Shown: positions 1-64,000 of the stretch, one piece after another
Position numbering within the stretch: the stretch's first letter is position 1
How the letters are laid out: each line of letters opens with the position of its first letter
From: Apilactobacillus kunkeei DSM 12361 = ATCC 700308
Lineage (GTDB): Bacteria > Bacillota > Bacilli > Lactobacillales > Lactobacillaceae
Assembly: GCF_001281265.1 (NCBI RefSeq)
Contig: NZ_JXDB01000002.1
Location: 62,001-126,000, forward strand
DNA: 64,000 nt
Reading direction: 5' to 3'
The notes under the pieces: generated by a model
Seen by the model: the letters and a program-made list of their open reading frames with translations, nothing else
What the model was told of the DNA's origin: nothing
The model's database searches: none
Translations under genes and position numbers: made by a program

Positions 1-1
1 T

Positions 2-3000
2 CAATACATTCCTGGTAAGACATCCCTAGCGGACCAAAAGACTAATGCTAAGGCTGATTTAGATGCCCAAGCAGCTAAGATTAAAAATGATATCGCAAAT
101 GATGCTACATTAACGCAAGATCAAAAGAATGATCAAATGAATCAGTTAGCAGCTGATAAAGTTGCTGCTGAGCAAGCAATTGATAATGCTTCTGATGCTG
201 ATGGCATTAATAAGGCATTGGGTGATGGTAATTTGAATATGGAAGCAGACCATCAACCTGGCCAAGCAATTGATAATCAAAAGGCATCTGCTAAACAAGC
301 TATTCAAGCTGAGGCTAACAAGATAAAATCTGCCATTGATGCCGATTCCAGCTTGACTAGTGCAGAAAAAGATAAGCAAAAGAATGCTGTAAATTCAGCT
401 TCTGCCGCGGCCCAAAGTAATATTGACCGTTTAACAAACGCCGACGATATCAATTCAGCAAGCAAACAAGGTATTTCCGACGTTGATGGAAAACACGTAG
501 CTGGTACATCGTTAGACACACAAAAAGCTAACGCTAAGTCACAACTAAACGATGAGGCCAACAATATCAAACAAGCTATTGCAAATGATGCAACATTAAC
601 CAATGAACAAAAGAATATTCAAATAGCCAGAGTCGATTCAGATAAAGCAGCTGCGGAAGCCGACATCGATAAGGCTGCTGATGCTGACGGAGTTAATAAA
701 GCAATTAGCAATGGAAAAACCAACATTGATAGTGACCATCAACCAGGCCAATCAGTAGATACTCAAAAGGATAATGCTAGGAGTCAATTAGATGCTCAAG
801 CAGCCAAGATTAAGAGTGATATCGAAAATGATGCAACATTAACTAACGATGAAAAGAATGCGCAAATCGCCAAAGTTGATTCAGATACATCTGCTGGTAA
901 ACAAGCAATTGATAACGCTGAGGACGCTGATAGCATTAACAAAGCAACTAAAGATAGCAATGATCAAATTGCTTCAGACCACCAAGCTGGTACTTCAGTT
1001 AATAGCCAAAAGGATTCTAATAATGCCAACTTAGACGCAGAAGCAATTAAGGTTAAGAATCAAATTGATGCTGATGTTTCATTAACTAGTGCTGAAAAAG
1101 CTGAACAAAAGAACAATGTCGAAAATGTGAAATCAACTGCCCAATCTAAGATTGATTCATCAGTTAATGCTGATGATATTAAGTCTGCATACAACCAAGG
1201 GATTAAAGACATTGATGCTCAATATGTTCCAGGCAAGACTTCATTAGCTGATCAAAAGACCAATGCCAAGGCACAACTAGATGCTAAAGCAGCTAAGGTC
1301 AAACAAGACATCGCAAATGACGCCACATTAACTCAAATTCAAAAGAATGAGCAAATCGCTATGGTTGATGCTGACAAAGAATTTGCTGAAACAGCAATTG
1401 ACGGCGCTAAAGATGCTGATGCTGTTAATAAAGCAATCAGTGATGGTAATAAAAACATTGACTCAGACCACCAACCAGGTAAGCCACTTGCTGACCAAAA
1501 AGCTAATGCCAAAGCAGCTATTCAAGCAGAAGCTAATAAGATTAAGTCTGAAATTGACGCAGATTCAACTTTAACTAGTGCTGACAAAGCTGCTCAAAAG
1601 GATAAGGTTGATAATGTAAGTGCTGCTGACCAAAATAAGATTGATGGTTTAACCAATGTTGATGACATTCATGCTCAAATCAATCAAGGTAAGAGCGATA
1701 TTGATGCTCAACATCAGGCTGGTAAGGACTTAAATGACCAAAAACAAGCAGATAAAGATCAACTGGATGCCACAGCAGCTAAGATTAAGCAAAACATTGA
1801 AAATGACGTTACATTAACTCAAGCTGATAAGGATGAACAAAAGGCTAAGGTGGATTCAGATACATCCGCTGGTAAACAAGCAATTGATAATTCTGCAAAT
1901 GCTGATAGAATTAACCAAGCTATTCAAGAAAATAATAATAAGATTGCTTCCGACCATGTTTCACATCAATCGGTAGATGACCAAAAGACAAATGCTAAGA
2001 AACAATTGAAGGCCCAAGCAGCAAAGGTAAAGCAAGACATCGCAAATGATACAACTTTAACTAAGACGCAAAAGGATGCCCAAATGGCTCAAGTTGATTC
2101 TGATATAGAATCTGCAGAAAAGGCCATCGATAGCGCCGATGATGCAGAAGGTATTAAGGAAGCAATCGATAGTGGTAACGATAAGATTAACAAGGACCAC
2201 GTACAAGGAGATTCTGTAGATACTCAAAAGGCAAACGCCAAGAAACAATTGGACAATCAAGCAGCTAAGGTGAAAAATAACATCGCCAATGATAAAACAT
2301 TGACCCAAGCTGAAAAGGATGCCCAAATGGCCAAGGTAGATGCTGATAAGACATCTGGTGAAAAAGCCATTGACAATGCTGCAAATGCTGATGATATTAA
2401 GAAGTTAATCAGTGACACTAGCGATAAAATCAACGGTGCTCATGTGCCAGGACAAGCTGTAAATGATCAAAAGACAGCCAAGAAGGCTGAACTAGATGCA
2501 GAAGCAAACAAGATTAAGGCAGCGATTGATGCTGACAATACACTAACTCAATCTCAAAAGGATGCTCAAAAGGCTAATGTTGATGCAGATGTTGCTGATA
2601 GTAAGAAAGCCATCGACAATGCATCCGATGCAGAAGGTATCAAACAAGTTATTGATAGCAGTAATGCGAAGATTGATGGTGAACATCACCCAGGTAAGTC
2701 AGTTGATGACCAAAAGGAAAACGCTAAATCAACACTTGATGCAGAAGCGAACAAGGTTAAGGCAGCCATCGATGCTGACAACACTTTGACTAGTGCAGAA
2801 AAGCAACAACAAAAGAATAATGTGGATCAAGTTAACCAAGCTGCTAAGTATAAGATTGACGCTGCATCTAGCGCTGATGAAATTAACGATTTAGTTTCAC
2901 GAAACAGTCAATCTATTGATGCTCAACATCAACCAGGCAAGTCAGTTAGTGATCAAAAAACTGCTGCTAAGAATCAATTAGATGCAGAAGCTAAGAAGAT

Positions 3001-6000
3001 TAAAGATGTTGTTGATGCTGACCAAACATTGAGTCAATCAGAAAAAGATGCTCAAAAATCAGCAGTTGATGCAGACGTTGTTTCCGGTAAACAGGCAATT
3101 GATAACTCATCAGATGCTGACAGCATTAATAAAACCATCGCTGACACCAACGATAAGATTGACGGTGAACATGTATCTGGCAAACCATTGTCTGATCAAA
3201 AGACAAATGCTAAGAGTCAATTGGATGCTTATGCCGAAAGTATTAAGAATGCAATCGATAATGATGCAACATTAACTCAATCTGAAAAAGATGCTCAAAA
3301 AGATAAAGTTGATGACGATGTCAAAGCTGGTAAGCAAGGAATTGATAATGCTAATGATGCTGATAGTATCAACAAGCTAGTCAGCGATACTAACGACAAG
3401 GTCAAAAATGAACACCAACCAGGCACTTCTGTGGCTGATCAAAAGACAAATGCTAAGAAACAGTTGGATGATCAAGCAGATAAAGTTAAGAAGGATATTC
3501 AAAATGATCCAACACTAACTCAAACTGAAAAGAACAATCAAATGGCTAAAGTGGATTCAGATGTTACTGCTGGCAAGCAAACAATTGATAATTCATCAGA
3601 TGCAGATAGTATTAATAAGGTAGTCAGTGATGCTAACGACAAGGTTTCTGCTGACCATGTTTCAGGAACTTCATTAGATAATCAAAAGACAGCTGCAAAT
3701 GCCAAATTAGATGCAGAAGCAAATAGTACAAAGGCAGCCATTGATGCGGATAACACTTTAACTAGTGCCGAAAAAACAACCCAAAAGGCTAAGGTGGATT
3801 CAGATGTAGCTAATGGTAAGCAAAACATCGAAAAAGCTACAGATGCAGATAGCATCAATAAATTAGTAAACGATACTAATGAACAAGTAGATGCACAACA
3901 CGTACCAGGTCAATCGTTAGATGCTCAAAAACAAGCTGCTAAACAAGTTGCTGAAGATAAAGCAAAGCAAACTAAGGCAGCCATTGATGCAGATAACACT
4001 TTAACCAGTGCTGAAAAGACTGCTCAAAAGAATAAGGTAGATAGTGAAAATGCAACTGCCCAAGATAAGATTGATGCTGCAACTAATGCTGATGATATTA
4101 AATCATTAAGTGATCGAATGATTGGTGATATTGACCAAAGCTATGTTCCGGGAACATCATTAGATGCCCAAAAACAAGCAGCTAAAGATAGACTATCTCA
4201 ATATGTGCAAGATTTAATCAACCAAATTTTTGGTGATGACACATTAACGCAAGCAGAAAAGGATGCTCAAAAGGATAAGGTAGATAATGATAAGGCTTCC
4301 GCTGAAAAATCAATTGATGCCGCATCTGACGCTGACAATATTAACCAAGCGCTAAGTGATGCTCATCCAAAACTTGATGCTGATTACATCCCAGGAGCTT
4401 CATTATCAGATCAAAAGAATGATGCTAAGGCTAAATTAGATGAAACAGCTGCTAAGGTTAAGAATGCCATCGCAAATGATGCAACATTAACCCAAACTGA
4501 AAAGAACAATCAATTGGCTAAGGTTGACTCAGATGTCGCTGCTGGAAAACAAGCTATCGACAACGCTAAAAATTCTGACAGTATCAACAAAGCCGTAGAT
4601 GATACAAGTGCCAGAGTTGGTGATGATCATAATTCTGCTGATTCCATTGATACTCAAAAGACAAACGCTAAGAATCAATTGACTGCAAAAGCAGATAAGA
4701 TTAAGCAAGACATTGAAAACGATGTAACATTGACGCAAGCAGAAAAGGAATCACAAAAAGCTAAGGTTGAAGACGATGTAAAATCTGGTAACCAAGCCAT
4801 CGATAATGCATCCGACGCTGACTCAATCAACAAGGCTGGAAGTGATTCGGATTCTCAAGTTAGTTCTGAACATAAACCTGCTGCTTCATTAGATGTTCAA
4901 AAGGAAAATGCTAAATCAGCAATTGATGAAGCGGCAAAGAACATCAAGGCGGCTATCTATGCAGATAACACTCTAACTAGTGCTGAAAAAGAATCTCAAA
5001 ACGCTAAGGTTGATGAAAATGCGACAGCAAGTAAGCGAGCAATTGATAATGCCCAAAATGCCGATAATATTAATAGTTCGGTAAGCGTAGGCAAGATTGA
5101 TGTTAATGACGTTCATAAGTCTGCTGATTCAATCGATACTCAAAAGAATGCTGCTAAATCACAATTAGATGCAAATGCAGCCAAGATTAAGCAAGACATC
5201 GCAAATGATGACACCTTAACTCAAACCGAAAAAGATGCTCAAACTAAGCAAGTAGATGCTGACAAAGCTACAGCTGAACAAGCCATTGATAACGCTGTAG
5301 ATGCTGATGAAATTAACCAATCATTAAAAGTTGGTAATACCAAGACATCCGGTGATTATAAACCAGGTAATTCTACCAATGATCAAAAAGCTGCTGCTAA
5401 GAAGAAACTAGATGCAGAAGCAGAAAAGATTAAGAATGCTATCGACAATGATGTCACATTAAACAGCAATGAAAAGGCACAACAAAAGCAAAATGTAGAT
5501 AGCCAAAACCAAGCTGCCAAAGATAAAATTGATGCATCAACAAATGCAGATGATATTAATTCCGCTAGTGATCAAGGTGTATCTAATATTGATGAACAAC
5601 ACAAATCAAGTGATGTTTCATTATCTCAACAAAAGGAAAATGCTAAGTCACAATTAGACGCCCAAGCTGCCAAGGTTAAGAACGACATCTTAAATGACGC
5701 CACATTGACTACGACTGAAAAGGATGCTCAAATGGCTCAAGTGGATGATGATAAAGCTGCTGCTGAACAAGACATTGACAACGCACCAGATGCCGACAGC
5801 ATTAACCAAGCCATCAGCAATGGTAATGCAAAGATTGATGCAGACCATGTTTCTGGTCAATCAGTGGATGATCAAAAGACCTCAGCTAAGGATGCTATCA
5901 ATAATGAAGCCAACAAGGTTAAGGCAGCCATTGATGCTGATAAGACCTTGAGTAAGACTGAAAAGCAACGTCAAAGAAACAACGTTGAACGTGCTCGAGC

Positions 6001-6090
6001 GGATGCACAAGCAGCCATTGATGGTTTGACTAATGCTGATGACATTAATGCAGCAGTTGCTGATTACATCCAAATCATTGATTCTCAACA
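2..6090 (+). repeat. Tandem 243-nt coding repeats (about 25 units, DUF1542-like)
   Basis: The HQPG/HVPG-type turn recurs every 81 codons across the region, with occasional one-residue insertions (as in GKTS). The units differ at many nucleotide positions, so they are old or selected to diverge rather than recently expanded. They continue past the left edge of the window. Confidence 0.85.
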
Positions 6091-7075
6091 CGTTAAGAAA
6101 CAAAACAACGGAAGTGGCCCTGAACAAACTATTCCACGTAATGTTTACATGGTTAAGAATTTCTACAGATATCTAAGCACTAACTTCACTAAGAAGAACC
6201 GTGTTCAAGGTTACAAGGCTACATCTCGTCCAAACGCAGCAATGTTTAGAATCATTGGCGAAACTACCAACAAGAACGGAGTAAAGAGATACAAGGTATA
6301 TCAAATTGTTGTTAAGAAGAACGGTTTATTTAAAGTCGACCGTAAGAAGTGGGGTTACATTACCGCTAGACCTTCTTACATGAGACCTTTGTACTACAGT
6401 AGCAATGTTCAACAAATTAAGGTTATTGGTAGAAGAATCCGTGAATACAAGAACGTTAAGTTTAGTAAGGCTGTTAAAGGCTACAAACATGGCACTGCTT
6501 TGAAGGTTAAGGCAGTAAAGAAGTATGGTAGCACTTACAGATTGCAATTAACTAACGGTCACTACATTACCGCTAACAAGAACTTGGTTCGCAAGCAAAC
6601 TACACCACGTAACGTTTACATGGTCAAAGGATTCTACAGATATTCAAGTGTTAACTTTAGTCACAAGAACAGAATCCAAGGTTACAAGAAACAAGCACGT
6701 CCAAATGCTGTAATGTTCAGAATTGTTGGCGAAACTACCAACAAGAATGGACTAAAGAGATACAAGGTTAACCAAATTGTACGTAACAAGAAGGGACTAT
6801 TTAGAGTAAATCACAAGAAGTGGGGTTACATCACCACTAATCCTTCATACGTAAAGCCTTTGTACTACATCAGCAATGTGCGCGCGGTTCGAGTAATTGG
6901 TTCTAGAATTCGTGCATATAAGGATCTTAAGTTAACTAAGTCTGTGAAGTCATACAAGCGCGGAACTGTTTTGAATGTTAAAGCGGTGAAGAAGGTTGGT
7001 ACTACTTACAGACTACAATTAACTAATGGTAGTTACATCAGTGCTAACAAGAACTTAGTTCAAAAAATTAAATAA
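2..7075 (+). CDS. Giant repetitive surface protein, 3' part (5' end outside window)
   Basis: The frame is open from base 2, so the gene starts upstream and only 2357 residues are visible. About 25 copies of an 81-residue (243-nt) helical repeat run from the edge to about base 6090. Each carries a DxxHxPG-type turn, a DQK motif, an IxxDxTLT segment and an AxxxIDNAxDADxIN segment. This pattern resembles DUF1542-type repeats of long Gram-positive wall proteins such as Ebh (family knowledge). The C-terminus (about bases 6130-7072) holds two tandem copies of a basic, Tyr-rich module of about 155 residues, starting PRNVYMVK and ending YI(T/S)ANKNLV, resembling DUF5776 or SLAP-like wall-binding domains. 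There is no LPXTG, so non-covalent wall binding is inferred. Likely a stalk-like adhesin. The number of repeats upstream is unknown. Confidence 0.88.
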   Translation, partial: QYIPGKTSLADQKTNAKADLDAQAAKIKNDIANDATLTQDQKNDQMNQLAADKVAAEQAIDNASDADGINKALGDGNLNMEADHQPGQAIDNQKASAKQAIQAEANKIKSAIDADSSLTSAEKDKQKNAVNSASAAAQSNIDRLTNADDINSASKQGISDVDGKHVAGTSLDTQKANAKSQLNDEANNIKQAIANDATLTNEQKNIQIARVDSDKAAAEADIDKAADADGVNKAISNGKTNIDSDHQPGQSVDTQKDNARSQLDAQAAKIKSDIENDATLTNDEKNAQIAKVDSDTSAGKQAIDNAEDADSINKATKDSNDQIASDHQAGTSVNSQKDSNNANLDAEAIKVKNQIDADVSLTSAEKAEQKNNVENVKSTAQSKIDSSVNADDIKSAYNQGIKDIDAQYVPGKTSLADQKTNAKAQLDAKAAKVKQDIANDATLTQIQKNEQIAMVDADKEFAETAIDGAKDADAVNKAISDGNKNIDSDHQPGKPLADQKANAKAAIQAEANKIKSEIDADSTLTSADKAAQKDKVDNVSAADQNKIDGLTNVDDIHAQINQGKSDIDAQHQAGKDLNDQKQADKDQLDATAAKIKQNIENDVTLTQADKDEQKAKVDSDTSAGKQAIDNSANADRINQAIQENNNKIASDHVSHQSVDDQKTNAKKQLKAQAAKVKQDIANDTTLTKTQKDAQMAQVDSDIESAEKAIDSADDAEGIKEAIDSGNDKINKDHVQGDSVDTQKANAKKQLDNQAAKVKNNIANDKTLTQAEKDAQMAKVDADKTSGEKAIDNAANADDIKKLISDTSDKINGAHVPGQAVNDQKTAKKAELDAEANKIKAAIDADNTLTQSQKDAQKANVDADVADSKKAIDNASDAEGIKQVIDSSNAKIDGEHHPGKSVDDQKENAKSTLDAEANKVKAAIDADNTLTSAEKQQQKNNVDQVNQAAKYKIDAASSADEINDLVSRNSQSIDAQHQPGKSVSDQKTAAKNQLDAEAKKIKDVVDADQTLSQSEKDAQKSAVDADVVSGKQAIDNSSDADSINKTIADTNDKIDGEHVSGKPLSDQKTNAKSQLDAYAESIKNAIDNDATLTQSEKDAQKDKVDDDVKAGKQGIDNANDADSINKLVSDTNDKVKNEHQPGTSVADQKTNAKKQLDDQADKVKKDIQNDPTLTQTEKNNQMAKVDSDVTAGKQTIDNSSDADSINKVVSDANDKVSADHVSGTSLDNQKTAANAKLDAEANSTKAAIDADNTLTSAEKTTQKAKVDSDVANGKQNIEKATDADSINKLVNDTNEQVDAQHVPGQSLDAQKQAAKQVAEDKAKQTKAAIDADNTLTSAEKTAQKNKVDSENATAQDKIDAATNADDIKSLSDRMIGDIDQSYVPGTSLDAQKQAAKDRLSQYVQDLINQIFGDDTLTQAEKDAQKDKVDNDKASAEKSIDAASDADNINQALSDAHPKLDADYIPGASLSDQKNDAKAKLDETAAKVKNAIANDATLTQTEKNNQLAKVDSDVAAGKQAIDNAKNSDSINKAVDDTSARVGDDHNSADSIDTQKTNAKNQLTAKADKIKQDIENDVTLTQAEKESQKAKVEDDVKSGNQAIDNASDADSINKAGSDSDSQVSSEHKPAASLDVQKENAKSAIDEAAKNIKAAIYADNTLTSAEKESQNAKVDENATASKRAIDNAQNADNINSSVSVGKIDVNDVHKSADSIDTQKNAAKSQLDANAAKIKQDIANDDTLTQTEKDAQTKQVDADKATAEQAIDNAVDADEINQSLKVGNTKTSGDYKPGNSTNDQKAAAKKKLDAEAEKIKNAIDNDVTLNSNEKAQQKQNVDSQNQAAKDKIDASTNADDINSASDQGVSNIDEQHKSSDVSLSQQKENAKSQLDAQAAKVKNDILNDATLTTTEKDAQMAQVDDDKAAAEQDIDNAPDADSINQAISNGNAKIDADHVSGQSVDDQKTSAKDAINNEANKVKAAIDADKTLSKTEKQRQRNNVERARADAQAAIDGLTNADDINAAVADYIQIIDSQHVKKQNNGSGPEQTIPRNVYMVKNFYRYLSTNFTKKNRVQGYKATSRPNAAMFRIIGETTNKNGVKRYKVYQIVVKKNGLFKVDRKKWGYITARPSYMRPLYYSSNVQQIKVIGRRIREYKNVKFSKAVKGYKHGTALKVKAVKKYGSTYRLQLTNGHYITANKNLVRKQTTPRNVYMVKGFYRYSSVNFSHKNRIQGYKKQARPNAVMFRIVGETTNKNGLKRYKVNQIVRNKKGLFRVNHKKWGYITTNPSYVKPLYYISNVRAVRVIGSRIRAYKDLKLTKSVKSYKRGTVLNVKAVKKVGTTYRLQLTNGSYISANKNLVQKIK

Positions 7076-7103
7076 CATTTGCTTAAAGTAATTTAGGTAA
7101 ACA

Positions 7104-7133
7104 AAAAAGACTGCTCAGATGAGCAGTCTTTTT
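7104..7133. terminator. Bidirectional terminator
   Basis: A perfect 10-bp stem (AGACTGCTCA/TGAGCAGTCT) with flanking A and T runs closes the giant surface gene. It also serves the minus-strand small gene, whose stop codon lies at its right edge. Confidence 0.9.
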
Positions 7134-7302
7134 ATTTTTTATGACGATCTTTAATCCACATGATAACTGTGACGAATAAAGCGATAATTACGACTAAATG
7201 AAAGATAGTGCCGACAGTGGTGTGTGGCAAGATATCGTTACTAATTAGTGCTAAATTGATTAATAGTAGGACAATCATCAAGATTGTGTAGATGTTTTTC
7301 AT
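7132..7302 (-). CDS. Small two-helix membrane protein, unknown function
   Basis: A 56-residue protein beginning MKNIYTILMI with a GGAGG ribosome site about 8 nt before the ATG. Two hydrophobic stretches (about residues 5-20 and 33-50) are separated by a short polar turn containing a histidine, and the tail DRHKK is positive, so the C-terminus probably faces the cytoplasm. The gene lies just downstream of the quinone-reductase-like gene on the same strand, with 18 nt between them, and is probably co-transcribed with it. I recognise no family. Start, ribosome site and shared terminator support a real gene. Confidence 0.65.
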   Translation of the reverse strand: MKNIYTILMIVLLLINLALISNDILPHTTVGTIFHLVVIIALFVTVIMWIKDRHKK

Positions 7303-7320
7303 TGGTAAATCCTCCGAATA

Positions 7321-7884
7321 TTATTTAATTGTATTAGCACATTTTTGAATGTATTTTTGACGGCGTTCAAGAGTATCTTGCTGGTCTTCCATGTTTCCTA
7401 AATCAAGGCAGTGGGTGGTTTTAATTCCACAGTATCCCAATAATAGGTACTTCCATCTGAATAAGACGTTACCAAACATTTTGTAGAAGAAAGCAGGTCC
7501 ATGGCTTGTTGTGAATACACTAGCCGTTTTACCTGTTAGTAATTTTTCGCGTTTGCCATCTGGATGATAAATATAGGCAAATTTAGGCGTGAAAACGCGG
7601 TCAAACAGTCCCTTTAATACAGAAGGTTCAGCAGACCACCAAATTGGGAAGAAGAATGTTATGTGGTCAGCATTCTTTACCAATTCTTGGACATGTTTGG
7701 GAAAAGTTTCATCTTCCATGTGTTGTCTGTAACCATAACGTAAGACGGGATCGAATGTGGTATTACTTAAGTCGATTAATTCAACCTCATGGCCTAATGA
7801 TTTGGCGTGATTCACATAGTTCAATGCATTACTATGTGAAAAGGAATCTTCATCTGGATGACCTTGGATAACTAGAATTCTCAT
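7321..7884 (-). CDS. NAD(P)H:quinone oxidoreductase-like flavoprotein
   Basis: A 187-residue flavodoxin-fold protein of the KefF/MdaB/NQO family, which uses FMN or FAD to reduce quinones or electrophiles with two electrons. The N-terminus MRILVIQGHPDEDSFS is the family's first strand and phosphate loop. FFFPIWWSAEPSVLKGLFDRVF is the usual P-x-W-W-x-xP-xxLKG-x-xDRV signature around the flavin, in one stretch. A GGAGG site precedes the ATG. Cytosolic, no signal peptide. The natural substrate cannot be read from the sequence. Confidence 0.85.
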   Translation of the reverse strand: MRILVIQGHPDEDSFSHSNALNYVNHAKSLGHEVELIDLSNTTFDPVLRYGYRQHMEDETFPKHVQELVKNADHITFFFPIWWSAEPSVLKGLFDRVFTPKFAYIYHPDGKREKLLTGKTASVFTTSHGPAFFYKMFGNVLFRWKYLLLGYCGIKTTHCLDLGNMEDQQDTLERRQKYIQKCANTIK

Positions 7885-8053
7885 ATTATTTCCTCCGGAA
7901 TATTTATCATCATTATATCTTTATACAAATCATTTTACCAATTCTAAATTTGTAACATAATCTTAGTAAAAACTTTACCGTCATTACAGCAAAAATGTTT
8001 TATTATAGTGTCAGATAAAGTAATTTATCCAATAAATATCTTGAGGTGATATT

Positions 8054-8245
8054 ATGAGTTTAGAAAATGCAAAAGATAAAGTTGTTGGTAAAGCAACCGA
8101 ATTAAAAGGTAAAGCAACAGGTAGTAAATTAGATGAAATAAAGGGTAAGGCTCAAAACTTTTTAGGTAAAGCTAAAGACAGTTTTGACGAAGCACGTCGT
8201 AAGTCAGAAGAACGTAGAAACGAACGTGAAAACGAAGACAAGTAA
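8054..8245 (+). CDS. CsbD-family small stress protein
   Basis: A 63-residue, highly charged, cysteine-free protein with the CsbD pattern: repeated (V/L)xGKAxELKGK units followed by KLDEIKGKAQ. CsbD proteins are general-stress proteins whose biochemical role is not settled. An AGGTGAT ribosome site lies before the ATG and a strong terminator follows at once, so it is a single-gene transcript. The C-terminal third (RRKSEERRNERENEDK) is a charged extension. Confidence 0.82.
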   Translation: MSLENAKDKVVGKATELKGKATGSKLDEIKGKAQNFLGKAKDSFDEARRKSEERRNERENEDK

Positions 8246-8252
8246 AGATAAT

Positions 8253-8279
8253 AAAAAAGACGCCTTTGGCGTCTTTTTT
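8253..8279. terminator. Bidirectional terminator
   Basis: GACGCC TTT GGCGTC stem flanked by A6 and T6. It separates the CsbD-like gene from the convergent sugar operon. Confidence 0.9.
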
Positions 8280-8280
8280 A

Positions 8281-9171
8281 TTATCTAATGTCTTCTGAAT
8301 AGAATTGTTGTTTTGCTAAAGCAAGATTACCAATAATTGATAACTTGTCAGCATCTTGACTAGGAAGGGTGATGTATTGATCGATATCACCAACATCAAG
8401 GTAGCCATCAAATAGCTTCTTGAATTGTTCCTTAATTTTACCTAATTCTATTTCGTTTAAGATACTACCGCCCAAGATAACCTTTTGTGGTCTGATGAAG
8501 ACAGTGGTTTGAATTACGGATTGTGCGATGTAGAACGCCACAGTATCCCATAGGGGGTTAAACATTGAGATTTCTTGTGGACGTTGGTGAGTTCTGGCTT
8601 CAATGGCCTTGGTTGATACAAGACCTTCTAGACAATCACCTTGATATGGGCAGGTTCCTTTGAAATCTTGGTCGTTAACGTTTCTTTGGGGGATGATATG
8701 ACCAATTTCAGGGCTACCCATGTGTCCAACAAACTTTCCATCGTTTACAATTCCGACCCCGACACCATCACTGATTGTGATATATGCCAGACTCAAGATA
8801 GGATCATCGGTTAGAATTGAGCTAATGTACTCTCCATAGGCACGACTATTAACATCAGTTGTAAATGAGATTGGAATATTGAAATGATGTTTGAATGTGC
8901 CCAATAGGTTAATATTTTGCCAGTTAGGACGGGAGGATTCTTTAATATAGCCGTATTGAGAAGAGTAAGTACGAAGTTCCAAAGGACCGAATGAGGAGAT
9001 ACCAATAGCTGCTAAATCGTCAAAACCTTTGAAGTAGTCGATAGCTTTTTTCAAAGTTTCTTGAGGTTCAGTTAAATCAATTACAATCCAGTCTGAGATG
9101 TTGCACTTACCGTCACCAACAGCACAAACCATTTGGTTGTGATCAGTGGTACAGAGACTTCCTAATAACAT
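8281..9171 (-). CDS. Degenerate ROK-family fructokinase paralogue (possible pseudokinase)
   Basis: About 296 residues, clearly paralogous to the intact fructokinase two genes upstream: both share the patterns FGPxExRT, TTDVN-x2-AYGEY, CPY-x3-CLEGL and FIRPQKVILGG. The phosphate-binding EAGGTK loop is replaced by CTTDHN, FGTGVGAG by ISDGVGVG, and a zinc-ligand-region HPDD by NVND. The catalytic-type Asp in TTDVN and the CPY/CLEG cysteines remain. ATP binding is therefore likely impaired, so it could be a non-catalytic partner or sugar sensor. Start: ATG at 9171 sits 8 nt after AGAGG; a TTG 6 nt upstream is too close to that site. It is the last gene of the scrK-pgi operon. Confidence 0.8.
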   Translation of the reverse strand: MLLGSLCTTDHNQMVCAVGDGKCNISDWIVIDLTEPQETLKKAIDYFKGFDDLAAIGISSFGPLELRTYSSQYGYIKESSRPNWQNINLLGTFKHHFNIPISFTTDVNSRAYGEYISSILTDDPILSLAYITISDGVGVGIVNDGKFVGHMGSPEIGHIIPQRNVNDQDFKGTCPYQGDCLEGLVSTKAIEARTHQRPQEISMFNPLWDTVAFYIAQSVIQTTVFIRPQKVILGGSILNEIELGKIKEQFKKLFDGYLDVGDIDQYITLPSQDADKLSIIGNLALAKQQFYSEDIR

Positions 9172-9186
9172 ATTCAACGCCTCTTT

Positions 9187-10542
9187 TTAGTGAAATTTTT
9201 CGTTATCTTGTTCTTGAATTTCCTTACGTCTTTCTTCGTATCCTGGTTTACCAAGTAGGGCAAACATGTTTTGCTTGTAGTCTTCAACACCTGGTTGGTT
9301 GAATGGGTTAATACCGTTTAGGTAACCTGAAACTGCAATCGCAAATTCGAAGAAGTAGATTAAGTAACCTAAAGTAGCTTCGCTGTTGTCTTCAGCATTT
9401 ACCAACATATTTGGCACGCCACCGTTTGTGTGGGCGATAACAACGGCTTCTCTAGCAGTTTTATTAACTTCGTCCATTGTAGTGTTTTCAAGGTACTTTA
9501 GACCATCTAAGTTTTCTTCGTTGGCAGGAATGCCTAGGTTTGAAGCAGGTTGTTTGATTTCAACAACTGTTTCCATTAGGTTACGCATCCCTTCCTGGAT
9601 GTATTGACCCAATGAATGTAAATCGGTACTGAAGATAGCTGAGCTAGGGTAGATCCCTTTGTAGTTCTTTCCTTCAGTTTCACCCGCAAGTTGTTTCCAC
9701 CATTCTGCTAAGAAACGAAGATGTGGTTCGTAACTTTCAAGAATCTCGTTAGTGTAGCCCTTACGATATAAGATGTTTCTGTATGCTGCATATAGAAGTG
9801 AATCGTTTTCGTATAAAGGAGCATCCTTTAATTCAACTTGGGCTTCATGTGCACCACCCATTAAGTCATCGATGTTAGCTCCCGATGCTGCGATTGGAAG
9901 AAGACCAACAGGGGTTAGGACAGAGTATCTCCCACCAATTCCATCAGGGATGACGAAACTAGTGTAGCCTTGATCAATTGCTTCGTCGTGTAAAGCACCT
10001 TTTTTAGCATCAGTAGTTACATAAATACGCTTGTTAGCTTCTTCTTCACCGTATTTTTCAATTAACTTTTCTTTGAAGATTCTAAATGCCATTGCTGGTT
10101 CAGTAGTGGTACCTGATTTAGAAATCACGTTAACTGAGAAGTCACGGTCACCGATTACACGTAGTAAGTCGGCAGTGTAGGCAGGACTAATTGTGTTTCC
10201 TGCGAAGAAGATTTGCGGGTGCTTGTCAGTACCTTCAAGGTTGAAGAAACTTCCGTGTAGGAAATCTAATGCCATCTTGGCACCTAGGTATGAACCACCG
10301 ATACCGATAACAACTAGGACATCTGAGTTTTCTTGAATGTCTCTTGCAGCATCCTTAATGCGGTCAAATTCTACTTGATCGAATTCTTCGGGTAGATTTA
10401 CCCAGTCACCCATTTTGGCTTCAACACCGGTTCCGTGAACTAGTAAGTCACGAGCGGTTTGTACCATTGGTGCGATTTCCTTTAATTCATTTGATTGAAC
10501 AAAGGATTTTAATCCCTTTGTGTCTAATTCTACTCGTTTCAT
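9187..10542 (-). CDS. pgi: Glucose-6-phosphate isomerase
   Basis: A 451-residue enzyme of usual length for lactobacilli that interconverts glucose 6-phosphate and fructose 6-phosphate in the cytosol. [12 protein letters not shown] and [11 protein letters not shown] are the family's sugar-phosphate-binding motifs, and HTNGGVPN and [10 protein letters not shown] are typical of its C-terminal part. Start: a more upstream in-frame ATG lies inside the ribosome site; GGAGG is 8 nt before the ATG at 10542, which I chose. Its position directly after fructokinase fits conversion of fructose 6-phosphate to glucose 6-phosphate for the pentose-phosphate/phosphoketolase route. Confidence 0.96.
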
Positions 10543-10560
10543 TTTATGTTCCTCCATCGA

Positions 10561-11457
10561 TTAATCAATCTTAACGATGTTTTCTTTGTAGTATTGTCTT
10601 GATGCTAATGCGAAGTTACCGATTGTAGCTGAACCGTTGTCTTCACATGCAGGCATAGTGATGTAGTAGTCTAAGTCGCCAACTCCAACGTAGTCATTGA
10701 ACATTTCCTTGAATTGTTCACGAACTTTCTGAATCACTGGTTCTGAAATTACTCCACCACCTAAAATAACTTTTTGTGGACGGATGAATAGGGTAGCTTG
10801 CATTACCGCTTGGGCAATGTAGTAAGCCATGATGTCCCATACAGGATCATCCATAGAAACATCTTTACCTTTCTTACCGCAACGAACGTCAAAAGTAGGA
10901 CCAGCTGCTAGACCTTCTAGACAGCTGTGGTGGTATGGACATAATCCTTTGAAGTCTAAATCGTCTGGGTGGCGTTTTAGATAAATGTGTCCAGCTTCAG
11001 GGTGACCTAGAGAACCAATGAATGAACCTTCATTGATAATTCCGGCTCCAACACCAGTACCGAAAGTATAGTATACCAGTGTTTGTAATGGATTATGATT
11101 TCTAATTGATGTAATGTATTCACCATAAGCAGATCCATTAACATCAGTAGTCCAAAAAATTGGAATGTCGAAGTGTTTCTTCATTGTTCCTAAGAAGTTA
11201 GTGTTGGACCAGTTTGGTTTTGGCGTGTCTGTTATATAACCATATTTTGGTGAGTCTGTGCGTACTTCGATGGGACCAAATGACGCAATACTCATGGCTG
11301 TTAAATCGTCAAATTTTTCAAAGTATTCAATACATTTTCTTAATGTTTCATCAGGAGTGGTGGTAGGAATTCTCACGCTATCAAGAATTTCATAGTTTTC
11401 ATTACCTACGGCGCAAACAAATTTTGTTCCGCCTGCTTCAATGCTACCAAATTTCAT
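10561..11457 (-). CDS. scrK: Fructokinase (ROK family)
   Basis: A 298-residue ATP-dependent kinase converting fructose to fructose 6-phosphate. SIEAGGTKFVCAV is the N-terminal phosphate loop, TTDVNGSAYGEY holds the catalytic Asp, FGTGVGAG the second phosphate loop, and the run GHI...CPYHHSCLEGLAAGP carries the His/Cys zinc-type ligands of fructokinase-type ROK proteins. AAAGGAG precedes the ATG. First gene of the operon scrK-pgi-ROK paralogue; its stop codon sits just upstream of the pgi ribosome site. It is divergent from scrB, so the pair handles both halves of sucrose. Confidence 0.93.
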   Translation of the reverse strand: MKFGSIEAGGTKFVCAVGNENYEILDSVRIPTTTPDETLRKCIEYFEKFDDLTAMSIASFGPIEVRTDSPKYGYITDTPKPNWSNTNFLGTMKKHFDIPIFWTTDVNGSAYGEYITSIRNHNPLQTLVYYTFGTGVGAGIINEGSFIGSLGHPEAGHIYLKRHPDDLDFKGLCPYHHSCLEGLAAGPTFDVRCGKKGKDVSMDDPVWDIMAYYIAQAVMQATLFIRPQKVILGGGVISEPVIQKVREQFKEMFNDYVGVGDLDYYITMPACEDNGSATIGNFALASRQYYKENIVKID

Positions 11458-11521
11458 ATTTGAATCTCCTTTAACCTTTTTCTATGGGGAGTATTAGTTT
11501 TTGTATGCGCTCCCAATTTTT

Positions 11522-11549
11522 ATTATGGACCCGATTTTACTAAATACAA
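11522..11549 (-). promoter_or_regulatory. Likely promoter of the scrK-pgi operon
   Basis: On the minus strand TTGTAT (-35) and CATAAT (-10) are separated by 16 nt, about 65 nt upstream of the scrK start. Boxes are imperfect; position and spacing are the support. Confidence 0.5.
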
Positions 11550-11645
11550 GTAAAAAATGATTAAAAAAAGGTTAAGAATTAAAATATGGATTACCATGGA
11601 TATATAACTATGGTGACAGGCTTTTTAAAGATTTTATAAAGATGA

Positions 11646-11659
11646 TGTAAACGGTTTCA
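11646..11659 (+). promoter_or_regulatory. cre-type operator (CcpA or LacI-family) at scrB
   Basis: TGTAAACGGTTTCA fits the cre consensus TGWNANCGNTNWCA at every position. It overlaps the likely -35 region of scrB; a TACAAT -10 lies at 11678-11683. CcpA repression is the simplest reading, although a LacI-type sucrose repressor would bind a similar palindrome. It may also affect the divergent scrK promoter about 100 nt away. Confidence 0.75.
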
Positions 11660-11719
11660 TTTGCACTTTGAAACTGCTACAATTATGCACAAATAATAAG
11701 AAAAAGTGAGGCTAGAAAA

Positions 11720-13126
11720 ATGGATACAAAGTATTGGAATATTGATCGATTAGGTCGACTATACAAAGATTGGGACCCCAAAGTATTAAAAGAATTAGAA
11801 ACAAAGATTGCGAAATCCCACTGGAGACCTGGATATCACATTACCACTAAGACCGGTTTGTTGAATGATCCCAACGGCTTTTCATACTTCAATAACCAAT
11901 GGCACTTGTTTTACCAAGCATTCCCATACGGGGCTGTGCACGGACTAAAGAGTTGGCAACACATGGTGTCAGACGACTTAGTTCACTGGAAGTTTATCGA
12001 CAAACCAATGGTGCCGGACTTATACTCCGATCGAAATGGTTGTTATTCCGGTAGTGCCATTAACGTTGACGGCAAGCTATTCTTGATGTACACCGGAAAC
12101 ACATTTGAGGGTGAAGAGATGGCTAGACATCCATACCAATTAGGTGCGTGGATGGATGACAATAATAATATTTCAAAACTAGATCACCCATTGATTGAAA
12201 GTGAACCAGCAGGAGTTACCGGTCACTTTAGAGACCCCCAAGTCATCAAACACGGTGACTACTACTACGCATTCTTGGGTGCCCAAACCGTCGATAATGC
12301 CGGTGAAATCCTAACCTACCGCACCAAAGACATTGAAAACGGCTGGAAATTATACAAGAAGTTAGACCTAGGAACCGACAACTTAGGATATATGGCTGAA
12401 TGCCCAAATGTTGGTTTCATCGATGGTAAGGTTGTTGTTATATTCTGTCCACAAGGCGCTGATAAACACGAATTCCATTATGATAATGTTCACCCAAATG
12501 CATACATTGTGGCGGATGACCTGGACTTCGAAGAAATGAAGTTAATCAATCCTTCTGAAATGAAACAATTAGATGAAGGATTCGACTACTACGCAACCCA
12601 AGTCTTGAACGCTCCAGATGGTCGTTTGCTATCAGTCGGCTGGATTGGTTTACCTGATACCGAATACCTATCTGATCAAGAAGGCTGGGAAGGTGAACTT
12701 TCAATGGTAAGGGAATTGCACATTGAAAACGGCGATTTAACCCAGCGCCCGGTTCAAGAATTCAAACAGCTAATTGAAGAAGACGAAGCAAGTGACACTG
12801 ATTTACAAAAACACATTGAGGCTGCTCCATTTGATGAACACTTCAATTTGAACTTGGAATCAGAAGATAGCTATCTTCGTTTGTCATACGACGAAAGCGA
12901 CCAAGAATGGACATTGAAACGCAAAAATGTGGGTCAAGAAGTTTCAATTCGAACATTCAAGGGTGAAGCTTCCTCAGTTGATTTCTATTTAGACAACACT
13001 GTATTTGAAATCTACATCTTAGGTGGCAAGATTACCATGACCGGACAGTTCTTCCACGACGGTAATGAAGTCAGGGTTAATAGTGAAAATATGAGTGTTA
13101 AACAAAATAAAATGAGCAATATGTAA
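11720..13126 (+). CDS. scrB: Sucrose-6-phosphate hydrolase / beta-fructofuranosidase (GH32)
   Basis: A 468-residue cytosolic glycoside hydrolase of family 32, without signal peptide, splitting sucrose (6-phosphate) or short fructans into fructose and glucose (6-phosphate). The catalytic nucleophile lies in NDPNG near residue 49, the transition-state Asp in FRDP near 170, and the acid/base Glu in ECP near 227. A short beta-sandwich C-terminal domain follows. Its GTGAGG ribosome site lies 8-9 nt before the ATG. No sucrose PTS gene is nearby, so whether it acts on phosphorylated or free sucrose cannot be decided here. Confidence 0.93.
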   Translation: MDTKYWNIDRLGRLYKDWDPKVLKELETKIAKSHWRPGYHITTKTGLLNDPNGFSYFNNQWHLFYQAFPYGAVHGLKSWQHMVSDDLVHWKFIDKPMVPDLYSDRNGCYSGSAINVDGKLFLMYTGNTFEGEEMARHPYQLGAWMDDNNNISKLDHPLIESEPAGVTGHFRDPQVIKHGDYYYAFLGAQTVDNAGEILTYRTKDIENGWKLYKKLDLGTDNLGYMAECPNVGFIDGKVVVIFCPQGADKHEFHYDNVHPNAYIVADDLDFEEMKLINPSEMKQLDEGFDYYATQVLNAPDGRLLSVGWIGLPDTEYLSDQEGWEGELSMVRELHIENGDLTQRPVQEFKQLIEEDEASDTDLQKHIEAAPFDEHFNLNLESEDSYLRLSYDESDQEWTLKRKNVGQEVSIRTFKGEASSVDFYLDNTVFEIYILGGKITMTGQFFHDGNEVRVNSENMSVKQNKMSNM

Positions 13127-13129
13127 GAC

Positions 13130-13163
13130 AAAAGGCAACTAGCTTGATGGCTAGTTGCCTTTT
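13130..13163 (+). terminator. Terminator of scrB
   Basis: A 14-bp stem (AAAAGGCAACTAGC and its complement) with a 6-nt loop, ending in T4. A related hairpin lies at 15030-15066, beyond the abiH gene. Confidence 0.85.
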
Positions 13164-13299
13164 GCTTTATGTTTATAAGAAACAAAAAATTGAAAATACC
13201 TAAGTAAGGTTATGCAGTAAATTACCACATTATAGCAAATGAAAATTTTGCACATTTGTCATATCAGTCCTAATAAAGCACTTATCTTTGATAAAATAT

Positions 13300-13315
13300 C
13301 TAGATTAAATTTCTA
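13300..13315 (+). repeat. Direct repeat copy 1 flanking abiH
   Basis: CTAGATTAAATTTCTA, identical over 16 nt to 15039-15054. The two copies bracket the abiH gene and its upstream region (1739 nt from copy start to copy start). Confidence 0.75.
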
Positions 13316-13331
13316 TTTTTGTTTTTTTCTT

Positions 13332-14834
13332 CTAATTTGCTTTATCTTTTTTCGACGTTGCATTTTCATCTGTATCGACATCTCTAATATCAACAATTTG
13401 AATTCTATCTTCGACCAATAATTTATGCAGTAAATTTTTTCCATGACTTTTGTTCTCTAATGTATTTGCATATCTATTAATTAAGTTCGATATTTTTTTT
13501 GCTTGGCGTGATCTGGCATTTCTTACATCGTTATCATCTGGTTTCCTATTATTTCTTTTGGGATTGAAAACAAACTTTAATTTTATCTTTGAATCATGCA
13601 GCTTATAGTAATCAAAAATGGATATAAAATATGAGTAGTCCGATTCACCGAGAGAATGTCCAAAGAAAACAATTTCATTGATATTGTTTTCTATCACGTT
13701 TACATGTTTACTTTCTTTTTTATAATCAGTTGATAATTCAATAACTCTTTGTGTTTTTGTAAACGGATAAATTAAATCAATGCTTTTCTGACTTAACTTA
13801 ATCGGGAAAAAGGTATTGCTATCTATTCCAAAAATAACATTGCTTTTGTTTATGTTCCCACTTTTTTCTCCTTTTAAGTATATACCACCATGAATGTGTT
13901 TAAATTTGTCTACTAATTTATCATTTGTGTTTACGGAAGTGTAATTAAAAGATAATATGTTTGCTTTATCATTATATGATAAGTCAATTAAAGAACTAAT
14001 TAGGTTATTCATTAAAATGTAATAAATATTTCGGCTTTTATTTTTTTTATCTATTTCAGAAATAACAAAATCACTGAATTTATTTTCAAATTCATGTAGT
14101 TCGTCTAATAAAAAACTTTGATATTGGATAGTAGTTAAACATAGTTTTCTACTATTGTCATCATTAATAATCTTGTTAATAATGACATAAATTATAAACC
14201 TAAAGTTGAAATTATTTAATGGACTATAGTTATTTATTTCGTTGAGTGAGAAGAACTCCTCACTATTTAAATCCCTGATAGAATCGTGAATATATTCTAT
14301 CGCAGACTTATCAGGTTCACTAAGAAAACTTTGCATTGTTAAAAAATCTCGAATACAAGTCTCTATGTCATACCATGAACCGTTAGTCTGATCCATCAGG
14401 ATTAATAGTATTTCCCAGAAATTCATTTCTGAAATATCTTTCATGGTTGTTTCGAGAGTTTCTATTACCTTATTTATTTCTTGTTTAATTTTATTTTTTG
14501 TTTCTTCTATTTCTTTGGGATTAGAATTGTCTTGATTAAATTCACCATCCAGAAATGAATCAATGGAAATGTTTTTATTCAATAACTTATAAATAGGAAA
14601 TCGATAAATTTTTTGTAGAAACTTATGATTTTTTATTTCATATGTCGAAGTCAAAAAAATGTTTTTTAGGCTAAGATCACATATTTTTATAGCCTTTAAA
14701 GATTCATATATATTGGAAATATTATTATTATTTTTCTGTGTTAAAAAATCTTTGAAGGTTGTATTTAATTTACAGTATAAATCCGCCCCATTCCCTAAAA
14801 TAATTAAACTTTTGTTTTTAGATGAACTATCCAT
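13332..14834 (-). CDS. abiH: AbiH-family abortive-infection (phage defence) protein
   Basis: A 500-residue protein with the hallmarks of the AbiH family: an N-terminal LIILGNGADLYCKL strand-loop (nucleotide-binding-like GNG), NGSWYDIE near residue 151, LSFNYT and HIHGG near 300-316, VIFGID, and FFGHSLGESDYSYF near 393. Lactococcal AbiH is a single-gene abortive-infection system; its biochemical activity is unknown. GGAGG lies 6 nt before the ATG. The gene is visibly richer in A and T than its neighbours, stands alone on the minus strand, and is bracketed by a 16-bp direct repeat, all signs of a horizontally acquired cassette. Confidence 0.85.
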   Translation of the reverse strand: MDSSSKNKSLIILGNGADLYCKLNTTFKDFLTQKNNNNISNIYESLKAIKICDLSLKNIFLTSTYEIKNHKFLQKIYRFPIYKLLNKNISIDSFLDGEFNQDNSNPKEIEETKNKIKQEINKVIETLETTMKDISEMNFWEILLILMDQTNGSWYDIETCIRDFLTMQSFLSEPDKSAIEYIHDSIRDLNSEEFFSLNEINNYSPLNNFNFRFIIYVIINKIINDDNSRKLCLTTIQYQSFLLDELHEFENKFSDFVISEIDKKNKSRNIYYILMNNLISSLIDLSYNDKANILSFNYTSVNTNDKLVDKFKHIHGGIYLKGEKSGNINKSNVIFGIDSNTFFPIKLSQKSIDLIYPFTKTQRVIELSTDYKKESKHVNVIENNINEIVFFGHSLGESDYSYFISIFDYYKLHDSKIKLKFVFNPKRNNRKPDDNDVRNARSRQAKKISNLINRYANTLENKSHGKNLLHKLLVEDRIQIVDIRDVDTDENATSKKDKAN

Positions 14835-15029
14835 AAAAAACCTCCATATATATTAGTATTATCAGAGGAATAATAACATCTATTTATCTTAATTAAATTT
14901 AAGCTTCCATAAAAATATGTTGAAAAAAATATACATATGTTTATATATAAGTTCACTGTTTTTTATATGATCGGATTGGTTAATTTGTATTTAATTTTAA
15001 TTTAAAAAAGTATAATTAAAAATTTTAGC

Positions 15030-15066
15030 AAAAAGCAGCTAGATTAAATTTCTAGTTGCTTTTTTT
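15030..15066 (+). terminator. Orphan terminator-like hairpin downstream of the abiH cassette
   Basis: GCAGCTAGA pairs with TCTAGTTGC (one G-T pair) between A5 and T7. No plus-strand gene ends here; the abiH promoter region lies to its left. It resembles the scrB terminator in stem sequence and contains direct repeat copy 2. Confidence 0.65.
15039..15054 (+). repeat. Direct repeat copy 2 flanking abiH
   Basis: CTAGATTAAATTTCTA, identical to 13300-13315. This copy lies inside a terminator-like hairpin; copy 1 does not. Confidence 0.75.
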
Positions 15067-15077
15067 ATTTTTGTATA

Positions 15078-15098
15078 ATATTATATGTCGTATAATAT
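15078..15098 (+). promoter_or_regulatory. Palindromic operator and -10 of the padR operon
   Basis: ATATTATA and TATAATAT form a perfect 8-bp inverted repeat around TGTCG. The right arm contains a TATAAT -10 box (15091-15096), about 30 nt before the padR start. PadR regulators usually repress their own operon through such palindromes, so autoregulation is inferred. Confidence 0.55.
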
Positions 15099-15126
15099 AA
15101 TTTGAAATATAACTGGAGATGTTCAA

Positions 15127-15432
15127 ATGGCCATTAAAGTAGCAACAAAGCTATTAGATGGTTGTGTCTTGGGTCTATTGGAACAAGAAGAAATGTATGG
15201 ATATGAACTTACTAAGCGGGTTCAAGAATCCATTAACGTTTCGAATTCGACAATGTATCCGGTCATGCGCCGTTTAAAATCAGAGGGATTAGTCGACACA
15301 TACGACGAATCGTTTGAAGGACGCAATCGCAGATACTACCGAATTACTGAAGCAGGGAAGACACAGCTAGAAGAAGTAAAGACAGAATGGATGACGTTTA
15401 AGAGCGGCATCGATGACTTAATGGGGGGATAA
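15127..15432 (+). CDS. PadR-family transcriptional regulator
   Basis: A 101-residue winged-helix protein with the PadR signature: LDGCVLGLLEQEEMYGYELTK, then SNSTMYPVMRRLKSEGLV and GRNRRYYRITEAGKTQLE (recognition helix and wing). Dimerisation is through the C-terminal helix. Followed after 2 nt by DUF1700 and then DUF4097 genes, the standard Firmicute trio controlled by PadR and linked with cell-envelope stress. Its effector is unknown. Confidence 0.92.
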   Translation: MAIKVATKLLDGCVLGLLEQEEMYGYELTKRVQESINVSNSTMYPVMRRLKSEGLVDTYDESFEGRNRRYYRITEAGKTQLEEVKTEWMTFKSGIDDLMGG

Positions 15433-15434
15433 AA

Positions 15435-16043
15435 TTGAATCAGTATATCGGGGAACTGACTCAACACTTAAAGAAACTTAGAGAACAAGACGCGATGGAC
15501 GCTATCAGCTACTACACTGACTATCTAACTGACGGAAATTTAATTACATACGAGGAATGTGTGAAGGAATTGGGTTCACCAAACCGTTTAGCACTACAAA
15601 TTCGTGCCGATGTTTCTATCAACAATTCAGATAGTTCAATACCACAAAAATTCTGGGAACTACCATCAATTGTGATCTTGGCATTGTTTGCCAGTCCACT
15701 ACTAGTTCCAGTAGTCATCAGTCTAATTCTAGTGATTTTTGGTGCTGTTTTGGCAGCCAGCTTAATGGTTCTTGCAGTGGTATTAGTATTAATTTTGACC
15801 TTTATCGTTTTTCTATGTACAACGGTATGGGGTGTGACTAACATTACCGGTCACTTGTTTGAAAGCATCATGGTATTAGGAGTGGCACTATTCTCCCTAG
15901 GACTTTCCATGGAACTATATCCATTATCAAAATGGTTAGTGAGAAAGTTGGCCAACTGGATTCAACACGTCACAATCTGGACATACGAGAAGTGCCTAAG
16001 ATATGGCAATGCTGAAGGGAGAGTCGACAATGAAGAAATTTAG
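15435..16043 (+). CDS. DUF1700 (HAAS-type) membrane protein
   Basis: A 202-residue protein starting at TTG, with a GGGGGG ribosome site overlapping the end of padR. Residues 1-60 form the HAAS-like helical domain (YIGELTQHLKKLREQDAMDAISYYTDYL), with CVKELGSPNRLA as the typical G-x-P turn. Several hydrophobic segments follow (about residues 73-160). In this family the soluble domain is thought to contact the PadR partner or envelope proteins. The coding end overlaps the next gene by 14 nt, showing translational coupling. Confidence 0.85.
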   Translation: MNQYIGELTQHLKKLREQDAMDAISYYTDYLTDGNLITYEECVKELGSPNRLALQIRADVSINNSDSSIPQKFWELPSIVILALFASPLLVPVVISLILVIFGAVLAASLMVLAVVLVLILTFIVFLCTTVWGVTNITGHLFESIMVLGVALFSLGLSMELYPLSKWLVRKLANWIQHVTIWTYEKCLRYGNAEGRVDNEEI

Positions 16044-16884
16044 TCTAATCGGATTAGGTCTAATCGTTGCTGGTGGAATCGTCTTCTCAATTGGATACGC
16101 TAAGGCCGACCAGAGTATCACCGATATTTTCTTTAGTCGTAATATGGACAAGACATACACCAAGCCGGTAAAAGCATACGACAAGATTAGTGCATATGGA
16201 AACATCAATTTAACAATCAAATCTGGTGGCAAGTTTTCCATTACATCAACCGATTCCAAGGATCATCCACTGGAATACAAGGTGCAAAATAATACGCTGG
16301 AATTACGCCAAGACAATAACGAAAGTAGCTTCTCAACCAACTTCCAAATGGGTGAATTATCACGATTATCATTTGTGACCGTGACCGTGCCAAGTCACCA
16401 ATTGACTAAGGTTGATGGACTAGACAATCGTTTCAGTCTAAAGATAAAACATTACAGCAACAAGTTACCAATGGATATTACCGGATGGGGTAACGTCAAA
16501 ATCAAGGACGCTAACGCCAAATCAATTCGCGTGCGCGGCATCGAAGGCCGTGTCTCAGTCGTCGATAGTACTTTCAATGGGGATACTAGCCAAATCTATG
16601 CCGGCGACAACTACGTGGACCTACACAATAGTAGCTTTAAGTCATTGGAAGTCAGGGCAACTAATGGGGATGTTAACATCGACAGACCAACGATTGAAAG
16701 CCATCTGTCAGTTACTACGGATACTGGTAATATCTTTGCACAATTAAAGAAATCAGAAGATGCGCAACTAGATGTGAAGACATCTGGTCCGAAGCCGGAT
16801 GTGAAAACAGCAACTAAGGCGGTGAACAATGACAAACAATATCGATTTAAGTCCAATACAGGAACAATTACGGTGTTAGAATAA
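16030..16884 (+). CDS. DUF4097 beta-helix envelope protein
   Basis: About 284 residues. An N-terminal membrane anchor or uncleaved signal (MKKFSLIGLGLIVAGGIVFSIG as a run) is followed by a repetitive beta-solenoid-like region rich in V-x-G, N-x-x-L and T-x-x-G turns (for example AYGNINLTIKSGG, ATNGDVNID, TDTGNIFAQL), typical of DUF4097. It is probably displayed outside the membrane. I chose the ATG at 16030, behind GAAGGGAGAG and overlapping the DUF1700 gene, instead of the upstream ATG at 16003, because only the former starts directly at the anchor. Confidence 0.82.
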   Translation: MKKFSLIGLGLIVAGGIVFSIGYAKADQSITDIFFSRNMDKTYTKPVKAYDKISAYGNINLTIKSGGKFSITSTDSKDHPLEYKVQNNTLELRQDNNESSFSTNFQMGELSRLSFVTVTVPSHQLTKVDGLDNRFSLKIKHYSNKLPMDITGWGNVKIKDANAKSIRVRGIEGRVSVVDSTFNGDTSQIYAGDNYVDLHNSSFKSLEVRATNGDVNIDRPTIESHLSVTTDTGNIFAQLKKSEDAQLDVKTSGPKPDVKTATKAVNNDKQYRFKSNTGTITVLE

Positions 16885-16973
16885 TCATTTTACGATATAG
16901 CATATAAATTTATTAGCAAATATAGTAAAATTATAAGTATAATAATGAAAATCATATCAGGAGGGACAATAAC

Positions 16974-17261
16974 GTGTTTAACGATAAAATCGTTTTTAAT
17001 TACATGTATAATTTATGGGTAGCTGTCTACTCAGACTTAAGTGACGCTGACGTCGAAGAAATTGGCCAAGTGCTATTAAAGAATAGTAAGGAAGAATATA
17101 ACAGCCAAAATGATCAAAATATCACCGACGACGACTTCATTGATATGATTTCCGAATACACAGAAGACATTCGTGAACAAGCTGTAAGTGAAGCTGAAGA
17201 AGATATTAAAAAACACCGTGCACCTAAGTTCAAAAAGGTAGACGGTAAGTGGAATATTTAA
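16974..17261 (+). CDS. Small acidic protein, unknown function
   Basis: A 95-residue acidic protein starting at GTG with AGGAGG 9 nt upstream. It has no membrane segment or cysteine. The sequence is helical (LSDADVEEIGQVLLK, DDFIDMISEYTEDIREQ) with a basic C-terminal strand (KFKKVDGKWNI). It stands alone between the PadR module and the LPXTG genes, with its own terminator. I do not recognise the family. Confidence 0.7.
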   Translation: MFNDKIVFNYMYNLWVAVYSDLSDADVEEIGQVLLKNSKEEYNSQNDQNITDDDFIDMISEYTEDIREQAVSEAEEDIKKHRAPKFKKVDGKWNI

Positions 17262-17266
17262 AGAAT

Positions 17267-17297
17267 AAGACCGACTCGATTGAGTCAGTCTTTATTT
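17267..17297 (+). terminator. Terminator of the 95-residue protein gene
   Basis: AAGACCGACTC GATT GAGTCAGTCTT, one internal C-A mismatch, then a T-rich tract. Confidence 0.75.
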
Positions 17298-17407
17298 TTT
17301 TGTAATTTTTTTTAAGAAATGGTAAAAATCCCGCCATTAATATACACTTCGTCAAAAAAACTCCTAAAATGGAGTTGTAAAAAGAAATAGGAAAGAAGCT
17401 GTGTATT

Positions 17408-18589
17408 ATGACTAAATTCAATAATACTAAGAAATGGGTATATGCCGCAGCCATGACTGGGGTATTATTTGCTGGAGCCCAATATGCTAATTCATCCAGT
17501 AATTATTTAGCTAAGGCGGATACCACCAACAATACGTCTCAACATCAATACAAATACAATTCAACAATTAACTTCCAAGATCAAAACAAGAACTCCCTTG
17601 GTGGTGTGACTGCTTCAAGTGATAGCAATAACTTCCAAAAGTCACGACTTTCATACACTTTGCATTATCATGACAAGACATATGACTTCACTGACCAAAT
17701 CAAGAACGACAAGGATATTCCTGACACCATTGATTTGAGCAAGCCAGAATACAATTACACCTTGAACCAACCAACTCACACTTTGACAGTTAACGTCATT
17801 GATAAGGATACTCATGCTGTTCTTGCTACTAAGGGCTACACTGTAACCGACTTTGGTACAACTGACATCAAGGACTTAGTTGCACCATTCTCAAATGACT
17901 ACAGCTACAGTTACTCAGATCCATTCAACTATGAAAATCAATACAACGTTGAAGTATCAAAGGCTAATGTATCAAGCGCTAGTGGCACTACTATTCATGG
18001 TCAAGCTTCAGCATCTTACGATAACGAAGGCAAACAAAGTGCTTCAACAACTACATCGTCAGCTGCTGCTTCAACTGGAACTAACACTAATGAAAGTTCT
18101 ACTTCAAGTGAAAGCTCATCAGCTGAAACATCAAGTGCAGCTAGTTCAAGTCAATCCAGTGAAGCTTCAAGCGCTGGAAGTTCAAATGCATCAAGCGCAG
18201 AAAGCTCAACACAAAACTCAGCTGAATCTTCAAAGGCTAGCCAAAGCAATGAAGCAACTAACTCATCACAAGCTGCAAACCAAAGCTCTGAATCAACAAA
18301 CACTTCATCAGCTGAATCATCAGTTGCTTCATCTGTAGCATCATCAATGGCTGAAAAGAAGTCAGAAGCTAACAAGGATAACGAAAAGACATCAGTTATT
18401 TATGATCCTGTAAACCCAGGTGAAGAAAAGGCTGGTAACAATGCTGGTAAACCTGCAAATGTTGAATCTAACAAGTTACCACAAACTGGTGACAAGACTA
18501 ATCAACAAGCAATTGTTGGTGTTGGTGTTATCGCTATGATTGTTGGTGCTGTTCTTGGATTCTTTGGATTAAGAAGAAAGAATAGATAA
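17408..18589 (+). CDS. LPXTG-anchored Ser-rich surface protein (tandem paralogue 1)
   Basis: 393 residues. An N-terminal signal with KKWVYAAAMTGVLFAGAQ, probably cleaved after AKA near residue 37, is followed by a folded domain (about 45-190) and a Ser/Ala/Thr/Glu-rich stalk (about 205-325). The sorting signal is LPQTG, a hydrophobic helix and the tail RRKNR. Sortase A should link it to peptidoglycan. It shares the pattern PDT(I/L)DLS and L-x-QPTHTLT(V/I)N with the next gene, so the two arose by duplication. Ligand unknown; an adhesin role is inferred. Confidence 0.9.
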   Translation: MTKFNNTKKWVYAAAMTGVLFAGAQYANSSSNYLAKADTTNNTSQHQYKYNSTINFQDQNKNSLGGVTASSDSNNFQKSRLSYTLHYHDKTYDFTDQIKNDKDIPDTIDLSKPEYNYTLNQPTHTLTVNVIDKDTHAVLATKGYTVTDFGTTDIKDLVAPFSNDYSYSYSDPFNYENQYNVEVSKANVSSASGTTIHGQASASYDNEGKQSASTTTSSAAASTGTNTNESSTSSESSSAETSSAASSSQSSEASSAGSSNASSAESSTQNSAESSKASQSNEATNSSQAANQSSESTNTSSAESSVASSVASSMAEKKSEANKDNEKTSVIYDPVNPGEEKAGNNAGKPANVESNKLPQTGDKTNQQAIVGVGVIAMIVGAVLGFFGLRRKNR

Positions 18590-18605
18590 TCTATCTATAA
18601 ATACG

Positions 18606-18636
18606 AAAAGAAGACCCTTAGGGTCTTCTTTTTTTG
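18606..18636 (+). terminator. Terminator of LPXTG gene 1
   Basis: AAGAAGACCC TTA GGGTCTTCTT followed by a T-rich tract. Confidence 0.85.
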
Positions 18637-18774
18637 TCATTAAATGGTTTAAAAGTTTAAAAAAGTATAAAATCGAGCCAAAAAGTGCATAAAAAATTTA
18701 AAAAAATATATAATACTTAAAGAAGCTTAATTTTATTGTAATTAAAATTTTATAAAGAAGAGAGACGTTGTACT

Positions 18775-19938
18775 ATGAAGTTTAATAAGAAGAATTCAAA
18801 ACTATTCAAGAACACTAAAAAGTTCGTTTACGTTTCAGCAATTACGGGGGTACTATTGACCGGAACACAAGCAGGACGATTCGCATTTACATACACAGCT
18901 CACGCGGATGAAACTGTACAAACATCATTAGTAACAATTACATTTACTGATCAATATGGAAATCAATTCCAAAAACCAGCTGGTGATAATCAATTTTACC
19001 CATCGGTAATTACCTATCCAGTTCAAAATGCACAAGTTAATAAGTCAGACTTACTAAACAGTTTAAGCGATTATCCTGGTGTTAGCACAAGTGATAACAA
19101 TGTTCCTGATACCTTGGATTTAAGCAGAGCTGGTAGCTACACTTATAAGCTAACTCAACCAACTCACACATTAACCATCAACCTAGTTGACCAAAACGGT
19201 CACACTGTTGAAACTAAAACAGTACCTGGTGTAACTAACTTTGGCCAAACTGATACTAATGATTTAATTGCTTGGGCTAAAGCTCACCAATATGGATACG
19301 ATTCATTCCCATCAGTTGTTGATAACAGTCAAACTACTGTAAACATTTCAGTAAAAGCACCTACCACCACAGTTGTTAACGAAAACACTCAACAAAACAA
19401 CACAACTACTGAAACTACTACTCAAAGTTCTGATACTACTACAGTTCAATCAAGTGCTTCTGACGCAACTGTAAAGAGTTCATCACAATCAAGCTCAGCA
19501 GAACAATCATCTGCATCAAACGATGACAAGAAGGAAAGTACTTCATCAGCTTCAACTAGTGAAGCAACTAAGCCAGTATCACAATCAAGCGAAACTACTA
19601 AACAATCAAGTTCAGCAACTGAAACTGTAAAATCAGAAAGTGCTTCATCAGCCGTTGCCTCATCAGCTGCTACTTCAACTGAAAGTTCAGCACAATCATC
19701 AGCTGCATCACAAGCTCCAAAGAATGATGAAAAGACAATGGTCATTGTTGATCCTGTCAACAAGGGTGAAAACAAGAAGGCTCAACAAACTCCAGCTGCA
19801 GATAAGAAAGACGTTCGTGCTAAATTACCACAAACTGGTGATAACACTAACCAAACTAGAGCAATCGCATTAGGTGTTGCTACCATTGCAGTTGGATTAG
19901 GCCTTGCTTACTTCGGCCTAAGAAGAAAAAATAAATAG
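18775..19938 (+). CDS. LPXTG-anchored Ser/Thr-rich surface protein (tandem paralogue 2)
   Basis: 387 residues with the same plan as its neighbour: signal peptide ending near AHA-DE (about residue 42), folded domain (about 45-200), low-complexity Thr/Ser/Gln stalk (about 205-320), then a conserved DPVN-x-GE linker, LPQTGDN, a hydrophobic helix and RRKNK. The ribosome site is GAAGAGAG. The folded domain is less acidic than in paralogue 1 but keeps the QPTHTLTIN core. Only a weak hairpin (ACAAAT/ATTTGT) follows the stop, so read-through into the next small gene is possible. Confidence 0.9.
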   Translation: MKFNKKNSKLFKNTKKFVYVSAITGVLLTGTQAGRFAFTYTAHADETVQTSLVTITFTDQYGNQFQKPAGDNQFYPSVITYPVQNAQVNKSDLLNSLSDYPGVSTSDNNVPDTLDLSRAGSYTYKLTQPTHTLTINLVDQNGHTVETKTVPGVTNFGQTDTNDLIAWAKAHQYGYDSFPSVVDNSQTTVNISVKAPTTTVVNENTQQNNTTTETTTQSSDTTTVQSSASDATVKSSSQSSSAEQSSASNDDKKESTSSASTSEATKPVSQSSETTKQSSSATETVKSESASSAVASSAATSTESSAQSSAASQAPKNDEKTMVIVDPVNKGENKKAQQTPAADKKDVRAKLPQTGDNTNQTRAIALGVATIAVGLGLAYFGLRRKNK

Positions 19939-20068
19939 TATTTTATACAAATGTCTAATTTGTAACTTTTAGTTTAATGTTAATACGATTGGTCTATTAG
20001 TGTTTTGTAAAATTTTTTCAATTATGAGAAAATTTATTAAAGACATTTTAGAATAAGGGGTGTAAAGT

Positions 20069-20091
20069 GTACTTCAAGAGGAGAGAAGTAC
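20069..20091 (+). promoter_or_regulatory. Hairpin with the ribosome binding site in its loop
   Basis: GTACTTC and GAAGTAC form a perfect 7-bp stem with the 9-nt loop AAGAGGAGA, which is the Shine-Dalgarno sequence of the gene starting at 20095. Confidence 0.5.
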
Positions 20092-20094
20092 TTA

Positions 20095-20337
20095 ATGTTA
20101 GAAACTCTATTTTTTATCTTTTTCTTAGGTCTATGTTGCACACATTACTACGTTAGATCTGGAAAACACTTTGTATTAGCGGGTCTAATAATCCCTTTAA
20201 TCGTGGTAATTCTAACCGTAATATTAACGATTGATTTACACCGATACACAATCATCATCTACGGGCAAGGATTCCTAAATGTTCTAGAATCCATATTAGT
20301 CGTTAATCAGGTTAGACTTAGATTCGAAGGTGAATAA
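20095..20337 (+). CDS. Small membrane protein, unknown function
   Basis: 80 residues with two hydrophobic stretches (about residues 4-20 and 28-47) and a third weaker one, plus a basic/acidic tail (RLRFEGE). Its start follows a GAGGAG site held in a hairpin loop. A strong terminator lies at the stop codon, supporting an expressed gene. No family recognised. It may share a transcript with the upstream LPXTG gene. Confidence 0.6.
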   Translation: MLETLFFIFFLGLCCTHYYVRSGKHFVLAGLIIPLIVVILTVILTIDLHRYTIIIYGQGFLNVLESILVVNQVRLRFEGE

Positions 20338-20375
20338 AAAAGACATCTTACGCAGCGTTGTAAGATGTCTTTTTT
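20336..20375 (+). terminator. Terminator of the 80-residue membrane protein gene
   Basis: A 10-bp perfect stem GACATCTTAC/GTAAGATGTC with A5 and T6 flanks. Confidence 0.88.
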
Positions 20376-20470
20376 GAATGAATTCATGGATAAATGTATG
20401 TTACAGTTATAATAGAACATTTGTTCGTAAGATGCAAGCGATTAAATCAAATGTTTTTGAGTCTTATTAT

Positions 20471-20501
20471 TTGACTTAAAGTGTACTTTATATGAAATAA
20501 T
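20471..20501 (+). promoter_or_regulatory. MerR-type promoter of the alcohol dehydrogenase gene
   Basis: TTGACT (20471-20476) and AATAAT (20496-20501) are 19 nt apart, the long spacing typical of MerR-activated promoters. The spacer holds AAAGTGTACTTT, a near palindrome with arms AAAGT/ACTTT. The layout matches the promoter of the merR gene at 33304-33334. Confidence 0.65.
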
Positions 20502-20532
20502 TATAGTTATCAAAATTATGGAGGATTCAATT

Positions 20533-21573
20533 ATGAAAAGTGCAGTATTTATTGAACCTGGTAAAGTCGAAGTTCAAGACGTCGACATGCCAAAGATTGA
20601 AAAAGATGATGACGTTATCCTAAAGGTAGTTCGTACCTGTGTCTGTGGATCAGACTTATGGTCATACCGTGGTTTAGACGAATACAAAAAGAAAGCTTAC
20701 AACAATGGTCATGAAGCATTGGGTGTTGTTGAAACCGTTGGTAAAGATATCACTACTCTACAACCTGGAGATTTTGTAATCGTACCATTTACTCACGGTT
20801 GTGGACACTGTGCCGCTTGTTTAGCTGGTTACGACGGAAGTTGTCTAAACCATTCAGATAACTTTACTCAAAGTGCCCAAGCTGAATACCTAAGAGCTCA
20901 ACACGGTGAATGGTCACTAGTTAAGGTTCCTGGTAAACCAGAAGACTACAGTGATGAAATGTTAGATTCACTATTAGCTCTATCAGATGTTATGGCTACT
21001 GGATACCATGCAGCTCGTACTGCTGATGTTCAAAAGGGTGACACTGCCGTTGTTATCGGTGATGGTGCCGTTGGTCTATGTGGTGTAATTTCTGCAAAAC
21101 TACGCGGTGCAAAACAAATCATCGCAATGAGTAGACACGAAGACAGACAAAAGCTAGCCAAGGAATTCGGTGCTACCGATATTATCGCTGAACGTGGTGA
21201 TGAAGCTGTGAAGAAGGTTATGGAACTAACTCACGGTAACGGTGCAGACGCTGTTTTAGAATGTGTTGGTACTGAACTATCAACTCAAACTGCTTTAGAC
21301 GTTGCTCGTCCAGGCGCTAAGGTTGGTCGTGTTGGTTTGCCTCACTCAGGTAACTTAGATATTGTGACCCCATTTGGTAAGAACATTGCACTTGCTGGTG
21401 GTATCGCTTCAGTTACTACTTACGATAGACAAGAATTATTGGATGCCGTACTATCAGGTGCCATTCACCCAGGTAAAGTGTTCACTGGTAAATACAAACT
21501 AGCAGACATTAATCAAGCATACAAAGACATGGCTGAAAGAAACACTATCAAGGCTACTGTTGTTAACGATTAA
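20533..21573 (+). CDS. Zinc-dependent alcohol dehydrogenase family protein
   Basis: A 346-residue medium-chain dehydrogenase. The catalytic-zinc motif GHEALGVVETVG and C-x-G-SD (TCVCGSD) are present, and the structural-zinc cysteine cluster is GCGHCAACLAGYDGSC. The Rossmann core is VVIGDGAVGLCGV with a basic residue region (SRHEDRQ) suggesting NADP or NAD use. Start chosen at 20533, 9 nt after GGAGG; the earlier ATG overlaps that site. Its MerR-type promoter suggests induction by aldehydes or other electrophiles (inference). Substrate not identifiable. Confidence 0.9.
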   Translation: MKSAVFIEPGKVEVQDVDMPKIEKDDDVILKVVRTCVCGSDLWSYRGLDEYKKKAYNNGHEALGVVETVGKDITTLQPGDFVIVPFTHGCGHCAACLAGYDGSCLNHSDNFTQSAQAEYLRAQHGEWSLVKVPGKPEDYSDEMLDSLLALSDVMATGYHAARTADVQKGDTAVVIGDGAVGLCGVISAKLRGAKQIIAMSRHEDRQKLAKEFGATDIIAERGDEAVKKVMELTHGNGADAVLECVGTELSTQTALDVARPGAKVGRVGLPHSGNLDIVTPFGKNIALAGGIASVTTYDRQELLDAVLSGAIHPGKVFTGKYKLADINQAYKDMAERNTIKATVVND

Positions 21574-21578
21574 TATTT

Positions 21579-21607
21579 AAAAGATCGACTAATGTCGGTC
21601 TTTTTTT
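21579..21607 (+). terminator. Terminator of the alcohol dehydrogenase gene
   Basis: AAGATCGAC TAAT GTCGGTCTT (one G-T pair) followed by T7. Confidence 0.85.
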
Positions 21608-21650
21608 ATATCTTCATAATATAAATTAGAAAATTATTAAGTGTTTATAA

Positions 21651-21679
21651 TTGACTTATCATAATTAAAAGTTTAGTAT
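21651..21679 (+). promoter_or_regulatory. Likely promoter of the leader peptide/permease transcript
   Basis: TTGACT and TAGTAT are 17 nt apart and lie about 45 nt before the leader ORF. Confidence 0.5.
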
Positions 21680-21721
21680 ACGATACAATCGTTAGGAAAT
21701 ATATCGGAGGAGGAGACACAT

Positions 21722-21790
21722 ATGAATAATTTTATGAACATGTACATGTGCGATTGTTGTAAACCAGCGGCTTCTCCTCTGGTTATTTAA
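21722..21790 (+). CDS. Leader peptide rich in Met and Cys (candidate attenuator peptide)
   Basis: A 22-residue ORF, MNNFMNMYMCDCCKPAASPL followed by V and I. A very strong GGAGGAGG site lies about 8 nt upstream. Four of the first nine residues are Met and three of residues 10-13 are Cys. The peptide ends 34 nt before an intrinsic terminator that precedes the permease gene. The Pro-Ala-Ala-Ser-Pro codons form the 5' arm of an alternative hairpin that would disrupt the terminator. This is the layout of ribosome-mediated attenuation; sensing of Met or Cys supply is inferred from codon content. Confidence 0.72.
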   Translation: MNNFMNMYMCDCCKPAASPLVI

Positions 21791-21831
21791 TCGCGTCGTG
21801 ATACATACGATTAATCTGAGAAGAGCTGCTG
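21765..21831 (+). promoter_or_regulatory. Antiterminator arms of the permease leader
   Basis: CAGCGGCTTCTC (21765-21776) pairs with GAGAAG-AG-CTGCTG (21818-21831; AG bulged, one G-T pair). Between them TTAATCG (21787-21793) pairs with CGATTAA (21808-21814) and would bring the arms together. The 3' arm overlaps the 5' arm of the terminator, so the two structures exclude each other. Confidence 0.65.
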
Positions 21832-21861
21832 ACCTATAGTGATGGGATCAGCGGCTTTTTT
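21825..21861 (+). terminator. Attenuator terminator before the permease gene
   Basis: GCTGCTGA pairs with TCAGCGGC (one G-T pair), followed by T6, ending 55 nt upstream of the permease ATG. Confidence 0.8.
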
Positions 21862-21915
21862 GTTTGGAGGGGAATACATACATCACATCATAATACTTAG
21901 GAAGTGAAATAAATA

Positions 21916-23268
21916 ATGGATTTAGATGAGTCAAAAAAGATTACTAAATTTGAGACGTTTGCGTTAGCCGTTGCAGCTGTTGCTCCAACTGGTTCAATTG
22001 CCTTTAACGCCGTACCAGCAGTGCCGTTTGCTGGAATTAATGTACCATTAGCGTTTCTACTTGGTGCGATCGGATTACTTTTTGTAGGTATCTGTTTTGC
22101 GGAATTATCAAAACATATTTCAGACGTTGGTTCAGTATATGCTTATAACCAACAAGCTTTAGGAGAAAGATTAGGTTTAGTTAGTGGTTGGACGCTAACA
22201 TTTGCCTATGTGAATTTAGCGGTTTCATGTATGGGGGCGAATACTAACTTTGCACATGTATTCTTTGCTCAGTTAGGTTTTAATTTCAACAATACAATTA
22301 TTGCGTTTGTAATTTTATTAGGAGCTGCACTAGTTCTTACATTTGGTCTAAAGCTTACCAGTAAATCAGCCATTGCAATTGAATTTTTGGCGATTGCTAT
22401 TTTGGTTGTACTAACCGTTATTATTTTTGCCAAAGGTGGACGTGATGGCATTAGTGCCCAACCATTTGTTCCAACTCACAGTAGTGTATCTGGAATTGGA
22501 CAAGGAATGGTATTTGCCATCCTTTCTTTCTGTGGTTTTGAAGGTGTTACAACTGTAGCTGTTAGAACAAAGAATCCAAAACGTTCAGTGCCATTATCTA
22601 TTATTGTTACAATTATTTTTGCCGGAATTTTCTTTGTTATTGCTAGTTATATGCAAGTAATCGGATTTGGTATCCACCATGTCTCAGATTTCGCTCATTC
22701 TTCATCGCCATTAAACGATCTTTCATTAATGTATATGGGTCGACCAATGGCTTTGATTATGGACTTTGCCATTCTAATTAGTAGTTTTGGCTCCGTACTT
22801 GGTATCATGAACGCTGGTGCATACATGATTTACGCAATGGGTGTAAAAAAATATCTACCAAAATACTTTGGCAAATTTAATGAAAAACTAAATAGTCCCA
22901 CTCGTTCAATTTGGTTGTTAACGGCTATTATGGCAGTGGCTTATCTTATTTTTGGTGTTCATTATGGACCTGAAGTAATTTATGCTAACTCCTCAACACT
23001 TGGAGTTTTAAGTATGTTGACAGTTTATGGTCTAGCTTGTCTTGGAACGATTCTATATTTCCATAAGCATAGAGATACTATTAAGCGTTCATTTATTAAA
23101 CATATTTTGATTCCAGTTCTAGGAATTTTAGTGTTAGTTTACCCAATGTGGACTAACCTATATCCAATCCCAGACTTCCCTGGCAACTTATATCCATACG
23201 CAGTAATTTTATGGATTATTATTGGATTGGTAGTATACGTAATTAAAAAGAGAAGAAAAGAAGATTAA
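21916..23268 (+). CDS. APC-family amino acid permease
   Basis: A 450-residue polytopic protein with about 12 hydrophobic helices. The first helix has APTGSIAFNAVPAVPFAG, the usual unwound substrate-site helix of the amino acid-polyamine-organocation family. FAILSFCGFEGVTTVAVRTKNPKRSVP is the helix-6 region with the typical E-x-V-x-x-x-x-NP signature (in one stretch). It ends in a basic tail (KKRRKED). Substrate cannot be read directly; the upstream Met/Cys leader peptide suggests a sulfur amino acid. GGAAGTG lies about 10 nt before the ATG. Confidence 0.88.
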   Translation: MDLDESKKITKFETFALAVAAVAPTGSIAFNAVPAVPFAGINVPLAFLLGAIGLLFVGICFAELSKHISDVGSVYAYNQQALGERLGLVSGWTLTFAYVNLAVSCMGANTNFAHVFFAQLGFNFNNTIIAFVILLGAALVLTFGLKLTSKSAIAIEFLAIAILVVLTVIIFAKGGRDGISAQPFVPTHSSVSGIGQGMVFAILSFCGFEGVTTVAVRTKNPKRSVPLSIIVTIIFAGIFFVIASYMQVIGFGIHHVSDFAHSSSPLNDLSLMYMGRPMALIMDFAILISSFGSVLGIMNAGAYMIYAMGVKKYLPKYFGKFNEKLNSPTRSIWLLTAIMAVAYLIFGVHYGPEVIYANSSTLGVLSMLTVYGLACLGTILYFHKHRDTIKRSFIKHILIPVLGILVLVYPMWTNLYPIPDFPGNLYPYAVILWIIIGLVVYVIKKRRKED

Positions 23269-23270
23269 TT

Positions 23271-23303
23271 AAAAAAAAGACGTCACTTATGTGGCGTTTT
23301 TTT
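23271..23303 (+). terminator. Terminator of the permease gene
   Basis: ACGTCAC TTAT GTGGCGT (one G-T pair) with A8 and T7 flanks. Confidence 0.85.
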
Positions 23304-23395
23304 GGTATTTACAAATTATTCGAAGTTATGTTGATATATGGTTCTAATAGTTTTATTATTTAAACATAATTTATATTGAAGAGGAGGGTCAAAAC

Positions 23396-23821
23396 ATCGA
23401 TAGGTTTGTTAAAGGTAAGGCGGTTGTAGTTTTTGATCCTCCTTTTTATCGATTGATTATTGAAAATACATTTGATGATAATTATGAAGTAGCTAAAGTA
23501 ACGCTAGGAACATCAGAACCATCCGCCTACTCAATAAATAATCTTATAAATAAAAAGTGGTCAAGATTTAAGTTTTATCAAAAATCTTCTGATGAAGTTA
23601 AGGTTTCAGAGAAAAGAATTAATCCTAAAAGACTACAAAGAATCAGTAGAAAAGAAGTGTCTAAAGGCATTGGGACCAAAGCCCAACAAGCTTTAAAGGA
23701 ACAGAGTCGACTAGATAAGAAGACCAGTAAAAAGAAAAAAAGTGAATATAATAAAGAAAAGAAATTAATTAATTTTAAAATGAAACAACATAAGAAGATG
23801 GAAAAACATAAAGGACATTGA
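23396..23821 (+). CDS. yjdF: YjdF-family protein (DUF2992), apparent ATC start
   Basis: Read from ATC at 23396 the product has 141 residues, close to the family length. AVVVFDPPFYRLIIENTFD is the N-terminal strand-turn-strand of DUF2992, FKFYQK follows, and the C-terminus is the usual Lys-rich helix (KKTSKKKKSEYNKEKK). No ATG, GTG or TTG precedes it in frame near the ribosome site. AGGAGGG lies 7-8 nt before the ATC, while the first TTG (23453) has no ribosome site and would delete the conserved N-terminal strand. The yjdF family is often under an aza-aromatic-binding riboswitch; none is obvious in the 90-nt upstream gap. Function unknown. Confidence 0.75.
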   Translation: MDRFVKGKAVVVFDPPFYRLIIENTFDDNYEVAKVTLGTSEPSAYSINNLINKKWSRFKFYQKSSDEVKVSEKRINPKRLQRISRKEVSKGIGTKAQQALKEQSRLDKKTSKKKKSEYNKEKKLINFKMKQHKKMEKHKGH

Positions 23822-23828
23822 TGGTATT

Positions 23829-23857
23829 AAAAAAACGTCACGATTGTGACGTTTTTT
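23829..23857. terminator. Bidirectional terminator between yjdF and the Xre gene
   Basis: ACGTCAC GATT GTGACGT with long A and T flanks; serves both convergent genes. Confidence 0.88.
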
Positions 23858-24464
23858 ATTTTATATTGAACTTATCAATTATATATATGCTTAATGTCAT
23901 TATTTCTAGGAAAACTCCAGATAAGATTAAATTGAAATTACCTTCATCGGTGAAAATGCCGTAAATTCCCCATACAAGTAAAAATAATAATATCGTGAAA
24001 CCTAAAATAAAAAATATTTTAATTGGTAAACTGCTGTTACGATTTACCAATGATAAATCATGGTTTGACTTTAATAAGCCAGTTTTTTTCGTGAAGTAAT
24101 CGCATGCTATTCTAAGAAAAAGTATGCCTACAATAAGTATTTCGAATAAGAATCCATTATTCATAGGTGATATGGTCAATGCTAATAAGAATATTGCATA
24201 AATACCGTAATTTAATTCTAGAAAATTATTTCTAATCTTGTCCTTTGAAATGGATTCTTTTAGGCGAGGATAATCATCTAGAAATTCGTCATATGGTATT
24301 TTATAGAGATTACTAATGTCAATTAATGTACTGGTGTCTGGATAACTCTTTTCATCTTCCCAGTTGGAAATTGCTTTATTTGAGACACGTAAACGTTTTG
24401 CTACTTCTTCTTGAGAAAGATGCAGAAGTTCACGTTGATCTTTGATACGTTCACCGAATTCCAT
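23856..24464 (-). CDS. Membrane-anchored Xre-family regulator (copy 1)
   Basis: 202 residues. Residues 1-65 form a Cro/C1-type helix-turn-helix (LSQEEVAKRLRVSNKAISNWEDEKSYPD, in one stretch), followed by a linker and about four hydrophobic helices (about residues 88-198). This fused layout recurs in the gene at 27712-28308, and the helix-turn-helix parts are clearly related. Divergent from the NfeD/SPFH genes, so it may control them or respond to membrane state (inference). Confidence 0.85.
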   Translation of the reverse strand: MEFGERIKDQRELLHLSQEEVAKRLRVSNKAISNWEDEKSYPDTSTLIDISNLYKIPYDEFLDDYPRLKESISKDKIRNNFLELNYGIYAIFLLALTISPMNNGFLFEILIVGILFLRIACDYFTKKTGLLKSNHDLSLVNRNSSLPIKIFFILGFTILLFLLVWGIYGIFTDEGNFNLILSGVFLEIMTLSIYIIDKFNIK

Positions 24465-24623
24465 ATTTGTTATCTCTTTTCTATTAAATTATTTGTCATC
24501 ATTATATCTAAAAAAGATTCATTTTAGTATTAAATTTTCTTATATGTTTTTTGTACAAAATGTATCGACTATTAAATATAACAATGGGATAATGGGTCAT
24601 GAATAAAGGGGGAGGTGTTTTTC

Positions 24624-24824
24624 ATGACTGACAATTTAGAACATCGAATGTTTTTAGGGAGAGTCGTTACTACCGATGACTTCTCGTCTGATAAATCATT
24701 GGTTCAAGTTGGGGGTATTTGGTATCGATACCATTTATCCGGTAATTCTACTTATCAGGATGGAACTGATTACCAGGTCGTGAATAACACAGGTAATACT
24801 CTTCATTTACAAAAAATTAAGTGA
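24624..24824 (+). CDS. Short NfeD-like OB-fold protein
   Basis: 66 residues: FLGRVVTTDDFSSDKSLVQV-GG-I-W, then a Gly-rich turn, G-x-DYQVV and LHLQKIK. This is the pattern of the soluble NfeD C-terminal domain (G-x-A/V... V-x-V-x-G-x-x-W ... G-x-x-V-x-V ... L-x-V), with no protease or membrane part. The ATG at 24624 lies 7 nt after GGGGGAGG; the in-frame GTG 9 nt earlier overlaps that site. The stop is 10 nt before the SPFH gene. NfeD and SPFH proteins are known partners. Confidence 0.7.
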   Translation: MTDNLEHRMFLGRVVTTDDFSSDKSLVQVGGIWYRYHLSGNSTYQDGTDYQVVNNTGNTLHLQKIK

Positions 24825-24834
24825 GGTATTGATT

Positions 24835-25671
24835 ATGCCATTTGGAGTTAAAGTCATTCGTCAAAATAACGAAGGATTAGTGGAAACATTAGGAAAGTAC
24901 AGCCACACTTTAAGTTCTGGTTTACATTTCTACATTCCAGTGATTCAACGCGTTAGAACTGTTAGTCTTGCAATGCAACCAAAATTACTACCAAAGTATT
25001 CATTGATTACAAAAGATAACGCTGAAGTATTGGGAAGTGTCAGTTTGAACTATCACGTAACTGAACCTGTTAAGTACCAATACGAAAACACCGATTCAGT
25101 AATGTCGATGGTTCAGTTAGTCCGTGGTCATTTAAGAGATATCATTGGTCGTATGGATTTAAACGAAGTATTGGGTTCCACCAAGGAAATCAATAAAGAA
25201 TTAGCTGATGCAATCGGTGATTTAACCGACATCTATGGAATTAACGTTGATCGTATTAACATCGATGAATTAACTCCAAGTAAGGCAATTCAAGAAGCTA
25301 TGAACACTCAACTTACAGCTGATCGTGAACGCCAAGCTGAAATCTCACGTGCTGAAGGGGATGCAAAGTCAGTCGAACTACGTACTAAAGCACAAAATGA
25401 AGCATTAGTTGCGACTGCTGAAGCCAATGCACAAGCTACTAAGACTAAGGCTGATGCTGAAAAGTACAGAATCGACAAGATTCAAGAAGCTTTACGTGGT
25501 GCCGATGACAAGTACTTCAATGCTCAAAGCATCGAAGCATTTAGTAATTTAGCAAATTCAGACACCAATATGGTAGTAGTGCCAAACGACGGTGCAGACT
25601 CATATGGTCAAATGACCACTTTTGCGAAACTACTAAAGCAAAACAACGAAAAAAAAGAAACAAAAGAATAA
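24835..25671 (+). CDS. SPFH/Band-7 (stomatin/prohibitin-like) protein
   Basis: 278 residues. The SPFH domain (about 1-165) starts VIRQNNEGLVETLGKYSHTL-x-SGLHF and contains LITKDNAEVLG, VRGHLRDIIGRMDLNEVL and LTDIYGINVDRINIDEL. A charged, Ala-rich coiled coil follows (about 170-220; E/A/K repeats as in flotillin and HflK). No hydrophobic N-terminal helix precedes it, so membrane association would be peripheral, as for some stomatins. Start ATG at 24835 behind AGTGAGG. Such proteins organise membrane microdomains or chaperone membrane proteins. Confidence 0.88.
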   Translation: MPFGVKVIRQNNEGLVETLGKYSHTLSSGLHFYIPVIQRVRTVSLAMQPKLLPKYSLITKDNAEVLGSVSLNYHVTEPVKYQYENTDSVMSMVQLVRGHLRDIIGRMDLNEVLGSTKEINKELADAIGDLTDIYGINVDRINIDELTPSKAIQEAMNTQLTADRERQAEISRAEGDAKSVELRTKAQNEALVATAEANAQATKTKADAEKYRIDKIQEALRGADDKYFNAQSIEAFSNLANSDTNMVVVPNDGADSYGQMTTFAKLLKQNNEKKETKE

Positions 25672-25673
25672 TA

Positions 25674-25702
25674 AAAAAGGCCTGACGAATGTCAGGCCTT
25701 TT
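25674..25702. terminator. Bidirectional terminator, copy 1 of an identical pair
   Basis: AAAAGGCCTGAC GAAT GTCAGGCCTTTT. The same 29 nt recur at 27678-27706. Confidence 0.9.
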
Positions 25703-25964
25703 ATTTATCTTTTTTAATGCCATTTTTCTTCTTGTGTCTATCATCGCCGTAACCCCAAATACAAAGGGTTCCAAAGAAGACAAGAAATACCATTGCGAAA
25801 TCATGGAATGAATAACTTTTTGAAACAACCATTAGAAAGATTACCAAAATATCAATTAGTAGTGGTAGAATTCCGCCAACCCAAAAATATTTTGTATCGG
25901 TTAGTACGTAAACTTCCAGTAGGTAAAGTGCAGCAATCACTAGTAGGAAAATAATGAACCCCAT
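25701..25964 (-). CDS. Small three-helix membrane protein, unknown
   Basis: 87 residues with three hydrophobic helices (about 2-20, 27-47, 54-72) and a strongly basic tail (DDRHKKKNGIKKDK). It ends in the shared terminator and starts with a weak ribosome site (GGATGTG, 8 nt before the ATG). The tail resembles that of the 56-residue protein at 7132-7302 in character only. It is divergent from the ABC operon. No family recognised. Confidence 0.6.
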   Translation of the reverse strand: MGFIIFLLVIAALYLLEVYVLTDTKYFWVGGILPLLIDILVIFLMVVSKSYSFHDFAMVFLVFFGTLCIWGYGDDRHKKKNGIKKDK

Positions 25965-26034
25965 TTCGTTTTCACATCCGTTCTTAATTAATGTATTATG
26001 TAGATATAATATAGCAGAATTGGAGAGAATTCAA

Positions 26035-26919
26035 TTGACAAAAAGTGTTGAGATTAACAATTTAGACAAACGAATTGGTAAAAGATTGATTCTAAATAAT
26101 ATTTCGTTTGAAATTAATCAAGGCGATATTGTGGGATTAGTTGGTGAAAACGGTGCCGGTAAGACTACGATTATGAAATTAATTTTAGGGATGATTGATA
26201 ATAATGGCGGCTCAATTAGAATTAATGGCAAAGAAATTACTGTTTCCAAAAGAGATGGGTTAAAAGGTGTTGGCTCGTTAATTGAAAATCCGGTGTTATA
26301 TCCATACTTAAGTGGATTGCAACATCTTGAATTGTTTTCTGAAACCAAAGATAACGAGATGATTGATTATTTAGTCAATCGATTGAATATGCAAAATTAC
26401 ATAAATAAAAATGCGATTAGTTATTCGCTAGGGATGAAACAAAAATTAGCAATTGCAATGGCACTAGTTAATCGTCCAAGCTTCGCAATTCTGGATGAGC
26501 CAGTTAATGGTTTGGATCCAAAAAGTACCAAAGAAGTTAGAGATTTAATTGTTGATTTGAACAAAGAAGGCACTACATTCTTAATATCCAGCCACATTCT
26601 TGCTGAATTAGAAAAGATTATTAACCGTGTTGTTATCATTAAAAAGGGTGCCAAAATTTTTGATAACTACTTGGAATTCTTTGGTAACAAAGTGAACAAA
26701 ACTGTCGTTAATACATCAGACAATAATTCTGCTGCAGAAATTCTTAAAGACAATGATATTAAAGTTTCTTTGGACAACGATGGTTTAACGATTGTTGGTG
26801 ATTTTAAATTACAAGAAATTATCGATTTGATAAACGGCAAACAAATTAGTTTTACATCTATTCAAACCATTAATGATGATTTTGAAGATGATTTAATCCA
26901 AATCTTGGATGAGAAGTAG
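26035..26919 (+). CDS. ABC transporter ATP-binding protein (BcrA/antimicrobial-type)
   Basis: 294 residues starting at TTG (26035), 8-9 nt after GGAGAG; the open frame extends upstream but without homology. Walker A is GENGAGKTT, the signature LGMKQKLAIA, and Walker B LLDEP-like (FAILDEPVNGLDP), with SSHIL as the H-loop. The C-terminal 80 residues form an accessory domain. The signature SLGMKQ is typical of bacitracin- and lantibiotic-type exporters and similar ABC-2 systems. Coupled with the permease gene 10 nt downstream. A TATAAT box lies at 26005-26010. Confidence 0.88.
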   Translation: MTKSVEINNLDKRIGKRLILNNISFEINQGDIVGLVGENGAGKTTIMKLILGMIDNNGGSIRINGKEITVSKRDGLKGVGSLIENPVLYPYLSGLQHLELFSETKDNEMIDYLVNRLNMQNYINKNAISYSLGMKQKLAIAMALVNRPSFAILDEPVNGLDPKSTKEVRDLIVDLNKEGTTFLISSHILAELEKIINRVVIIKKGAKIFDNYLEFFGNKVNKTVVNTSDNNSAAEILKDNDIKVSLDNDGLTIVGDFKLQEIIDLINGKQISFTSIQTINDDFEDDLIQILDEK

Positions 26920-26929
26920 GAGAGTTAAA

Positions 26930-27679
26930 ATGTTGTATCTAATTAAGCAAGAAATGTTTAAAAACTATCATAAAAAATCGACGTTTATTTCAATGATAAT
27001 TCAAGTGCTTTTTATGTTATCAATGGCTATTTTGTCATTGAAATATAGTAATGTCTTTAAAGGTAAATCATTATTCATAGAAAATTATAATGCGACTTTA
27101 TGGATTGTTTTCGTCTTAATCTTCATGGCTAGTAATATATTTTTAAACGAATATAAATATGGGACCATCAAGTTATTAATTTCTAAAGAATTTAGTCGAA
27201 CTCAGATTTACTTTAGTAAGGTCATTTTTGTCTTTATTCAGTCAGTTGTTTTATACTTACTCGCGATTATAATGACATTTATCATTAACTTTGTTTTCAC
27301 AAGAGTTGCAATTACATCAGCTGATATGAAATCATTGTTTACCAATATTGTCTGTGAGTTTTTCTCAACATGGTTAATTGTTAGTCTATGTTTCCTTTTA
27401 GCATCAATATTTAGATCATCTGGACTATCAATTACTATCAGTATTATTTTGTATTTCTCAGCTTCAATCGCGTCTAATTTAATGTTTATGGTTATTGCAT
27501 CAAACAAGCTACTAAGATTTAATCCAATTAACATGTTAAATATCACTAACCAATCTGGTGATTCATCATATAGTCACTTAACTCTATTGCCAATGTATGC
27601 TTACTTTATTGGAATACCGATTTATGTATTCATCTTTATGCTAATAGGAAACTACATCTTTGTGCAAAGAAATAAATAA
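26930..27679 (+). CDS. ABC-2-type permease
   Basis: 249 residues with six predicted hydrophobic helices (about 18-38, 52-72, 100-125, 143-165, 172-195, 225-245). FLNEYKYGTIKLLISKEFSRTQI is the characteristic E-x-x-x-GT-x-x-L coupling helix of ABC-2 permeases (one stretch). Start ATG at 26930, right after AGGAGAG. Partner of the preceding ATPase. Its substrate (antimicrobial peptide, lipid or other) is not evident. Confidence 0.83.
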   Translation: MLYLIKQEMFKNYHKKSTFISMIIQVLFMLSMAILSLKYSNVFKGKSLFIENYNATLWIVFVLIFMASNIFLNEYKYGTIKLLISKEFSRTQIYFSKVIFVFIQSVVLYLLAIIMTFIINFVFTRVAITSADMKSLFTNIVCEFFSTWLIVSLCFLLASIFRSSGLSITISIILYFSASIASNLMFMVIASNKLLRFNPINMLNITNQSGDSSYSHLTLLPMYAYFIGIPIYVFIFMLIGNYIFVQRNK

Positions 27680-27706
27680 AAAGGCCTGACGAATGTCAGG
27701 CCTTTT
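27678..27706. terminator. Bidirectional terminator, copy 2 of an identical pair
   Basis: Identical over 29 nt to 25674-25702. It closes the ABC operon and abuts the convergent Xre gene. Confidence 0.9.
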
Positions 27707-27711
27707 TTGCT

Positions 27712-28308
27712 TTATTTATTTTTTAGATAATAGACTACAATTGCGGTTTCTAAAATTACAATTAGAAAAAATGCGATGATTAAATGTTGGGTAAAAAATG
27801 CAGTTGCTAAAATCGCTAGAAAGGATATTGATATAATATTAGACCATTTATAATTTAAATGAAAAAGTTCACCAAATAGGTCGAAGTTTTTAAAACCTAT
27901 TTTATTTAGGAATTTGTTAATTAATGACACAATCATCACAACAAAAAGAGCTATCAAAGATATAATGAATTTATTAATGCCGATAACAGAAGGATTAGTA
28001 ATAATAATTCCATACAAAAACATGATAAATATATCGAAAGAATAAGCGGTACATATTAGTCCAATTAAGTTTTTGCGTACGTCATTTTTTTCGATGAATT
28101 CCTTCATACCATTATCTTCTTTTAGCATGGTATCTAATGAAATATCATATATATTACTCAAGGCAATTAAGCTTTTGATATCGGGGTAACTTTTTTCATT
28201 TTCCCAACTTGAGATGGTTTGTCGAGAAACATTTAATTTTTCTGCTACCTCATCTTGAGTTAATTCTTTAATCTTGCGTTGTTGTTTTAATCGATCACCA
28301 AATTGCAT
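27712..28308 (-). CDS. Membrane-anchored Xre-family regulator (copy 2)
   Basis: 198 residues: helix-turn-helix at 1-65 (LTQDEVAEKLNVSRQTISSWENEKSYPD, one stretch) and four hydrophobic helices at about 85-195. Paralogue of the gene at 23856-24464. Its gene lies convergent to the BcrA-type ABC operon, a neighbourhood often seen for this regulator type, so control of that exporter is plausible but not shown. Confidence 0.85.
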   Translation of the reverse strand: MQFGDRLKQQRKIKELTQDEVAEKLNVSRQTISSWENEKSYPDIKSLIALSNIYDISLDTMLKEDNGMKEFIEKNDVRKNLIGLICTAYSFDIFIMFLYGIIITNPSVIGINKFIISLIALFVVMIVSLINKFLNKIGFKNFDLFGELFHLNYKWSNIISISFLAILATAFFTQHLIIAFFLIVILETAIVVYYLKNK

Positions 28309-28404
28309 TTTTATCGGGTCCTTTCGTTCAATTTATCAACAGAATTATATAAAATTTTACCGAGAAGAGCTAGCTAAGTTTCTTTGCAACGTTGATAAAT
28401 CAAC

Positions 28405-28434
28405 AAAAAGGATCTATTAAAGATGCCTTTTTCT
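28405..28434 (-). terminator. Terminator of the ABC-TetR operon
   Basis: On the minus strand AAAAAGG-C-ATCT pairs with AGATCCTTTTT around TTAAT, with one bulged C. It overlaps the end of the tetR gene. Confidence 0.6.
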
Positions 28435-29074
28435 ATTTATGAATTACTTTCTTGCAGATTTTAATCATTGATTGAATTTGTTTTTCAGTATCCCAGTTGT
28501 CTGATGGAAATTTAAATTCAATTACGGTTGATACCAACAATTGCCCACTGATGATTCTAAATAATTCTTCAGCAGAAATAACGTCAGCAACACTGTCATC
28601 TTGTTTCATTAAATCATTTGCCTTTTCGATGATGAAGGATAGTTTTGGTAACATGATTTCTTCAATTTGATCCCTTAATTTATCATCAATCAATAATTGG
28701 CTGACCATGATACTAATAATTTGGTGGTTTTCTTCGATAAAATGAAAACGATCAGTAATGATATATTCAATCATTTCATCGATTTTTAAGGTGTGATGAC
28801 TGACTGATTCAACAAATTGTTCACTAAAACTTGGAGCTAATGTGTTAACGACAGGGGTAATGATTGTATCTAGTAATTCTTTTTTGTTTTTAAAGTGTTT
28901 GAACACAGTGGCTTCACTTAGCATGCAATCTTTGGCGATTGATGAGGTCGAAGTCGATTGGTATCCATTTTGTGAGAAAAGCTTGACAGCAGACTTTAAT
29001 ACCTGACGTTTACCATTTGGCATTTTGCTGTTTTCAAGCCAATCATTAAAACTGGTGTAATTAGATTGTTCCAT
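28433..29074 (-). CDS. TetR-family transcriptional regulator
   Basis: 213 residues. The N-terminal helix-turn-helix has LFSQNGYQSTSTSSIAKDCM followed by LSEATVFKHFKNKKELLD, the canonical TetR recognition region. The C-terminal ligand domain is unassigned. It is the last gene of the operon ATPase-permease-tetR, with 3 nt between it and the permease gene. It very probably represses the operon through the palindrome at 30899-30924 until an exported compound binds. Confidence 0.9.
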   Translation of the reverse strand: MEQSNYTSFNDWLENSKMPNGKRQVLKSAVKLFSQNGYQSTSTSSIAKDCMLSEATVFKHFKNKKELLDTIITPVVNTLAPSFSEQFVESVSHHTLKIDEMIEYIITDRFHFIEENHQIISIMVSQLLIDDKLRDQIEEIMLPKLSFIIEKANDLMKQDDSVADVISAEELFRIISGQLLVSTVIEFKFPSDNWDTEKQIQSMIKICKKVIHK

Positions 29075-29077
29075 TGA

Positions 29078-30157
29078 TTATACCTTTCTGTAACGTTTCA
29101 ATCCAATAATATTTATGAAAGTTAAAATAGCAATGAATAATATTATTACTATCAATTCTATAACAATCCCGGTGAATGTAAAGCCTCTCATCATCACGTT
29201 ACTAATTGCTTCTGATGCATACTTGATTGGGAAGATAAATGATAATACTTTTGCCCAATTATCAAGAGAATTTAGAGGAATTAGTCCAGAGAAAAAGATT
29301 TGTGGAATTACCACTAGAGGGATAAATTGCATTAACTGGAATTCTGATTTAACGAAAGTCGATAGAAGTAACCCAGCGGCAATTGCGACTAGTGATAGTA
29401 AGAATGTGGTTAATAAGATTAGCCATATTGATCCGACAACTTCAATATCTAATACCTTGATTGTAAATAATACGATTATAATTGTTTGGAATACAGCCAT
29501 TAGTCCGTAGCTTAGTGAGTATCCAAAAATGATTTCAGATCTCTTAACTGGAGTAGCTAATAGACGGTCCAATGTACCTGATGTTCTTTCTTTTAGAAGT
29601 GCCATCCCAGAAGTTAGGAATACGAAGAAGAAAACAAAGAATGCCATTAAAGTGGGCATCATCTTATCAAAAAAGTTTGTCTTACTGCTACCGTACTTGT
29701 ATTCATTAGTTAGATGAATTTTAGGTTGATGTTGCTTTACAGGTGAAATCTTTGCTAACGTAGTAGACATGTTCTTAAGGCTTGTTTGAGTAAGTGCAGA
29801 TGATAGCGCAGCCGTTGTCATGCTAGTCTTTGAAGCATCAATGTTAGCGTGAACCATTTTGTAATCATTGTTCTTGTAAATGATAAATGAATCAATGTAA
29901 TTATCACGCAATGCATTTTCGGCAGATTTTTCGTTTTTGAATTCCTTGACATTGACGTTCTTCACTTTAGTAAGGTTGGATTCCACTTGTTGTGATATAT
30001 TTACAGTACCTATATTGATATCTGTACTATTGTATGACTTAAAAACGTATGACATCAATGCCATGACAATAATAGGTATGATAAAAATCATTGCCAATGT
30101 TTTTTTATCACGAAAAATTTCTTTTAATATACGACTTGAGATTGATAGTGTCTTCAT
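29078..30157 (-). CDS. ABC-2-type multidrug exporter permease (YhgE/DrrB-like)
   Basis: 359 residues. One N-terminal helix (about 21-40), a large extracellular domain (about 45-165), then five helices. MALLKERTSGTLDRLLATPVKRSEI is the ABC-2 coupling motif (E-R-x-x-GT-x-x-x-x-x-x-TP, one stretch), and PQIFFSGLIPL is the usual FxSG helix. Its ATG overlaps the stop of the ATPase gene (TAATG), giving translational coupling. Presumed drug or peptide efflux. Confidence 0.9.
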   Translation of the reverse strand: MKTLSISSRILKEIFRDKKTLAMIFIIPIIVMALMSYVFKSYNSTDINIGTVNISQQVESNLTKVKNVNVKEFKNEKSAENALRDNYIDSFIIYKNNDYKMVHANIDASKTSMTTAALSSALTQTSLKNMSTTLAKISPVKQHQPKIHLTNEYKYGSSKTNFFDKMMPTLMAFFVFFFVFLTSGMALLKERTSGTLDRLLATPVKRSEIIFGYSLSYGLMAVFQTIIIVLFTIKVLDIEVVGSIWLILLTTFLLSLVAIAAGLLLSTFVKSEFQLMQFIPLVVIPQIFFSGLIPLNSLDNWAKVLSFIFPIKYASEAISNVMMRGFTFTGIVIELIVIILFIAILTFINIIGLKRYRKV

Positions 30158-30879
30158 TACATATCACCTTCGGCTTTCATAAATACATTTTCAATGCTAT
30201 CTACATCATATTGTTGTTTTAGATTATTTGGAGCGTCGTCTGCGATGATGTTTCCATCGATTAGAAGAGCAACACGATCGGTTAGTTCAGCCTCATCCAT
30301 AACGTGAGTAGTTACTAGAATGGAACAACCGTTATCTCTTAACTTACCCAATTCTGTCCAAATATTTTTTCTAAGTACTGGGTCAATTCCAACGGTTGGT
30401 TCGTCCAAGATTAGTAGCTGAGGATTACCTAGAAGAGCGATTGCTAGTGATAATCTACGTTTCATACCTCCTGAGAAGTTATCGACCTTTTTATCTAATT
30501 GATCTGTTAAATCAACGACTTTAGATACTCGCTCTATTTCGCTATCCAAATCTTCTTTTTTTAATTCACGCATCTTGGCAAAGAAAAGAAGGTTTTCTCT
30601 TGCTGACAGAGAATTGTAGAGTGAATCTGATTGAGCCATGTATCCCATCTTGCTTAGGATTTTACGGTTAGGCATATGAATGCCAAACACTTCGGAGTTG
30701 CCGCTGTCAGCTTTTTCCATTCCTAAGGTTAGCTTTATAATAGTAGATTTTCCGGCTCCGGATGGTCCGATTAGACCTACGATTTGTCCGTAATCGACTT
30801 CAAATGATACGTTGTTTAAAACAACTTGCTTTCCATACTTTTTCTTTAAATTGTTAATTGAAATGATTTTGTCCGTCAT
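30157..30879 (-). CDS. ABC exporter ATP-binding protein
   Basis: 240 residues. Walker A GPSGAGKST, signature FSGGMKRRLSLA, Walker B LLILDEPTVGIDP, and H-loop TTHVMDEAELTDRV, all standard for DrrA/YbhF-type exporters. The ATG at 30879 follows AGGAGG by 8 nt; upstream in-frame codons lie in the ribosome site. First gene of the TetR-controlled operon. Confidence 0.92.
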   Translation of the reverse strand: MTDKIISINNLKKKYGKQVVLNNVSFEVDYGQIVGLIGPSGAGKSTIIKLTLGMEKADSGNSEVFGIHMPNRKILSKMGYMAQSDSLYNSLSARENLLFFAKMRELKKEDLDSEIERVSKVVDLTDQLDKKVDNFSGGMKRRLSLAIALLGNPQLLILDEPTVGIDPVLRKNIWTELGKLRDNGCSILVTTHVMDEAELTDRVALLIDGNIIADDAPNNLKQQYDVDSIENVFMKAEGDM

Positions 30880-30898
30880 AATAATACCTCCTAACAAT

Positions 30899-30924
30899 TA
30901 GGTGAGTGAGTACTAACTCACCTA
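30899..30924 (-). promoter_or_regulatory. Palindromic operator of the TetR-controlled ABC operon
   Basis: TAGGTGAGT and ACTCACCTA form a perfect 9-bp inverted repeat with an 8-nt spacer, just upstream of the ATPase ribosome site. Its place and symmetry fit the TetR protein encoded in the operon. Confidence 0.7.
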
Positions 30925-31023
30925 GCGAGAATCATTCTAAAACATGTAAATTAAAAAAGCAAATACTTTTTTGAAAAAATTTTATTATGATATTATTTAC
31001 TTATTAACGAAAGGAAGTTCATG

Positions 31024-31977
31024 ATGAAAAAAGATCAATTATTGCAGTTGTTTATCGAACATAAAGGTGACTGGCTTTCTGGTAATCAATTAGCAAATAA
31101 AATGAACATTAGCCGTACGATGATTTGGAAGCTAATTAATCAATTGAGACAACAAGGTCATCAAATTGATAGCAAGACTAATCAAGGATACAAGTACATA
31201 GGAAACAACGAACTAAACCCACAATTAATCGAATCAGACTTAAATAATGAATACGAAATCATTTTCAAGAAGGAAATTACATCTACGAATTCATACGCCA
31301 AGCAAATCAATGACCAAAGTCAAGATGGAAAACATCGTTTGGTGATTGCTGAAAAACAAACTCAAGGACACGGACGAAGAGGGAGAAGTTTTTATTCTCC
31401 AGCTAAGAGTGGAATCTACATGAGCATGGTGGTGCCATTCCATGATGCCAAACATCTAAATCCTGGTTTGCTAACGACCATGACCGCAGTAGTGGTTGCT
31501 AAAGCACTAAAGAAGAGTTATCCAGAAGAGGAGTTCTGGGTTAAATGGATCAATGACATCTATGTAAATAACAAGAAAGTTGTCGGTATCCTAACTGAAT
31601 TAGTGATGGATGCTGAATTAATGCAGCCTTCCGCAATTGTTGTGGGTGTTGGCATTAGTCTATCATCTAAAGAGATTCCGGACGAAATGAAGGATAAGGT
31701 TGGTTGGATTAGTGATAAACAGATTGATAAGAATAAACTAGTCTCCGACATCGTCAACGGATTTGACGAAGAATTTCCTCATTATTTGGAAGCTAACTTC
31801 ATTGAAGATTATCAAAAAATGTCATTTTTGAATGGTAAAAAGGTCAGTGTTGATACGACAAAAGAGACAATTGATGGGACAGTTACTGGAATCGATAAAG
31901 AGGGTCATTTGTTATTAGATGTTGAGGGAAAATCAACAACAATTAATAATGGTGAAGTAGTAAAAGTGAATTTTTAA
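31024..31977 (+). CDS. birA: Bifunctional biotin-protein ligase / biotin operon repressor
   Basis: About 317 residues. Residues 1-62 are a winged helix (DWLSGNQLANKMNISRTMIWK, one stretch), residues 85-265 the ligase with STNSYAK, EKQTQGHGRRGRSFYSP (biotin-AMP loop, GRGRRG type) and KWINDIYVNNKKVVGILTE, and the C-terminal SH3-like domain ends the protein. It biotinylates carboxylases and, with biotinyl-AMP, binds operators such as that of bioY at 38157-38190. Two consecutive ATGs exist (31021, 31024); spacing from AAAGGAAG slightly favours the second. Confidence 0.95.
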   Translation: MKKDQLLQLFIEHKGDWLSGNQLANKMNISRTMIWKLINQLRQQGHQIDSKTNQGYKYIGNNELNPQLIESDLNNEYEIIFKKEITSTNSYAKQINDQSQDGKHRLVIAEKQTQGHGRRGRSFYSPAKSGIYMSMVVPFHDAKHLNPGLLTTMTAVVVAKALKKSYPEEEFWVKWINDIYVNNKKVVGILTELVMDAELMQPSAIVVGVGISLSSKEIPDEMKDKVGWISDKQIDKNKLVSDIVNGFDEEFPHYLEANFIEDYQKMSFLNGKKVSVDTTKETIDGTVTGIDKEGHLLLDVEGKSTTINNGEVVKVNF

Positions 31978-32007
31978 AAGACACCTTGAATAAGGTGTCT
32001 TTTTTTC
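31976..32007 (+). terminator. Terminator of birA
   Basis: AAAAGACACCTT GAAT AAGGTGTCTTTT then T-rich. Confidence 0.88.
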
Positions 32008-32452
32008 ACCAATTAAACAAATTGTTGAATTATATATAATTATCTTTAAAAAAATTTAATGCTTTCAAACGTTATATTATCAGCGTTTCTTGAATATATA
32101 TGTACAATGTGTACATTATTTAGTGATATTCTATTCATCTATTTTTGAATATTAGTGATATATTAAATATAGATTATAACAATATAATCTAGTCTGGTTT
32201 GCAATGTATCTTGTCTGTTGTTTTTTGCTTAAATACGTCTTAATCGTATTCTTATTTTTTGTATCAATAAAGATGATTTTTTTGATTATATTTTTTCATT
32301 TTAACCAAAAAGATCACCTGATTGTATAGTACATATATGATGCATCTATACAGTTTTTTTAGATTTACTGTTTCACGATGATGACAACGTCATTACCGAA
32401 ATTTTTAAATTAAAAACGAATCCTGAGTAAGGATTTTGAGGGGGATTTTATT
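32008..32452 (+). other. Long AT-rich gene-free region before the Lys-rich secreted protein
   Basis: About 445 nt with no convincing ORF. It contains a perfect inverted repeat ATGTACA-ATG-TGTACAT (32100-32116) and, at 32323-32360, TGTATAG/CTATACA with a 16-nt loop followed by T7, which looks like a terminator. The latter could end a small RNA or act in the leader of the next gene. No promoter stands out with confidence. Confidence 0.5.
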
Positions 32453-33256
32453 ATGAAAAAGAACTTTAAAAAGGCCGTGCTAGCTCTAGTACCTGCCGCA
32501 ACTCTATTTTTCTCAACTGGTGTAAGTGCATTTGCTGAAACTTCAACACCTACTTCAACACCAACTACATCAAAAGATACAAGCAAGAGTGATTCAGAAG
32601 GTACTACAACTCAAGCTGCATCAAAAGATACAAGCAAGAGTGATTCAGAAGGTACTACAAATACATCATCTGCATCAGCAGATAAAACCAATGATTCTAA
32701 GTCATCAGACTCATCTTCATCAAAATCAGATGATAAAACTGTAACAACAGATACTAAGAAGGATGCAACTTCAGCTACAACAGGCGATAAGAAAGAAACA
32801 ACTAAGTCAGAAACTAAACCAGAAGCAACCAAGACTGATACAGCTACTGAAACAACTAAGTCAGAAACTAAACCAGAAACAACCAAGACTGATACAGCCA
32901 TTGAAACTAATAAATCAGAAGCAAAACCAGAAGCAACTAAGTCTGCTGAAACTAAGACTGTTAAAAAACATGTAGCTAAGAAATCATCAAAGAAAGCTGC
33001 TAAGAAGACAGTTGCAAAGAAGACAACTAAGAAAGAAGCTAAGAAGGCTGCTAAGAAGGCTGCAGCAAAGAAGGCTGCTAAGAAACATGCAAAGAAAGCT
33101 ACTAAGAAGCATGTAAAGAAGACTTCACATAAGAAGTCAGCTTCAAAGAAGCACGCAAAGAAGCATGTAAAGAAGCATGTAAAGAAACACTCAAAGAAAG
33201 CAACTAAGAAACATGCTAAGAAGACTTCACACAAAAAGGCTGCTCACAAAGAATAG
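32453..33256 (+). CDS. Secreted protein with Ser/Thr repeats and a Lys/Ala/His-rich tail
   Basis: 267 residues. A clear signal peptide (MKKNFKKAVLALVPAATLFF, cleavage probably after AFA near residue 28) is followed by low-complexity acidic repeats: a duplicated KDTSKSDSEGTT unit and three related TKSE(T/A)KPE(A/T)TK units. The last 105 residues are a cationic KKAAKK/KHVKK/SHKK array without acidic residues. No LPXTG and no globular domain. The tail would bind teichoic acids, nucleic acids or host glycans by charge; an adhesive or wall-bound role is inferred. Strong GAGGGGGA site before the ATG. Confidence 0.8.
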   Translation: MKKNFKKAVLALVPAATLFFSTGVSAFAETSTPTSTPTTSKDTSKSDSEGTTTQAASKDTSKSDSEGTTNTSSASADKTNDSKSSDSSSSKSDDKTVTTDTKKDATSATTGDKKETTKSETKPEATKTDTATETTKSETKPETTKTDTAIETNKSEAKPEATKSAETKTVKKHVAKKSSKKAAKKTVAKKTTKKEAKKAAKKAAAKKAAKKHAKKATKKHVKKTSHKKSASKKHAKKHVKKHVKKHSKKATKKHAKKTSHKKAAHKE

Positions 33257-33263
33257 TCAAAAT

Positions 33264-33297
33264 AAAAAAGGATCATCGAAATGATGATTCTTTTTTT
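33264..33297 (+). terminator. Terminator of the Lys-rich protein gene
   Basis: AAGGATCATC GAAAT GATGATTCTT (one G-T pair) with A and T flanks. Confidence 0.82.
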
Positions 33298-33303
33298 ATA
33301 TAC

Positions 33304-33334
33304 TTGACTTAGAGTTAACTCTAACTGGTACATT
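33304..33334 (+). promoter_or_regulatory. MerR-type promoter with palindromic operator
   Basis: TTGACT and TACATT are 19 nt apart; the spacer contains the perfect 12-bp palindrome AGAGTTAACTCT. This is the classic overlong spacer that MerR proteins twist into an active form. It lies 30 nt before the merR gene. Confidence 0.8.
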
Positions 33335-33364
33335 TGTTATTGAAGTTAGTAGAAAGGACTTTTT

Positions 33365-33769
33365 ATGAACAAATACAGTATTGGAAAATTTGCCACCAAA
33401 GTCGGATTAACCACATACACATTGAGATATTACGATAAACAGAAGTTAATTATCCCTAAACGTGACGAAAATAATCGTCGATACTATGATGATGAAGACG
33501 TAAAGTGGATTGGTTTTATTTTGCACCTTAAGGGAACAGGTATGTTGATGACTGAAATTCAAGAATATGTTGAATTGCGCAAACAAGGAGATTCCACCAT
33601 TAATCAGAGAAAGCAGCTGCTACAGTCTGTTAGGAAGAGAAGCATTGCTGAGATTAACGAGCGTAAGTCTCACTTGAAAATTTTATCTCTTAAAATTGAT
33701 TGGTATGATGGCAAACTAAAGTATAAGGTCAACGAAAACTTCGAAGAATATATTAAACGATTTAGATAG
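33365..33769 (+). CDS. MerR-family regulator (AdhR-like)
   Basis: 134 residues. The winged helix begins YSIGKFATKVGLTTYTLRYY, followed by D-K-x-x-LI-x-P-x-R-DENNRRYY and a DV-x-WI-x-F motif, then a long dimerisation coiled coil. It has no cysteine, so it is not a thiol-based metal or disulfide sensor of the usual type. It heads an operon with a cupin and a CMD-family gene (12 nt and 1 nt spacing) and should autoregulate through 33304-33334; the dehydrogenase promoter at 20471 has the same design. Confidence 0.92.
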   Translation: MNKYSIGKFATKVGLTTYTLRYYDKQKLIIPKRDENNRRYYDDEDVKWIGFILHLKGTGMLMTEIQEYVELRKQGDSTINQRKQLLQSVRKRSIAEINERKSHLKILSLKIDWYDGKLKYKVNENFEEYIKRFR

Positions 33770-33781
33770 GAGTTATCATTA

Positions 33782-34207
33782 ATGAATGAAGAAGTAAAGA
33801 ATGGGATTATTTTTGATCGTGGACCTAAGAACGATGTATACGCAAAATACTTTACTGGTCAAAGCTACCTAAGTGGAATGATTAGTCCAAAAGACGAAGT
33901 GAATGTCGGTGTCGGAAATGTTACTTTTGAACCGGGATGTCGTAATAATTGGCATATACACCATGACGGATACCAGTTACTATTGGTGACTGGTGGAATG
34001 GGATTGTATCAAGAAGAAGATAAACCAGCTAGATTATTACTACCAGGGTATGTCGTGGTAACTCATGATGGTGTTAAACATTGGCATGGTGCTACTTCAG
34101 ATAGTTGGTTTTCACATATTGCAATCACTGCTGGTACTCCAGAATGGCTAGAATCAGTAAATGATAATCAGTACAATCAAGCCAATAACGAAGGAAAGCG
34201 TGATTAA
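33782..34207 (+). CDS. Cupin-domain protein
   Basis: 141 residues, a single cupin barrel. Motif 1 is FEPGCRNNWHIHHDGYQLLLV in which the HxH is present but the usual Glu is Gln; motif 2 is PGYVVVTHDGVKHWHGA, giving two further histidines. A metal-dependent enzyme or a binding protein is possible. Genes pairing this type of cupin with carboxymuconolactone-decarboxylase proteins behind a MerR regulator are common in lactobacilli. Substrate unknown. Confidence 0.85.
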   Translation: MNEEVKNGIIFDRGPKNDVYAKYFTGQSYLSGMISPKDEVNVGVGNVTFEPGCRNNWHIHHDGYQLLLVTGGMGLYQEEDKPARLLLPGYVVVTHDGVKHWHGATSDSWFSHIAITAGTPEWLESVNDNQYNQANNEGKRD

Positions 34208-34208
34208 T

Positions 34209-34520
34209 ATGAAAAAACAGACAGCTGGAAGAGATAATTTAGGTGAATTCGCTCCTAAGTTTGCCGAAATTAATGATGATGTACTATTTGGTCAAGTTTG
34301 GAGTAGAGAATCACAACTCTCTTTAAAACAACGAAGTATGATTACAATCAGTAGTTTAATTGCTGCAGGTAATTTCGAACAATTGAAATCTCATCTTCAG
34401 ATGGGTAAAGAAAACGGCATTACTAAAGATGAAATTTCAGAAATCATCACACATTTGTCTTTTTATGTTGGTTGGCCAAAAGCATGGTCGGCGTTTAATG
34501 TGGCAAGAAAAATATTCTAA
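34209..34520 (+). CDS. Carboxymuconolactone decarboxylase (CMD) family protein
   Basis: 103 residues from the ATG at 34209, one base after the cupin stop. SLKQRSMITISSLIAAGNFE, LKSHLQMGKENGITKDEI and LSFYVGWPKAWSAFNVA are the three family blocks (all-helical, usually hexameric). It has no cysteine at all, so it cannot work as an AhpD-type peroxidase and belongs to the gamma-CMD-like branch. True decarboxylation of an aromatic-pathway intermediate is unlikely in this metabolism; detoxification with the cupin is a guess. Confidence 0.85.
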   Translation: MKKQTAGRDNLGEFAPKFAEINDDVLFGQVWSRESQLSLKQRSMITISSLIAAGNFEQLKSHLQMGKENGITKDEISEIITHLSFYVGWPKAWSAFNVARKIF

Positions 34521-34820
34521 TAACTTTCTTTGGTTACGAAAGAGTATAACAAATAAACACTAATATGTATTAATAACCGGCACAAGGCCGGTTATTTTTT
34601 ATTCTCATTTTCATTTCTTGAAAGATGATCCTTTATATTCGAATATTTTGTTTTTGTTTAGAGAAAAATTAGTGTAAATATTTATTTGTATTAATTATAA
34701 ATTAATTATTATTAAAAGATAATAAAATATTTAACATAGTTCATTTTTAAAAAAAGTAACATGCTAACATGAAAATATTCGTATTATTTTCATTTATATT
34801 TTTAGGAGGATTCTTTTTAA
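34521..34820 (+). other. AT-rich intergenic region before the giant coiled-coil protein
   Basis: Apart from the terminator at 34572-34600 it holds only very AT-rich sequence and a small CATG-x4-CATG palindrome near 34761. No small ORF is supported. The promoter of the next gene must lie here but cannot be fixed. Confidence 0.5.
34572..34600 (+). terminator. Terminator of the MerR-cupin-CMD operon
   Basis: AATAACCGGC ACAAG GCCGGTTATT followed by a T tract. Confidence 0.9.
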
Positions 34821-37800
34821 ATGAACAAGAAGTTTAAAAATATGGCGTTATCAATTATTCCGCTTTCGGTTATTTTAATGTCATATTGTTCAAATGATTA
34901 TGCGAAAGCGTCAATAAATAAGGGAAATCAGTTATCCACATTAAATAATGGTGTCGAAACCAAGGAGGTTATTAATTCTGCTCTTAAGATAGAGTCTGAA
35001 TTAGAAGATTACTACCAACAAACGTTGGGATATGTTAAAGGTAATTTTATTAACGATTTATCCGAAGCAATTAATTATGATCAAGATACTCAAGCAACAT
35101 TTGCTAAAGAAATTCAAGATGCAATGAATTCCGTCAAATTTGATAAATCTTCAAACGAAGCAGATGCAAAGTTAAAATATCTAGACTTTATTTCCAAAGC
35201 ACTGGATGAAGCGATGAAGATACTTGATAAGTATGATAGTGAAATGGAAAATGATGCTGAATATGAGTCATTAAAGGATTCGATTGATTCTGATTTAAAT
35301 CAACTAAGTAATACTATTAATGAGGTTCAATCAAACAATGATAAAACTGATTCAAAAATTATTGAATTAGAAGAAAAGAACATTGATGTTTATCTGAATG
35401 ATTTAGATAAGGCTATGGATGAGGCTATTAGTGTTCAAAAAAATCTTATAGCAAAATCCGATGATAAAATTTATGCTTCCAATGTTGATGAAATCAATGG
35501 TTTGTTAAATGAGTTAATGGATGCTCAATCAAAATTAAATAATGCTAATGCAAATGAATCATTGAAGATTGACGGTTCTTTAAAATCTATAAATGAATCA
35601 GTTGCCTCATTAAATTCTGTCTTTAATGATGTAAAAAATTATAATCGAAAAGATTACAATAAGTTAAATAAAGATCAATTAATTAACGTTAATTCAAAAG
35701 TTGAAGAATTAAGAAGAGAAATTAAAAAAGTAAAGAAAGAAAATAAAAAAAATACCTCAAATATGAGCAAAGCTCATGTTAATTCAATTGATAAAAAGCT
35801 AAATGGGATAAATATAACACTTAAAGATTTCGATAAAAGTAATAGTAATGATATTATTTTGGTTCTTGAAAAAATCACTTCCAAAACAAATGATTTGCAA
35901 AATACATTAAATAAAATAAAAGGTCACAGTTCAAAATCAGATAAAAGAATTAATTCATTTGAAAATCGAATTGTTAACGCTGATTTATCACTTAATAGAA
36001 GTTTTTATGCTGCCATGGATGATAATAAGACTACTAAAGATAATATTGATAAATTAAATCAAGTAAGAATTACTAATTCTTTAAATGATCTTTCAAAAAA
36101 GATAGATGAAGCAAAGTTAGACAGTTCATACTTAGACAAGGGTATTGATGTTAAAAGTATTAATGATAAATTATCAGCATTCAATAGATCAATTAATGAC
36201 TTAAATAATAATTTAAATAAAAACGATAGTAATTTAATAAATGCTACTCAAAATAAAATTGCAAATGAGTTGAGTGCATTGCATGTTGCATTCTCTCAAG
36301 CAGATAAAGATAACAATAATTATAATGCTGAAGTAAAGAAGAACTCTGAAAATTATGTTAATAATAAAATAGCTTCTTTTATTACAGTAGTTGCCGAATT
36401 TAAGAATGATGATACTAAAGATAATTATGATAGTCTGTACAATGCGCTAAATGATCTGAAAAAAGTTGGGGTAAATGATAAAAACTCATTACAAAAAGTT
36501 CAGAGTATTGTTAAGTCAATGCAAGACAACGTTTCTTTAGATGCTAAAACTGATTTGATTGGTGTAGATGATGTTGAAAATGATATTAATAAATATCATG
36601 AATTATTTGGAAATGCATTGGATAAATTAGATGCAGATCAAAATTCTAAACAGGATGATTTCGGTAACAAATTTAATGAACAACAGTCAAATATGGTTAT
36701 TAAAGATGATGATGAATTATTTCTAAGAATGTTTGCGGAAGATGATACTGATAGCTATCAAGAAAGCCCATTAACTGGTATACCAAGTGGGTATGAAAAA
36801 CAATTCCATCAATACTTGATTGAAAATCTAAAAAAATCACCAAAAATAGCAGAAATTGTTCATAATCTTGAAATGAAGTTATCAAATGTTAAGTCACTTA
36901 AAGATAAGTTTACTTTATTGAATGGGATGGATGAAAAGAAAGTTATTTCATCTAAAGACTTAAGCGATGATTTATCTCAATTATATGGCCATGTTGATAA
37001 ACTCAAGACAGATGATACTAATGAAATGTATTCAGCACAGGTGAATTTGGATAGTATAACCACTGAAATTAATCAATTGAAAGCCAACTATGCCACTGCA
37101 CTTGTTGATGCTGCGTCGAATGATAAAAAGTCATCAGATAATCAAAAAGCTAACGATGATAAGAAGTCATCAGATGCTCAAAAGGCTAGTGATGATAAGA
37201 AGCCATCAGATGATCAAAAGACTAATGATGATAAGAAATCATCAGATGCTCAAAAAGCTAATGATGATAAGAATGCGTCAGATAGTCAAAAAGCTAATGT
37301 TGATAACAAACCATCAGGCAAGCAAAATGGCATCAATGATAAGCAACCCAACAAGACAAATGATGATCAAAATAGTAAGGATGCAAAGAATAATCATAAA
37401 ACTAAGAAAGCATCAATTAAAAAAAATAAGAAAGTTCTTGCCAATTTAACCAAGAAGTTAAAGAATAAGAAACTAACTAAACGTTCAAAAAAAGCAATTA
37501 TAAAGAAAATAAATGCATTAAAGAAAAGAATTAAACTAGCGATTGTTAAACGAGACAAGAAGAAACTTTTAAAAATCAACAAAAAGTTACACAGTAAGAA
37601 GATATCCAAGAAGACTAGAAAACATCTTAATAAGCAAGCAACAGCTCTTCGTAAGGAAATTAAGAAAAACTACGTAAAGCCTACTAAGAAAAAGGCAGTC
37701 AAAAAGACTGTTAAGAAGCATTCTAAAAAGAGTAAGAAGATAAATAAGAAGTCAAAGAAAGATGCTAAAAAAACTAAAAAGGCAGCAAAAAAGTCCGTTA

Positions 37801-38060
37801 AAAAAGCAAAAAAGGCAGCAAAGAAGTCAAAGAAAGCTGCTAAAAAGGCAGCAAAGAAGTCAAAGAAAGTTGCTAAGAAGACAAAGAAACATCAAAAGAA
37901 GTTAACAAAACGTGCTGCTAAAAAAATACAAACCGATCAAAAGGCAATTGCTAAGATAAATAAGAAGTTAAAATTCAAGCACTTAACTAAGAAGCACAGA
38001 CGTAGCCTAATCGCCAAACGTGCACAACTAAGAAAAGCAATTCGTAAGTTAACTAAGTAA
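34821..38060 (+). CDS. Giant secreted coiled-coil protein with Lys-rich tail
   Basis: 1079 residues. An N-terminal signal (about 1-31, ending near AKA) precedes about 720 residues of predicted coiled coil very rich in Asn, Asp, Lys, Ser and Leu. Then come about five 12-residue repeats of the type NDDKKSSDAQKA (about 770-830). The last 220 residues are extremely basic (KKAAKKSKKAAKK and similar). The cysteine in the signal (MSYC) is not a good lipobox. No LPXTG. The gene is markedly more A-rich than its neighbours. Likely a wall-bound fibre held by its cationic tail; the tail resembles that of the 267-residue protein at 32453. AGGAGG lies 9 nt before the ATG. Confidence 0.8.
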   Translation: MNKKFKNMALSIIPLSVILMSYCSNDYAKASINKGNQLSTLNNGVETKEVINSALKIESELEDYYQQTLGYVKGNFINDLSEAINYDQDTQATFAKEIQDAMNSVKFDKSSNEADAKLKYLDFISKALDEAMKILDKYDSEMENDAEYESLKDSIDSDLNQLSNTINEVQSNNDKTDSKIIELEEKNIDVYLNDLDKAMDEAISVQKNLIAKSDDKIYASNVDEINGLLNELMDAQSKLNNANANESLKIDGSLKSINESVASLNSVFNDVKNYNRKDYNKLNKDQLINVNSKVEELRREIKKVKKENKKNTSNMSKAHVNSIDKKLNGINITLKDFDKSNSNDIILVLEKITSKTNDLQNTLNKIKGHSSKSDKRINSFENRIVNADLSLNRSFYAAMDDNKTTKDNIDKLNQVRITNSLNDLSKKIDEAKLDSSYLDKGIDVKSINDKLSAFNRSINDLNNNLNKNDSNLINATQNKIANELSALHVAFSQADKDNNNYNAEVKKNSENYVNNKIASFITVVAEFKNDDTKDNYDSLYNALNDLKKVGVNDKNSLQKVQSIVKSMQDNVSLDAKTDLIGVDDVENDINKYHELFGNALDKLDADQNSKQDDFGNKFNEQQSNMVIKDDDELFLRMFAEDDTDSYQESPLTGIPSGYEKQFHQYLIENLKKSPKIAEIVHNLEMKLSNVKSLKDKFTLLNGMDEKKVISSKDLSDDLSQLYGHVDKLKTDDTNEMYSAQVNLDSITTEINQLKANYATALVDAASNDKKSSDNQKANDDKKSSDAQKASDDKKPSDDQKTNDDKKSSDAQKANDDKNASDSQKANVDNKPSGKQNGINDKQPNKTNDDQNSKDAKNNHKTKKASIKKNKKVLANLTKKLKNKKLTKRSKKAIIKKINALKKRIKLAIVKRDKKKLLKINKKLHSKKISKKTRKHLNKQATALRKEIKKNYVKPTKKKAVKKTVKKHSKKSKKINKKSKKDAKKTKKAAKKSVKKAKKAAKKSKKAAKKAAKKSKKVAKKTKKHQKKLTKRAAKKIQTDQKAIAKINKKLKFKHLTKKHRRSLIAKRAQLRKAIRKLTK
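37126..37310 (+). repeat. Tandem 36-nt coding repeats
   Basis: Five imperfect units of NDDKKSSDAQKA-type sequence lie in the linker between coiled coil and Lys-rich tail. Unit number probably varies among strains. Confidence 0.7.
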
Positions 38061-38064
38061 TCTT

Positions 38065-38096
38065 AAAAGACGCTATCAAACGATAGCGTCTTTTTT
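38065..38096 (+). terminator. Terminator of the giant coiled-coil protein gene
   Basis: AAAAGACGCTATC AAAC GATAGCGTCTTTT then T2. Confidence 0.88.
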
Positions 38097-38122
38097 GCAT
38101 GCATTTAATTGACAACTTAATT

Positions 38123-38151
38123 TTGACATGTTGGTTAACAATTGATAATAT
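38123..38151 (+). promoter_or_regulatory. Promoter of bioY
   Basis: TTGACA (consensus -35) and TAATAT are 17 nt apart. A BirA half-site, GTTAACAAT (38134-38142), sits between them. Confidence 0.7.
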
Positions 38152-38156
38152 ATGAA

Positions 38157-38190
38157 ATTGTTAACTTTATACAAAAATACGGTTAACAAT
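38157..38190 (+). promoter_or_regulatory. BirA operator of bioY
   Basis: ATTGTTAAC (38157-38165) and GTTAACAAT (38182-38190) form a perfect 9-bp inverted repeat with a 16-nt spacer, the known arrangement of Firmicute BirA sites. It ends just before the bioY ribosome site. Confidence 0.85.
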
Positions 38191-38202
38191 AAGGAGAGAG
38201 AT

Positions 38203-38751
38203 ATGAAAACGAGAGACGTGACACAAATCGCGCTGATGACGGCGTTAATTATTGCATTGGCATTCGTACCAGCGATTCCAGTCGCAATTATTCCGGTACC
38301 AATCGTTCTGCAGAATTTTGGAATTATGTTAGCTGGTTTATTATTAGGAGGTAAGAAGGGAACTATTTCAGTAGCAATTTTAATGGCAATGGTATCTGTT
38401 GGCCTACCGGTTCTTACTGGAGGACATGGTGGAGCAATTAGTTTCATTGGCCCCTCTGGAGGATACCTATTGTCGTGGCTATTAATGCCTTCACTAATGG
38501 CGCTTTTTAATCGATTATGTAGTACATTTGTTGATAAAAATAGTTTTTGGAATGTATTAATTTCTACTATTATAGTAAGTATCGTAATATCATACTCAAT
38601 TGCAATTGTGTGGATCAGTGTGCAGATGCATATCACATTGGGTCAATCATTACTTGCTAACATGGTATTTATTCCAGGCGACATTATTAAGGCTGTTATT
38701 GCTGCCTTTGTTGCTAAACGATTATTACCAATCATTAATAAAAATGCTTAA
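38203..38751 (+). CDS. bioY: Biotin transporter substrate-binding subunit BioY
   Basis: 182 residues, six hydrophobic helices, the S component of an ECF-type biotin importer. MTALIIALAFVPAIPVAIIP and LGGKKGTISVAILMAMVSVGLPV are typical BioY segments, followed by GGHGGAISFIGPSGGYLLSW (biotin-binding region). AAGGAGAGAG lies just before the ATG. No ECF ATPase or T genes are next to it, so it would use shared ECF modules or work alone. Controlled by BirA through the operator just upstream. Confidence 0.93.
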   Translation: MKTRDVTQIALMTALIIALAFVPAIPVAIIPVPIVLQNFGIMLAGLLLGGKKGTISVAILMAMVSVGLPVLTGGHGGAISFIGPSGGYLLSWLLMPSLMALFNRLCSTFVDKNSFWNVLISTIIVSIVISYSIAIVWISVQMHITLGQSLLANMVFIPGDIIKAVIAAFVAKRLLPIINKNA

Positions 38752-38812
38752 TATTTTTCCTTTCTCGTATTGACGTATATAATGGTGACAAAAACAAAAA
38801 GGGGATGTTTTC

Positions 38813-38995
38813 ATGGATACATCAAAAATGATTAATCCTATGTTAGGTTGGAAGTTACGTCCACTTGTTGAAAAAGTGACTTCAACTGATGATATTGAAG
38901 ATATCAAGTTTAACTACATGTTAATGCCTAAGCCAGACACGCCAGAACATGTTGCAGAATGGAAGAAGGTATTAGCACAATATGAAAATAAGTAA
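38813..38995 (+). CDS. Small protein, unknown function
   Basis: A 60-residue soluble protein with AAAAGGGG before the ATG. It contains a helical DIEDIKFNYMLMPKPDTPEHV segment; no cysteine and no membrane part. The stop overlaps the start of the VOC gene by 14 nt, so the two are translationally coupled. No family recognised. Confidence 0.6.
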   Translation: MDTSKMINPMLGWKLRPLVEKVTSTDDIEDIKFNYMLMPKPDTPEHVAEWKKVLAQYENK

Positions 38996-39368
38996 TTTTG
39001 ACCATTTTGTTTTAACAGTCAATAACATTCAAGATAGTCTTGATTTTTATAATGGAATTTTAGGGATGGAAAAAATCACCTTTAATAAAGGTGATATTAA
39101 AAGATACGCCGTAAAATTTGGTCATTCAAAAATTAATTTTCATGAGGTTGGAAATGAATTTGAACCAAAGGCAAAAGTTCCTACACCAGGCTCGGCAGAT
39201 TTTTGCTTAGTGACATCTACTCCAATTAACGATGTCGTTAAAGAAATAAAAAGCAAAGGTTGCGATATTATTCAAGGCCCTGTTGAAAAATCTGGAGCAT
39301 ATGGAAAAATTATTTCGGTTTATTTACGAGATCCAGATGATAATTTAGTAGAAATATCTAATTATTAA
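38982..39368 (+). CDS. VOC-superfamily (glyoxalase/dioxygenase-like) protein
   Basis: 128 residues with two beta-alpha-beta-beta-beta modules. It begins FDHFVLTVNNIQDSLDFYNG and ends YLRDPDDNLVEISNY, the usual VOC termini. Candidate metal ligands are His4 (DHF), His in NFHEVG and Glu in VEI. Members include glyoxalase I, fosfomycin-resistance enzymes and others, so the reaction remains open. Confidence 0.88.
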   Translation: MKISNFDHFVLTVNNIQDSLDFYNGILGMEKITFNKGDIKRYAVKFGHSKINFHEVGNEFEPKAKVPTPGSADFCLVTSTPINDVVKEIKSKGCDIIQGPVEKSGAYGKIISVYLRDPDDNLVEISNY

Positions 39369-39392
39369 AAACAGCGTTTTATGCTGTTTTTT
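39367..39392 (+). terminator. Terminator of the VOC gene
   Basis: AAAACAGC GTTTTAT GCTGTTTT. Confidence 0.75.
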
Positions 39393-39425
39393 ATTTGCTA
39401 TATAATTAGACAATGGAGGAGTAAT

Positions 39426-39902
39426 ATGGATCCTGTATTAATTGTGCTTAGGGGAAATGCAGTGACTGGGAAGACCAGTGTTGCATCCGCACTACAAGAA
39501 AGACTAGGAACCACGAACGTAATGTTGGTTCAACAAGATATAACTGAAAAACACACAGATACACAAATCCTAATGATTCAAAAGCTGGTTAACTATGGCA
39601 AAAAACACTTCCATTATGTTATTTTGGATGGGATTTTGCCCAAGAAAGTATATGGAGAAATGCTACATAGTTTCATTGAAGATTTTGGTAGCCAACAATT
39701 AGTGTATTACTTTAATGATTCGTTCGAACAAACATTGAAGCATAACAAACAAAAAATTCAGCCACACGATATCGACAAACTAAAATCGTGGTGGAATGAT
39801 TCAGATATACTTTCAGTTGAAGACATAAAATTAGAGAACGCTGAAATTGAAGAATATACTAATCAAATCATTGATGATATTAATGATTTACCATTATTCT
39901 GA
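39426..39902 (+). CDS. P-loop kinase-like ATPase
   Basis: 158 residues from the ATG at 39426 (GGAGGAG 5-6 nt upstream; the frame is open further up without a ribosome site). Walker A is RGNAVTGKTSVA and a Walker-B-like strand is YVILDGIL. It resembles small AAA_33/zeta-toxin-like or nucleoside kinases. No antitoxin-like gene is adjacent. Substrate unknown. Confidence 0.75.
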   Translation: MDPVLIVLRGNAVTGKTSVASALQERLGTTNVMLVQQDITEKHTDTQILMIQKLVNYGKKHFHYVILDGILPKKVYGEMLHSFIEDFGSQQLVYYFNDSFEQTLKHNKQKIQPHDIDKLKSWWNDSDILSVEDIKLENAEIEEYTNQIIDDINDLPLF

Positions 39903-40022
39903 TTTTATATTAAATTGGATTTAAAAGAGAAATATATTTGTAAATAATTAATATCTAATTAAAATGTGCACAAAAATGTTATACACCCTTGCTAATGATT
40001 CATTTTTATTTTATATTAATTC

Positions 40023-40051
40023 TTGTGTTTTTTTAGATCGTCATATATAAT
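40023..40051 (+). promoter_or_regulatory. Promoter of the candidate CU-rich small RNA
   Basis: TTGTGT and TATAAT (40046-40051) are exactly 17 nt apart in a region without an ORF. Confidence 0.45.
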
Positions 40052-40056
40052 AAGAA

Positions 40057-40190
40057 CAGTTGTTCGCATAAAGGCGATCAGTTAACTCATATTTATTATA
40101 TTAATGAGACCTCTCATCTCATTAATACATTTATATTTTCTTATCTCTCTCAAAAAAAGACCACTCTCTCTCAAGAAGGTCTTTTTTTTA
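40057..40190 (+). ncRNA. Candidate trans-acting small RNA with CU-rich loops
   Basis: A transcript of about 135 nt can be drawn from the promoter at 40023-40051 to the hairpin at 40152-40189. It holds no ORF with a ribosome site. TTAATGAG/CTCATTAA (40101-40125) forms a perfect 8-bp stem with the loop ACCTCTCAT, followed by TTATCTCTCTC and, in the terminator loop, ACTCTCTCTCAAGAA. Such C/U-rich loops typically pair with ribosome binding sites. Purely a prediction from layout. Confidence 0.4.
40152..40189. terminator. Bidirectional terminator at the 3' end of glyA
   Basis: AAAAAAAGACC and GGTCTTTTTTT pair around a 15-nt CU-rich loop. It serves glyA on the minus strand and the candidate small RNA on the plus strand. 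Confidence 0.75.
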
Positions 40191-40195
40191 CATAT

Positions 40196-41428
40196 TTATC
40201 TGCTAATGGGATGTTTAATGATTAGGTCATGTACTTGTTGCTTGGCATCATCTAAGATGTTTTGATGCCCAGGATGATTTAATACATCAACAATGATAGT
40301 GGCTACTTTGATAGCATCATCTTCACTGAAGTTACGACTAGTGATAGTAGGAGTACCAATTCGGATTCCTTCCATAGTATCACCATTTTCTAGCGGCAAT
40401 AGTTCCTTGTTAGTGGCAATTCCCACAGAGTAAAGTAGTTCAGCTGCTTGATCACCAGTAAGACCAACTGCGTTTAAATCCAATGTCATTTCATGGTTTT
40501 CGGTATCACCAGATACAACACGAATCTTTTCATCTTGATTAAACACCTTGGCCATTGCCTTAGCATTCTTGATTACATTAACGGCATATTCATGGAAGTC
40601 GGGTTTCAAGGCTTCACCCAATGCAACGGCTTTGGCTGCGATAACGTGTTCTAAAGCACCACTTTGTGATATTGGGAAAACTGCGTAGTCTAACTTATCT
40701 GCAAATTTTGCCCTGGCTAATATCATACCACCTCGTGGTCCACGTAAGGTTTTGTGGGTCGTTGTAGTCACAACGTCAGCAACTTCAACAGGGTTGGGGT
40801 GGACTCCAGCAGCCACTAGTCCTGCAATGTGGGCCATATCGACCATTAGGATGGCGCCGACTTCATCAGCTATTTTTCTAAATTCATTCCAGTCGATAAT
40901 ATGACTATATGCTGATGCACCTGCAATGATTAGTTTTGGTTTTACTTCTAGAGCGATTTGGCGAATGTTTTCAAAGTCTAGTAATTCTGTTTTAGGGTCA
41001 ACACCATAAAAATGAGACTCGTAAAGTTGACCGGAGAAGTTATGTTTTTGACCGTGGGTAAAATGACCACCAGCATGCTCACTCATTGCAAGAATCTTAT
41101 CACCGGGTTTTAAGAAAGCGGCATATACAGCTTGGTTGGCTTGGCTTCCAGAATGAGGATGAACGTTTGCATATTCTGCGTGAAATAATTCTTCTGCACG
41201 TTGTTTAGCAATTCTATCAATTTCATCAATTGCTTCGTTCCCAGTATAGACACGTTTTCCAGGATATCCTACCGCATATTTATTCGTTAATACAGAACCT
41301 TGAGCTGCACGTACAGCCTTGGATGCAATGTTTTCTGATGCAATTAATTCAATCACGTTATCTTGACGATTGTTTTCATGTTCAATCGCTTTAAAAATTT
41401 CTGGATCTTCTTTTGAAAAATCGTACAT
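40196..41428 (-). CDS. glyA: Serine hydroxymethyltransferase
   Basis: A 410-residue PLP enzyme converting serine and tetrahydrofolate to glycine and methylene-tetrahydrofolate. [47 protein letters not shown]-type [11 protein letters not shown] and [15 protein letters not shown] (PLP lysine near residue 226) are all present. AAAGGAG precedes the ATG. Transcription is governed by the glycine T-box just upstream, so the enzyme here is used chiefly to make glycine and is switched on when tRNA-Gly is uncharged. Confidence 0.97.
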
Positions 41429-41444
41429 AATTTAATCTCCTTTT

Positions 41445-41668
41445 TAAACAAAAAAGACGCCCTTGTACTTTCGTACAAGGGCGTCTTCAACACTGTTCCA
41501 CCTTATTTTTATATCAAGCTCGCACTTGATACCTCTGGTTCTTAATGCGCATTAAGATTTCGATTCAATTGATATATCTTGACTGCCTTCATTCAAGAAC
41601 TTGGCATCTCGTTTCACTAAATCAGATGCTCGCTTAACAAGTTGATTTGAATTACTACTTTCAAGTTG
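41445..41668 (-). promoter_or_regulatory. T-box riboswitch, glycine-specific, controlling glyA
   Basis: Read on the minus strand: CTTGA (41661-41665) and TCAAG (41578-41582) close Stem I, with AAGTAGTA as the K-turn-like 5' side. The specifier loop reads GAAGGCAG with the glycine codon GGC at 41585-41587 followed by A. The T-box motif is AAGGTGGAACAGTG (41491-41504). Its UGGA would pair with a UCCA acceptor end, fitting a U discriminator as in Gram-positive tRNA-Gly. The terminator follows. Uncharged tRNA-Gly would stabilise the antiterminator. Confidence 0.9.
41450..41487 (-). terminator. T-box intrinsic terminator before glyA
   Basis: On the minus strand AAGACGCCCTTGTAC GAAA GTACAAGGGCGTCTT followed by T-rich sequence; a 15-bp perfect stem. 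Confidence 0.92.
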
Positions 41669-41674
41669 TTTATT

Positions 41675-41703
41675 AGAATAGACTAAAAAAATAATACTGT
41701 CAA
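41675..41703 (-). promoter_or_regulatory. Promoter of the glyA T-box transcript
   Basis: TTGACA (minus strand, 41698-41703) and TATTCT (41675-41680) with a 17-nt spacer, just upstream of Stem I. Confidence 0.7.
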
Positions 41704-41734
41704 ATTTTTTTATAATATTTTTAATATTTGTAAT

Positions 41735-41965
41735 TTATTTATTTTTTATTTGCTGTCTTAGTTTTTCGTTTTCTCTACGCATATTAGCAAGCATTTGTTC
41801 TGCTTTGCGGTTTTCTTCATCCATTTTTTGACGTTGAGCTTTTCTTTCGTCTCGATGAAAGAAAGAGTCAATTAGTAAAAAGATGCCTAAACATCCAAAT
41901 ACGACAACGAATCCGATACCCAACAGAATAAACATTCCTAAAATAACAAGCACAATCATTAACAT
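41735..41965 (-). CDS. Small membrane protein with coiled-coil tail
   Basis: 76 residues: one long hydrophobic segment (about 3-34, possibly two helices) and a charged helical tail (RKAQRQKMDEENRKAEQMLA and beyond, rich in K/E/Q) predicted to form a coiled coil. AAAGGGG lies 9 nt before the ATG. Its shape recalls phage-shock PspB/PspC-like or envelope-stress small proteins but no specific family is claimed. Confidence 0.65.
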   Translation of the reverse strand: MLMIVLVILGMFILLGIGFVVVFGCLGIFLLIDSFFHRDERKAQRQKMDEENRKAEQMLANMRRENEKLRQQIKNK

Positions 41966-42034
41966 ATGAAAAAGCCCCTTTATTATGTATGAATATAACT
42001 AATTATACTCGTCGTACAATTAGTTATAAATAAG

Positions 42035-42892
42035 TTATTTATGTTTTGGATATTGATGCTCGATTTCATAAACGACTTCAGGATCATCACCGGTACGGAA
42101 ATCCTGATTTAAATCGTCAATTAACTTCATTTCATGATCTGATAATTCAAAATCATATAGGTCCGCATTTTCAACCACTCGTTGTGGTGTACTTGACTTA
42201 GGAATGATAGTTACACCGTTTTGAAGGTGCCATCTTAAGATGATTTGGGCCGTTGATTTACCATGAGATTTGGCAATTTCTTGGATGGTATCGTCATTTA
42301 GAGTAGCACCACGACCCATTGGACTCCAAGCTTGTGTAACAATTCCTTCATCCTTGTTTGCTTTTAGCATGGATTTTTGACTTAGGTAAGGGTGGACTTC
42401 GATTTGGTTTACTACAGGCATCTCATGAGCTTTAGTTTTTAATAAATCTAAATGAGTTTGATGGTAATTACTTACCCCGATGGACTTCACTTTTCCTGCT
42501 TTTTTGGCATCCTCAAATGCACGCCAAGTATCAAAAAAGTGTGAACGAACAGGCCAGTGTACTAATAACAAGTCGATGTAGTCAGTTTGAAGTTTTTCAA
42601 GTGACTCATCAATTGCATCTAATGTTGATTGGTATCCTTGTTTTGGTTCAGGAATTTTTGTCGTAATAAATATTTCATTTCTGTTAATTTGTAGCTTTTT
42701 AATTGAATTACCTAGTAGTTCTTCATTATTATAGAACTGTGCAGTATCGAATAATCGATATCCGGCTTCATAGGCCGACTTAATAGCTGCATTCATACTA
42801 TCTTGATCAGCTAGTTTATAGGTTCCAAAGCCTTCTATAGGCATTTGATTTCCGTCTCTTAGCTGTATGGTATCTTTAATTGAATTAGGCAT
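42035..42892 (-). CDS. Aldo/keto reductase
   Basis: A 285-residue TIM-barrel NADPH reductase. The catalytic tetrad is visible: Asp and Tyr in LFDTAQFYNNEELLG, Lys in FITTKIPEP and His in LLLVHWPV. IGVSNY and the C-terminal IPKSSTPQRVVEN give the cofactor site. Similar to lactobacillal 2,5-diketo-D-gluconate-reductase-type enzymes with broad aldehyde range. An upstream promoter TTGATT-18-TATCAT can be read on the minus strand at 42930-42959. Monocistronic. Confidence 0.92.
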   Translation of the reverse strand: MPNSIKDTIQLRDGNQMPIEGFGTYKLADQDSMNAAIKSAYEAGYRLFDTAQFYNNEELLGNSIKKLQINRNEIFITTKIPEPKQGYQSTLDAIDESLEKLQTDYIDLLLVHWPVRSHFFDTWRAFEDAKKAGKVKSIGVSNYHQTHLDLLKTKAHEMPVVNQIEVHPYLSQKSMLKANKDEGIVTQAWSPMGRGATLNDDTIQEIAKSHGKSTAQIILRWHLQNGVTIIPKSSTPQRVVENADLYDFELSDHEMKLIDDLNQDFRTGDDPEVVYEIEHQYPKHK

Positions 42893-42985
42893 GTTAATGG
42901 CCTCCTTTTATTTTTAAGTACCAGGGTCAATGATAGTCCATAAAAACTAGACAAATCAAATTTTTTACACGTTAGGGGTGTTTTT

Positions 42986-45337
42986 TTGCAATCACGAATC
43001 GACAGTCAAAAAGGATTGACTACTATACAAGCCAAACATTTATATGATCAAGGCTTACATAATACTAAACGGAAGGGTTTTACCAAGACTATTCCTCAGA
43101 TATTACAAGGAAATGCGTTCACATTGTTTAACTTTATTAATATAGTTTTGGCGGCAATGGTTTTTTATACGGGCGATTATAAAAATCTATTGTTTTTAGT
43201 GATTGCGATTTCAAACACAATTATCGGAAGTATCCAAGAAATTAGATCCAAACGCCAGTTAGATAAAATGGCGATATTATCACAAGGACTAATTAGGGTC
43301 GTGCGTGATGGCCAAATTAAAAAGGTTGAAGACGACCATATTGTTTTAGGTGATGTTTTATTAATCGGCCATGGAGATCAAATTCCAATTGATGGTAAAG
43401 TATTGACTTCTGATTCTCTACAAGTAGATGAATCGCAAATTACAGGTGAAACTAATTCCATTGAAAAACAACATGGTGATTCTGTTACTTCTGGAAGTGT
43501 TGTTTTGAGTGGAAGTGCCAGGATTGTTGCGACTGAAGTCGGTGAGGACACTTTTGTGAATCGAATGGAATTTGAGGTTAGTCGTACCAAAAAAGATTCT
43601 GATAGCAAGATGCTAAAGACCATTAATAAGATTATTAAATGGTTAACGTTTGTGATTGTACCGCTTGGTGCGCTATTGTTATATACAAAAATTATGCGTG
43701 GTGATGACATTAACCAAGCCATGTTAGGGACGGTTGCGGCGATGATTGGAATGATTCCTGAGGGATTGGTTCTATTGTCATCAGTAACACTGGCTGTATC
43801 TGCTGCCAAGTTGGCTCGTCATAAAGTTTTAGTCCGTGCTTTGCCTGCAATTGAAACGCTAGCTCGTGTTGACACAATCTGTTTAGACAAGACAGGAACC
43901 ATTACTTCAGGAAAATTGAAATTGGAAGATGTATTGCCATTTAATAACCACTCAAAGGATGAATTAAGCCATATTTTGGGTAGTTTAGTGTATGCATTTG
44001 AGGATGATAATGAAACTTCAGCTGCAATTAAGCAGGCTATTTCAAACCCTAACGTGGTTGTTTTAAAGAGTTTTCCATTTTCTTCAGATAAAAAATGGAG
44101 TGGTGTGCAAACCAACGAAGGAAACTACATTATGGGGGCGCCACAATTCATCATTGAAAACATGACAAAAGAGGTTTCAGATACGATTAGTAACTATGCT
44201 AATCAAGGTTATCGTGTTATGGCCTTGTTAAAGAGTAATAAGGATTTAACCGATGATTTAGATGATGCCGAATTGTTAGGATTGGTGTTAATTAGTGATG
44301 AGATTAGACCTGATGCTAAGAGTACTCTTGAGTATTTTGTAGAACAGGGTGTTAGCTTAAAAGTAATTTCGGGAGATGATCCCAAAACTGTTAGCGCGAT
44401 TGCTAGTAGGGTTGGTCTAAAAGACAGTGATAAAACGGTTGATATGACACAAGTGCCATTTGATGCAGATTATCAAGAGTTGGTTAAGGATAACGCTGTA
44501 TTTGGCCGAGTTACCCCACAACAAAAGAAACGGTTAATTCGTTCTTATCAATTGAATGGAAACACTGTCGCTATGACAGGTGATGGTGTTAACGACATGT
44601 TAGCAATGAAACAAGCTAATTGTGGAATCGCAATGGCTTCCGGTAGTGAAAGTACTAAAGGAATTGCTGATTTTGTATTAATTAACTCTAATTTTTCAGC
44701 AATGATAGACGTTTTAGCTGAAGGTCGTCGTGTTATCAATAATATTGGAAGTGTGGCATCTCTTTACTTGATTAAGACGATGTTCTCATTGTCATTAACA
44801 ATCTTGTTTATGTTTAGTATTCACAGCTATCCATTCCAACCAATTCAATTAACGCCAATCAATACATTTATGGTCGGGTTACCATCATTCCTATTAGCTC
44901 TGGCACCTAACTACCAGAGGGTTACTAACCAATTTAGTGCTAAGATTTATAATATCGCCTTGCCGGCAGCTATGACGATTGTTGGATACGTTGTGTTGAT
45001 TATTTACATTGGCAAAGCTTTCCACTTTGATTACGTGCAAAGAGCCACGATTAGTGTTTTGGTGACTGGATTTATTTATTGGATAGCTTTATTTAAAGCA
45101 TCTCGTCCATTAAATCGTGTTAAGTTATCAATTATTATTCCGTCAATTGTAATTTTTGCATCCATCTTTATATTTTTCCCATCAATATTCTCATTGGTCG
45201 ATGTATTCAAAATGCCGATATTTATTCCAGCAGCATTGGTTGTTGTCACAGCAGTACCGGTATTCATTTTGATGTCGTCAGTTGTTCGTCGCATCTTGAT
45301 TAAAATTAATCCAAGTAAATTTGACGACTCCATTTAA
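42986..45337 (+). CDS. Cation-transporting P-type ATPase
   Basis: 783 residues starting at TTG behind AGGGGTG. Helices near 50-90, then the actuator motif TGET (about 152), IPEGL in the membrane, the phosphorylation motif DKTGT (Asp near 302) and the hinge GDGVND (about 531), with six C-terminal helices. It has no N-terminal metal-binding domain and no CPx motif, so it is not a heavy-metal pump. IPEGL lacks the final P of the PEGLP motif of Ca2+ pumps; Ca2+, Mg2+ or another cation is possible. Monocistronic. Confidence 0.9.
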   Translation: MQSRIDSQKGLTTIQAKHLYDQGLHNTKRKGFTKTIPQILQGNAFTLFNFINIVLAAMVFYTGDYKNLLFLVIAISNTIIGSIQEIRSKRQLDKMAILSQGLIRVVRDGQIKKVEDDHIVLGDVLLIGHGDQIPIDGKVLTSDSLQVDESQITGETNSIEKQHGDSVTSGSVVLSGSARIVATEVGEDTFVNRMEFEVSRTKKDSDSKMLKTINKIIKWLTFVIVPLGALLLYTKIMRGDDINQAMLGTVAAMIGMIPEGLVLLSSVTLAVSAAKLARHKVLVRALPAIETLARVDTICLDKTGTITSGKLKLEDVLPFNNHSKDELSHILGSLVYAFEDDNETSAAIKQAISNPNVVVLKSFPFSSDKKWSGVQTNEGNYIMGAPQFIIENMTKEVSDTISNYANQGYRVMALLKSNKDLTDDLDDAELLGLVLISDEIRPDAKSTLEYFVEQGVSLKVISGDDPKTVSAIASRVGLKDSDKTVDMTQVPFDADYQELVKDNAVFGRVTPQQKKRLIRSYQLNGNTVAMTGDGVNDMLAMKQANCGIAMASGSESTKGIADFVLINSNFSAMIDVLAEGRRVINNIGSVASLYLIKTMFSLSLTILFMFSIHSYPFQPIQLTPINTFMVGLPSFLLALAPNYQRVTNQFSAKIYNIALPAAMTIVGYVVLIIYIGKAFHFDYVQRATISVLVTGFIYWIALFKASRPLNRVKLSIIIPSIVIFASIFIFFPSIFSLVDVFKMPIFIPAALVVVTAVPVFILMSSVVRRILIKINPSKFDDSI

Positions 45338-45390
45338 GCTAGTATATAAAACTACTTGATATGATATAATATTGATATTGAGGTGATCTG

Positions 45391-45888
45391 ATGAACAGCA
45401 AATATACTAAGTGGCAGGACCAAATGAAAGAAGTTACTTTGCCTAAATGGGAAGAACTTCCTAAGTTTGATTTATACATGGATCAACTAGTGGCCGTTGT
45501 CAACGAGGCGATTGGACCACTAGGGATGGATACCGTAACTAAGTCTATGGTTAATAATTACGTCAAAAATAAGGCGACATTTGCGCCAGTAAAAAAGAAA
45601 TATCAAACTGTCCATGTGGCAGATATAATAATTATCAGTTTATTAAAGCCGGTCTTTTCCATTAAAGATATTAGAAGGGGAATTGACGAAATTACTAAAC
45701 AACAATTTCCTAAACAGGCCTATGATGAATTTATAGAAATGTTGGTGGAAAAACTTCATCACATTGCAGATGGAAAGTCTGTAGCTAATAATGATTCCGA
45801 AATTGAGCAACTATTAAGTTCTATTGCGGATACAATTGTGAACTGTTTAATTGCTAACGAAATATTTGAAGATATGATCTATGAATAA
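45391..45888 (+). CDS. DUF1836-family protein
   Basis: 165 residues, helical, with the DUF1836 pattern PKWEELPKFDLYMDQLVAVV, MVNNYVKN and VHVADIIIISLLKPVFSIKDI. The N-terminal part looks like a MerR-type DNA-binding fold, so a regulatory role is sometimes suggested for the family. GAGGTGATC lies just before the ATG. Own terminator downstream. Confidence 0.78.
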   Translation: MNSKYTKWQDQMKEVTLPKWEELPKFDLYMDQLVAVVNEAIGPLGMDTVTKSMVNNYVKNKATFAPVKKKYQTVHVADIIIISLLKPVFSIKDIRRGIDEITKQQFPKQAYDEFIEMLVEKLHHIADGKSVANNDSEIEQLLSSIADTIVNCLIANEIFEDMIYE

Positions 45889-45889
45889 T

Positions 45890-45920
45890 AAAAGCGCTCC
45901 TTAGTTGAGGAGCGCTTTTT
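45890..45920 (+). terminator. Terminator of the DUF1836 gene
   Basis: AAAAGCGCTCCT TAGTTG AGGAGCGCTTTT. Confidence 0.9.
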
Positions 45921-45955
45921 GTTTAGCTTATAATTATAAAAAAGGTGGAATCAAG

Positions 45956-46597
45956 ATGAAAAAAATAGATGATTTAAAGCAATATGTAAGTGAACAGCTA
46001 GCTAATGATGCTACCGGACATGATTTTTCACATATAATACGAGTTGCTAATTTGGCAAAAGAAATCAGCAATCAGACTGACAATGCTGATTTATTGATTG
46101 TTTTAACCGCTGCATATTTACACGACGTTATCGATGATAAGTTAGTAGAAAATACATATGACAAACAAAAAGAGGTGCAATCCAAATTAAAAGAATTGGA
46201 TTACACCTCGAGTCAAATTGATGAAGTGATGGATAGCATCACGCACATGTCTTACAGTGCGAACTTAAAGCATCACTATGAGCTTACGATTAACGGTCAA
46301 ATTGTCCAAGATGCCGATCGACTAGACGCAATCGGTGCAATTGGTATTGCTAGAGCTATGTATTTTGGGGGCCACTTTGGTGATACCCTTTATGACCCTC
46401 AACAAGTGCCTCGCAGTGATATGGACAAAAGTCAATATCGCAAACATACAACTGTCATTAACCATTTTTATGAAAAATTGTTTAAGCTACCTGAGTTGAT
46501 GAATACGTCGGTTGCTAAAAAAATGGCAGACAAACGTAGTAAATATATGCACGATTTTGTAAGAGAATTTAAAAATGAATGGCGAGGCATTCAATAA
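45956..46597 (+). CDS. HD-domain phosphohydrolase
   Basis: 213 residues from the ATG at 45956 (AAAGGTGG upstream). The HD ligands are His in HDFSHIIRVANLAKEI, HD in AAYLHDVIDD and a later Asp in QDADRLDAIGAIGIARAMYF. It resembles the YedJ/YpgQ-type group of metal-dependent phosphohydrolases that act on nucleotides or similar small phosphates. Convergent with the YbaK-type gene. Substrate not known. Confidence 0.88.
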   Translation: MKKIDDLKQYVSEQLANDATGHDFSHIIRVANLAKEISNQTDNADLLIVLTAAYLHDVIDDKLVENTYDKQKEVQSKLKELDYTSSQIDEVMDSITHMSYSANLKHHYELTINGQIVQDADRLDAIGAIGIARAMYFGGHFGDTLYDPQQVPRSDMDKSQYRKHTTVINHFYEKLFKLPELMNTSVAKKMADKRSKYMHDFVREFKNEWRGIQ

Positions 46598-46609
46598 TTA
46601 GATGCGTAA

Positions 46610-47107
46610 TTACTTGACGATATCAACGAAGTGACCGTGGACTAAATTAACTAAATCAGTTGCATCTAGTTCCACAGAACGTCCAACTTGGCCAGATGAA
46701 ACTAGAATTTGTCCTTGTCGCTTGGCTTCGTTATCAATGTAGATTGGATAGTGGAATTTTTCATAGATACCAACAGGCGTGTTAGCACCATGAACGTACC
46801 CAGTGGTCTTCAATAGGTCCTTTAGAGGAACCATATTGACCTTTTTATTTCCGGATTCTTTGGCCAGCTTCTTTTCGTCCAAATGTTGATCCAATGGCAC
46901 CACGCCAACAACGGGACCAGTATCTTTACCTTCAAGGACTAATGTCTTGTAGATACGATGTTGATCCATGCCTTCTTCTACTTCTAATTGAGCGACGTTA
47001 TTTTCGTCATGTGTTGCGAATTGGTGTTGGATATAAGAAATGTTATTTTTATCAAGAATTTGTTCAACTAATGTCTTATGAACCTTATTTTTCTTCTTTT
47101 TTCCCAT
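46610..47107 (-). CDS. ybaK: Cys-tRNA(Pro)/aminoacyl-tRNA deacylase, YbaK family
   Basis: 165 residues. The YbaK fold is shown by IYKTLVLEG, VVGVVPLDQHLDEKKLAK (catalytic-type Lys region), GYVHGANTPVGI and IYIDNEAKRQGQILVSSGQVG. The protein clears mischarged tRNA in trans in the cytosol. AGGTGAT lies before the ATG. The N-terminal GKKKKNK is a basic extension. Divergent from the CadD/ArsR operon. Confidence 0.9.
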   Translation of the reverse strand: MGKKKKNKVHKTLVEQILDKNNISYIQHQFATHDENNVAQLEVEEGMDQHRIYKTLVLEGKDTGPVVGVVPLDQHLDEKKLAKESGNKKVNMVPLKDLLKTTGYVHGANTPVGIYEKFHYPIYIDNEAKRQGQILVSSGQVGRSVELDATDLVNLVHGHFVDIVK

Positions 47108-47142
47108 TTCAAAATCACCTCGCCATTCATTTTAGCATAGAA

Positions 47143-47204
47143 TTGACAAGCGATTAACGATTATATAAAATATACCAAAAATTATATATACCAATAAAGG
47201 TATG
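47143..47204 (+). promoter_or_regulatory. Promoter and likely ArsR operator of the cadD-like operon
   Basis: TTGACA (47143-47148) and TAAAAT (47166-47171) with a 17-nt spacer. Downstream, ATACC AATAAA GGTAT (47188-47203) is an inverted repeat and ATATACCAA also recurs directly 16 nt upstream. Its place between promoter and ATG fits repression by the ArsR protein of the operon. Confidence 0.65.
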
Positions 47205-47221
47205 TTCGAAAGGGAAAATTT

Positions 47222-47785
47222 ATGAATTGGTTACTAATACTAATTACCTTTTTAGGAGTTAATCTTGATTTCTTTTTTATTCTGCTTTTCTTGTTAAAGA
47301 AGTATGATTTAAAGTCTGTTACAGTTGGTTATTTAATCGGGTTGTGGGGGCTGCTTCTTTTAAGCTTTAATGTGGGACAAATCCTATCACATTTTCTACC
47401 AGAGTGGATATTAGGGTTGCTTGGGTTACTACCTATTTACATGGCATTAAAGGATGAAGACGAAGATGCTAGAGAAGTCAGCCACAAGTCACCAGTAGTG
47501 ATTACGCTAGTGACCTATTTATCCGTATGTGCAGGATGTAATCTTGCGTTGTTCTTACCAGTTCTTTCTAATATTGATACGATTCAATTCATTCGAGTTA
47601 TTTTGATGTTGACCGTGCTATCTATTTTGATTATCTTCATTATTAAATCAATTGGACAAGTTAAAGTGGTTAATAACTTGATGGAAAAATATGGTGAAAT
47701 TTTGACGAAGCTGGTTTATATTGGTGTCGGAGTTTATGTACTATTTGATAGTGGATTAGTTGCACATATTATTTCTTGGTTTTAG
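47222..47785 (+). CDS. CadD-like cadmium/cation resistance transporter
   Basis: 187 residues, five to six hydrophobic helices. NLDFFFILLFLL and GLLPIYMAL, followed by an acidic linker (DEDEDARE), are typical of the CadD family (LysE-like superfamily) found with CadC/ArsR regulators in staphylococci and lactobacilli. Presumed export of Cd2+ or another cation. The stop lies 12 nt before the arsR start. Confidence 0.82.
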   Translation: MNWLLILITFLGVNLDFFFILLFLLKKYDLKSVTVGYLIGLWGLLLLSFNVGQILSHFLPEWILGLLGLLPIYMALKDEDEDAREVSHKSPVVITLVTYLSVCAGCNLALFLPVLSNIDTIQFIRVILMLTVLSILIIFIIKSIGQVKVVNNLMEKYGEILTKLVYIGVGVYVLFDSGLVAHIISWF

Positions 47786-47797
47786 GGGATGTTTTTA

Positions 47798-48127
47798 ATG
47801 CAATATAAAAAACAAATCATTGAAGAAGTGGCATCAATCTATAAGGTTTTAAGTAATGAACGCAGAATTATAATTATTACTGTATTGATGGAGGATAATA
47901 AACCATTGAGTGTAAACGAGATTTGTCAGCAGACACAGTTAAGCCAACCGGTCGTTTCAAAACAATTGGGTATCCTATATAATTATCAAATTGTTTGTAA
48001 GGAAAAAGTTGGTACCAGTGTTATGTATGGTGTCGACGATCCGCACGTGGTTGAAATGATTTCAGATATGATTCAACACGTAAAACATGAGATAGCTGGA
48101 AAACCTCATCCAAGGAATTTGTTTTAA
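47798..48127 (+). CDS. ArsR-family regulator
   Basis: 109 residues. Winged helix with LSNERRIIIITVL, LSVNEICQQTQLSQPVVSKQL and YNYQIVCKEKVGTSVMYGV, standard for ArsR/SmtB proteins. The ELCVC metal motif of CadC/ArsR is reduced to NEIC, leaving one cysteine in the recognition region and one in the wing region, so its inducer is uncertain. Start: ATG at 47798 lies 9 nt after AGGGG, whereas the ATG at 47789 touches that site. Operon with the cadD-like gene. Confidence 0.88.
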   Translation: MQYKKQIIEEVASIYKVLSNERRIIIITVLMEDNKPLSVNEICQQTQLSQPVVSKQLGILYNYQIVCKEKVGTSVMYGVDDPHVVEMISDMIQHVKHEIAGKPHPRNLF

Positions 48128-48194
48128 ATTTGCGAAGTTGTATCGATAAATCTGTTATACTGATTTTTAGAAAATTAATCGTGAGGAGTAGAAA

Positions 48195-48914
48195 ATGGCT
48201 GATTTAGTTTATAGGAGAGTATCATCTGACTTAAAGCAAAAGATAGTCGATAACGAATTTCCTAACAAACGCTTGCCCGACGAGCGAACATTAAGTGAGA
48301 CATACCACGTAAGCCGCAGTTCAGTGAAACGGGCGTTGAAGGTGTTAGCTGATGACGGCATTATTTTCAAAAAACGTGGTTCAGGAACTTTTATTAATCC
48401 ACTATTTATGAAGAATAAGACTATTTTTCATTATGAAGGTTCTAACTTAGGGATTACTGACAGTATGAAAAGTCAGGGACAAGTTCCAAAGATTAAGCTA
48501 TTGAGTTTCAAAGTTGTGCCTGCCAGCAAGGAAATTCAACAAGACTTATTCTTAGCCGATGGAGATTTCGTGTACGAAATTCAACGACTTCGTTTGTTTG
48601 ATGACAAACCGTTCATGATAGAAACAGGATACATTCCAATTAAAATTGCTCCTGAACTAACACAAGAGATTGTTGAAAAGTCTATCTTTAATTATGTTGA
48701 AGACACAATTAACAAGAGTGTCACACGTTCATTCCTATCCATATTGGCGAGCCCATCGAATGAACAAGATCAGAAACTACTTAATCTAAAACCAACGGAA
48801 CCAGTTGGTGTTATGGAAGGGATTTTCTTCTTAGATGATGGTACTCCGTTTGAGGTCTCCAACATGCGTCTTCACTATCAATATTTACGTTACAATACCT
48901 TCGTTATGGTATAA
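48195..48914 (+). CDS. GntR-family regulator (HutC/UTRA type)
   Basis: 239 residues: winged helix at 1-70 (RLPDERTLSETYHVSRSSVKRALKVL, one stretch) and a UTRA effector domain (IQRLRLFDDKPFMIETGYIP, LKPTEPVGVMEGIFFLDDGTPFE). UTRA domains bind sugar phosphates or similar ligands. It lies 241 nt upstream of the phosphoketolase gene on the same strand and is the obvious candidate to control it. Confidence 0.92.
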   Translation: MADLVYRRVSSDLKQKIVDNEFPNKRLPDERTLSETYHVSRSSVKRALKVLADDGIIFKKRGSGTFINPLFMKNKTIFHYEGSNLGITDSMKSQGQVPKIKLLSFKVVPASKEIQQDLFLADGDFVYEIQRLRLFDDKPFMIETGYIPIKIAPELTQEIVEKSIFNYVEDTINKSVTRSFLSILASPSNEQDQKLLNLKPTEPVGVMEGIFFLDDGTPFEVSNMRLHYQYLRYNTFVMV

Positions 48915-49038
48915 AAATTTAATACGAAAAAGTTATGAAAATCATTGGACTATTATGCCAAAATCGTTCATAATAATGACGATGTAATAATGGTTTAATT
49001 GCAATGTGGGAATTGGACCGTATCAATTTGCAAAAAGG

Positions 49039-49066
49039 TTGACTTTTTGTAAAAAGTCTTTATTAT
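49039..49066 (+). promoter_or_regulatory. Promoter of phosphoketolase with internal palindrome
   Basis: TTGACT (49039-49044) and TATTAT (49061-49066), 16-nt spacer. The spacer is mostly a perfect palindrome, GACTTTTT-GT-AAAAAGTC (49041-49058). Binding there would block polymerase; the adjacent GntR protein is a candidate. The 5' leader would be about 85 nt. Confidence 0.6.
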
Positions 49067-49155
49067 ATTCATTGTAATTAAAATTATCGGGCGTAGTCTG
49101 ATGATTTTTCCATTATTAATTTCAATAGTTTTTATTTTAAAAGGAGTGTTAATTA

Positions 49156-51546
49156 ATGGCTCAAGATTTCGATTCCAAGCAATACTTGGAAGAATTAGAT
49201 AAATACTGGCGTACTGCTAACTACTTATCAGTAGGTCAACTATATCTAAAAGATAACCCATTATTAAAGAGAGAATTAACATCAAGCGATGTTAAAGTTA
49301 AGCCTATCGGTCACTGGGGTACTATCGTATCTCAAAACTTTATTTACGCACATTTAAACCGTGTTATTAACAAGTATGACCTAAACATGTTCTACATTGA
49401 AGGTTCAGGTCACGGTGGCCAAGTTATGGTATCTAACTCATACATTGATGGTAGTTACTCAGACATTTACCCAAACATTTCACAAGATGAAAAGGGTATG
49501 GCTAAATTATTCAAACAATTCTCATTCCCTGGTGGAGTTGCATCACATGCTGCCCCTGAAACTCCAGGTTCAATTCATGAAGGTGGAGAATTAGGTTACT
49601 CACTAGCCCACGGTGTTGGTGCTATCTTTGATAACCCTGATGTAATTGCCGCTGTTGAAATTGGTGATGGTGAATTAGAAACTGGTCCTCTAGCTGCAAG
49701 TTGGTTCTCAGACAAGTTTATCAACCCAGTTAAAGATGGTGCCGTTCTACCAATCATTAACTTAAACGGTTTCAAGATTTCTAACCCAACTATCATGTCA
49801 CGTATGTCAGACCAAGAAATTACTGACTACTTCAAGGGTATGGGCTGGAAAGCTTACTTCGTTGAAAACGAACAAGACTTCGATGATCACATGGCTTACC
49901 ACGAAAAGATGGCTAAGGTTATGGACGAAGCTGTTCAAGAAATTAAAGATGTTCAAAAGAATGCACGTGAAAACGAAACTGCTGACACTGCTAAAGAACC
50001 AGTATGGCCAGTTATCGTTGTTAGAACTCCAAAGGGTTGGACTGGTCCTAAGTTTGACTTAGACGGTAACCCAATCGAAAACTCATTCCGTGCTCACCAA
50101 ATCCCAGTTGATGTTTCATCAGACAAGATGGAACACGCTGACTTAATCGTTAACTGGTTGAAGTCATACAAGCCAGAAGAATTATTTAACGATGATGGTA
50201 CTATCAAGGATGACATTAAGGCTCTAGCACCTAAGGGTGACAGAAGAATGTCAGTTAACCCTATTACTAACGGTGGTATCGATCCTAAGCCACTTATCTT
50301 ACCTGACGTTAAAGAATTTGCTGTTGACGTTAAGACTCCAGGTGAAACTGTAGCCCAAGATATGGCTGTATGGAGTAACTGGTTAGGTGCCGTTATGAAG
50401 GCTAACCCAGATAACTTCCGTGCATTTGGTCCTGACGAATCAATGTCAAACCGTCTATTCGGTGTGTTTGCTGAAACTAACCGTCAATGGATGGAAGAAA
50501 TTATGGAACCAAATGACCAATACGTTGCACCATCAGGTCGTTTAATCGATTCACAACTTTCAGAACACCAAGCTGAAGGTTGGTTAGAAGGTTACGTATT
50601 AACTGGTCGTCATGGTTTCTTCGCAACTTACGAATCATTCGGTCGTGTTGTTGACTCAATGTTAACTCAACACTTCAAGTGGTTACGTAAAGCTGCTGAC
50701 CAACCATGGAGAAAGAAGTACCCATCATTGAACTTTGTTGATACTTCAACTGTATTCCAACAAGATCACAATGGTTACACTCACCAAGATCCAGGTATGT
50801 TAACTCACTTAGCTGAAAAGAAACCAGAATTCATTCGTGAATACTTACCAGCTGATGCTAACACATTATTAGCTGTTGGTAACGTTGCTTTCGCCAGCCA
50901 AGAAAAGATTAACTTAATCATTACTTCAAAACACCCACGTCCACAATGGTTCTCAATTGAAGAAGCTACTAACCTTGTAAACAATGGTTTAGGTTACATC
51001 GACTGGGCTTCAACTGACCAAGGTCAAGAACCTGATGTAGTTATTGCTGCTGCTGGTACTGAACCAACTTGGGAATCACTAGCTGCTATCTCATTACTAC
51101 ATGACGAATTCCCAGAAATGAAGATCAGATTCATCAACGTTGTTGACTTCTTGAAACTACGTTCACCTAAGGTTGACCCTCGTGGTTTAACTGATGAAGA
51201 ATTTGACCGTCTATTCACTACTGACAAGCCAGTTGTATTCGCATTCCACGGATTCGAAGGTCTTGTTAAGGATGTATTCTTCGATCGTCACAACCACAAC
51301 GTTCACGTTCACGGTTACCGTGAAAACGGTGATATCACTACACCATTCGACATGCGTGTATTGAACCAACTAGATCGTTACGACCTAGCTAAGGAAGTTG
51401 TAAACGACATTCCAGAATACTCTGTTAAGGGTGCATCATTCGTACAACGTATGAACGACATGGTTGACAAGCACAATGCTTACATCCGTGAAGTTGGTAC
51501 TGACTTACCAGAAGTTAACGAATGGCAATGGAAACCATTAAAGTAA
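49156..51546 (+). CDS. xfp: Xylulose-5-phosphate/fructose-6-phosphate phosphoketolase
   Basis: A 796-residue thiamine-diphosphate enzyme of full length that splits xylulose 5-phosphate (and possibly fructose 6-phosphate) with phosphate to acetyl phosphate and glyceraldehyde 3-phosphate: the key step of heterofermentation. [41 protein letters not shown] (one stretch), the GDGELETGP ThDP motif and HQDPG are all family marks. AAAGGAG lies before the ATG. Codon use looks strongly biased to few codons, as expected for a highly expressed gene. Confidence 0.97.
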
Positions 51547-51587
51547 TTAGATAATTTATCTGATTTACTCATGGTCAAACCATAAAG

Positions 51588-51620
51588 AAAAGAACCGTAT
51601 CTTTCGATACGGTTCTTTTT
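51588..51620. terminator. Bidirectional terminator after xfp
   Basis: A 14-bp stem AAAAGAACCGTATC and its complement around TTTC; T-rich on both strands. Confidence 0.92.
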
Positions 51621-51622
51621 GT

Positions 51623-52513
51623 TTACATAAATTTTTCAAATGAATCGGGAGGGGGCGATTTAATCTCGATTTGATCCATATAATAAGGTCTAATTAGTGT
51701 TAACTTCCAGGAATGAAGTAGCATATCATCATTATCTGAATTAGGGTTATATAAAGGGTCGCCCACAATTGGGTGCCCAATGGATGCTAAATGGACCCTG
51801 AGTTGATGAGTGCGCCCAGTATGCAGTGATAATTCCACTAAAGAATGGTCATTGGTGGTAGATTGCACCATGTAGTCGGTTTTAGCTTGAAGAGGTTTGC
51901 CCCCATCAATCTTTCGTTTGCGTTTATCTTCAGGGTCAAATCCAATTGCTTTTTCGATTGTTCCAGAAGCTGGATTGATAATACCATCGGTCCAGGCGAG
52001 ATAGTTTCGATAAATGACTTTATCCTTGATTAGTCGAACCAAGATAGGAACCACCGCAGGATTCTTGCCCACGATGATGGCTCCTGAAGTGAACTGATCC
52101 AATCGATGAATCATAAACGCATGTTGATTGGTTTGGTTTAGGTAGGCCTCACAGAAGTTCAATAGTGTGTTGGTTTCACCGGGTTGATTGGGGTGAGTCT
52201 TGAATCCGCGTGGTTTATTGACAACCAATAAGTCTGTGTCTTCGTACAAGATTTCCGGTTTGACTGAATTATCTGGGATTAGGTTTTGCACCGGTAACGA
52301 AAAATCATCCTCCACAAATGTGAGATGGATTTTATCGCCGTTTTTAATTGCAAAATTCATGGGTATATACTTATTGTTGACCAAGACGCGTTCGTTGGTC
52401 CTCAAGGTGAAGATGAGGTGCTTAGGGATTAATAATTGCTTTTGTAGGTATTCTCGTAGCGATGTTTCCACGTTAATCCCTGAAATATTGAGTTTATATT
52501 CCCATTTTTTCAT
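51623..52513 (-). CDS. RluA-family RNA pseudouridine synthase
   Basis: 296 residues. Catalytic motif IHRLDQFTSG (Asp in HRLD) near residue 140, with VVNKPRGFKTHPN before it and LHTGRTHQLRVHLASIGHPIVGDPLY after it. The N-terminal 90 residues form an S4-like RNA-binding domain (VNNKYIPMNFAIKNGDKI). The ATG at 52513 follows AGGTG by 5 nt; an earlier in-frame ATG lacks one. HRLDQFTSG has Gln where most RluA/RluD proteins have Arg or Thr-type residues, nothing unusual otherwise. Target rRNA position unknown. Confidence 0.9.
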   Translation of the reverse strand: MKKWEYKLNISGINVETSLREYLQKQLLIPKHLIFTLRTNERVLVNNKYIPMNFAIKNGDKIHLTFVEDDFSLPVQNLIPDNSVKPEILYEDTDLLVVNKPRGFKTHPNQPGETNTLLNFCEAYLNQTNQHAFMIHRLDQFTSGAIIVGKNPAVVPILVRLIKDKVIYRNYLAWTDGIINPASGTIEKAIGFDPEDKRKRKIDGGKPLQAKTDYMVQSTTNDHSLVELSLHTGRTHQLRVHLASIGHPIVGDPLYNPNSDNDDMLLHSWKLTLIRPYYMDQIEIKSPPPDSFEKFM

Positions 52514-52599
52514 TTTTTCACCTCTTTTAGTCAAATGTGTTACTATATTTAGTCGAGTTGTGATAAGGTGTAAATAGTAATTTTAAACCGGAGGGCATT

Positions 52600-52980
52600 A
52601 TGGATAAAAAGATTATCAGCCTTTGGAGTATCTTATCACTAGTAATGTTTATTATATGTGATTTATTAATGGGTGAAAATGCCCAAGATTTAATCAAGAC
52701 AATTATTGTCGCTGCAGTATTATATCTACTTCTAATTATAGGTGGTTTACTTAAGTGGCGTCTAGCTTACCACTTCCTATTATTCGTTGTGGGTATCTAT
52801 ACTTTAGCAATGATTAGAATTGTATTTATCTTTGCGACCCAAAGCCATAGTGGTGTTTCAGTACTAGCAGTCGTATTTTCGGTGCTAGGAATTATTGTGA
52901 ACTTATTGTGGTATCGAATCGCTGCAAAACAAATCAAAAGCGACTACGTAAGAATCGTTAAAAAGAACGTAAAAAAATAA
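52600..52980 (+). CDS. Four-helix membrane protein, unknown function
   Basis: 126 residues with four hydrophobic helices (about 8-24, 32-50, 56-78, 85-107) and a basic tail (KQIKSDYVRIVKKNVKK). CGGAGGG lies before the ATG. Eighteen nucleotides separate it from the next gene, so the two form an operon. No family recognised. Confidence 0.65.
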   Translation: MDKKIISLWSILSLVMFIICDLLMGENAQDLIKTIIVAAVLYLLLIIGGLLKWRLAYHFLLFVVGIYTLAMIRIVFIFATQSHSGVSVLAVVFSVLGIIVNLLWYRIAAKQIKSDYVRIVKKNVKK

Positions 52981-52998
52981 GATAGGTGTTTTAATAAT

Positions 52999-53532
52999 AT
53001 GGAAATGGATGCACAAAAATTTATCGATGATGTAACTGCTGAAAGTTTTGAAACTTACTCAGCTGAAGTATCTTTAGCAGATCTAAAGAAAGACGCTGCT
53101 AAAGCATTTCAACCATTGATGGAATTCATGGAAGAACAAGTGAACAGCGGCCGACTAGCTTCTGCGCTACTACAAGTAAAAAGCGAAGATATTAGTTTTT
53201 ACCTACAAAATAACATCGTGAACTTACCATACAGATATATCAAAAATATCTCAAAGATGATGAGTGATGAGACCGGCTGCCCGTTAAATGTCTACATGTT
53301 CGTAGAATCGCCTGATGTGAACCGTTCAAAGATGCGTATTGATGAATTATCATCTCAAGACAACTTTGCAGTGAACGCTGATTTAAGTGCTAAATTGAGC
53401 GCATGGGCGAATGATCAACTTGCTGCAATCGAAGAAAACCAAAAGATTGAACAAGAAGCTGCCGAAAAGACAGACAAGAAAAAGCCAGCTGCTAAGAAGA
53501 AAACTACTAAAAAGACTGCTAAGAAAGAATAG
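52999..53532 (+). CDS. Soluble protein with Lys-rich tail, unknown function
   Basis: 177 residues. About 150 residues of mixed acidic helix/strand sequence are followed by an abrupt basic tail KKKPAAKKKTTKKTAKKE. No signal peptide, so the protein is cytosolic and its tail could contact nucleic acid. I recognise no domain. Second gene of the operon with the membrane protein upstream. Confidence 0.65.
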   Translation: MEMDAQKFIDDVTAESFETYSAEVSLADLKKDAAKAFQPLMEFMEEQVNSGRLASALLQVKSEDISFYLQNNIVNLPYRYIKNISKMMSDETGCPLNVYMFVESPDVNRSKMRIDELSSQDNFAVNADLSAKLSAWANDQLAAIEENQKIEQEAAEKTDKKKPAAKKKTTKKTAKKE

Positions 53533-53564
53533 TCTAAATTACACTTATGTGTTATACTACTTGT

Positions 53565-53756
53565 TGCGATGAGTCGAGGAGATTGCGCAACTACGGTTGT
53601 ATTCACAAGACGTGATTAAGCAATATTTTCGAAGGGGACACATTATGCGGACGTAATTCGCGTGTCTGATATGTTGGTGATGTGAACACCACTTATCCGT
53701 CTACTTAGTAGATGCCAAAAAGAGCGTAACTTCATTTGAAGTTACGCTCTTTTTTA
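53565..53756 (+). ncRNA. Structured non-coding RNA candidate (about 190 nt)
   Basis: An extended -10, TGTTATACT (53550-53558), precedes a gene-free 190-nt stretch that ends in a strong terminator. Several compatible helices are visible: GTTGCG/CGCAAC (53563-53591), GGTTGTATTCACA with TGTGAACACC (53595-53607 and 53681-53690, two bulges), and inside it GACAC/GTGTC (53637-53666) extended by ATTATG/CGTAAT. The length and long-range irregular stem recall 6S RNA, but I could not match conserved 6S positions. Only a very short ORF (MRT) has a ribosome site. Confidence 0.5.
53717..53756. terminator. Terminator of the ncRNA candidate / methyltransferase gene
   Basis: A 16-bp perfect stem (GAGCGTAACTTCA with TGAAGTTACGCTC at its core) flanked by A5 and T6. 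Confidence 0.92.
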
Positions 53757-54596
53757 TTTTACTAAGTATAGTTGATCTTCGATTAAATCAAATGGTTTAT
53801 GGTGACGGTTTAATTTTTTAACATCTTCGTTTTCGATAAATTCTGCATTGTCCCAGAACTGTTGAGAATCAGTGGCACCATATTTTTCGCCGATAGTAAT
53901 TAGTGGGATATCTTTACCGTATTCACGGATGGCTGATAGTAGCCTCCAGTCAATATCAATACCATCAGGTGACCAGCACATGATGATGTAGTCAATTTCG
54001 TCCTTGTATTTTTTGAAAGCATCGATTGCATCCAATGATTCGACGTCCGTAACTAGATGCTTTCCGGTCTCATTTTCCTTCTTCCAATCCAGATTATCAG
54101 TACAAATAACATTAGCACCATTTTCACGTAATCCCTTAGAGATGTATCCGTTTCCTGCCATGACTTCAAGGGCTTTTTTTCCATTTAAGAATTTGGCGAT
54201 GTCATTGGTGAATGGGGCAGAGATGTATGCCCACATTCCATATTGATTTTCCAAATAATCACGAAACTCACGGATGTCCTTATCTAATTTTGGTAATTGA
54301 TCAACGAATTGATTCCAGACTGCGTCTCCTTTAGGATCGCCCATCGGATATTTTTCGTTTACGTAGGCAAAAATGGTATCTTGGATGTCATCAGGTAATA
54401 ACAATATTGGTAAGTCCTGTGGTAATTGTTTTTGTTCTAATAAGCGGTCGGCTTCTAAAATATTATTAATTAGGTATTTAATATCAGAAAAATCACTAAA
54501 TAGGTCATAGTACTTCTTCATTATTTCAATATATGAAGGTTTATGGGTGATTTTTTTGTTTTTCTTCATTTTTTTCAGTAGTTTCTTTTTATCCAT
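53754..54596 (-). CDS. SAM-dependent methyltransferase-like protein
   Basis: 280 residues. The C-terminal half holds a Rossmann methyltransferase core: motif I ALEVMAGNGYISKGLRENGA near residue 145, an acidic strand end VICTDNLDW, and DYIIMCWSPDG at motif IV. The N-terminal 130 residues are helical and begin with a Lys-rich run (KKKLLKKMKKNKKITHK). Substrate unknown. Monocistronic, transcribed toward the ncRNA candidate. Confidence 0.75.
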   Translation of the reverse strand: MDKKKLLKKMKKNKKITHKPSYIEIMKKYYDLFSDFSDIKYLINNILEADRLLEQKQLPQDLPILLLPDDIQDTIFAYVNEKYPMGDPKGDAVWNQFVDQLPKLDKDIREFRDYLENQYGMWAYISAPFTNDIAKFLNGKKALEVMAGNGYISKGLRENGANVICTDNLDWKKENETGKHLVTDVESLDAIDAFKKYKDEIDYIIMCWSPDGIDIDWRLLSAIREYGKDIPLITIGEKYGATDSQQFWDNAEFIENEDVKKLNRHHKPFDLIEDQLYLVK

Positions 54597-54756
54597 TGTC
54601 TAACTCCTTTGAGTTGGTTAATTATTATTTTATGGGAAAAACGATATGAATGCAAAAAAGGCACTTACATGTAAGGTTATGTAACATATAAGCGTTATTT
54701 TCATGTTTAGATTTAAATTAAATCAATTTAAGACTGTACTTATTTATTTTTAATGC

Positions 54757-54780
54757 TATAATATGTTACATGATATAACA
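54757..54780 (+). promoter_or_regulatory. Extended -10 promoter and GlnR box of amtB
   Basis: TGCTATAAT (54754-54762) is an extended -10. Immediately after it lies TGTTA-CATGATA-TAACA (54764-54780), which matches the GlnR/TnrA consensus TGTNAN7TNACA at every fixed position. GlnR bound there would cover the transcription start and repress when nitrogen is ample. Confidence 0.82.
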
Positions 54781-54804
54781 TTAATGAAATGAAGGTAGAT
54801 ATTG

Positions 54805-56133
54805 ATGGATTTAGCAAGTACAGGATTTGTTTTTATTTCAAGTATTTTGGTTCTCTTTATGACCCCAGGACTAGCATTCTTTTATGGGGGCCTAGTTTCA
54901 AAGAAAAACGTTGTTAATACAACTATGTCGGTTTTCATTATGACTGGTTTAGCAGTTATCTTATGGATTGCTTTCGGCTATAGTCTATCATTCTCAGGTG
55001 ATTTGGGTGGATTTATTGGAAACCTAGCACATCCATTTATGAATGGGATTAACTTAAATGAACTAACAGCCACTAAGATTCCAGTAAGTATTTACTCAAT
55101 CTTTGAAATGATGTTCGCTGTTATTACACCGGCGCTATTCGTTGGAGCGATTGTTGGTCGTATTCGTTTCAAGTTCTTATTATGGTTTGTAATCCTTTGG
55201 TCAATTATCATTTACTACCCAATGGTACACATGGTTTGGTCACCAACTGGATTCTTAGCAAAGCTTGGTACTTTAGACTTTGCCGGTGGAACTGTCGTAC
55301 ATATTAATGCAGGGGTTACTGCGTTGGTACTTTCAATTTACCTAGGTAAGCGTCTTAACTTTGGTAAAGAAACTAAGCACTACAATCTTTCATGGGTATT
55401 GCTTGGTACTACTATTCTTTGGATAGGTTGGTATGGTTTCAATGCCGGATCAGCTCTAGGCGTAAACAACGTAGCAATGCAAGCTACCATGACATCAACT
55501 GTAGCTGCTGCTACTTCAATGATGGTATGGATGATGTTAGATATGCACTTTGTTGGTAAGCCACAATTAGGTGGTATCTGTACTGGTACGCTTTGTGGAC
55601 TTGTTGGTATCACTCCAGCAGCAGGGTTCGTAACTATCGCCGGTGCTTTTGCAATTGGAATTGTTGCTACTTTAGTAAGTTACTTCTACGTAAACGTTCT
55701 AAAGTCCAAAGTTGGTGCTGATGACACATTAGATGCCTTTGGCTGTCACGGTGTTTCAGGAATGGTCGGAAGTATTATGACAGGTTTACTTGCTACTAAA
55801 TCAGTAAACAGCTCAGTTGTTGATAATGGTCTATTGTACGGTGGTGGTATGAAGTTATTCGTAACACAAATTATTGCTACTTTAGTAACTATCATTTTTG
55901 TTTCAGTAGCTTGCGCTATAATCATTTCATTACTAAGACTAGTAATGCCAATGCGTGTAACTGAAGAAGAAGAAAAAGCTGGTCTAGATATTGTAGAACA
56001 CGGTGAAGCTGCCGATTACATGGTTTCATACGGTGAAACTGGCAGGGATCACAGTAAGGATATTGAAGTTAACGCTGACGAATTTAAAGGGCAAATTCAT
56101 CACTTGGACAATCCAAATTTACCTAAAGATTAA
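54805..56133 (+). CDS. amtB: Ammonium transporter
   Basis: 442 residues, 11 helices, Amt/Rh family. FFYGGLVSKKNVVNT (helix 1-2), FAGGTVVHINAGVTALVLSI with the pore His, WIGWYGFNAGSAL and DAFGCHGVSGMVGSI (second pore His) are diagnostic. The ATG at 54805 follows GAAGGTAG. The cytoplasmic tail is longer and acidic. No glnK gene follows, so PII control at this locus is not evident; control by GlnR at the promoter is. Confidence 0.95.
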   Translation: MDLASTGFVFISSILVLFMTPGLAFFYGGLVSKKNVVNTTMSVFIMTGLAVILWIAFGYSLSFSGDLGGFIGNLAHPFMNGINLNELTATKIPVSIYSIFEMMFAVITPALFVGAIVGRIRFKFLLWFVILWSIIIYYPMVHMVWSPTGFLAKLGTLDFAGGTVVHINAGVTALVLSIYLGKRLNFGKETKHYNLSWVLLGTTILWIGWYGFNAGSALGVNNVAMQATMTSTVAAATSMMVWMMLDMHFVGKPQLGGICTGTLCGLVGITPAAGFVTIAGAFAIGIVATLVSYFYVNVLKSKVGADDTLDAFGCHGVSGMVGSIMTGLLATKSVNSSVVDNGLLYGGGMKLFVTQIIATLVTIIFVSVACAIIISLLRLVMPMRVTEEEEKAGLDIVEHGEAADYMVSYGETGRDHSKDIEVNADEFKGQIHHLDNPNLPKD

Positions 56134-56146
56134 AAATGAATAATAT

Positions 56147-56177
56147 AAAAAACTCCAGATATACTCTGGAGTTTTTT
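56147..56177. terminator. Terminator between amtB and the Xre gene
   Basis: CTCCAGA TATAC TCTGGAG with A6 and T6 flanks. Confidence 0.88.
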
Positions 56178-56607
56178 ACATTTTATAATCATCAAAATTT
56201 AAATTAAGTTCTTCTTGGTATGCTTCTGGTTGTTCACCGTCTTCTAAGTATTGACGGTCTTTGCCATGAAGATAACCATTGATAAGTTGGTACACTTCGT
56301 ATCGATCTTGTTGATCCAAAGTGTGATTACCAAAGGTTAGTTCATTTTTTTCCATCAAGACGCTACCTAGATTGAAATGTTCAACAGAAGTTCTTCCTGT
56401 CAAATAATCCATGCTGACGTTGAAGTACAATGCCAGTTTTTTGATTTCGACATAAGAAGGTGAACGAATCCCGCGTTCCCAATTACCAATTTGTGAAGGG
56501 GTATTTTTGTGTTCATCTTCTGGAAATCTTTCGTTTAGATTGTTTGCAAGTTGGTTCATACTGATATGTTGCCCTTTACGAAGAGCTCTTAATCGAATCG
56601 GAAACAT
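56176..56607 (-). CDS. Xre-family regulator
   Basis: 143 residues. Helix-turn-helix at about 5-70 (ISMNQLANNLNERF, TPSQIGNWERGIRSPSYVEIKKLALYF in two stretches, then YLTGRT). It has no membrane segment, unlike the two Xre proteins at 24 and 28 kb. The C-terminal half is acidic. AGAGGTG precedes the ATG. Divergent from the alpha/beta hydrolase gene, which it might control. Confidence 0.87.
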   Translation of the reverse strand: MFPIRLRALRKGQHISMNQLANNLNERFPEDEHKNTPSQIGNWERGIRSPSYVEIKKLALYFNVSMDYLTGRTSVEHFNLGSVLMEKNELTFGNHTLDQQDRYEVYQLINGYLHGKDRQYLEDGEQPEAYQEELNLNFDDYKM

Positions 56608-56723
56608 TTACAACACCTCTACGCATATTATAACCGAAAATGCGTCAAATTGGCGGGTAGTTGCTTTTTATTTATTGAAACTCTATACTCGAATTATTAA
56701 ATACTGAAATGGAGATTACTATC

Positions 56724-57677
56724 TTGAAAAAGAAAGCCAAAATCTTATTAGCGACCGTGATTACTTTAATCATATTAACGGTCGTTGGTTTTGTGAGTGC
56801 GGGGATGTACTTCTACAACGTCGCCGTGGTTCCTTCACACAAGACCTTTTTAAGTAACGATAAAATTAAGAAGAATTCACCACTATATGAGGGTACCAAG
56901 TGGTACTACAACGTCAAAAAAATTCACTGGACCCAAAAGTCTGCGACCGGTAACTTAAAGCTGGTGGCCAACTACATTCCAGCAGACAAGAAGACCAACA
57001 AGACCGTTGTGATTGCCCACGGTTACATGGGGAGTAAGGAAAAGATGGCACCATATGCTTACATCTTCCATCAAATGGGCTACAACGTTTTAACTCCCGA
57101 TGATAGAGGCCAAGGCCAAAGTGAGGGTAACTACGTTGGTTACGGTTGGCCAGATCGTTTGGACTACATTAAATGGATGAAAAAGGTCATCAAGTACCAA
57201 GGACCAAAGACCGAGATTGTGATGTTTGGTGTCAGCATGGGGGGAGCTACTACCATGATGGTATCAGGTGAAAAAGACGTTCCACATCAAGTTAAGGCAT
57301 TTATTGAAGACTGTGGTTACACCAGTGTTTCTGATGAAATTAACTATGAAGCCGGTCAACTTTACCACATGCCAGCATTCCCACGTTGGCCATTGGTTCC
57401 AATTCTAAGTGGAATTACCCACATTAGAGCCGGATACAGCATGTACGAAGCTTCTTCACTAAATCAAGTGAAGAAGAACCATCGTCCAATGTTATTCATT
57501 CATGGTGCCAAAGATAAGTTTGTACCAACTCGCATGGTTTACCCACTATACAAGGCTAGCAAGGGGCCAAAACAGCTACTGGTTGTTAAAAATGCAGCTC
57601 ATGCAGCTTCATATGAAACTAATCCCAAGTTGTATGTTGATACAATTAAGAGATTTTTGAACAAATATTTTAAATAA
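56724..57677 (+). CDS. Membrane-anchored alpha/beta hydrolase
   Basis: 317 residues from TTG (56724), 9 nt after GGAG. An N-terminal helix (about 5-27) anchors the enzyme, with the catalytic part outside. HGYMGSKEKM is the oxyanion loop, GVSMGGATTM holds the nucleophile Ser, DKFVP the acid and NAAHAASYE the His. Similar to the lactobacillal extracellular YqkD/BaeP-like hydrolases. Substrate unknown. Confidence 0.9.
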   Translation: MKKKAKILLATVITLIILTVVGFVSAGMYFYNVAVVPSHKTFLSNDKIKKNSPLYEGTKWYYNVKKIHWTQKSATGNLKLVANYIPADKKTNKTVVIAHGYMGSKEKMAPYAYIFHQMGYNVLTPDDRGQGQSEGNYVGYGWPDRLDYIKWMKKVIKYQGPKTEIVMFGVSMGGATTMMVSGEKDVPHQVKAFIEDCGYTSVSDEINYEAGQLYHMPAFPRWPLVPILSGITHIRAGYSMYEASSLNQVKKNHRPMLFIHGAKDKFVPTRMVYPLYKASKGPKQLLVVKNAAHAASYETNPKLYVDTIKRFLNKYFK

Positions 57678-57681
57678 TGTT

Positions 57682-57714
57682 AAGGGCGTTAGATGTTGAA
57701 TCTAGCGCCTTTTT
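57682..57714 (+). terminator. Terminator of the hydrolase gene
   Basis: GGCGTTAGAT GTTGA ATCTAGCGCC (one G-T pair) followed by T5. Confidence 0.85.
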
Positions 57715-57845
57715 CGTAATTTTAAAAACTTTCAGTGTATCAAATAGGGGGTTAAATGTTATTATAGATAGTGTGTAATAACACCATCAAACAATACGTT
57801 TAATATTCGTTAAAAAAATAAAAAAATCAGAAAGGAGGACGCTTT

Positions 57846-59438
57846 TTGATTGAACTAGCCGCATTAGTATTTTTAATCGCTGGTGCTTTATTAGGCTTTT
57901 GGGTTAGTGATATGCGCATCAAGGGTCAAGTTGACGCTGCCAAAAGTAAGGCCACACAACATTTACAAAAGACCGTTGATGAGACTGCCATTAAGGCTAA
58001 GCAAATTATTGCCGATGACAAAGAAGATATCATGCAATACAAAAAGATTGCAGACGATGAAATTGAGTCTCAAAAAGAAGAAAATATCACTCGTGAAAAC
58101 CGTTTGAACCAACACGAAAAGTACTTGGAACAAATGAAGAAACGCCTAACTAAATATACTAATGATTTAAATGAACGCAGAGATGAACAAGCTAAGGTCC
58201 AAGATGATATCGACGACGTTATGCACCAAGCCGAAGACATTTGGCAACAACGTGAATTGACGCTTCAATCAATCAGTCATATAGACAAGAACTATGCTCG
58301 TCATGCTGTGTTGAATCATACCGAAAATGCTCTTCGTCGTGAAAAAGACATCGAAGTTAAGTACAACTTATCCGAAAGCAAGGTTGCGGCTAACAAGATT
58401 GCTAATGATTTAGTAATCGAAGCCATTCAAAGAGGCCCTAGGGATGAACCTAGAAGTCATATTGAAAGAAATATTGCCTTGCCAAGTAGCGACATCAAAT
58501 CCAAGTTAATTGGTAAGGATGAACAACATGTTCGTCTACTACAAACCCTAACTGGAACTGATTTAATCTTTGATGAAGACTACCCATTACTACTTCACAT
58601 TGTTACTCATGATCCAATTAGAAGAGAAATTGCTCGTACAACTATTGAAAGCTTAATTATTTCTCGTCACTTTACCAACAGCAACATCGAGTATCTGGTT
58701 AATACCACTACTCAAAAGGTTAACGCGGCTTTACGTGAAACCGGTGAAACAGTCGTTCACTCATTACACGTTGGACGTGTTCATCCTGACTTGATGAAGA
58801 TTATTGGTAAGTTGAAGTTTAGAACTAGTTATGGTCAAAATGTTTTATACCACTCAATTGAAACTGCTCAATTGACCGGTGCCTTGGCTGCCGAATTAGG
58901 TTTGAATACCCAATTGGCCAAACGCGCTGGACTACTTCACGATATTGGTAAAGCCATTGACCACGAAGTTGGTGGTACCCACGTCGAACTAGGGGTCAAG
59001 CTAACTGAGGCTTTTGGTGAAAACGAAGTCGTCGTTAACTCAATTGCTTCTCACCACGGAGACGTCGAACCAACTGATTCAATCTCCATTCTAGTTGCCA
59101 CTGCTGACGCCATTTCCGGTGCTCGTCCAGGAGCTAGAAGTGAATCAATAGAAGAATACGTCAGTCGTTTACGTAACCTAGAAAACATTGCTAACCAACA
59201 CAAGGGTGTTCGAGATAGCTATGCCATCCAAGCCGGTCGTGAAATTAGAATTATTGTAAATCCTGAAATGTTAAATGATGATAACAGTAAGTTATTAACT
59301 AAACACGTTAAGGATCAAATTCAAGATGAATTGACTTATCCAGGTAAGATTAAGGTTACTACCATTCGTGAACTTAAAGCCGTTCAATACGTTGGTAAGA
59401 ATAAGAAACGCAATCATAATACAGTTAAAGAAGCTTAA
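57846..59438 (+). CDS. rny: Ribonuclease Y-like protein with altered KH loop
   Basis: 530 residues from TTG behind AAAGGAGGA. One N-terminal helix (about 2-20), a long coiled coil (to about 200), a KH region (about 205-270) and an HD domain with LLHDIGKAIDHEVGGTHVELG (metal-binding His-Asp near 365). RNase Y starts mRNA decay from the membrane. In this copy the KH loop that normally reads GREGRNIR is GKDEQHVR, so the GxxG is lost. The HD part (DPIRREIAR, SHHGDVEP, ATADAISGARPGARSE) is well kept. Probably still a nuclease with different RNA recognition; a second, standard rny elsewhere is likely. Confidence 0.88.
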   Translation: MIELAALVFLIAGALLGFWVSDMRIKGQVDAAKSKATQHLQKTVDETAIKAKQIIADDKEDIMQYKKIADDEIESQKEENITRENRLNQHEKYLEQMKKRLTKYTNDLNERRDEQAKVQDDIDDVMHQAEDIWQQRELTLQSISHIDKNYARHAVLNHTENALRREKDIEVKYNLSESKVAANKIANDLVIEAIQRGPRDEPRSHIERNIALPSSDIKSKLIGKDEQHVRLLQTLTGTDLIFDEDYPLLLHIVTHDPIRREIARTTIESLIISRHFTNSNIEYLVNTTTQKVNAALRETGETVVHSLHVGRVHPDLMKIIGKLKFRTSYGQNVLYHSIETAQLTGALAAELGLNTQLAKRAGLLHDIGKAIDHEVGGTHVELGVKLTEAFGENEVVVNSIASHHGDVEPTDSISILVATADAISGARPGARSESIEEYVSRLRNLENIANQHKGVRDSYAIQAGREIRIIVNPEMLNDDNSKLLTKHVKDQIQDELTYPGKIKVTTIRELKAVQYVGKNKKRNHNTVKEA

Positions 59439-59456
59439 AGCTATTATTGTTAAACC

Positions 59457-59497
59457 AAAAAGAGCTCCAAAACATGATGTTTTGGAACTCTTTTTTT
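59457..59497. terminator. Bidirectional terminator
   Basis: A long stem AAAAAGAG-C-TCCAAAACA with TGTTTTGGA-A-CTCTTTTT, one mismatch, loop TGA. Confidence 0.88.
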
Positions 59498-61055
59498 ATG
59501 GTCTGTAGATGACCTTGAAGTTATGATTGTTTTCAGCCTTAAGGGTCTTGTGTTCTCTTAAGTAATCAGCAATTAATTGGCTCATCATGCGATCATCAGA
59601 CTTGATAATCTTGTCTTGAGAAAACATTTGGTAGTTACCACCACCGACGGCACGATAGATATTTAACACGATTTTTAGTTCGGCATGATCATCGATTGGC
59701 TTGCCATGATAAGTTAAATCTTCGATGCGGTGGCCAACTGGTTTAGCGACGTTAATCACGTAGTCGACACCTTCATACATATCGTAGTTGTAGTGCTTTA
59801 ATTTAGGGAAGATGTAGTCATGGTTAACACCAATCTTGCCGTTTTGATAGTCAAAGTACTTCGCACTATTTTCCATGGCGGCCTTCAATTCGGCACCGGT
59901 AATTTTTAGCACGGATAGACTGTTAGGGTAAACGTAGTTAGTGATGATATTTCTCATTGTAATCGGATTTTCAAAACCGTGAGCTTCATCATTAAATAGT
60001 GCGGTTGCCGAAATGTCGACTCCCATGGTTTGCATTTGAATATTTTGTATGAACTGAATGAAACTAGTCTTGTTTAGACGGGCTTCAAAGGCATTATCAA
60101 AGTCCATTGAACCTTCTATATGAGCCATTGGTTCATCTAACCACTTATTGATTTGTGTTTGAATATCGTCCAGCTTATCGGCGATTTCATGATCAACATG
60201 GTATTTCTTGGTTGGAATTAATTCTGATTCACTGGATTGCACAAAATACTTACCATTGTCATCTTGTTGAACGTCCAACTCGATGTGTCCAATGTATTGG
60301 CCGCGATGACCTGGTTGAATAATTGGCACACCCAATAGATGACCAGCAATCTTTCTGTGTTGGTGACCGGTGATGATGGCATCGACACCTTCGACATGAG
60401 CTAAGATGTCGTATGTTTCGTTTTCACCGTTTAAGACTTCGGTTGGAATGCCTTCTTCATCACGTTCGATTCCGCCGTGATAAACGATGACGTTTAAATC
60501 GGTTTTTTCGCTCATTTCAGGGATGTATTTGGCTGCGGTGTCCTTGGCAGAAAGAAAGGTAAGACCGGCTAAATGGGAGTTCTTTTCCCACTTAGTGGTA
60601 CCTTGAGTGGTTAGACCCAAAAATCCGACCTTTACACCATTAATATCTTTAATTTCATATGGGGTACCAAATGGGTGATTACCGTCTTGATCGATAATAT
60701 TGGCACAAAGAAAATGGCGATTACACTCATTTATGGTGTTGTGTAAGTATGATAATCCGTAATTAAACTCATGATTTCCTAATACTCCAAAATCATAATC
60801 AACGGCATTAAACACATCGTTAATTTGTTTTGGTGCGGATTGTTTTTTGATTTCCGCAATGTAGTAGGCCAATGCTGAACCTTGCAAGAAATCCCCATTA
60901 TCGATGGCTACGACGTTATCCAGCTTGGTTCTGAGATCCTTGATTGCTGTAGCACAACGAAGCACCCCAAAGGGTTTATCGTCCTTTAAGTTTACATAGT
61001 TAGTTGGAAACAAAAAGCCGTGCGTATCACTTGTCTCTAAAAGATTTATTTTCAT
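59496..61055 (-). CDS. 5'-nucleotidase / 2',3'-cyclic phosphodiesterase family metallophosphatase
   Basis: 519 residues. The two-metal phosphatase domain has ETSDTHG, DNGDFLQGS, LGNHEFNYG, VYHGG and GHQHRKIAGH; the C-terminal 5'-nucleotidase domain (about 320-519) has TALFNDEAHG and FDYQNGKIG. No signal peptide, so it is cytosolic, unlike UshA. YfkN/YunD-like enzymes of this form hydrolyse nucleotides or sugar nucleotides. Substrate not defined. Confidence 0.92.
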   Translation of the reverse strand: MKINLLETSDTHGFLFPTNYVNLKDDKPFGVLRCATAIKDLRTKLDNVVAIDNGDFLQGSALAYYIAEIKKQSAPKQINDVFNAVDYDFGVLGNHEFNYGLSYLHNTINECNRHFLCANIIDQDGNHPFGTPYEIKDINGVKVGFLGLTTQGTTKWEKNSHLAGLTFLSAKDTAAKYIPEMSEKTDLNVIVYHGGIERDEEGIPTEVLNGENETYDILAHVEGVDAIITGHQHRKIAGHLLGVPIIQPGHRGQYIGHIELDVQQDDNGKYFVQSSESELIPTKKYHVDHEIADKLDDIQTQINKWLDEPMAHIEGSMDFDNAFEARLNKTSFIQFIQNIQMQTMGVDISATALFNDEAHGFENPITMRNIITNYVYPNSLSVLKITGAELKAAMENSAKYFDYQNGKIGVNHDYIFPKLKHYNYDMYEGVDYVINVAKPVGHRIEDLTYHGKPIDDHAELKIVLNIYRAVGGGNYQMFSQDKIIKSDDRMMSQLIADYLREHKTLKAENNHNFKVIYRP

Positions 61056-61233
61056 CGAGCCACCCCCATCTTAAATTGTTATGATTCTGCCTTTTCTTTT
61101 ATTGTGTATATTCTATCACTTTTTTAAAAATGAAAAATTAAGATTTGATTAACATTTACCCTTTCTTAATAAAAATTTAAATTGATTTATCTTATGGGTG
61201 TGTTAAGATAATTACAGTTAATTGTATTTACAT

Positions 61234-61250
61234 TTAGTAAGTACTACTAA
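61234..61250 (+). promoter_or_regulatory. Inverted repeat upstream of the spx-like gene
   Basis: TTAGTA AGTAC TACTAA, perfect 6-bp arms, about 50 nt before the ATG. A possible operator; the binding protein is unknown. Confidence 0.4.
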
Positions 61251-61300
61251 CCTAACCATAATTGTTTTTATAAAAATTAAGCGATTAAGGGGTGATATAA

Positions 61301-61699
61301 ATGTTGAATCTTTACGTCGCACCAAGTAGTGCATCCAGTCGTAAAGCTAGAGCCTGGTTAAAGGACCATGATATTGCTTTCCGTGAAAGAAATATCAATT
61401 CTAACCCATTGAATGGAGACGAAGTAAAACAAATCTTACGTCTCACTGAAAATGGGAGCGAAGACATCATTTCAACAAGATCCAAAATTTTCAAGAAGCT
61501 AAACATCGATTTTGATAGCTTGTCACTATCAGACTTGGTAGATTTAGTTGTCAAGTATCCAGACCTTATCAAACGTCCTATTGTGTTTGATGACAAACGT
61601 TTGGAAGTTGGGTACAATGAGGAAGAAATTCGTCGTTTCTTACCCCGTTCCATTCGTGAAACTGAACTAAAAGAATTAGAATCACAGTTGGAAGCTTAA
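61301..61699 (+). CDS. spx: Spx/ArsC-family regulator lacking the redox CxxC
   Basis: 132 residues. The Spx pattern is clear: SSRKARAWL after the first strand, RERNINSNPL, ILRLTENGSEDIISTRS, LIKRPIVFDDKRLEVGYNEEEIRRFLPR. The usual N-terminal switch CxxC is replaced by Ser at residues 10 and 13 (PSSASSRK instead of PSCTSCRK type), and the protein contains no cysteine. RNA-polymerase alpha binding may remain, but disulfide sensing cannot. AGGGGTGAT lies before the ATG. Confidence 0.9.
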   Translation: MLNLYVAPSSASSRKARAWLKDHDIAFRERNINSNPLNGDEVKQILRLTENGSEDIISTRSKIFKKLNIDFDSLSLSDLVDLVVKYPDLIKRPIVFDDKRLEVGYNEEEIRRFLPRSIRETELKELESQLEA

Positions 61700-61711
61700 T
61701 ATTTTAGAGTG

Positions 61712-61741
61712 ACGGCATTACATTTGTAATGTCGTTTTTTT
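61712..61741 (+). terminator. Terminator of the spx-like gene
   Basis: ACGGCATTACA TT TGTAATGTCGT (one G-T pair) with a T tract. Confidence 0.82.
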
Positions 61742-61764
61742 ATTCACTCAAAAGGAGTCACATT

Positions 61765-62568
61765 ATGATAAAAATGATTGCGCTGGACTTAGACAATACA
61801 CTATTGAATTCAGCCAAAGAAATTAGTGATGAAAATGTTTCAACACTACAAAAATTACATAAAAAGGGAATTGCGGTCGTACTTTGTACCGGTCGTCCGA
61901 TTAATGCGGTTTGGCCATATGTAAAACAACTTGGTTTAACTGAAGAAAATGATTACACCATCACCTTCAACGGTGGCATGGTTATTAGAAACCATGATCA
62001 AAAGGTGTTAAATCAAAAGGGACTAACCCTAGATGACTTTTTATTGATTCATCAATACGCATTGGATAACGATTTACCATTGGATATTCTAGACTTTGAA
62101 AAGGTTTACGAACTAACTGACTTGGTCAAATCCACTTATAAGGAAGTCTTGAACTCACCACTCGAATTCGTTCCAATGGACTTCAAGAAATTAGATGACA
62201 AACCATACAGTAAGGCCATTATGTCAGAACAAATTGCGGTATTGGATAATGCACGTGCTAATTTCCCAGCAGAAATTACTGACCATTATAAAATCGTTCG
62301 TTCTCAGCCCAAAATCATGGAATTTTTGCCATTAAACATGAGTAAGGCTTACGGTTTAAATATCTTGTTAAAGCACTTAGGAATGGATTTTTCCAACCTG
62401 ATGGCATTCGGTGATGCGGAAAATGATTACGAAATGATTGAAGCTGCCAATGTGGGGGTTGCGATGGGCAACGCCTCCGATGAAATCAAGGCAATTGCCA
62501 CAGATGTGACTGTCGACCACGATGACGATGGTGTGGCAGTTTTCTTACACAAATACTTTAAAGACTAA
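61765..62568 (+). CDS. Cof-type HAD phosphatase
   Basis: 267 residues from the ATG at 61765 (AAAAGGAG upstream). HAD motif I is DLDNTLLN, motif II CTGRP, motif III with Lys (KAYGLNILLKHLG) and motif IV GDAENDYEMIEAA. The C2-type cap lies between motifs II and III. Such enzymes dephosphorylate sugar phosphates, flavin precursors or pyridoxal phosphate. Own terminator. Confidence 0.93.
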   Translation: MIKMIALDLDNTLLNSAKEISDENVSTLQKLHKKGIAVVLCTGRPINAVWPYVKQLGLTEENDYTITFNGGMVIRNHDQKVLNQKGLTLDDFLLIHQYALDNDLPLDILDFEKVYELTDLVKSTYKEVLNSPLEFVPMDFKKLDDKPYSKAIMSEQIAVLDNARANFPAEITDHYKIVRSQPKIMEFLPLNMSKAYGLNILLKHLGMDFSNLMAFGDAENDYEMIEAANVGVAMGNASDEIKAIATDVTVDHDDDGVAVFLHKYFKD

Positions 62569-62571
62569 ATA

Positions 62572-62606
62572 AAAAAGGACTTAAACGAGAGGTTTAAGTC
62601 CTTTTT
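62572..62606. terminator. Bidirectional terminator
   Basis: A perfect 15-bp stem (AAAAAGGACTTAAAC and its complement), shared by the convergent Cof and nucleoside hydrolase genes. Confidence 0.92.
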
Positions 62607-62608
62607 GT

Positions 62609-63571
62609 TTACTTGTTGTTTGCGAATAAGTAGTTTAAGTATTCCATAAATGTCTTTAGGTAACGCTTTTCATCTACTTGAATAGCAACACTAGCAGTAG
62701 GGTTTGGGTCGTCTAGGTGAGCAGTATCACCAGTAGTACGTCCGTAGTTTAATTCACCAGTGTGAACCAATAGATCTAAGTCCAATGTTTGAACGAAGCT
62801 AGGATCACAAGCAACACCAACGGCTAATGGGTCGTGTAATGAACAACCACCTAGGTGTGGGTACATTTCAGCGTAAATATCGATGTAGTAGTCAACAATA
62901 TCTGCGAACTTTTCACCAGCAACAGTGCCTAAGTTACGCCATTGTTGAGTTTCTTTTTTAGTTAGAAGCGTTCTTAATGTAACGTCTAGACCAACCATAG
63001 TATCGTGTAGTGGGCTTCTGAATACTTCGTTTGCAGCAGTAGCATCTTGGTTGATGTTTGCTTCAGCAGCATCAGAAACGTTACCAGGAACAGTTAAAGC
63101 ACCACCCATTAGAGTAACGTTACCGATTAAGTCGGCAATTGATGGGTCCTTACGTAAGGCTAAGGCTAGATTGGTAAGTGGACCAGTAGGGATGATTGTT
63201 AAATCCTTACCGTACTTGTGAGCGGCTTCGATGATGAAGTCGACACCTGATTGTTCTTCCACTTGGCGGCTACTTGCTGGTAATTCAACTTCACCAACAC
63301 CGTTAACACCATGAATGTGAGCTGAAACTTCCATTACTTCGAAACTGTCAGTTTCTAGTGAATGAGGTTCACCTTCAAATACTGGTACGTCAGTAGCACC
63401 TAATAGGTCTAGAATTTCAAGTGAGTTCTTAGCGGCTTGTTCTACCAATACGTTTCCGTATGAGTTCACAACACCTACTAAATCGGCGTTAGGGGCAGCG
63501 ACAGCGTAAGCGATAGCCATTGCGTCATCGACACCTGTATCAACGTCTAAGATAATTTTTTGCTTTGCCAT
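62609..63571 (-). CDS. Inosine-uridine nucleoside N-ribohydrolase family protein
   Basis: 320 residues. The Asp cluster DVDTGVDDAMA binds Ca2+ and ribose; IIPTGPLTNLALAL, VTLMGGAL, and the late SLHDPLAV complete the family pattern. It releases free bases and ribose from nucleosides; ribose would feed the phosphoketolase route. The ATG at 63571 follows GGGAGGG. A hairpin (63603-63620) lies in the leader. Confidence 0.93.
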   Translation of the reverse strand: MAKQKIILDVDTGVDDAMAIAYAVAAPNADLVGVVNSYGNVLVEQAAKNSLEILDLLGATDVPVFEGEPHSLETDSFEVMEVSAHIHGVNGVGEVELPASSRQVEEQSGVDFIIEAAHKYGKDLTIIPTGPLTNLALALRKDPSIADLIGNVTLMGGALTVPGNVSDAAEANINQDATAANEVFRSPLHDTMVGLDVTLRTLLTKKETQQWRNLGTVAGEKFADIVDYYIDIYAEMYPHLGGCSLHDPLAVGVACDPSFVQTLDLDLLVHTGELNYGRTTGDTAHLDDPNPTASVAIQVDEKRYLKTFMEYLNYLFANNK

Positions 63572-63602
63572 AATGAAAAACCCTCCCAATATTAATTCCC
63601 CT

Positions 63603-63620
63603 CACGGATCTTTGTCCGTG
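63603..63620 (-). promoter_or_regulatory. Leader hairpin of the nucleoside hydrolase gene
   Basis: CACGGA TCTTTG TCCGTG: a perfect 6-bp inverted repeat about 32 nt upstream of the start, without a T tract. It may be an operator or an mRNA-stabilising element. Confidence 0.4.
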
Positions 63621-63742
63621 AACATTTTTCATTAACTTTAATTATATGGGCTTTCAGTCCAAAATAAAAGGGGATACTAAGAAGTTTTTAAGGAAATAGC
63701 ATATAAATACGAACAAATTTAACGAAAATAAGAAATTTGTTA

Positions 63743-63777
63743 ATAAAAAATCTCGACTTCTAAATGAAATCGAGATT
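63743..63777 (-). terminator. Terminator of the DUF915 hydrolase gene
   Basis: On the minus strand AATCTCGA and TCGAGATT enclose 13 nt, followed by a T-rich tract. Confidence 0.78.
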
Positions 63778-63784
63778 GTGGTTG

Positions 63785-64000
63785 CTAGTTTCTAAATAGG
63801 AATTCAGCAATTGTTTTATCCAATGTTGGATTTTCATGTAACATTGAATGTTCAGCAGAAATTGGATCTCCACGGTATAGATAGAATTGGTAGCTCTTAA
63901 CGTAAGGCTTAACTAGTTTACCCATTGGTTTAACGATATCAACGGCTTCTTCACCATCGGTACCAACGTTGTAAATTTCACCAGCGATGTTAAATATCTT
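63785..64000 (-). CDS. Alpha/beta hydrolase (DUF915), C-terminal part only
   Basis: The last 71 codons of a gene that enters from the right edge. NIAGEIYNVGTDGEEAVDIV, SYQFYLYRG and HSMLHENPTLDKTIAEFLF match the C-terminus of DUF915 hydrolases, including the SDG-like acid region (here TDG) and the catalytic His in the S-x-LH-x-N motif. The nucleophile Ser would lie outside the window. Family members usually carry a signal or anchor at the missing N-terminus. Confidence 0.82.
   Translation of the reverse strand, partial: KIFNIAGEIYNVGTDGEEAVDIVKPMGKLVKPYVKSYQFYLYRGDPISAEHSMLHENPTLDKTIAEFLFRN

Follow-up and report, generated by a model that had tools for sequence, protein, structure and literature searches.

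The window analysed here (64,000 nucleotides of the Apilactobacillus kunkeei DSM 12361 genome) harbors a gene for an amino-acid permease preceded by a leader region, whose features are collected in Table 1. Upstream of the leader lies the terminator (21579-21604) of an alcohol-dehydrogenase-like gene. The transcript is expected to start near 21687; promoter-like sites across the region are not above chance (14 found versus 12.0 expected from shuffles), and a TTGAC...TAGTAT/TAGCAT pair was read by eye at the matching place upstream in all the eight leaders of this kind described below. The open reading frame (ORF), its peptide, the strong Shine-Dalgarno (SD) sequence, the terminator and the antiterminator were found, on the basis of sequence and folding, where a preliminary description of this locus had placed them.

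Table 1. Features of the permease leader region (coordinates of the window).
Feature	Position	Strand	Basis or remark
Sigma-70-like promoter, TTGACT-17-TAGTAT	21651..21679	+	9/12 consensus matches
Segment 1, leader SD region	21703-21715	+	Pairs with 21771-21783; minimum-energy fold, RNAalifold consensus, pair count, shuffles
Leader ORF, MNNFMNMYMCDCCKPAASPLVI-stop, 22 codons	21722-21790 (including TAA)	+	SD-led short ORF in 8/8 permease carriers
Cys10 codon	21749-21751	+	Sequence
Tandem Cys codons 12-13 (TGT TGT), putative control codons	21755-21760	+	Invariant, with the start Met, in 8/8 leaders
Segment 2	21765-21783	+	Antiterminator 5' arm (21765-21776) and partner of segment 1 (21771-21783)
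Segment 3	21818..21837	+	Antiterminator 3' arm (21818-21831) and terminator 5' arm
Segment 4	21842..21861	+	3' arm of the intrinsic terminator, six-T run; dG about -24 kcal/mol
Intrinsic terminator	21819-21861	+	Segments 3:4
Antiterminator	21765-21776 with 21818-21831	+	2-nt bulge
Permease SD site, AGGAAG	21899..21904	+	Sequence
APC-superfamily amino-acid permease, 450 aa, putative regulated gene	21916-23268	+	Pfam/NCBIfam matches

The permease (E up to 1e-60) was retrieved from 25 of the 397 genomes of the family, including eight of the 16 genomes of the genus; the named relatives belong to A. kunkeei, A. nanyangensis, A. waqarii and A. apinorum, and were accompanied by a metagenome bin and one distant non-relative. 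In all the eight carriers of the genus, the gene is preceded by an SD-led short ORF containing Cys-Cys and then by a terminator, and the leader still accompanies the permease in the genome G003, where the upstream genes differ. The search of the genus with the DNA sequence gave eight matches, one of which (G010) is a short chance match, and missed A. apinorum G001, which was detected when searching with the protein and with the RNA model. With a covariance model of the leader, strong matches (E 5e-21 or better) were obtained only in the eight carriers among the 397 family genomes, on the basis of which the idea of a leader older than the genus was rejected. Weak matches (E up to 0.1) occur in 39 further family genomes; the 12 of these loci that were inspected (L109-L120) are mostly bare terminators, and the short ORF with Cys-Cys is present in none of them. 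The preliminary description had proposed to search for the same leader upstream of homologous permeases: it is kept in 8/8 carriers within the genus, but a plausible one was found at none of the 21 readable loci of other genera (of 22, L017-L038; L018 is too short to read, and some matches begin inside the gene). At one of these loci (L033), a TTG-started frame with CCC lies within the upstream coding sequence and was taken as chance. The evidence of conservation comes from only three independent lineages, all of them within one genus.

These lineages are apparent from the leader peptides, which split into the kunkeei group, comprising six genomes whose peptides are 95-100% identical to that of the window (MNNFMNMYMCDCCKPAASPLVI), A. 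apinorum G001 (MRKLLTITHNHCCLDGGFFSELITSRLTY; 23% identity to the window peptide) and G003 (MKKLNLFFNNCCSDDGFLRG; 25%). The only residues invariant in all the eight leaders are Met1 and two tandem Cys, located at codons 12-13, with the exception of G003, where they occupy codons 11-12; the residues 3' of Cys13 vary, and the Cys10 codon of G005 has undergone the synonymous change TGC to TGT. In other words, the Cys codons have been kept in the three lineages while the sequence of the leader RNA diverged. Cysteine accounts for 0.39% of the 17,005 residues encoded by the window ORFs of at least 150 amino acids (six frames), among which no Cys-Cys pair was found, and the chance of three Cys in 21 residues is p about 8e-5. 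The comparison of the sequences, which reveals the parts of the leader, shows that they are conserved and locates the Cys codons, offers good support to leader-peptide attenuation as such, that is, the kind of control already proposed for this locus.

The 185-nt leader folds 4.17 standard deviations below its dinucleotide shuffles (z -4.17), none of 200 being as low. In the minimum-energy fold, the 3' half of the ORF is taken up by the SD region, and the terminator is formed as well (21819-21861; a simple terminator scan did not list it); a T-run and a terminator stem, the latter with an energy of about -23 to -24 kcal/mol, are present in 8/8 leaders, and in G001 the leader stop is located 4 nt 5' of the terminator. 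The pairing of the SD region (helix 1:2, 21703-21715 with 21771-21783), which had gone unnoticed in the preliminary description, is embedded both in the minimum-energy fold and in the RNAalifold consensus of the eight leaders. Since segment 1 pairs with 21771-21783, it is a second rival for the antiterminator's 5' arm, and with this predicted helix the leader would possess all three pairings, 1:2 / 2:3 / 3:4, that make up a trp-type attenuator.

The significance of these helices was assessed with 1000 shuffles of the ORF's 3' part per leader, in five of the eight leaders representing all three lineages. Pairing 2:3 equal to or above the observed one was obtained in 2 (G000), 8 (G004), 5 (G013), 7 (G001) and 2 (G003) shuffles out of 1000; the corresponding values for pairing 1:2 were 4, 5, 4, 177 and 5, helix 1:2 of G001 being therefore no better than its shuffles. 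In the alignment of the eight leaders, 96.8% of the cells of helices 1:2 and 3:4 pair, a value reached by 1/500 shuffles, and four pairs have changed on both sides (2/500 shuffles), the number of further pair types being not raised (399/500). Covariation, suggested beforehand as a check on the helices, is thus found for 1:2 and 3:4, for which it represents modest evidence given the few lineages involved, but not for 2:3, whose register shifts between lineages, so that it cannot be counted column by column. A further pairing was observed at the expected RNA 5' end: the sequence AATCGTT (21687-21693), kept in 8/8 leaders, can pair with ACGATT 3' of the ORF (21808-21814) in the kunkeei group and in G003, not in G001.

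In order to relate these structures to translation, the RNA 3' of the ribosome was folded for each codon, up to but excluding the 3' arm of the terminator (barrier model). With the first tandem Cys codon in the A site, the expected 2:3 pairs are 14.9 in G000, 17.1 in G001 and 14.6 in G003; they are lost a few codons past the tandem Cys and fall to 0 with the stop codon in the A site; in the five leaders examined in this way, the result is stable whichever footprint edge between P+11 and P+19 is chosen. According to these counts, a ribosome held any further along than the tandem Cys codons would no longer leave the antiterminator largely free. This model bears out the original proposal that a ribosome at the stop covers the antiterminator's 5' arm, which a stalled one would leave exposed, while a looser model, permitting base pairs between the RNA on either side of the stalled ribosome, agrees with it in only 2/8 leaders: with Cys12 in the A site, 2:3 forms only in G001 and G003, and 1:2 is formed instead in the six kunkeei-group leaders, to which this model would assign the wrong outcome unless the SD is occupied. 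With no ribosome, 1:2 outweighs 2:3 in 7/8 leaders; in G001 it is 2:3 that wins, and the untranslated state would therefore be ON there.

On the whole, the data argue for a cysteine-responsive, ribosome-mediated transcription attenuator controlling the permease, which we consider probable on sequence grounds; we infer stalling, termination, read-through and the role of Cys-tRNA as the signal. RNA polymerase would start near 21687, and a ribosome would load on the leader SD. When Cys-tRNA is ample, the ribosome would pass codons 12-13, reach the stop and cover segment 2 (21765-21783), allowing segments 3:4 to pair, and transcription would end at 21861. When Cys-tRNA is scarce, the ribosome would pause once a Cys codon has entered its A site, leaving segment 2 free to pair with segment 3 (21818-21831); the terminator would be blocked and the permease transcribed. 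In the absence of translation, segment 1, i.e., the SD itself, would take segment 2, and the terminator would form. Such a system would be compact, the leader's own SD being an arm of the switch, so that ribosome loading and stalling might be tested jointly.

A variant of this scheme, which we regard as rather unlikely, is that the antiterminator requires a second ribosome to have loaded on the SD while the first is stalled. In all three lineages a distance of 30-33 nt, about one ribosome footprint, separates the AUG from the start of the Cys pair; in the kunkeei group, where the unoccupied SD can retake segment 2, one stalled ribosome may not suffice. If this were true, the leader would work as an AND gate of Cys-tRNA starvation and translational capacity (ribosome loading).

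According to the preliminary description, the signal would be methionine as well as cysteine, and an attenuator responding to Met, alone or jointly with Cys, is the next reading to be weighed, since a stall at Met5, 7 or 9 would also free the antiterminator. Three internal Met codons are indeed present in 5/8 leaders (p about 0.012 for three in the peptide) and two in G005, and in the barrier model 18-20 of the 2:3 pairs are still expected in G000 while the ribosome occupies codons 5-9. However, there are no internal Met codons in the leaders of G001 and G003, and G005 has lost Met9; because these codons are missing in two of the three lineages, Met was rejected as the main signal, the Cys part of the proposal being retained on account of the Cys-Cys found in 8/8 leaders. 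Moreover, three T-boxes of the same genome, whose specifiers were read by eye, were assigned to Met and precede genes (named by eye) for an APC permease, a MetQ-like lipoprotein and a MetN-like ATPase, indicating that Met has its own sensor. On these grounds, a contribution of Met to the signal appears unlikely.

T-boxes are present in 16/16 genomes of the genus, with more than 20 matches each. Among the 27 matches in the window's genome (11 above the cut-off), none was read as Cys, L095 being uncertain; the five possible Cys specifiers proposed by a crude script (L083, L087, L091, L092 and L095) were rejected by position, the specifiers of the first four being read as Ile, Tyr, Tyr and Trp, respectively, and that of L095 not certain. 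No Rfam-recognised leader was found for cysS, nor was a leader ORF seen in its upstream region. As for the supply of cysteine, cysK/cysM-type genes (E up to 1e-20) were found in 0/16 genomes of the genus, the same search being positive in 13/14 control genomes, and genes for Cys_Met_Meta_PP enzymes were retrieved from only 4/16, the window's genome being without. The loci of the latter (G005, contig C37, about 113258-116468; G004, C30; G007, C18; G011, C21) look like a variable sulfur amino-acid island, and some of these Cys/Met-type PLP enzyme genes have T-boxes nearby. The genome paper of L. kunkeei MP2 reports a Met or Cys auxotrophy (PMC4841242). Taken together, the absence of cysK/cysM-type genes, the few Cys_Met_Meta_PP genes and the auxotrophy of MP2 suggest that the import of cysteine, or of a precursor, is probably vital to these bacteria.

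It might also be supposed that the leader senses a general slow-down of translation or a ribosome-targeting drug (as in ermC or ABC-F type systems), or encodes a nascent-chain arrest peptide, given that segment 2 would be freed by a ribosome held up anywhere before codon 14; nevertheless, the residues beyond Cys13 show no conservation, and the gene concerned encodes an amino-acid permease and not a resistance determinant, which makes this reading very unlikely. Least plausible of all, and highly improbable, is a ligand-binding riboswitch or a degenerate T-box with an incidental ORF, which would be in agreement with the strong folding of the leader, with the presence of T-boxes throughout the genus and with the T-box preceding a 40%-identical permease (L035, see below), but not with the conservation of the Cys codons despite the divergence of the RNA, nor with the leader itself, in which there is no Rfam match at the gathering threshold and no T-box sequence was seen.

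The cysteine-responsive attenuator proposed here can be compared with several known systems. In the trp/his-type attenuators of E. coli, the position of the ribosome on segments 1-4 sets the outcome; the leaders described here share the four segments and an untranslated state predicted to be off (7/8 leaders), but their segment 1 lies in the SD region and not in the leader codons. Canestrari 2020 reportedly deals with poly-Cys leader ORFs of mycobacterial cys operons. These poly-Cys leaders are, as regards the signal, among the closest systems, together with the uORFC-8-2 motif, described in PMC8632094 as a uORF with tandem Cys codons and a terminator upstream of cysS in Rhodobacterales; Rfam 15, in which no family matched our leader at the gathering threshold, may not include it. 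In both systems, predicted only, tandem Cys codons (usually 14-15 there; 12-13, or 11-12 in G003, here) are followed by an intrinsic terminator, and sensing of Cys-tRNA through ribosome stalling has been proposed; however, that motif belongs to Alphaproteobacteria and controls a cysteinyl-tRNA synthetase gene rather than a permease, and its first stem holds the Cys codons, whereas segment 1 here is the leader's SD. Candidate Cys leaders of mycobacteria and other Actinobacteria (PMC1262725) and the mycobacterial poly-Cys leaders for which a 2026 paper describes translation attenuation (PMC13236596) resemble ours in being short ORFs containing a run of Cys codons, Cys-responsive there and putatively so here. 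They differ in that the ORFs are leaderless, with Cys codons near the stop, and control cys operons instead of a permease; conserved terminator hairpins are lacking in mycobacteria (PMC1262725). Within the Firmicutes, the ilv-leu attenuator Rli60 of Listeria (PMC5864092) and the predicted His leaders of bacilli (PMC2965389) likewise represent leader-peptide transcription attenuation with a terminator and an antiterminator, but contain BCAA or His codons and precede biosynthetic or aminoacyl-tRNA synthetase genes instead of a permease.

The suggestion that a sulfur-amino-acid leader of this kind had not been described therefore holds for Cys leaders in lactobacilli, among the papers listed by a literature search covering few subscription journals, but not elsewhere, in view of the Rhodobacterales, the mycobacteria and other Actinobacteria. 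The cysteine version of leader-peptide attenuation in honeybee-associated lactobacilli is thus apparently new, and would extend the short list of leader-peptide attenuators known from Firmicutes to cysteine and to an importer, in a genus that is rich in T-boxes.

The permease matches Pfam AA_permease (121 bits) and NCBIfam TIGR00909 (121 bits, far below the cut-off), and scores 115.5 bits against BcaP, whose equivalog cut-off is 690. BcaP-type permeases are reported to transport branched-chain amino acids, together with some Met in Lactococcus (PMC7375092) and also with Ser, Thr and Asn in Bacillus (PMC11005379). No sulfur gene was identified beside the permease. From the leader we infer that it may import cysteine, cystine or a related compound; the attenuator would point to a cysteine-linked substrate in bee-associated bacteria seemingly unable to make cysteine. 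The 40%-identical permease of another genus mentioned above is preceded by a T-box (L035 1118-1410; 67.4 bits, below the gathering score), whose specifier, read as UGG or AUG, is of no help with the substrate. Related permeases can thus be found under different kinds of leader.

Two other features of the window were observed. The Ref68 / Lacto-3 RNA has an Rfam match at 53565-53689 (+ strand, 60.8 bits). Two adjacent, similar-looking Ser-rich surface proteins are encoded at 17408-18589 and 18775-19938, with an LPXTG anchor recognised by Pfam and NCBIfam in the first and by eye in the second.
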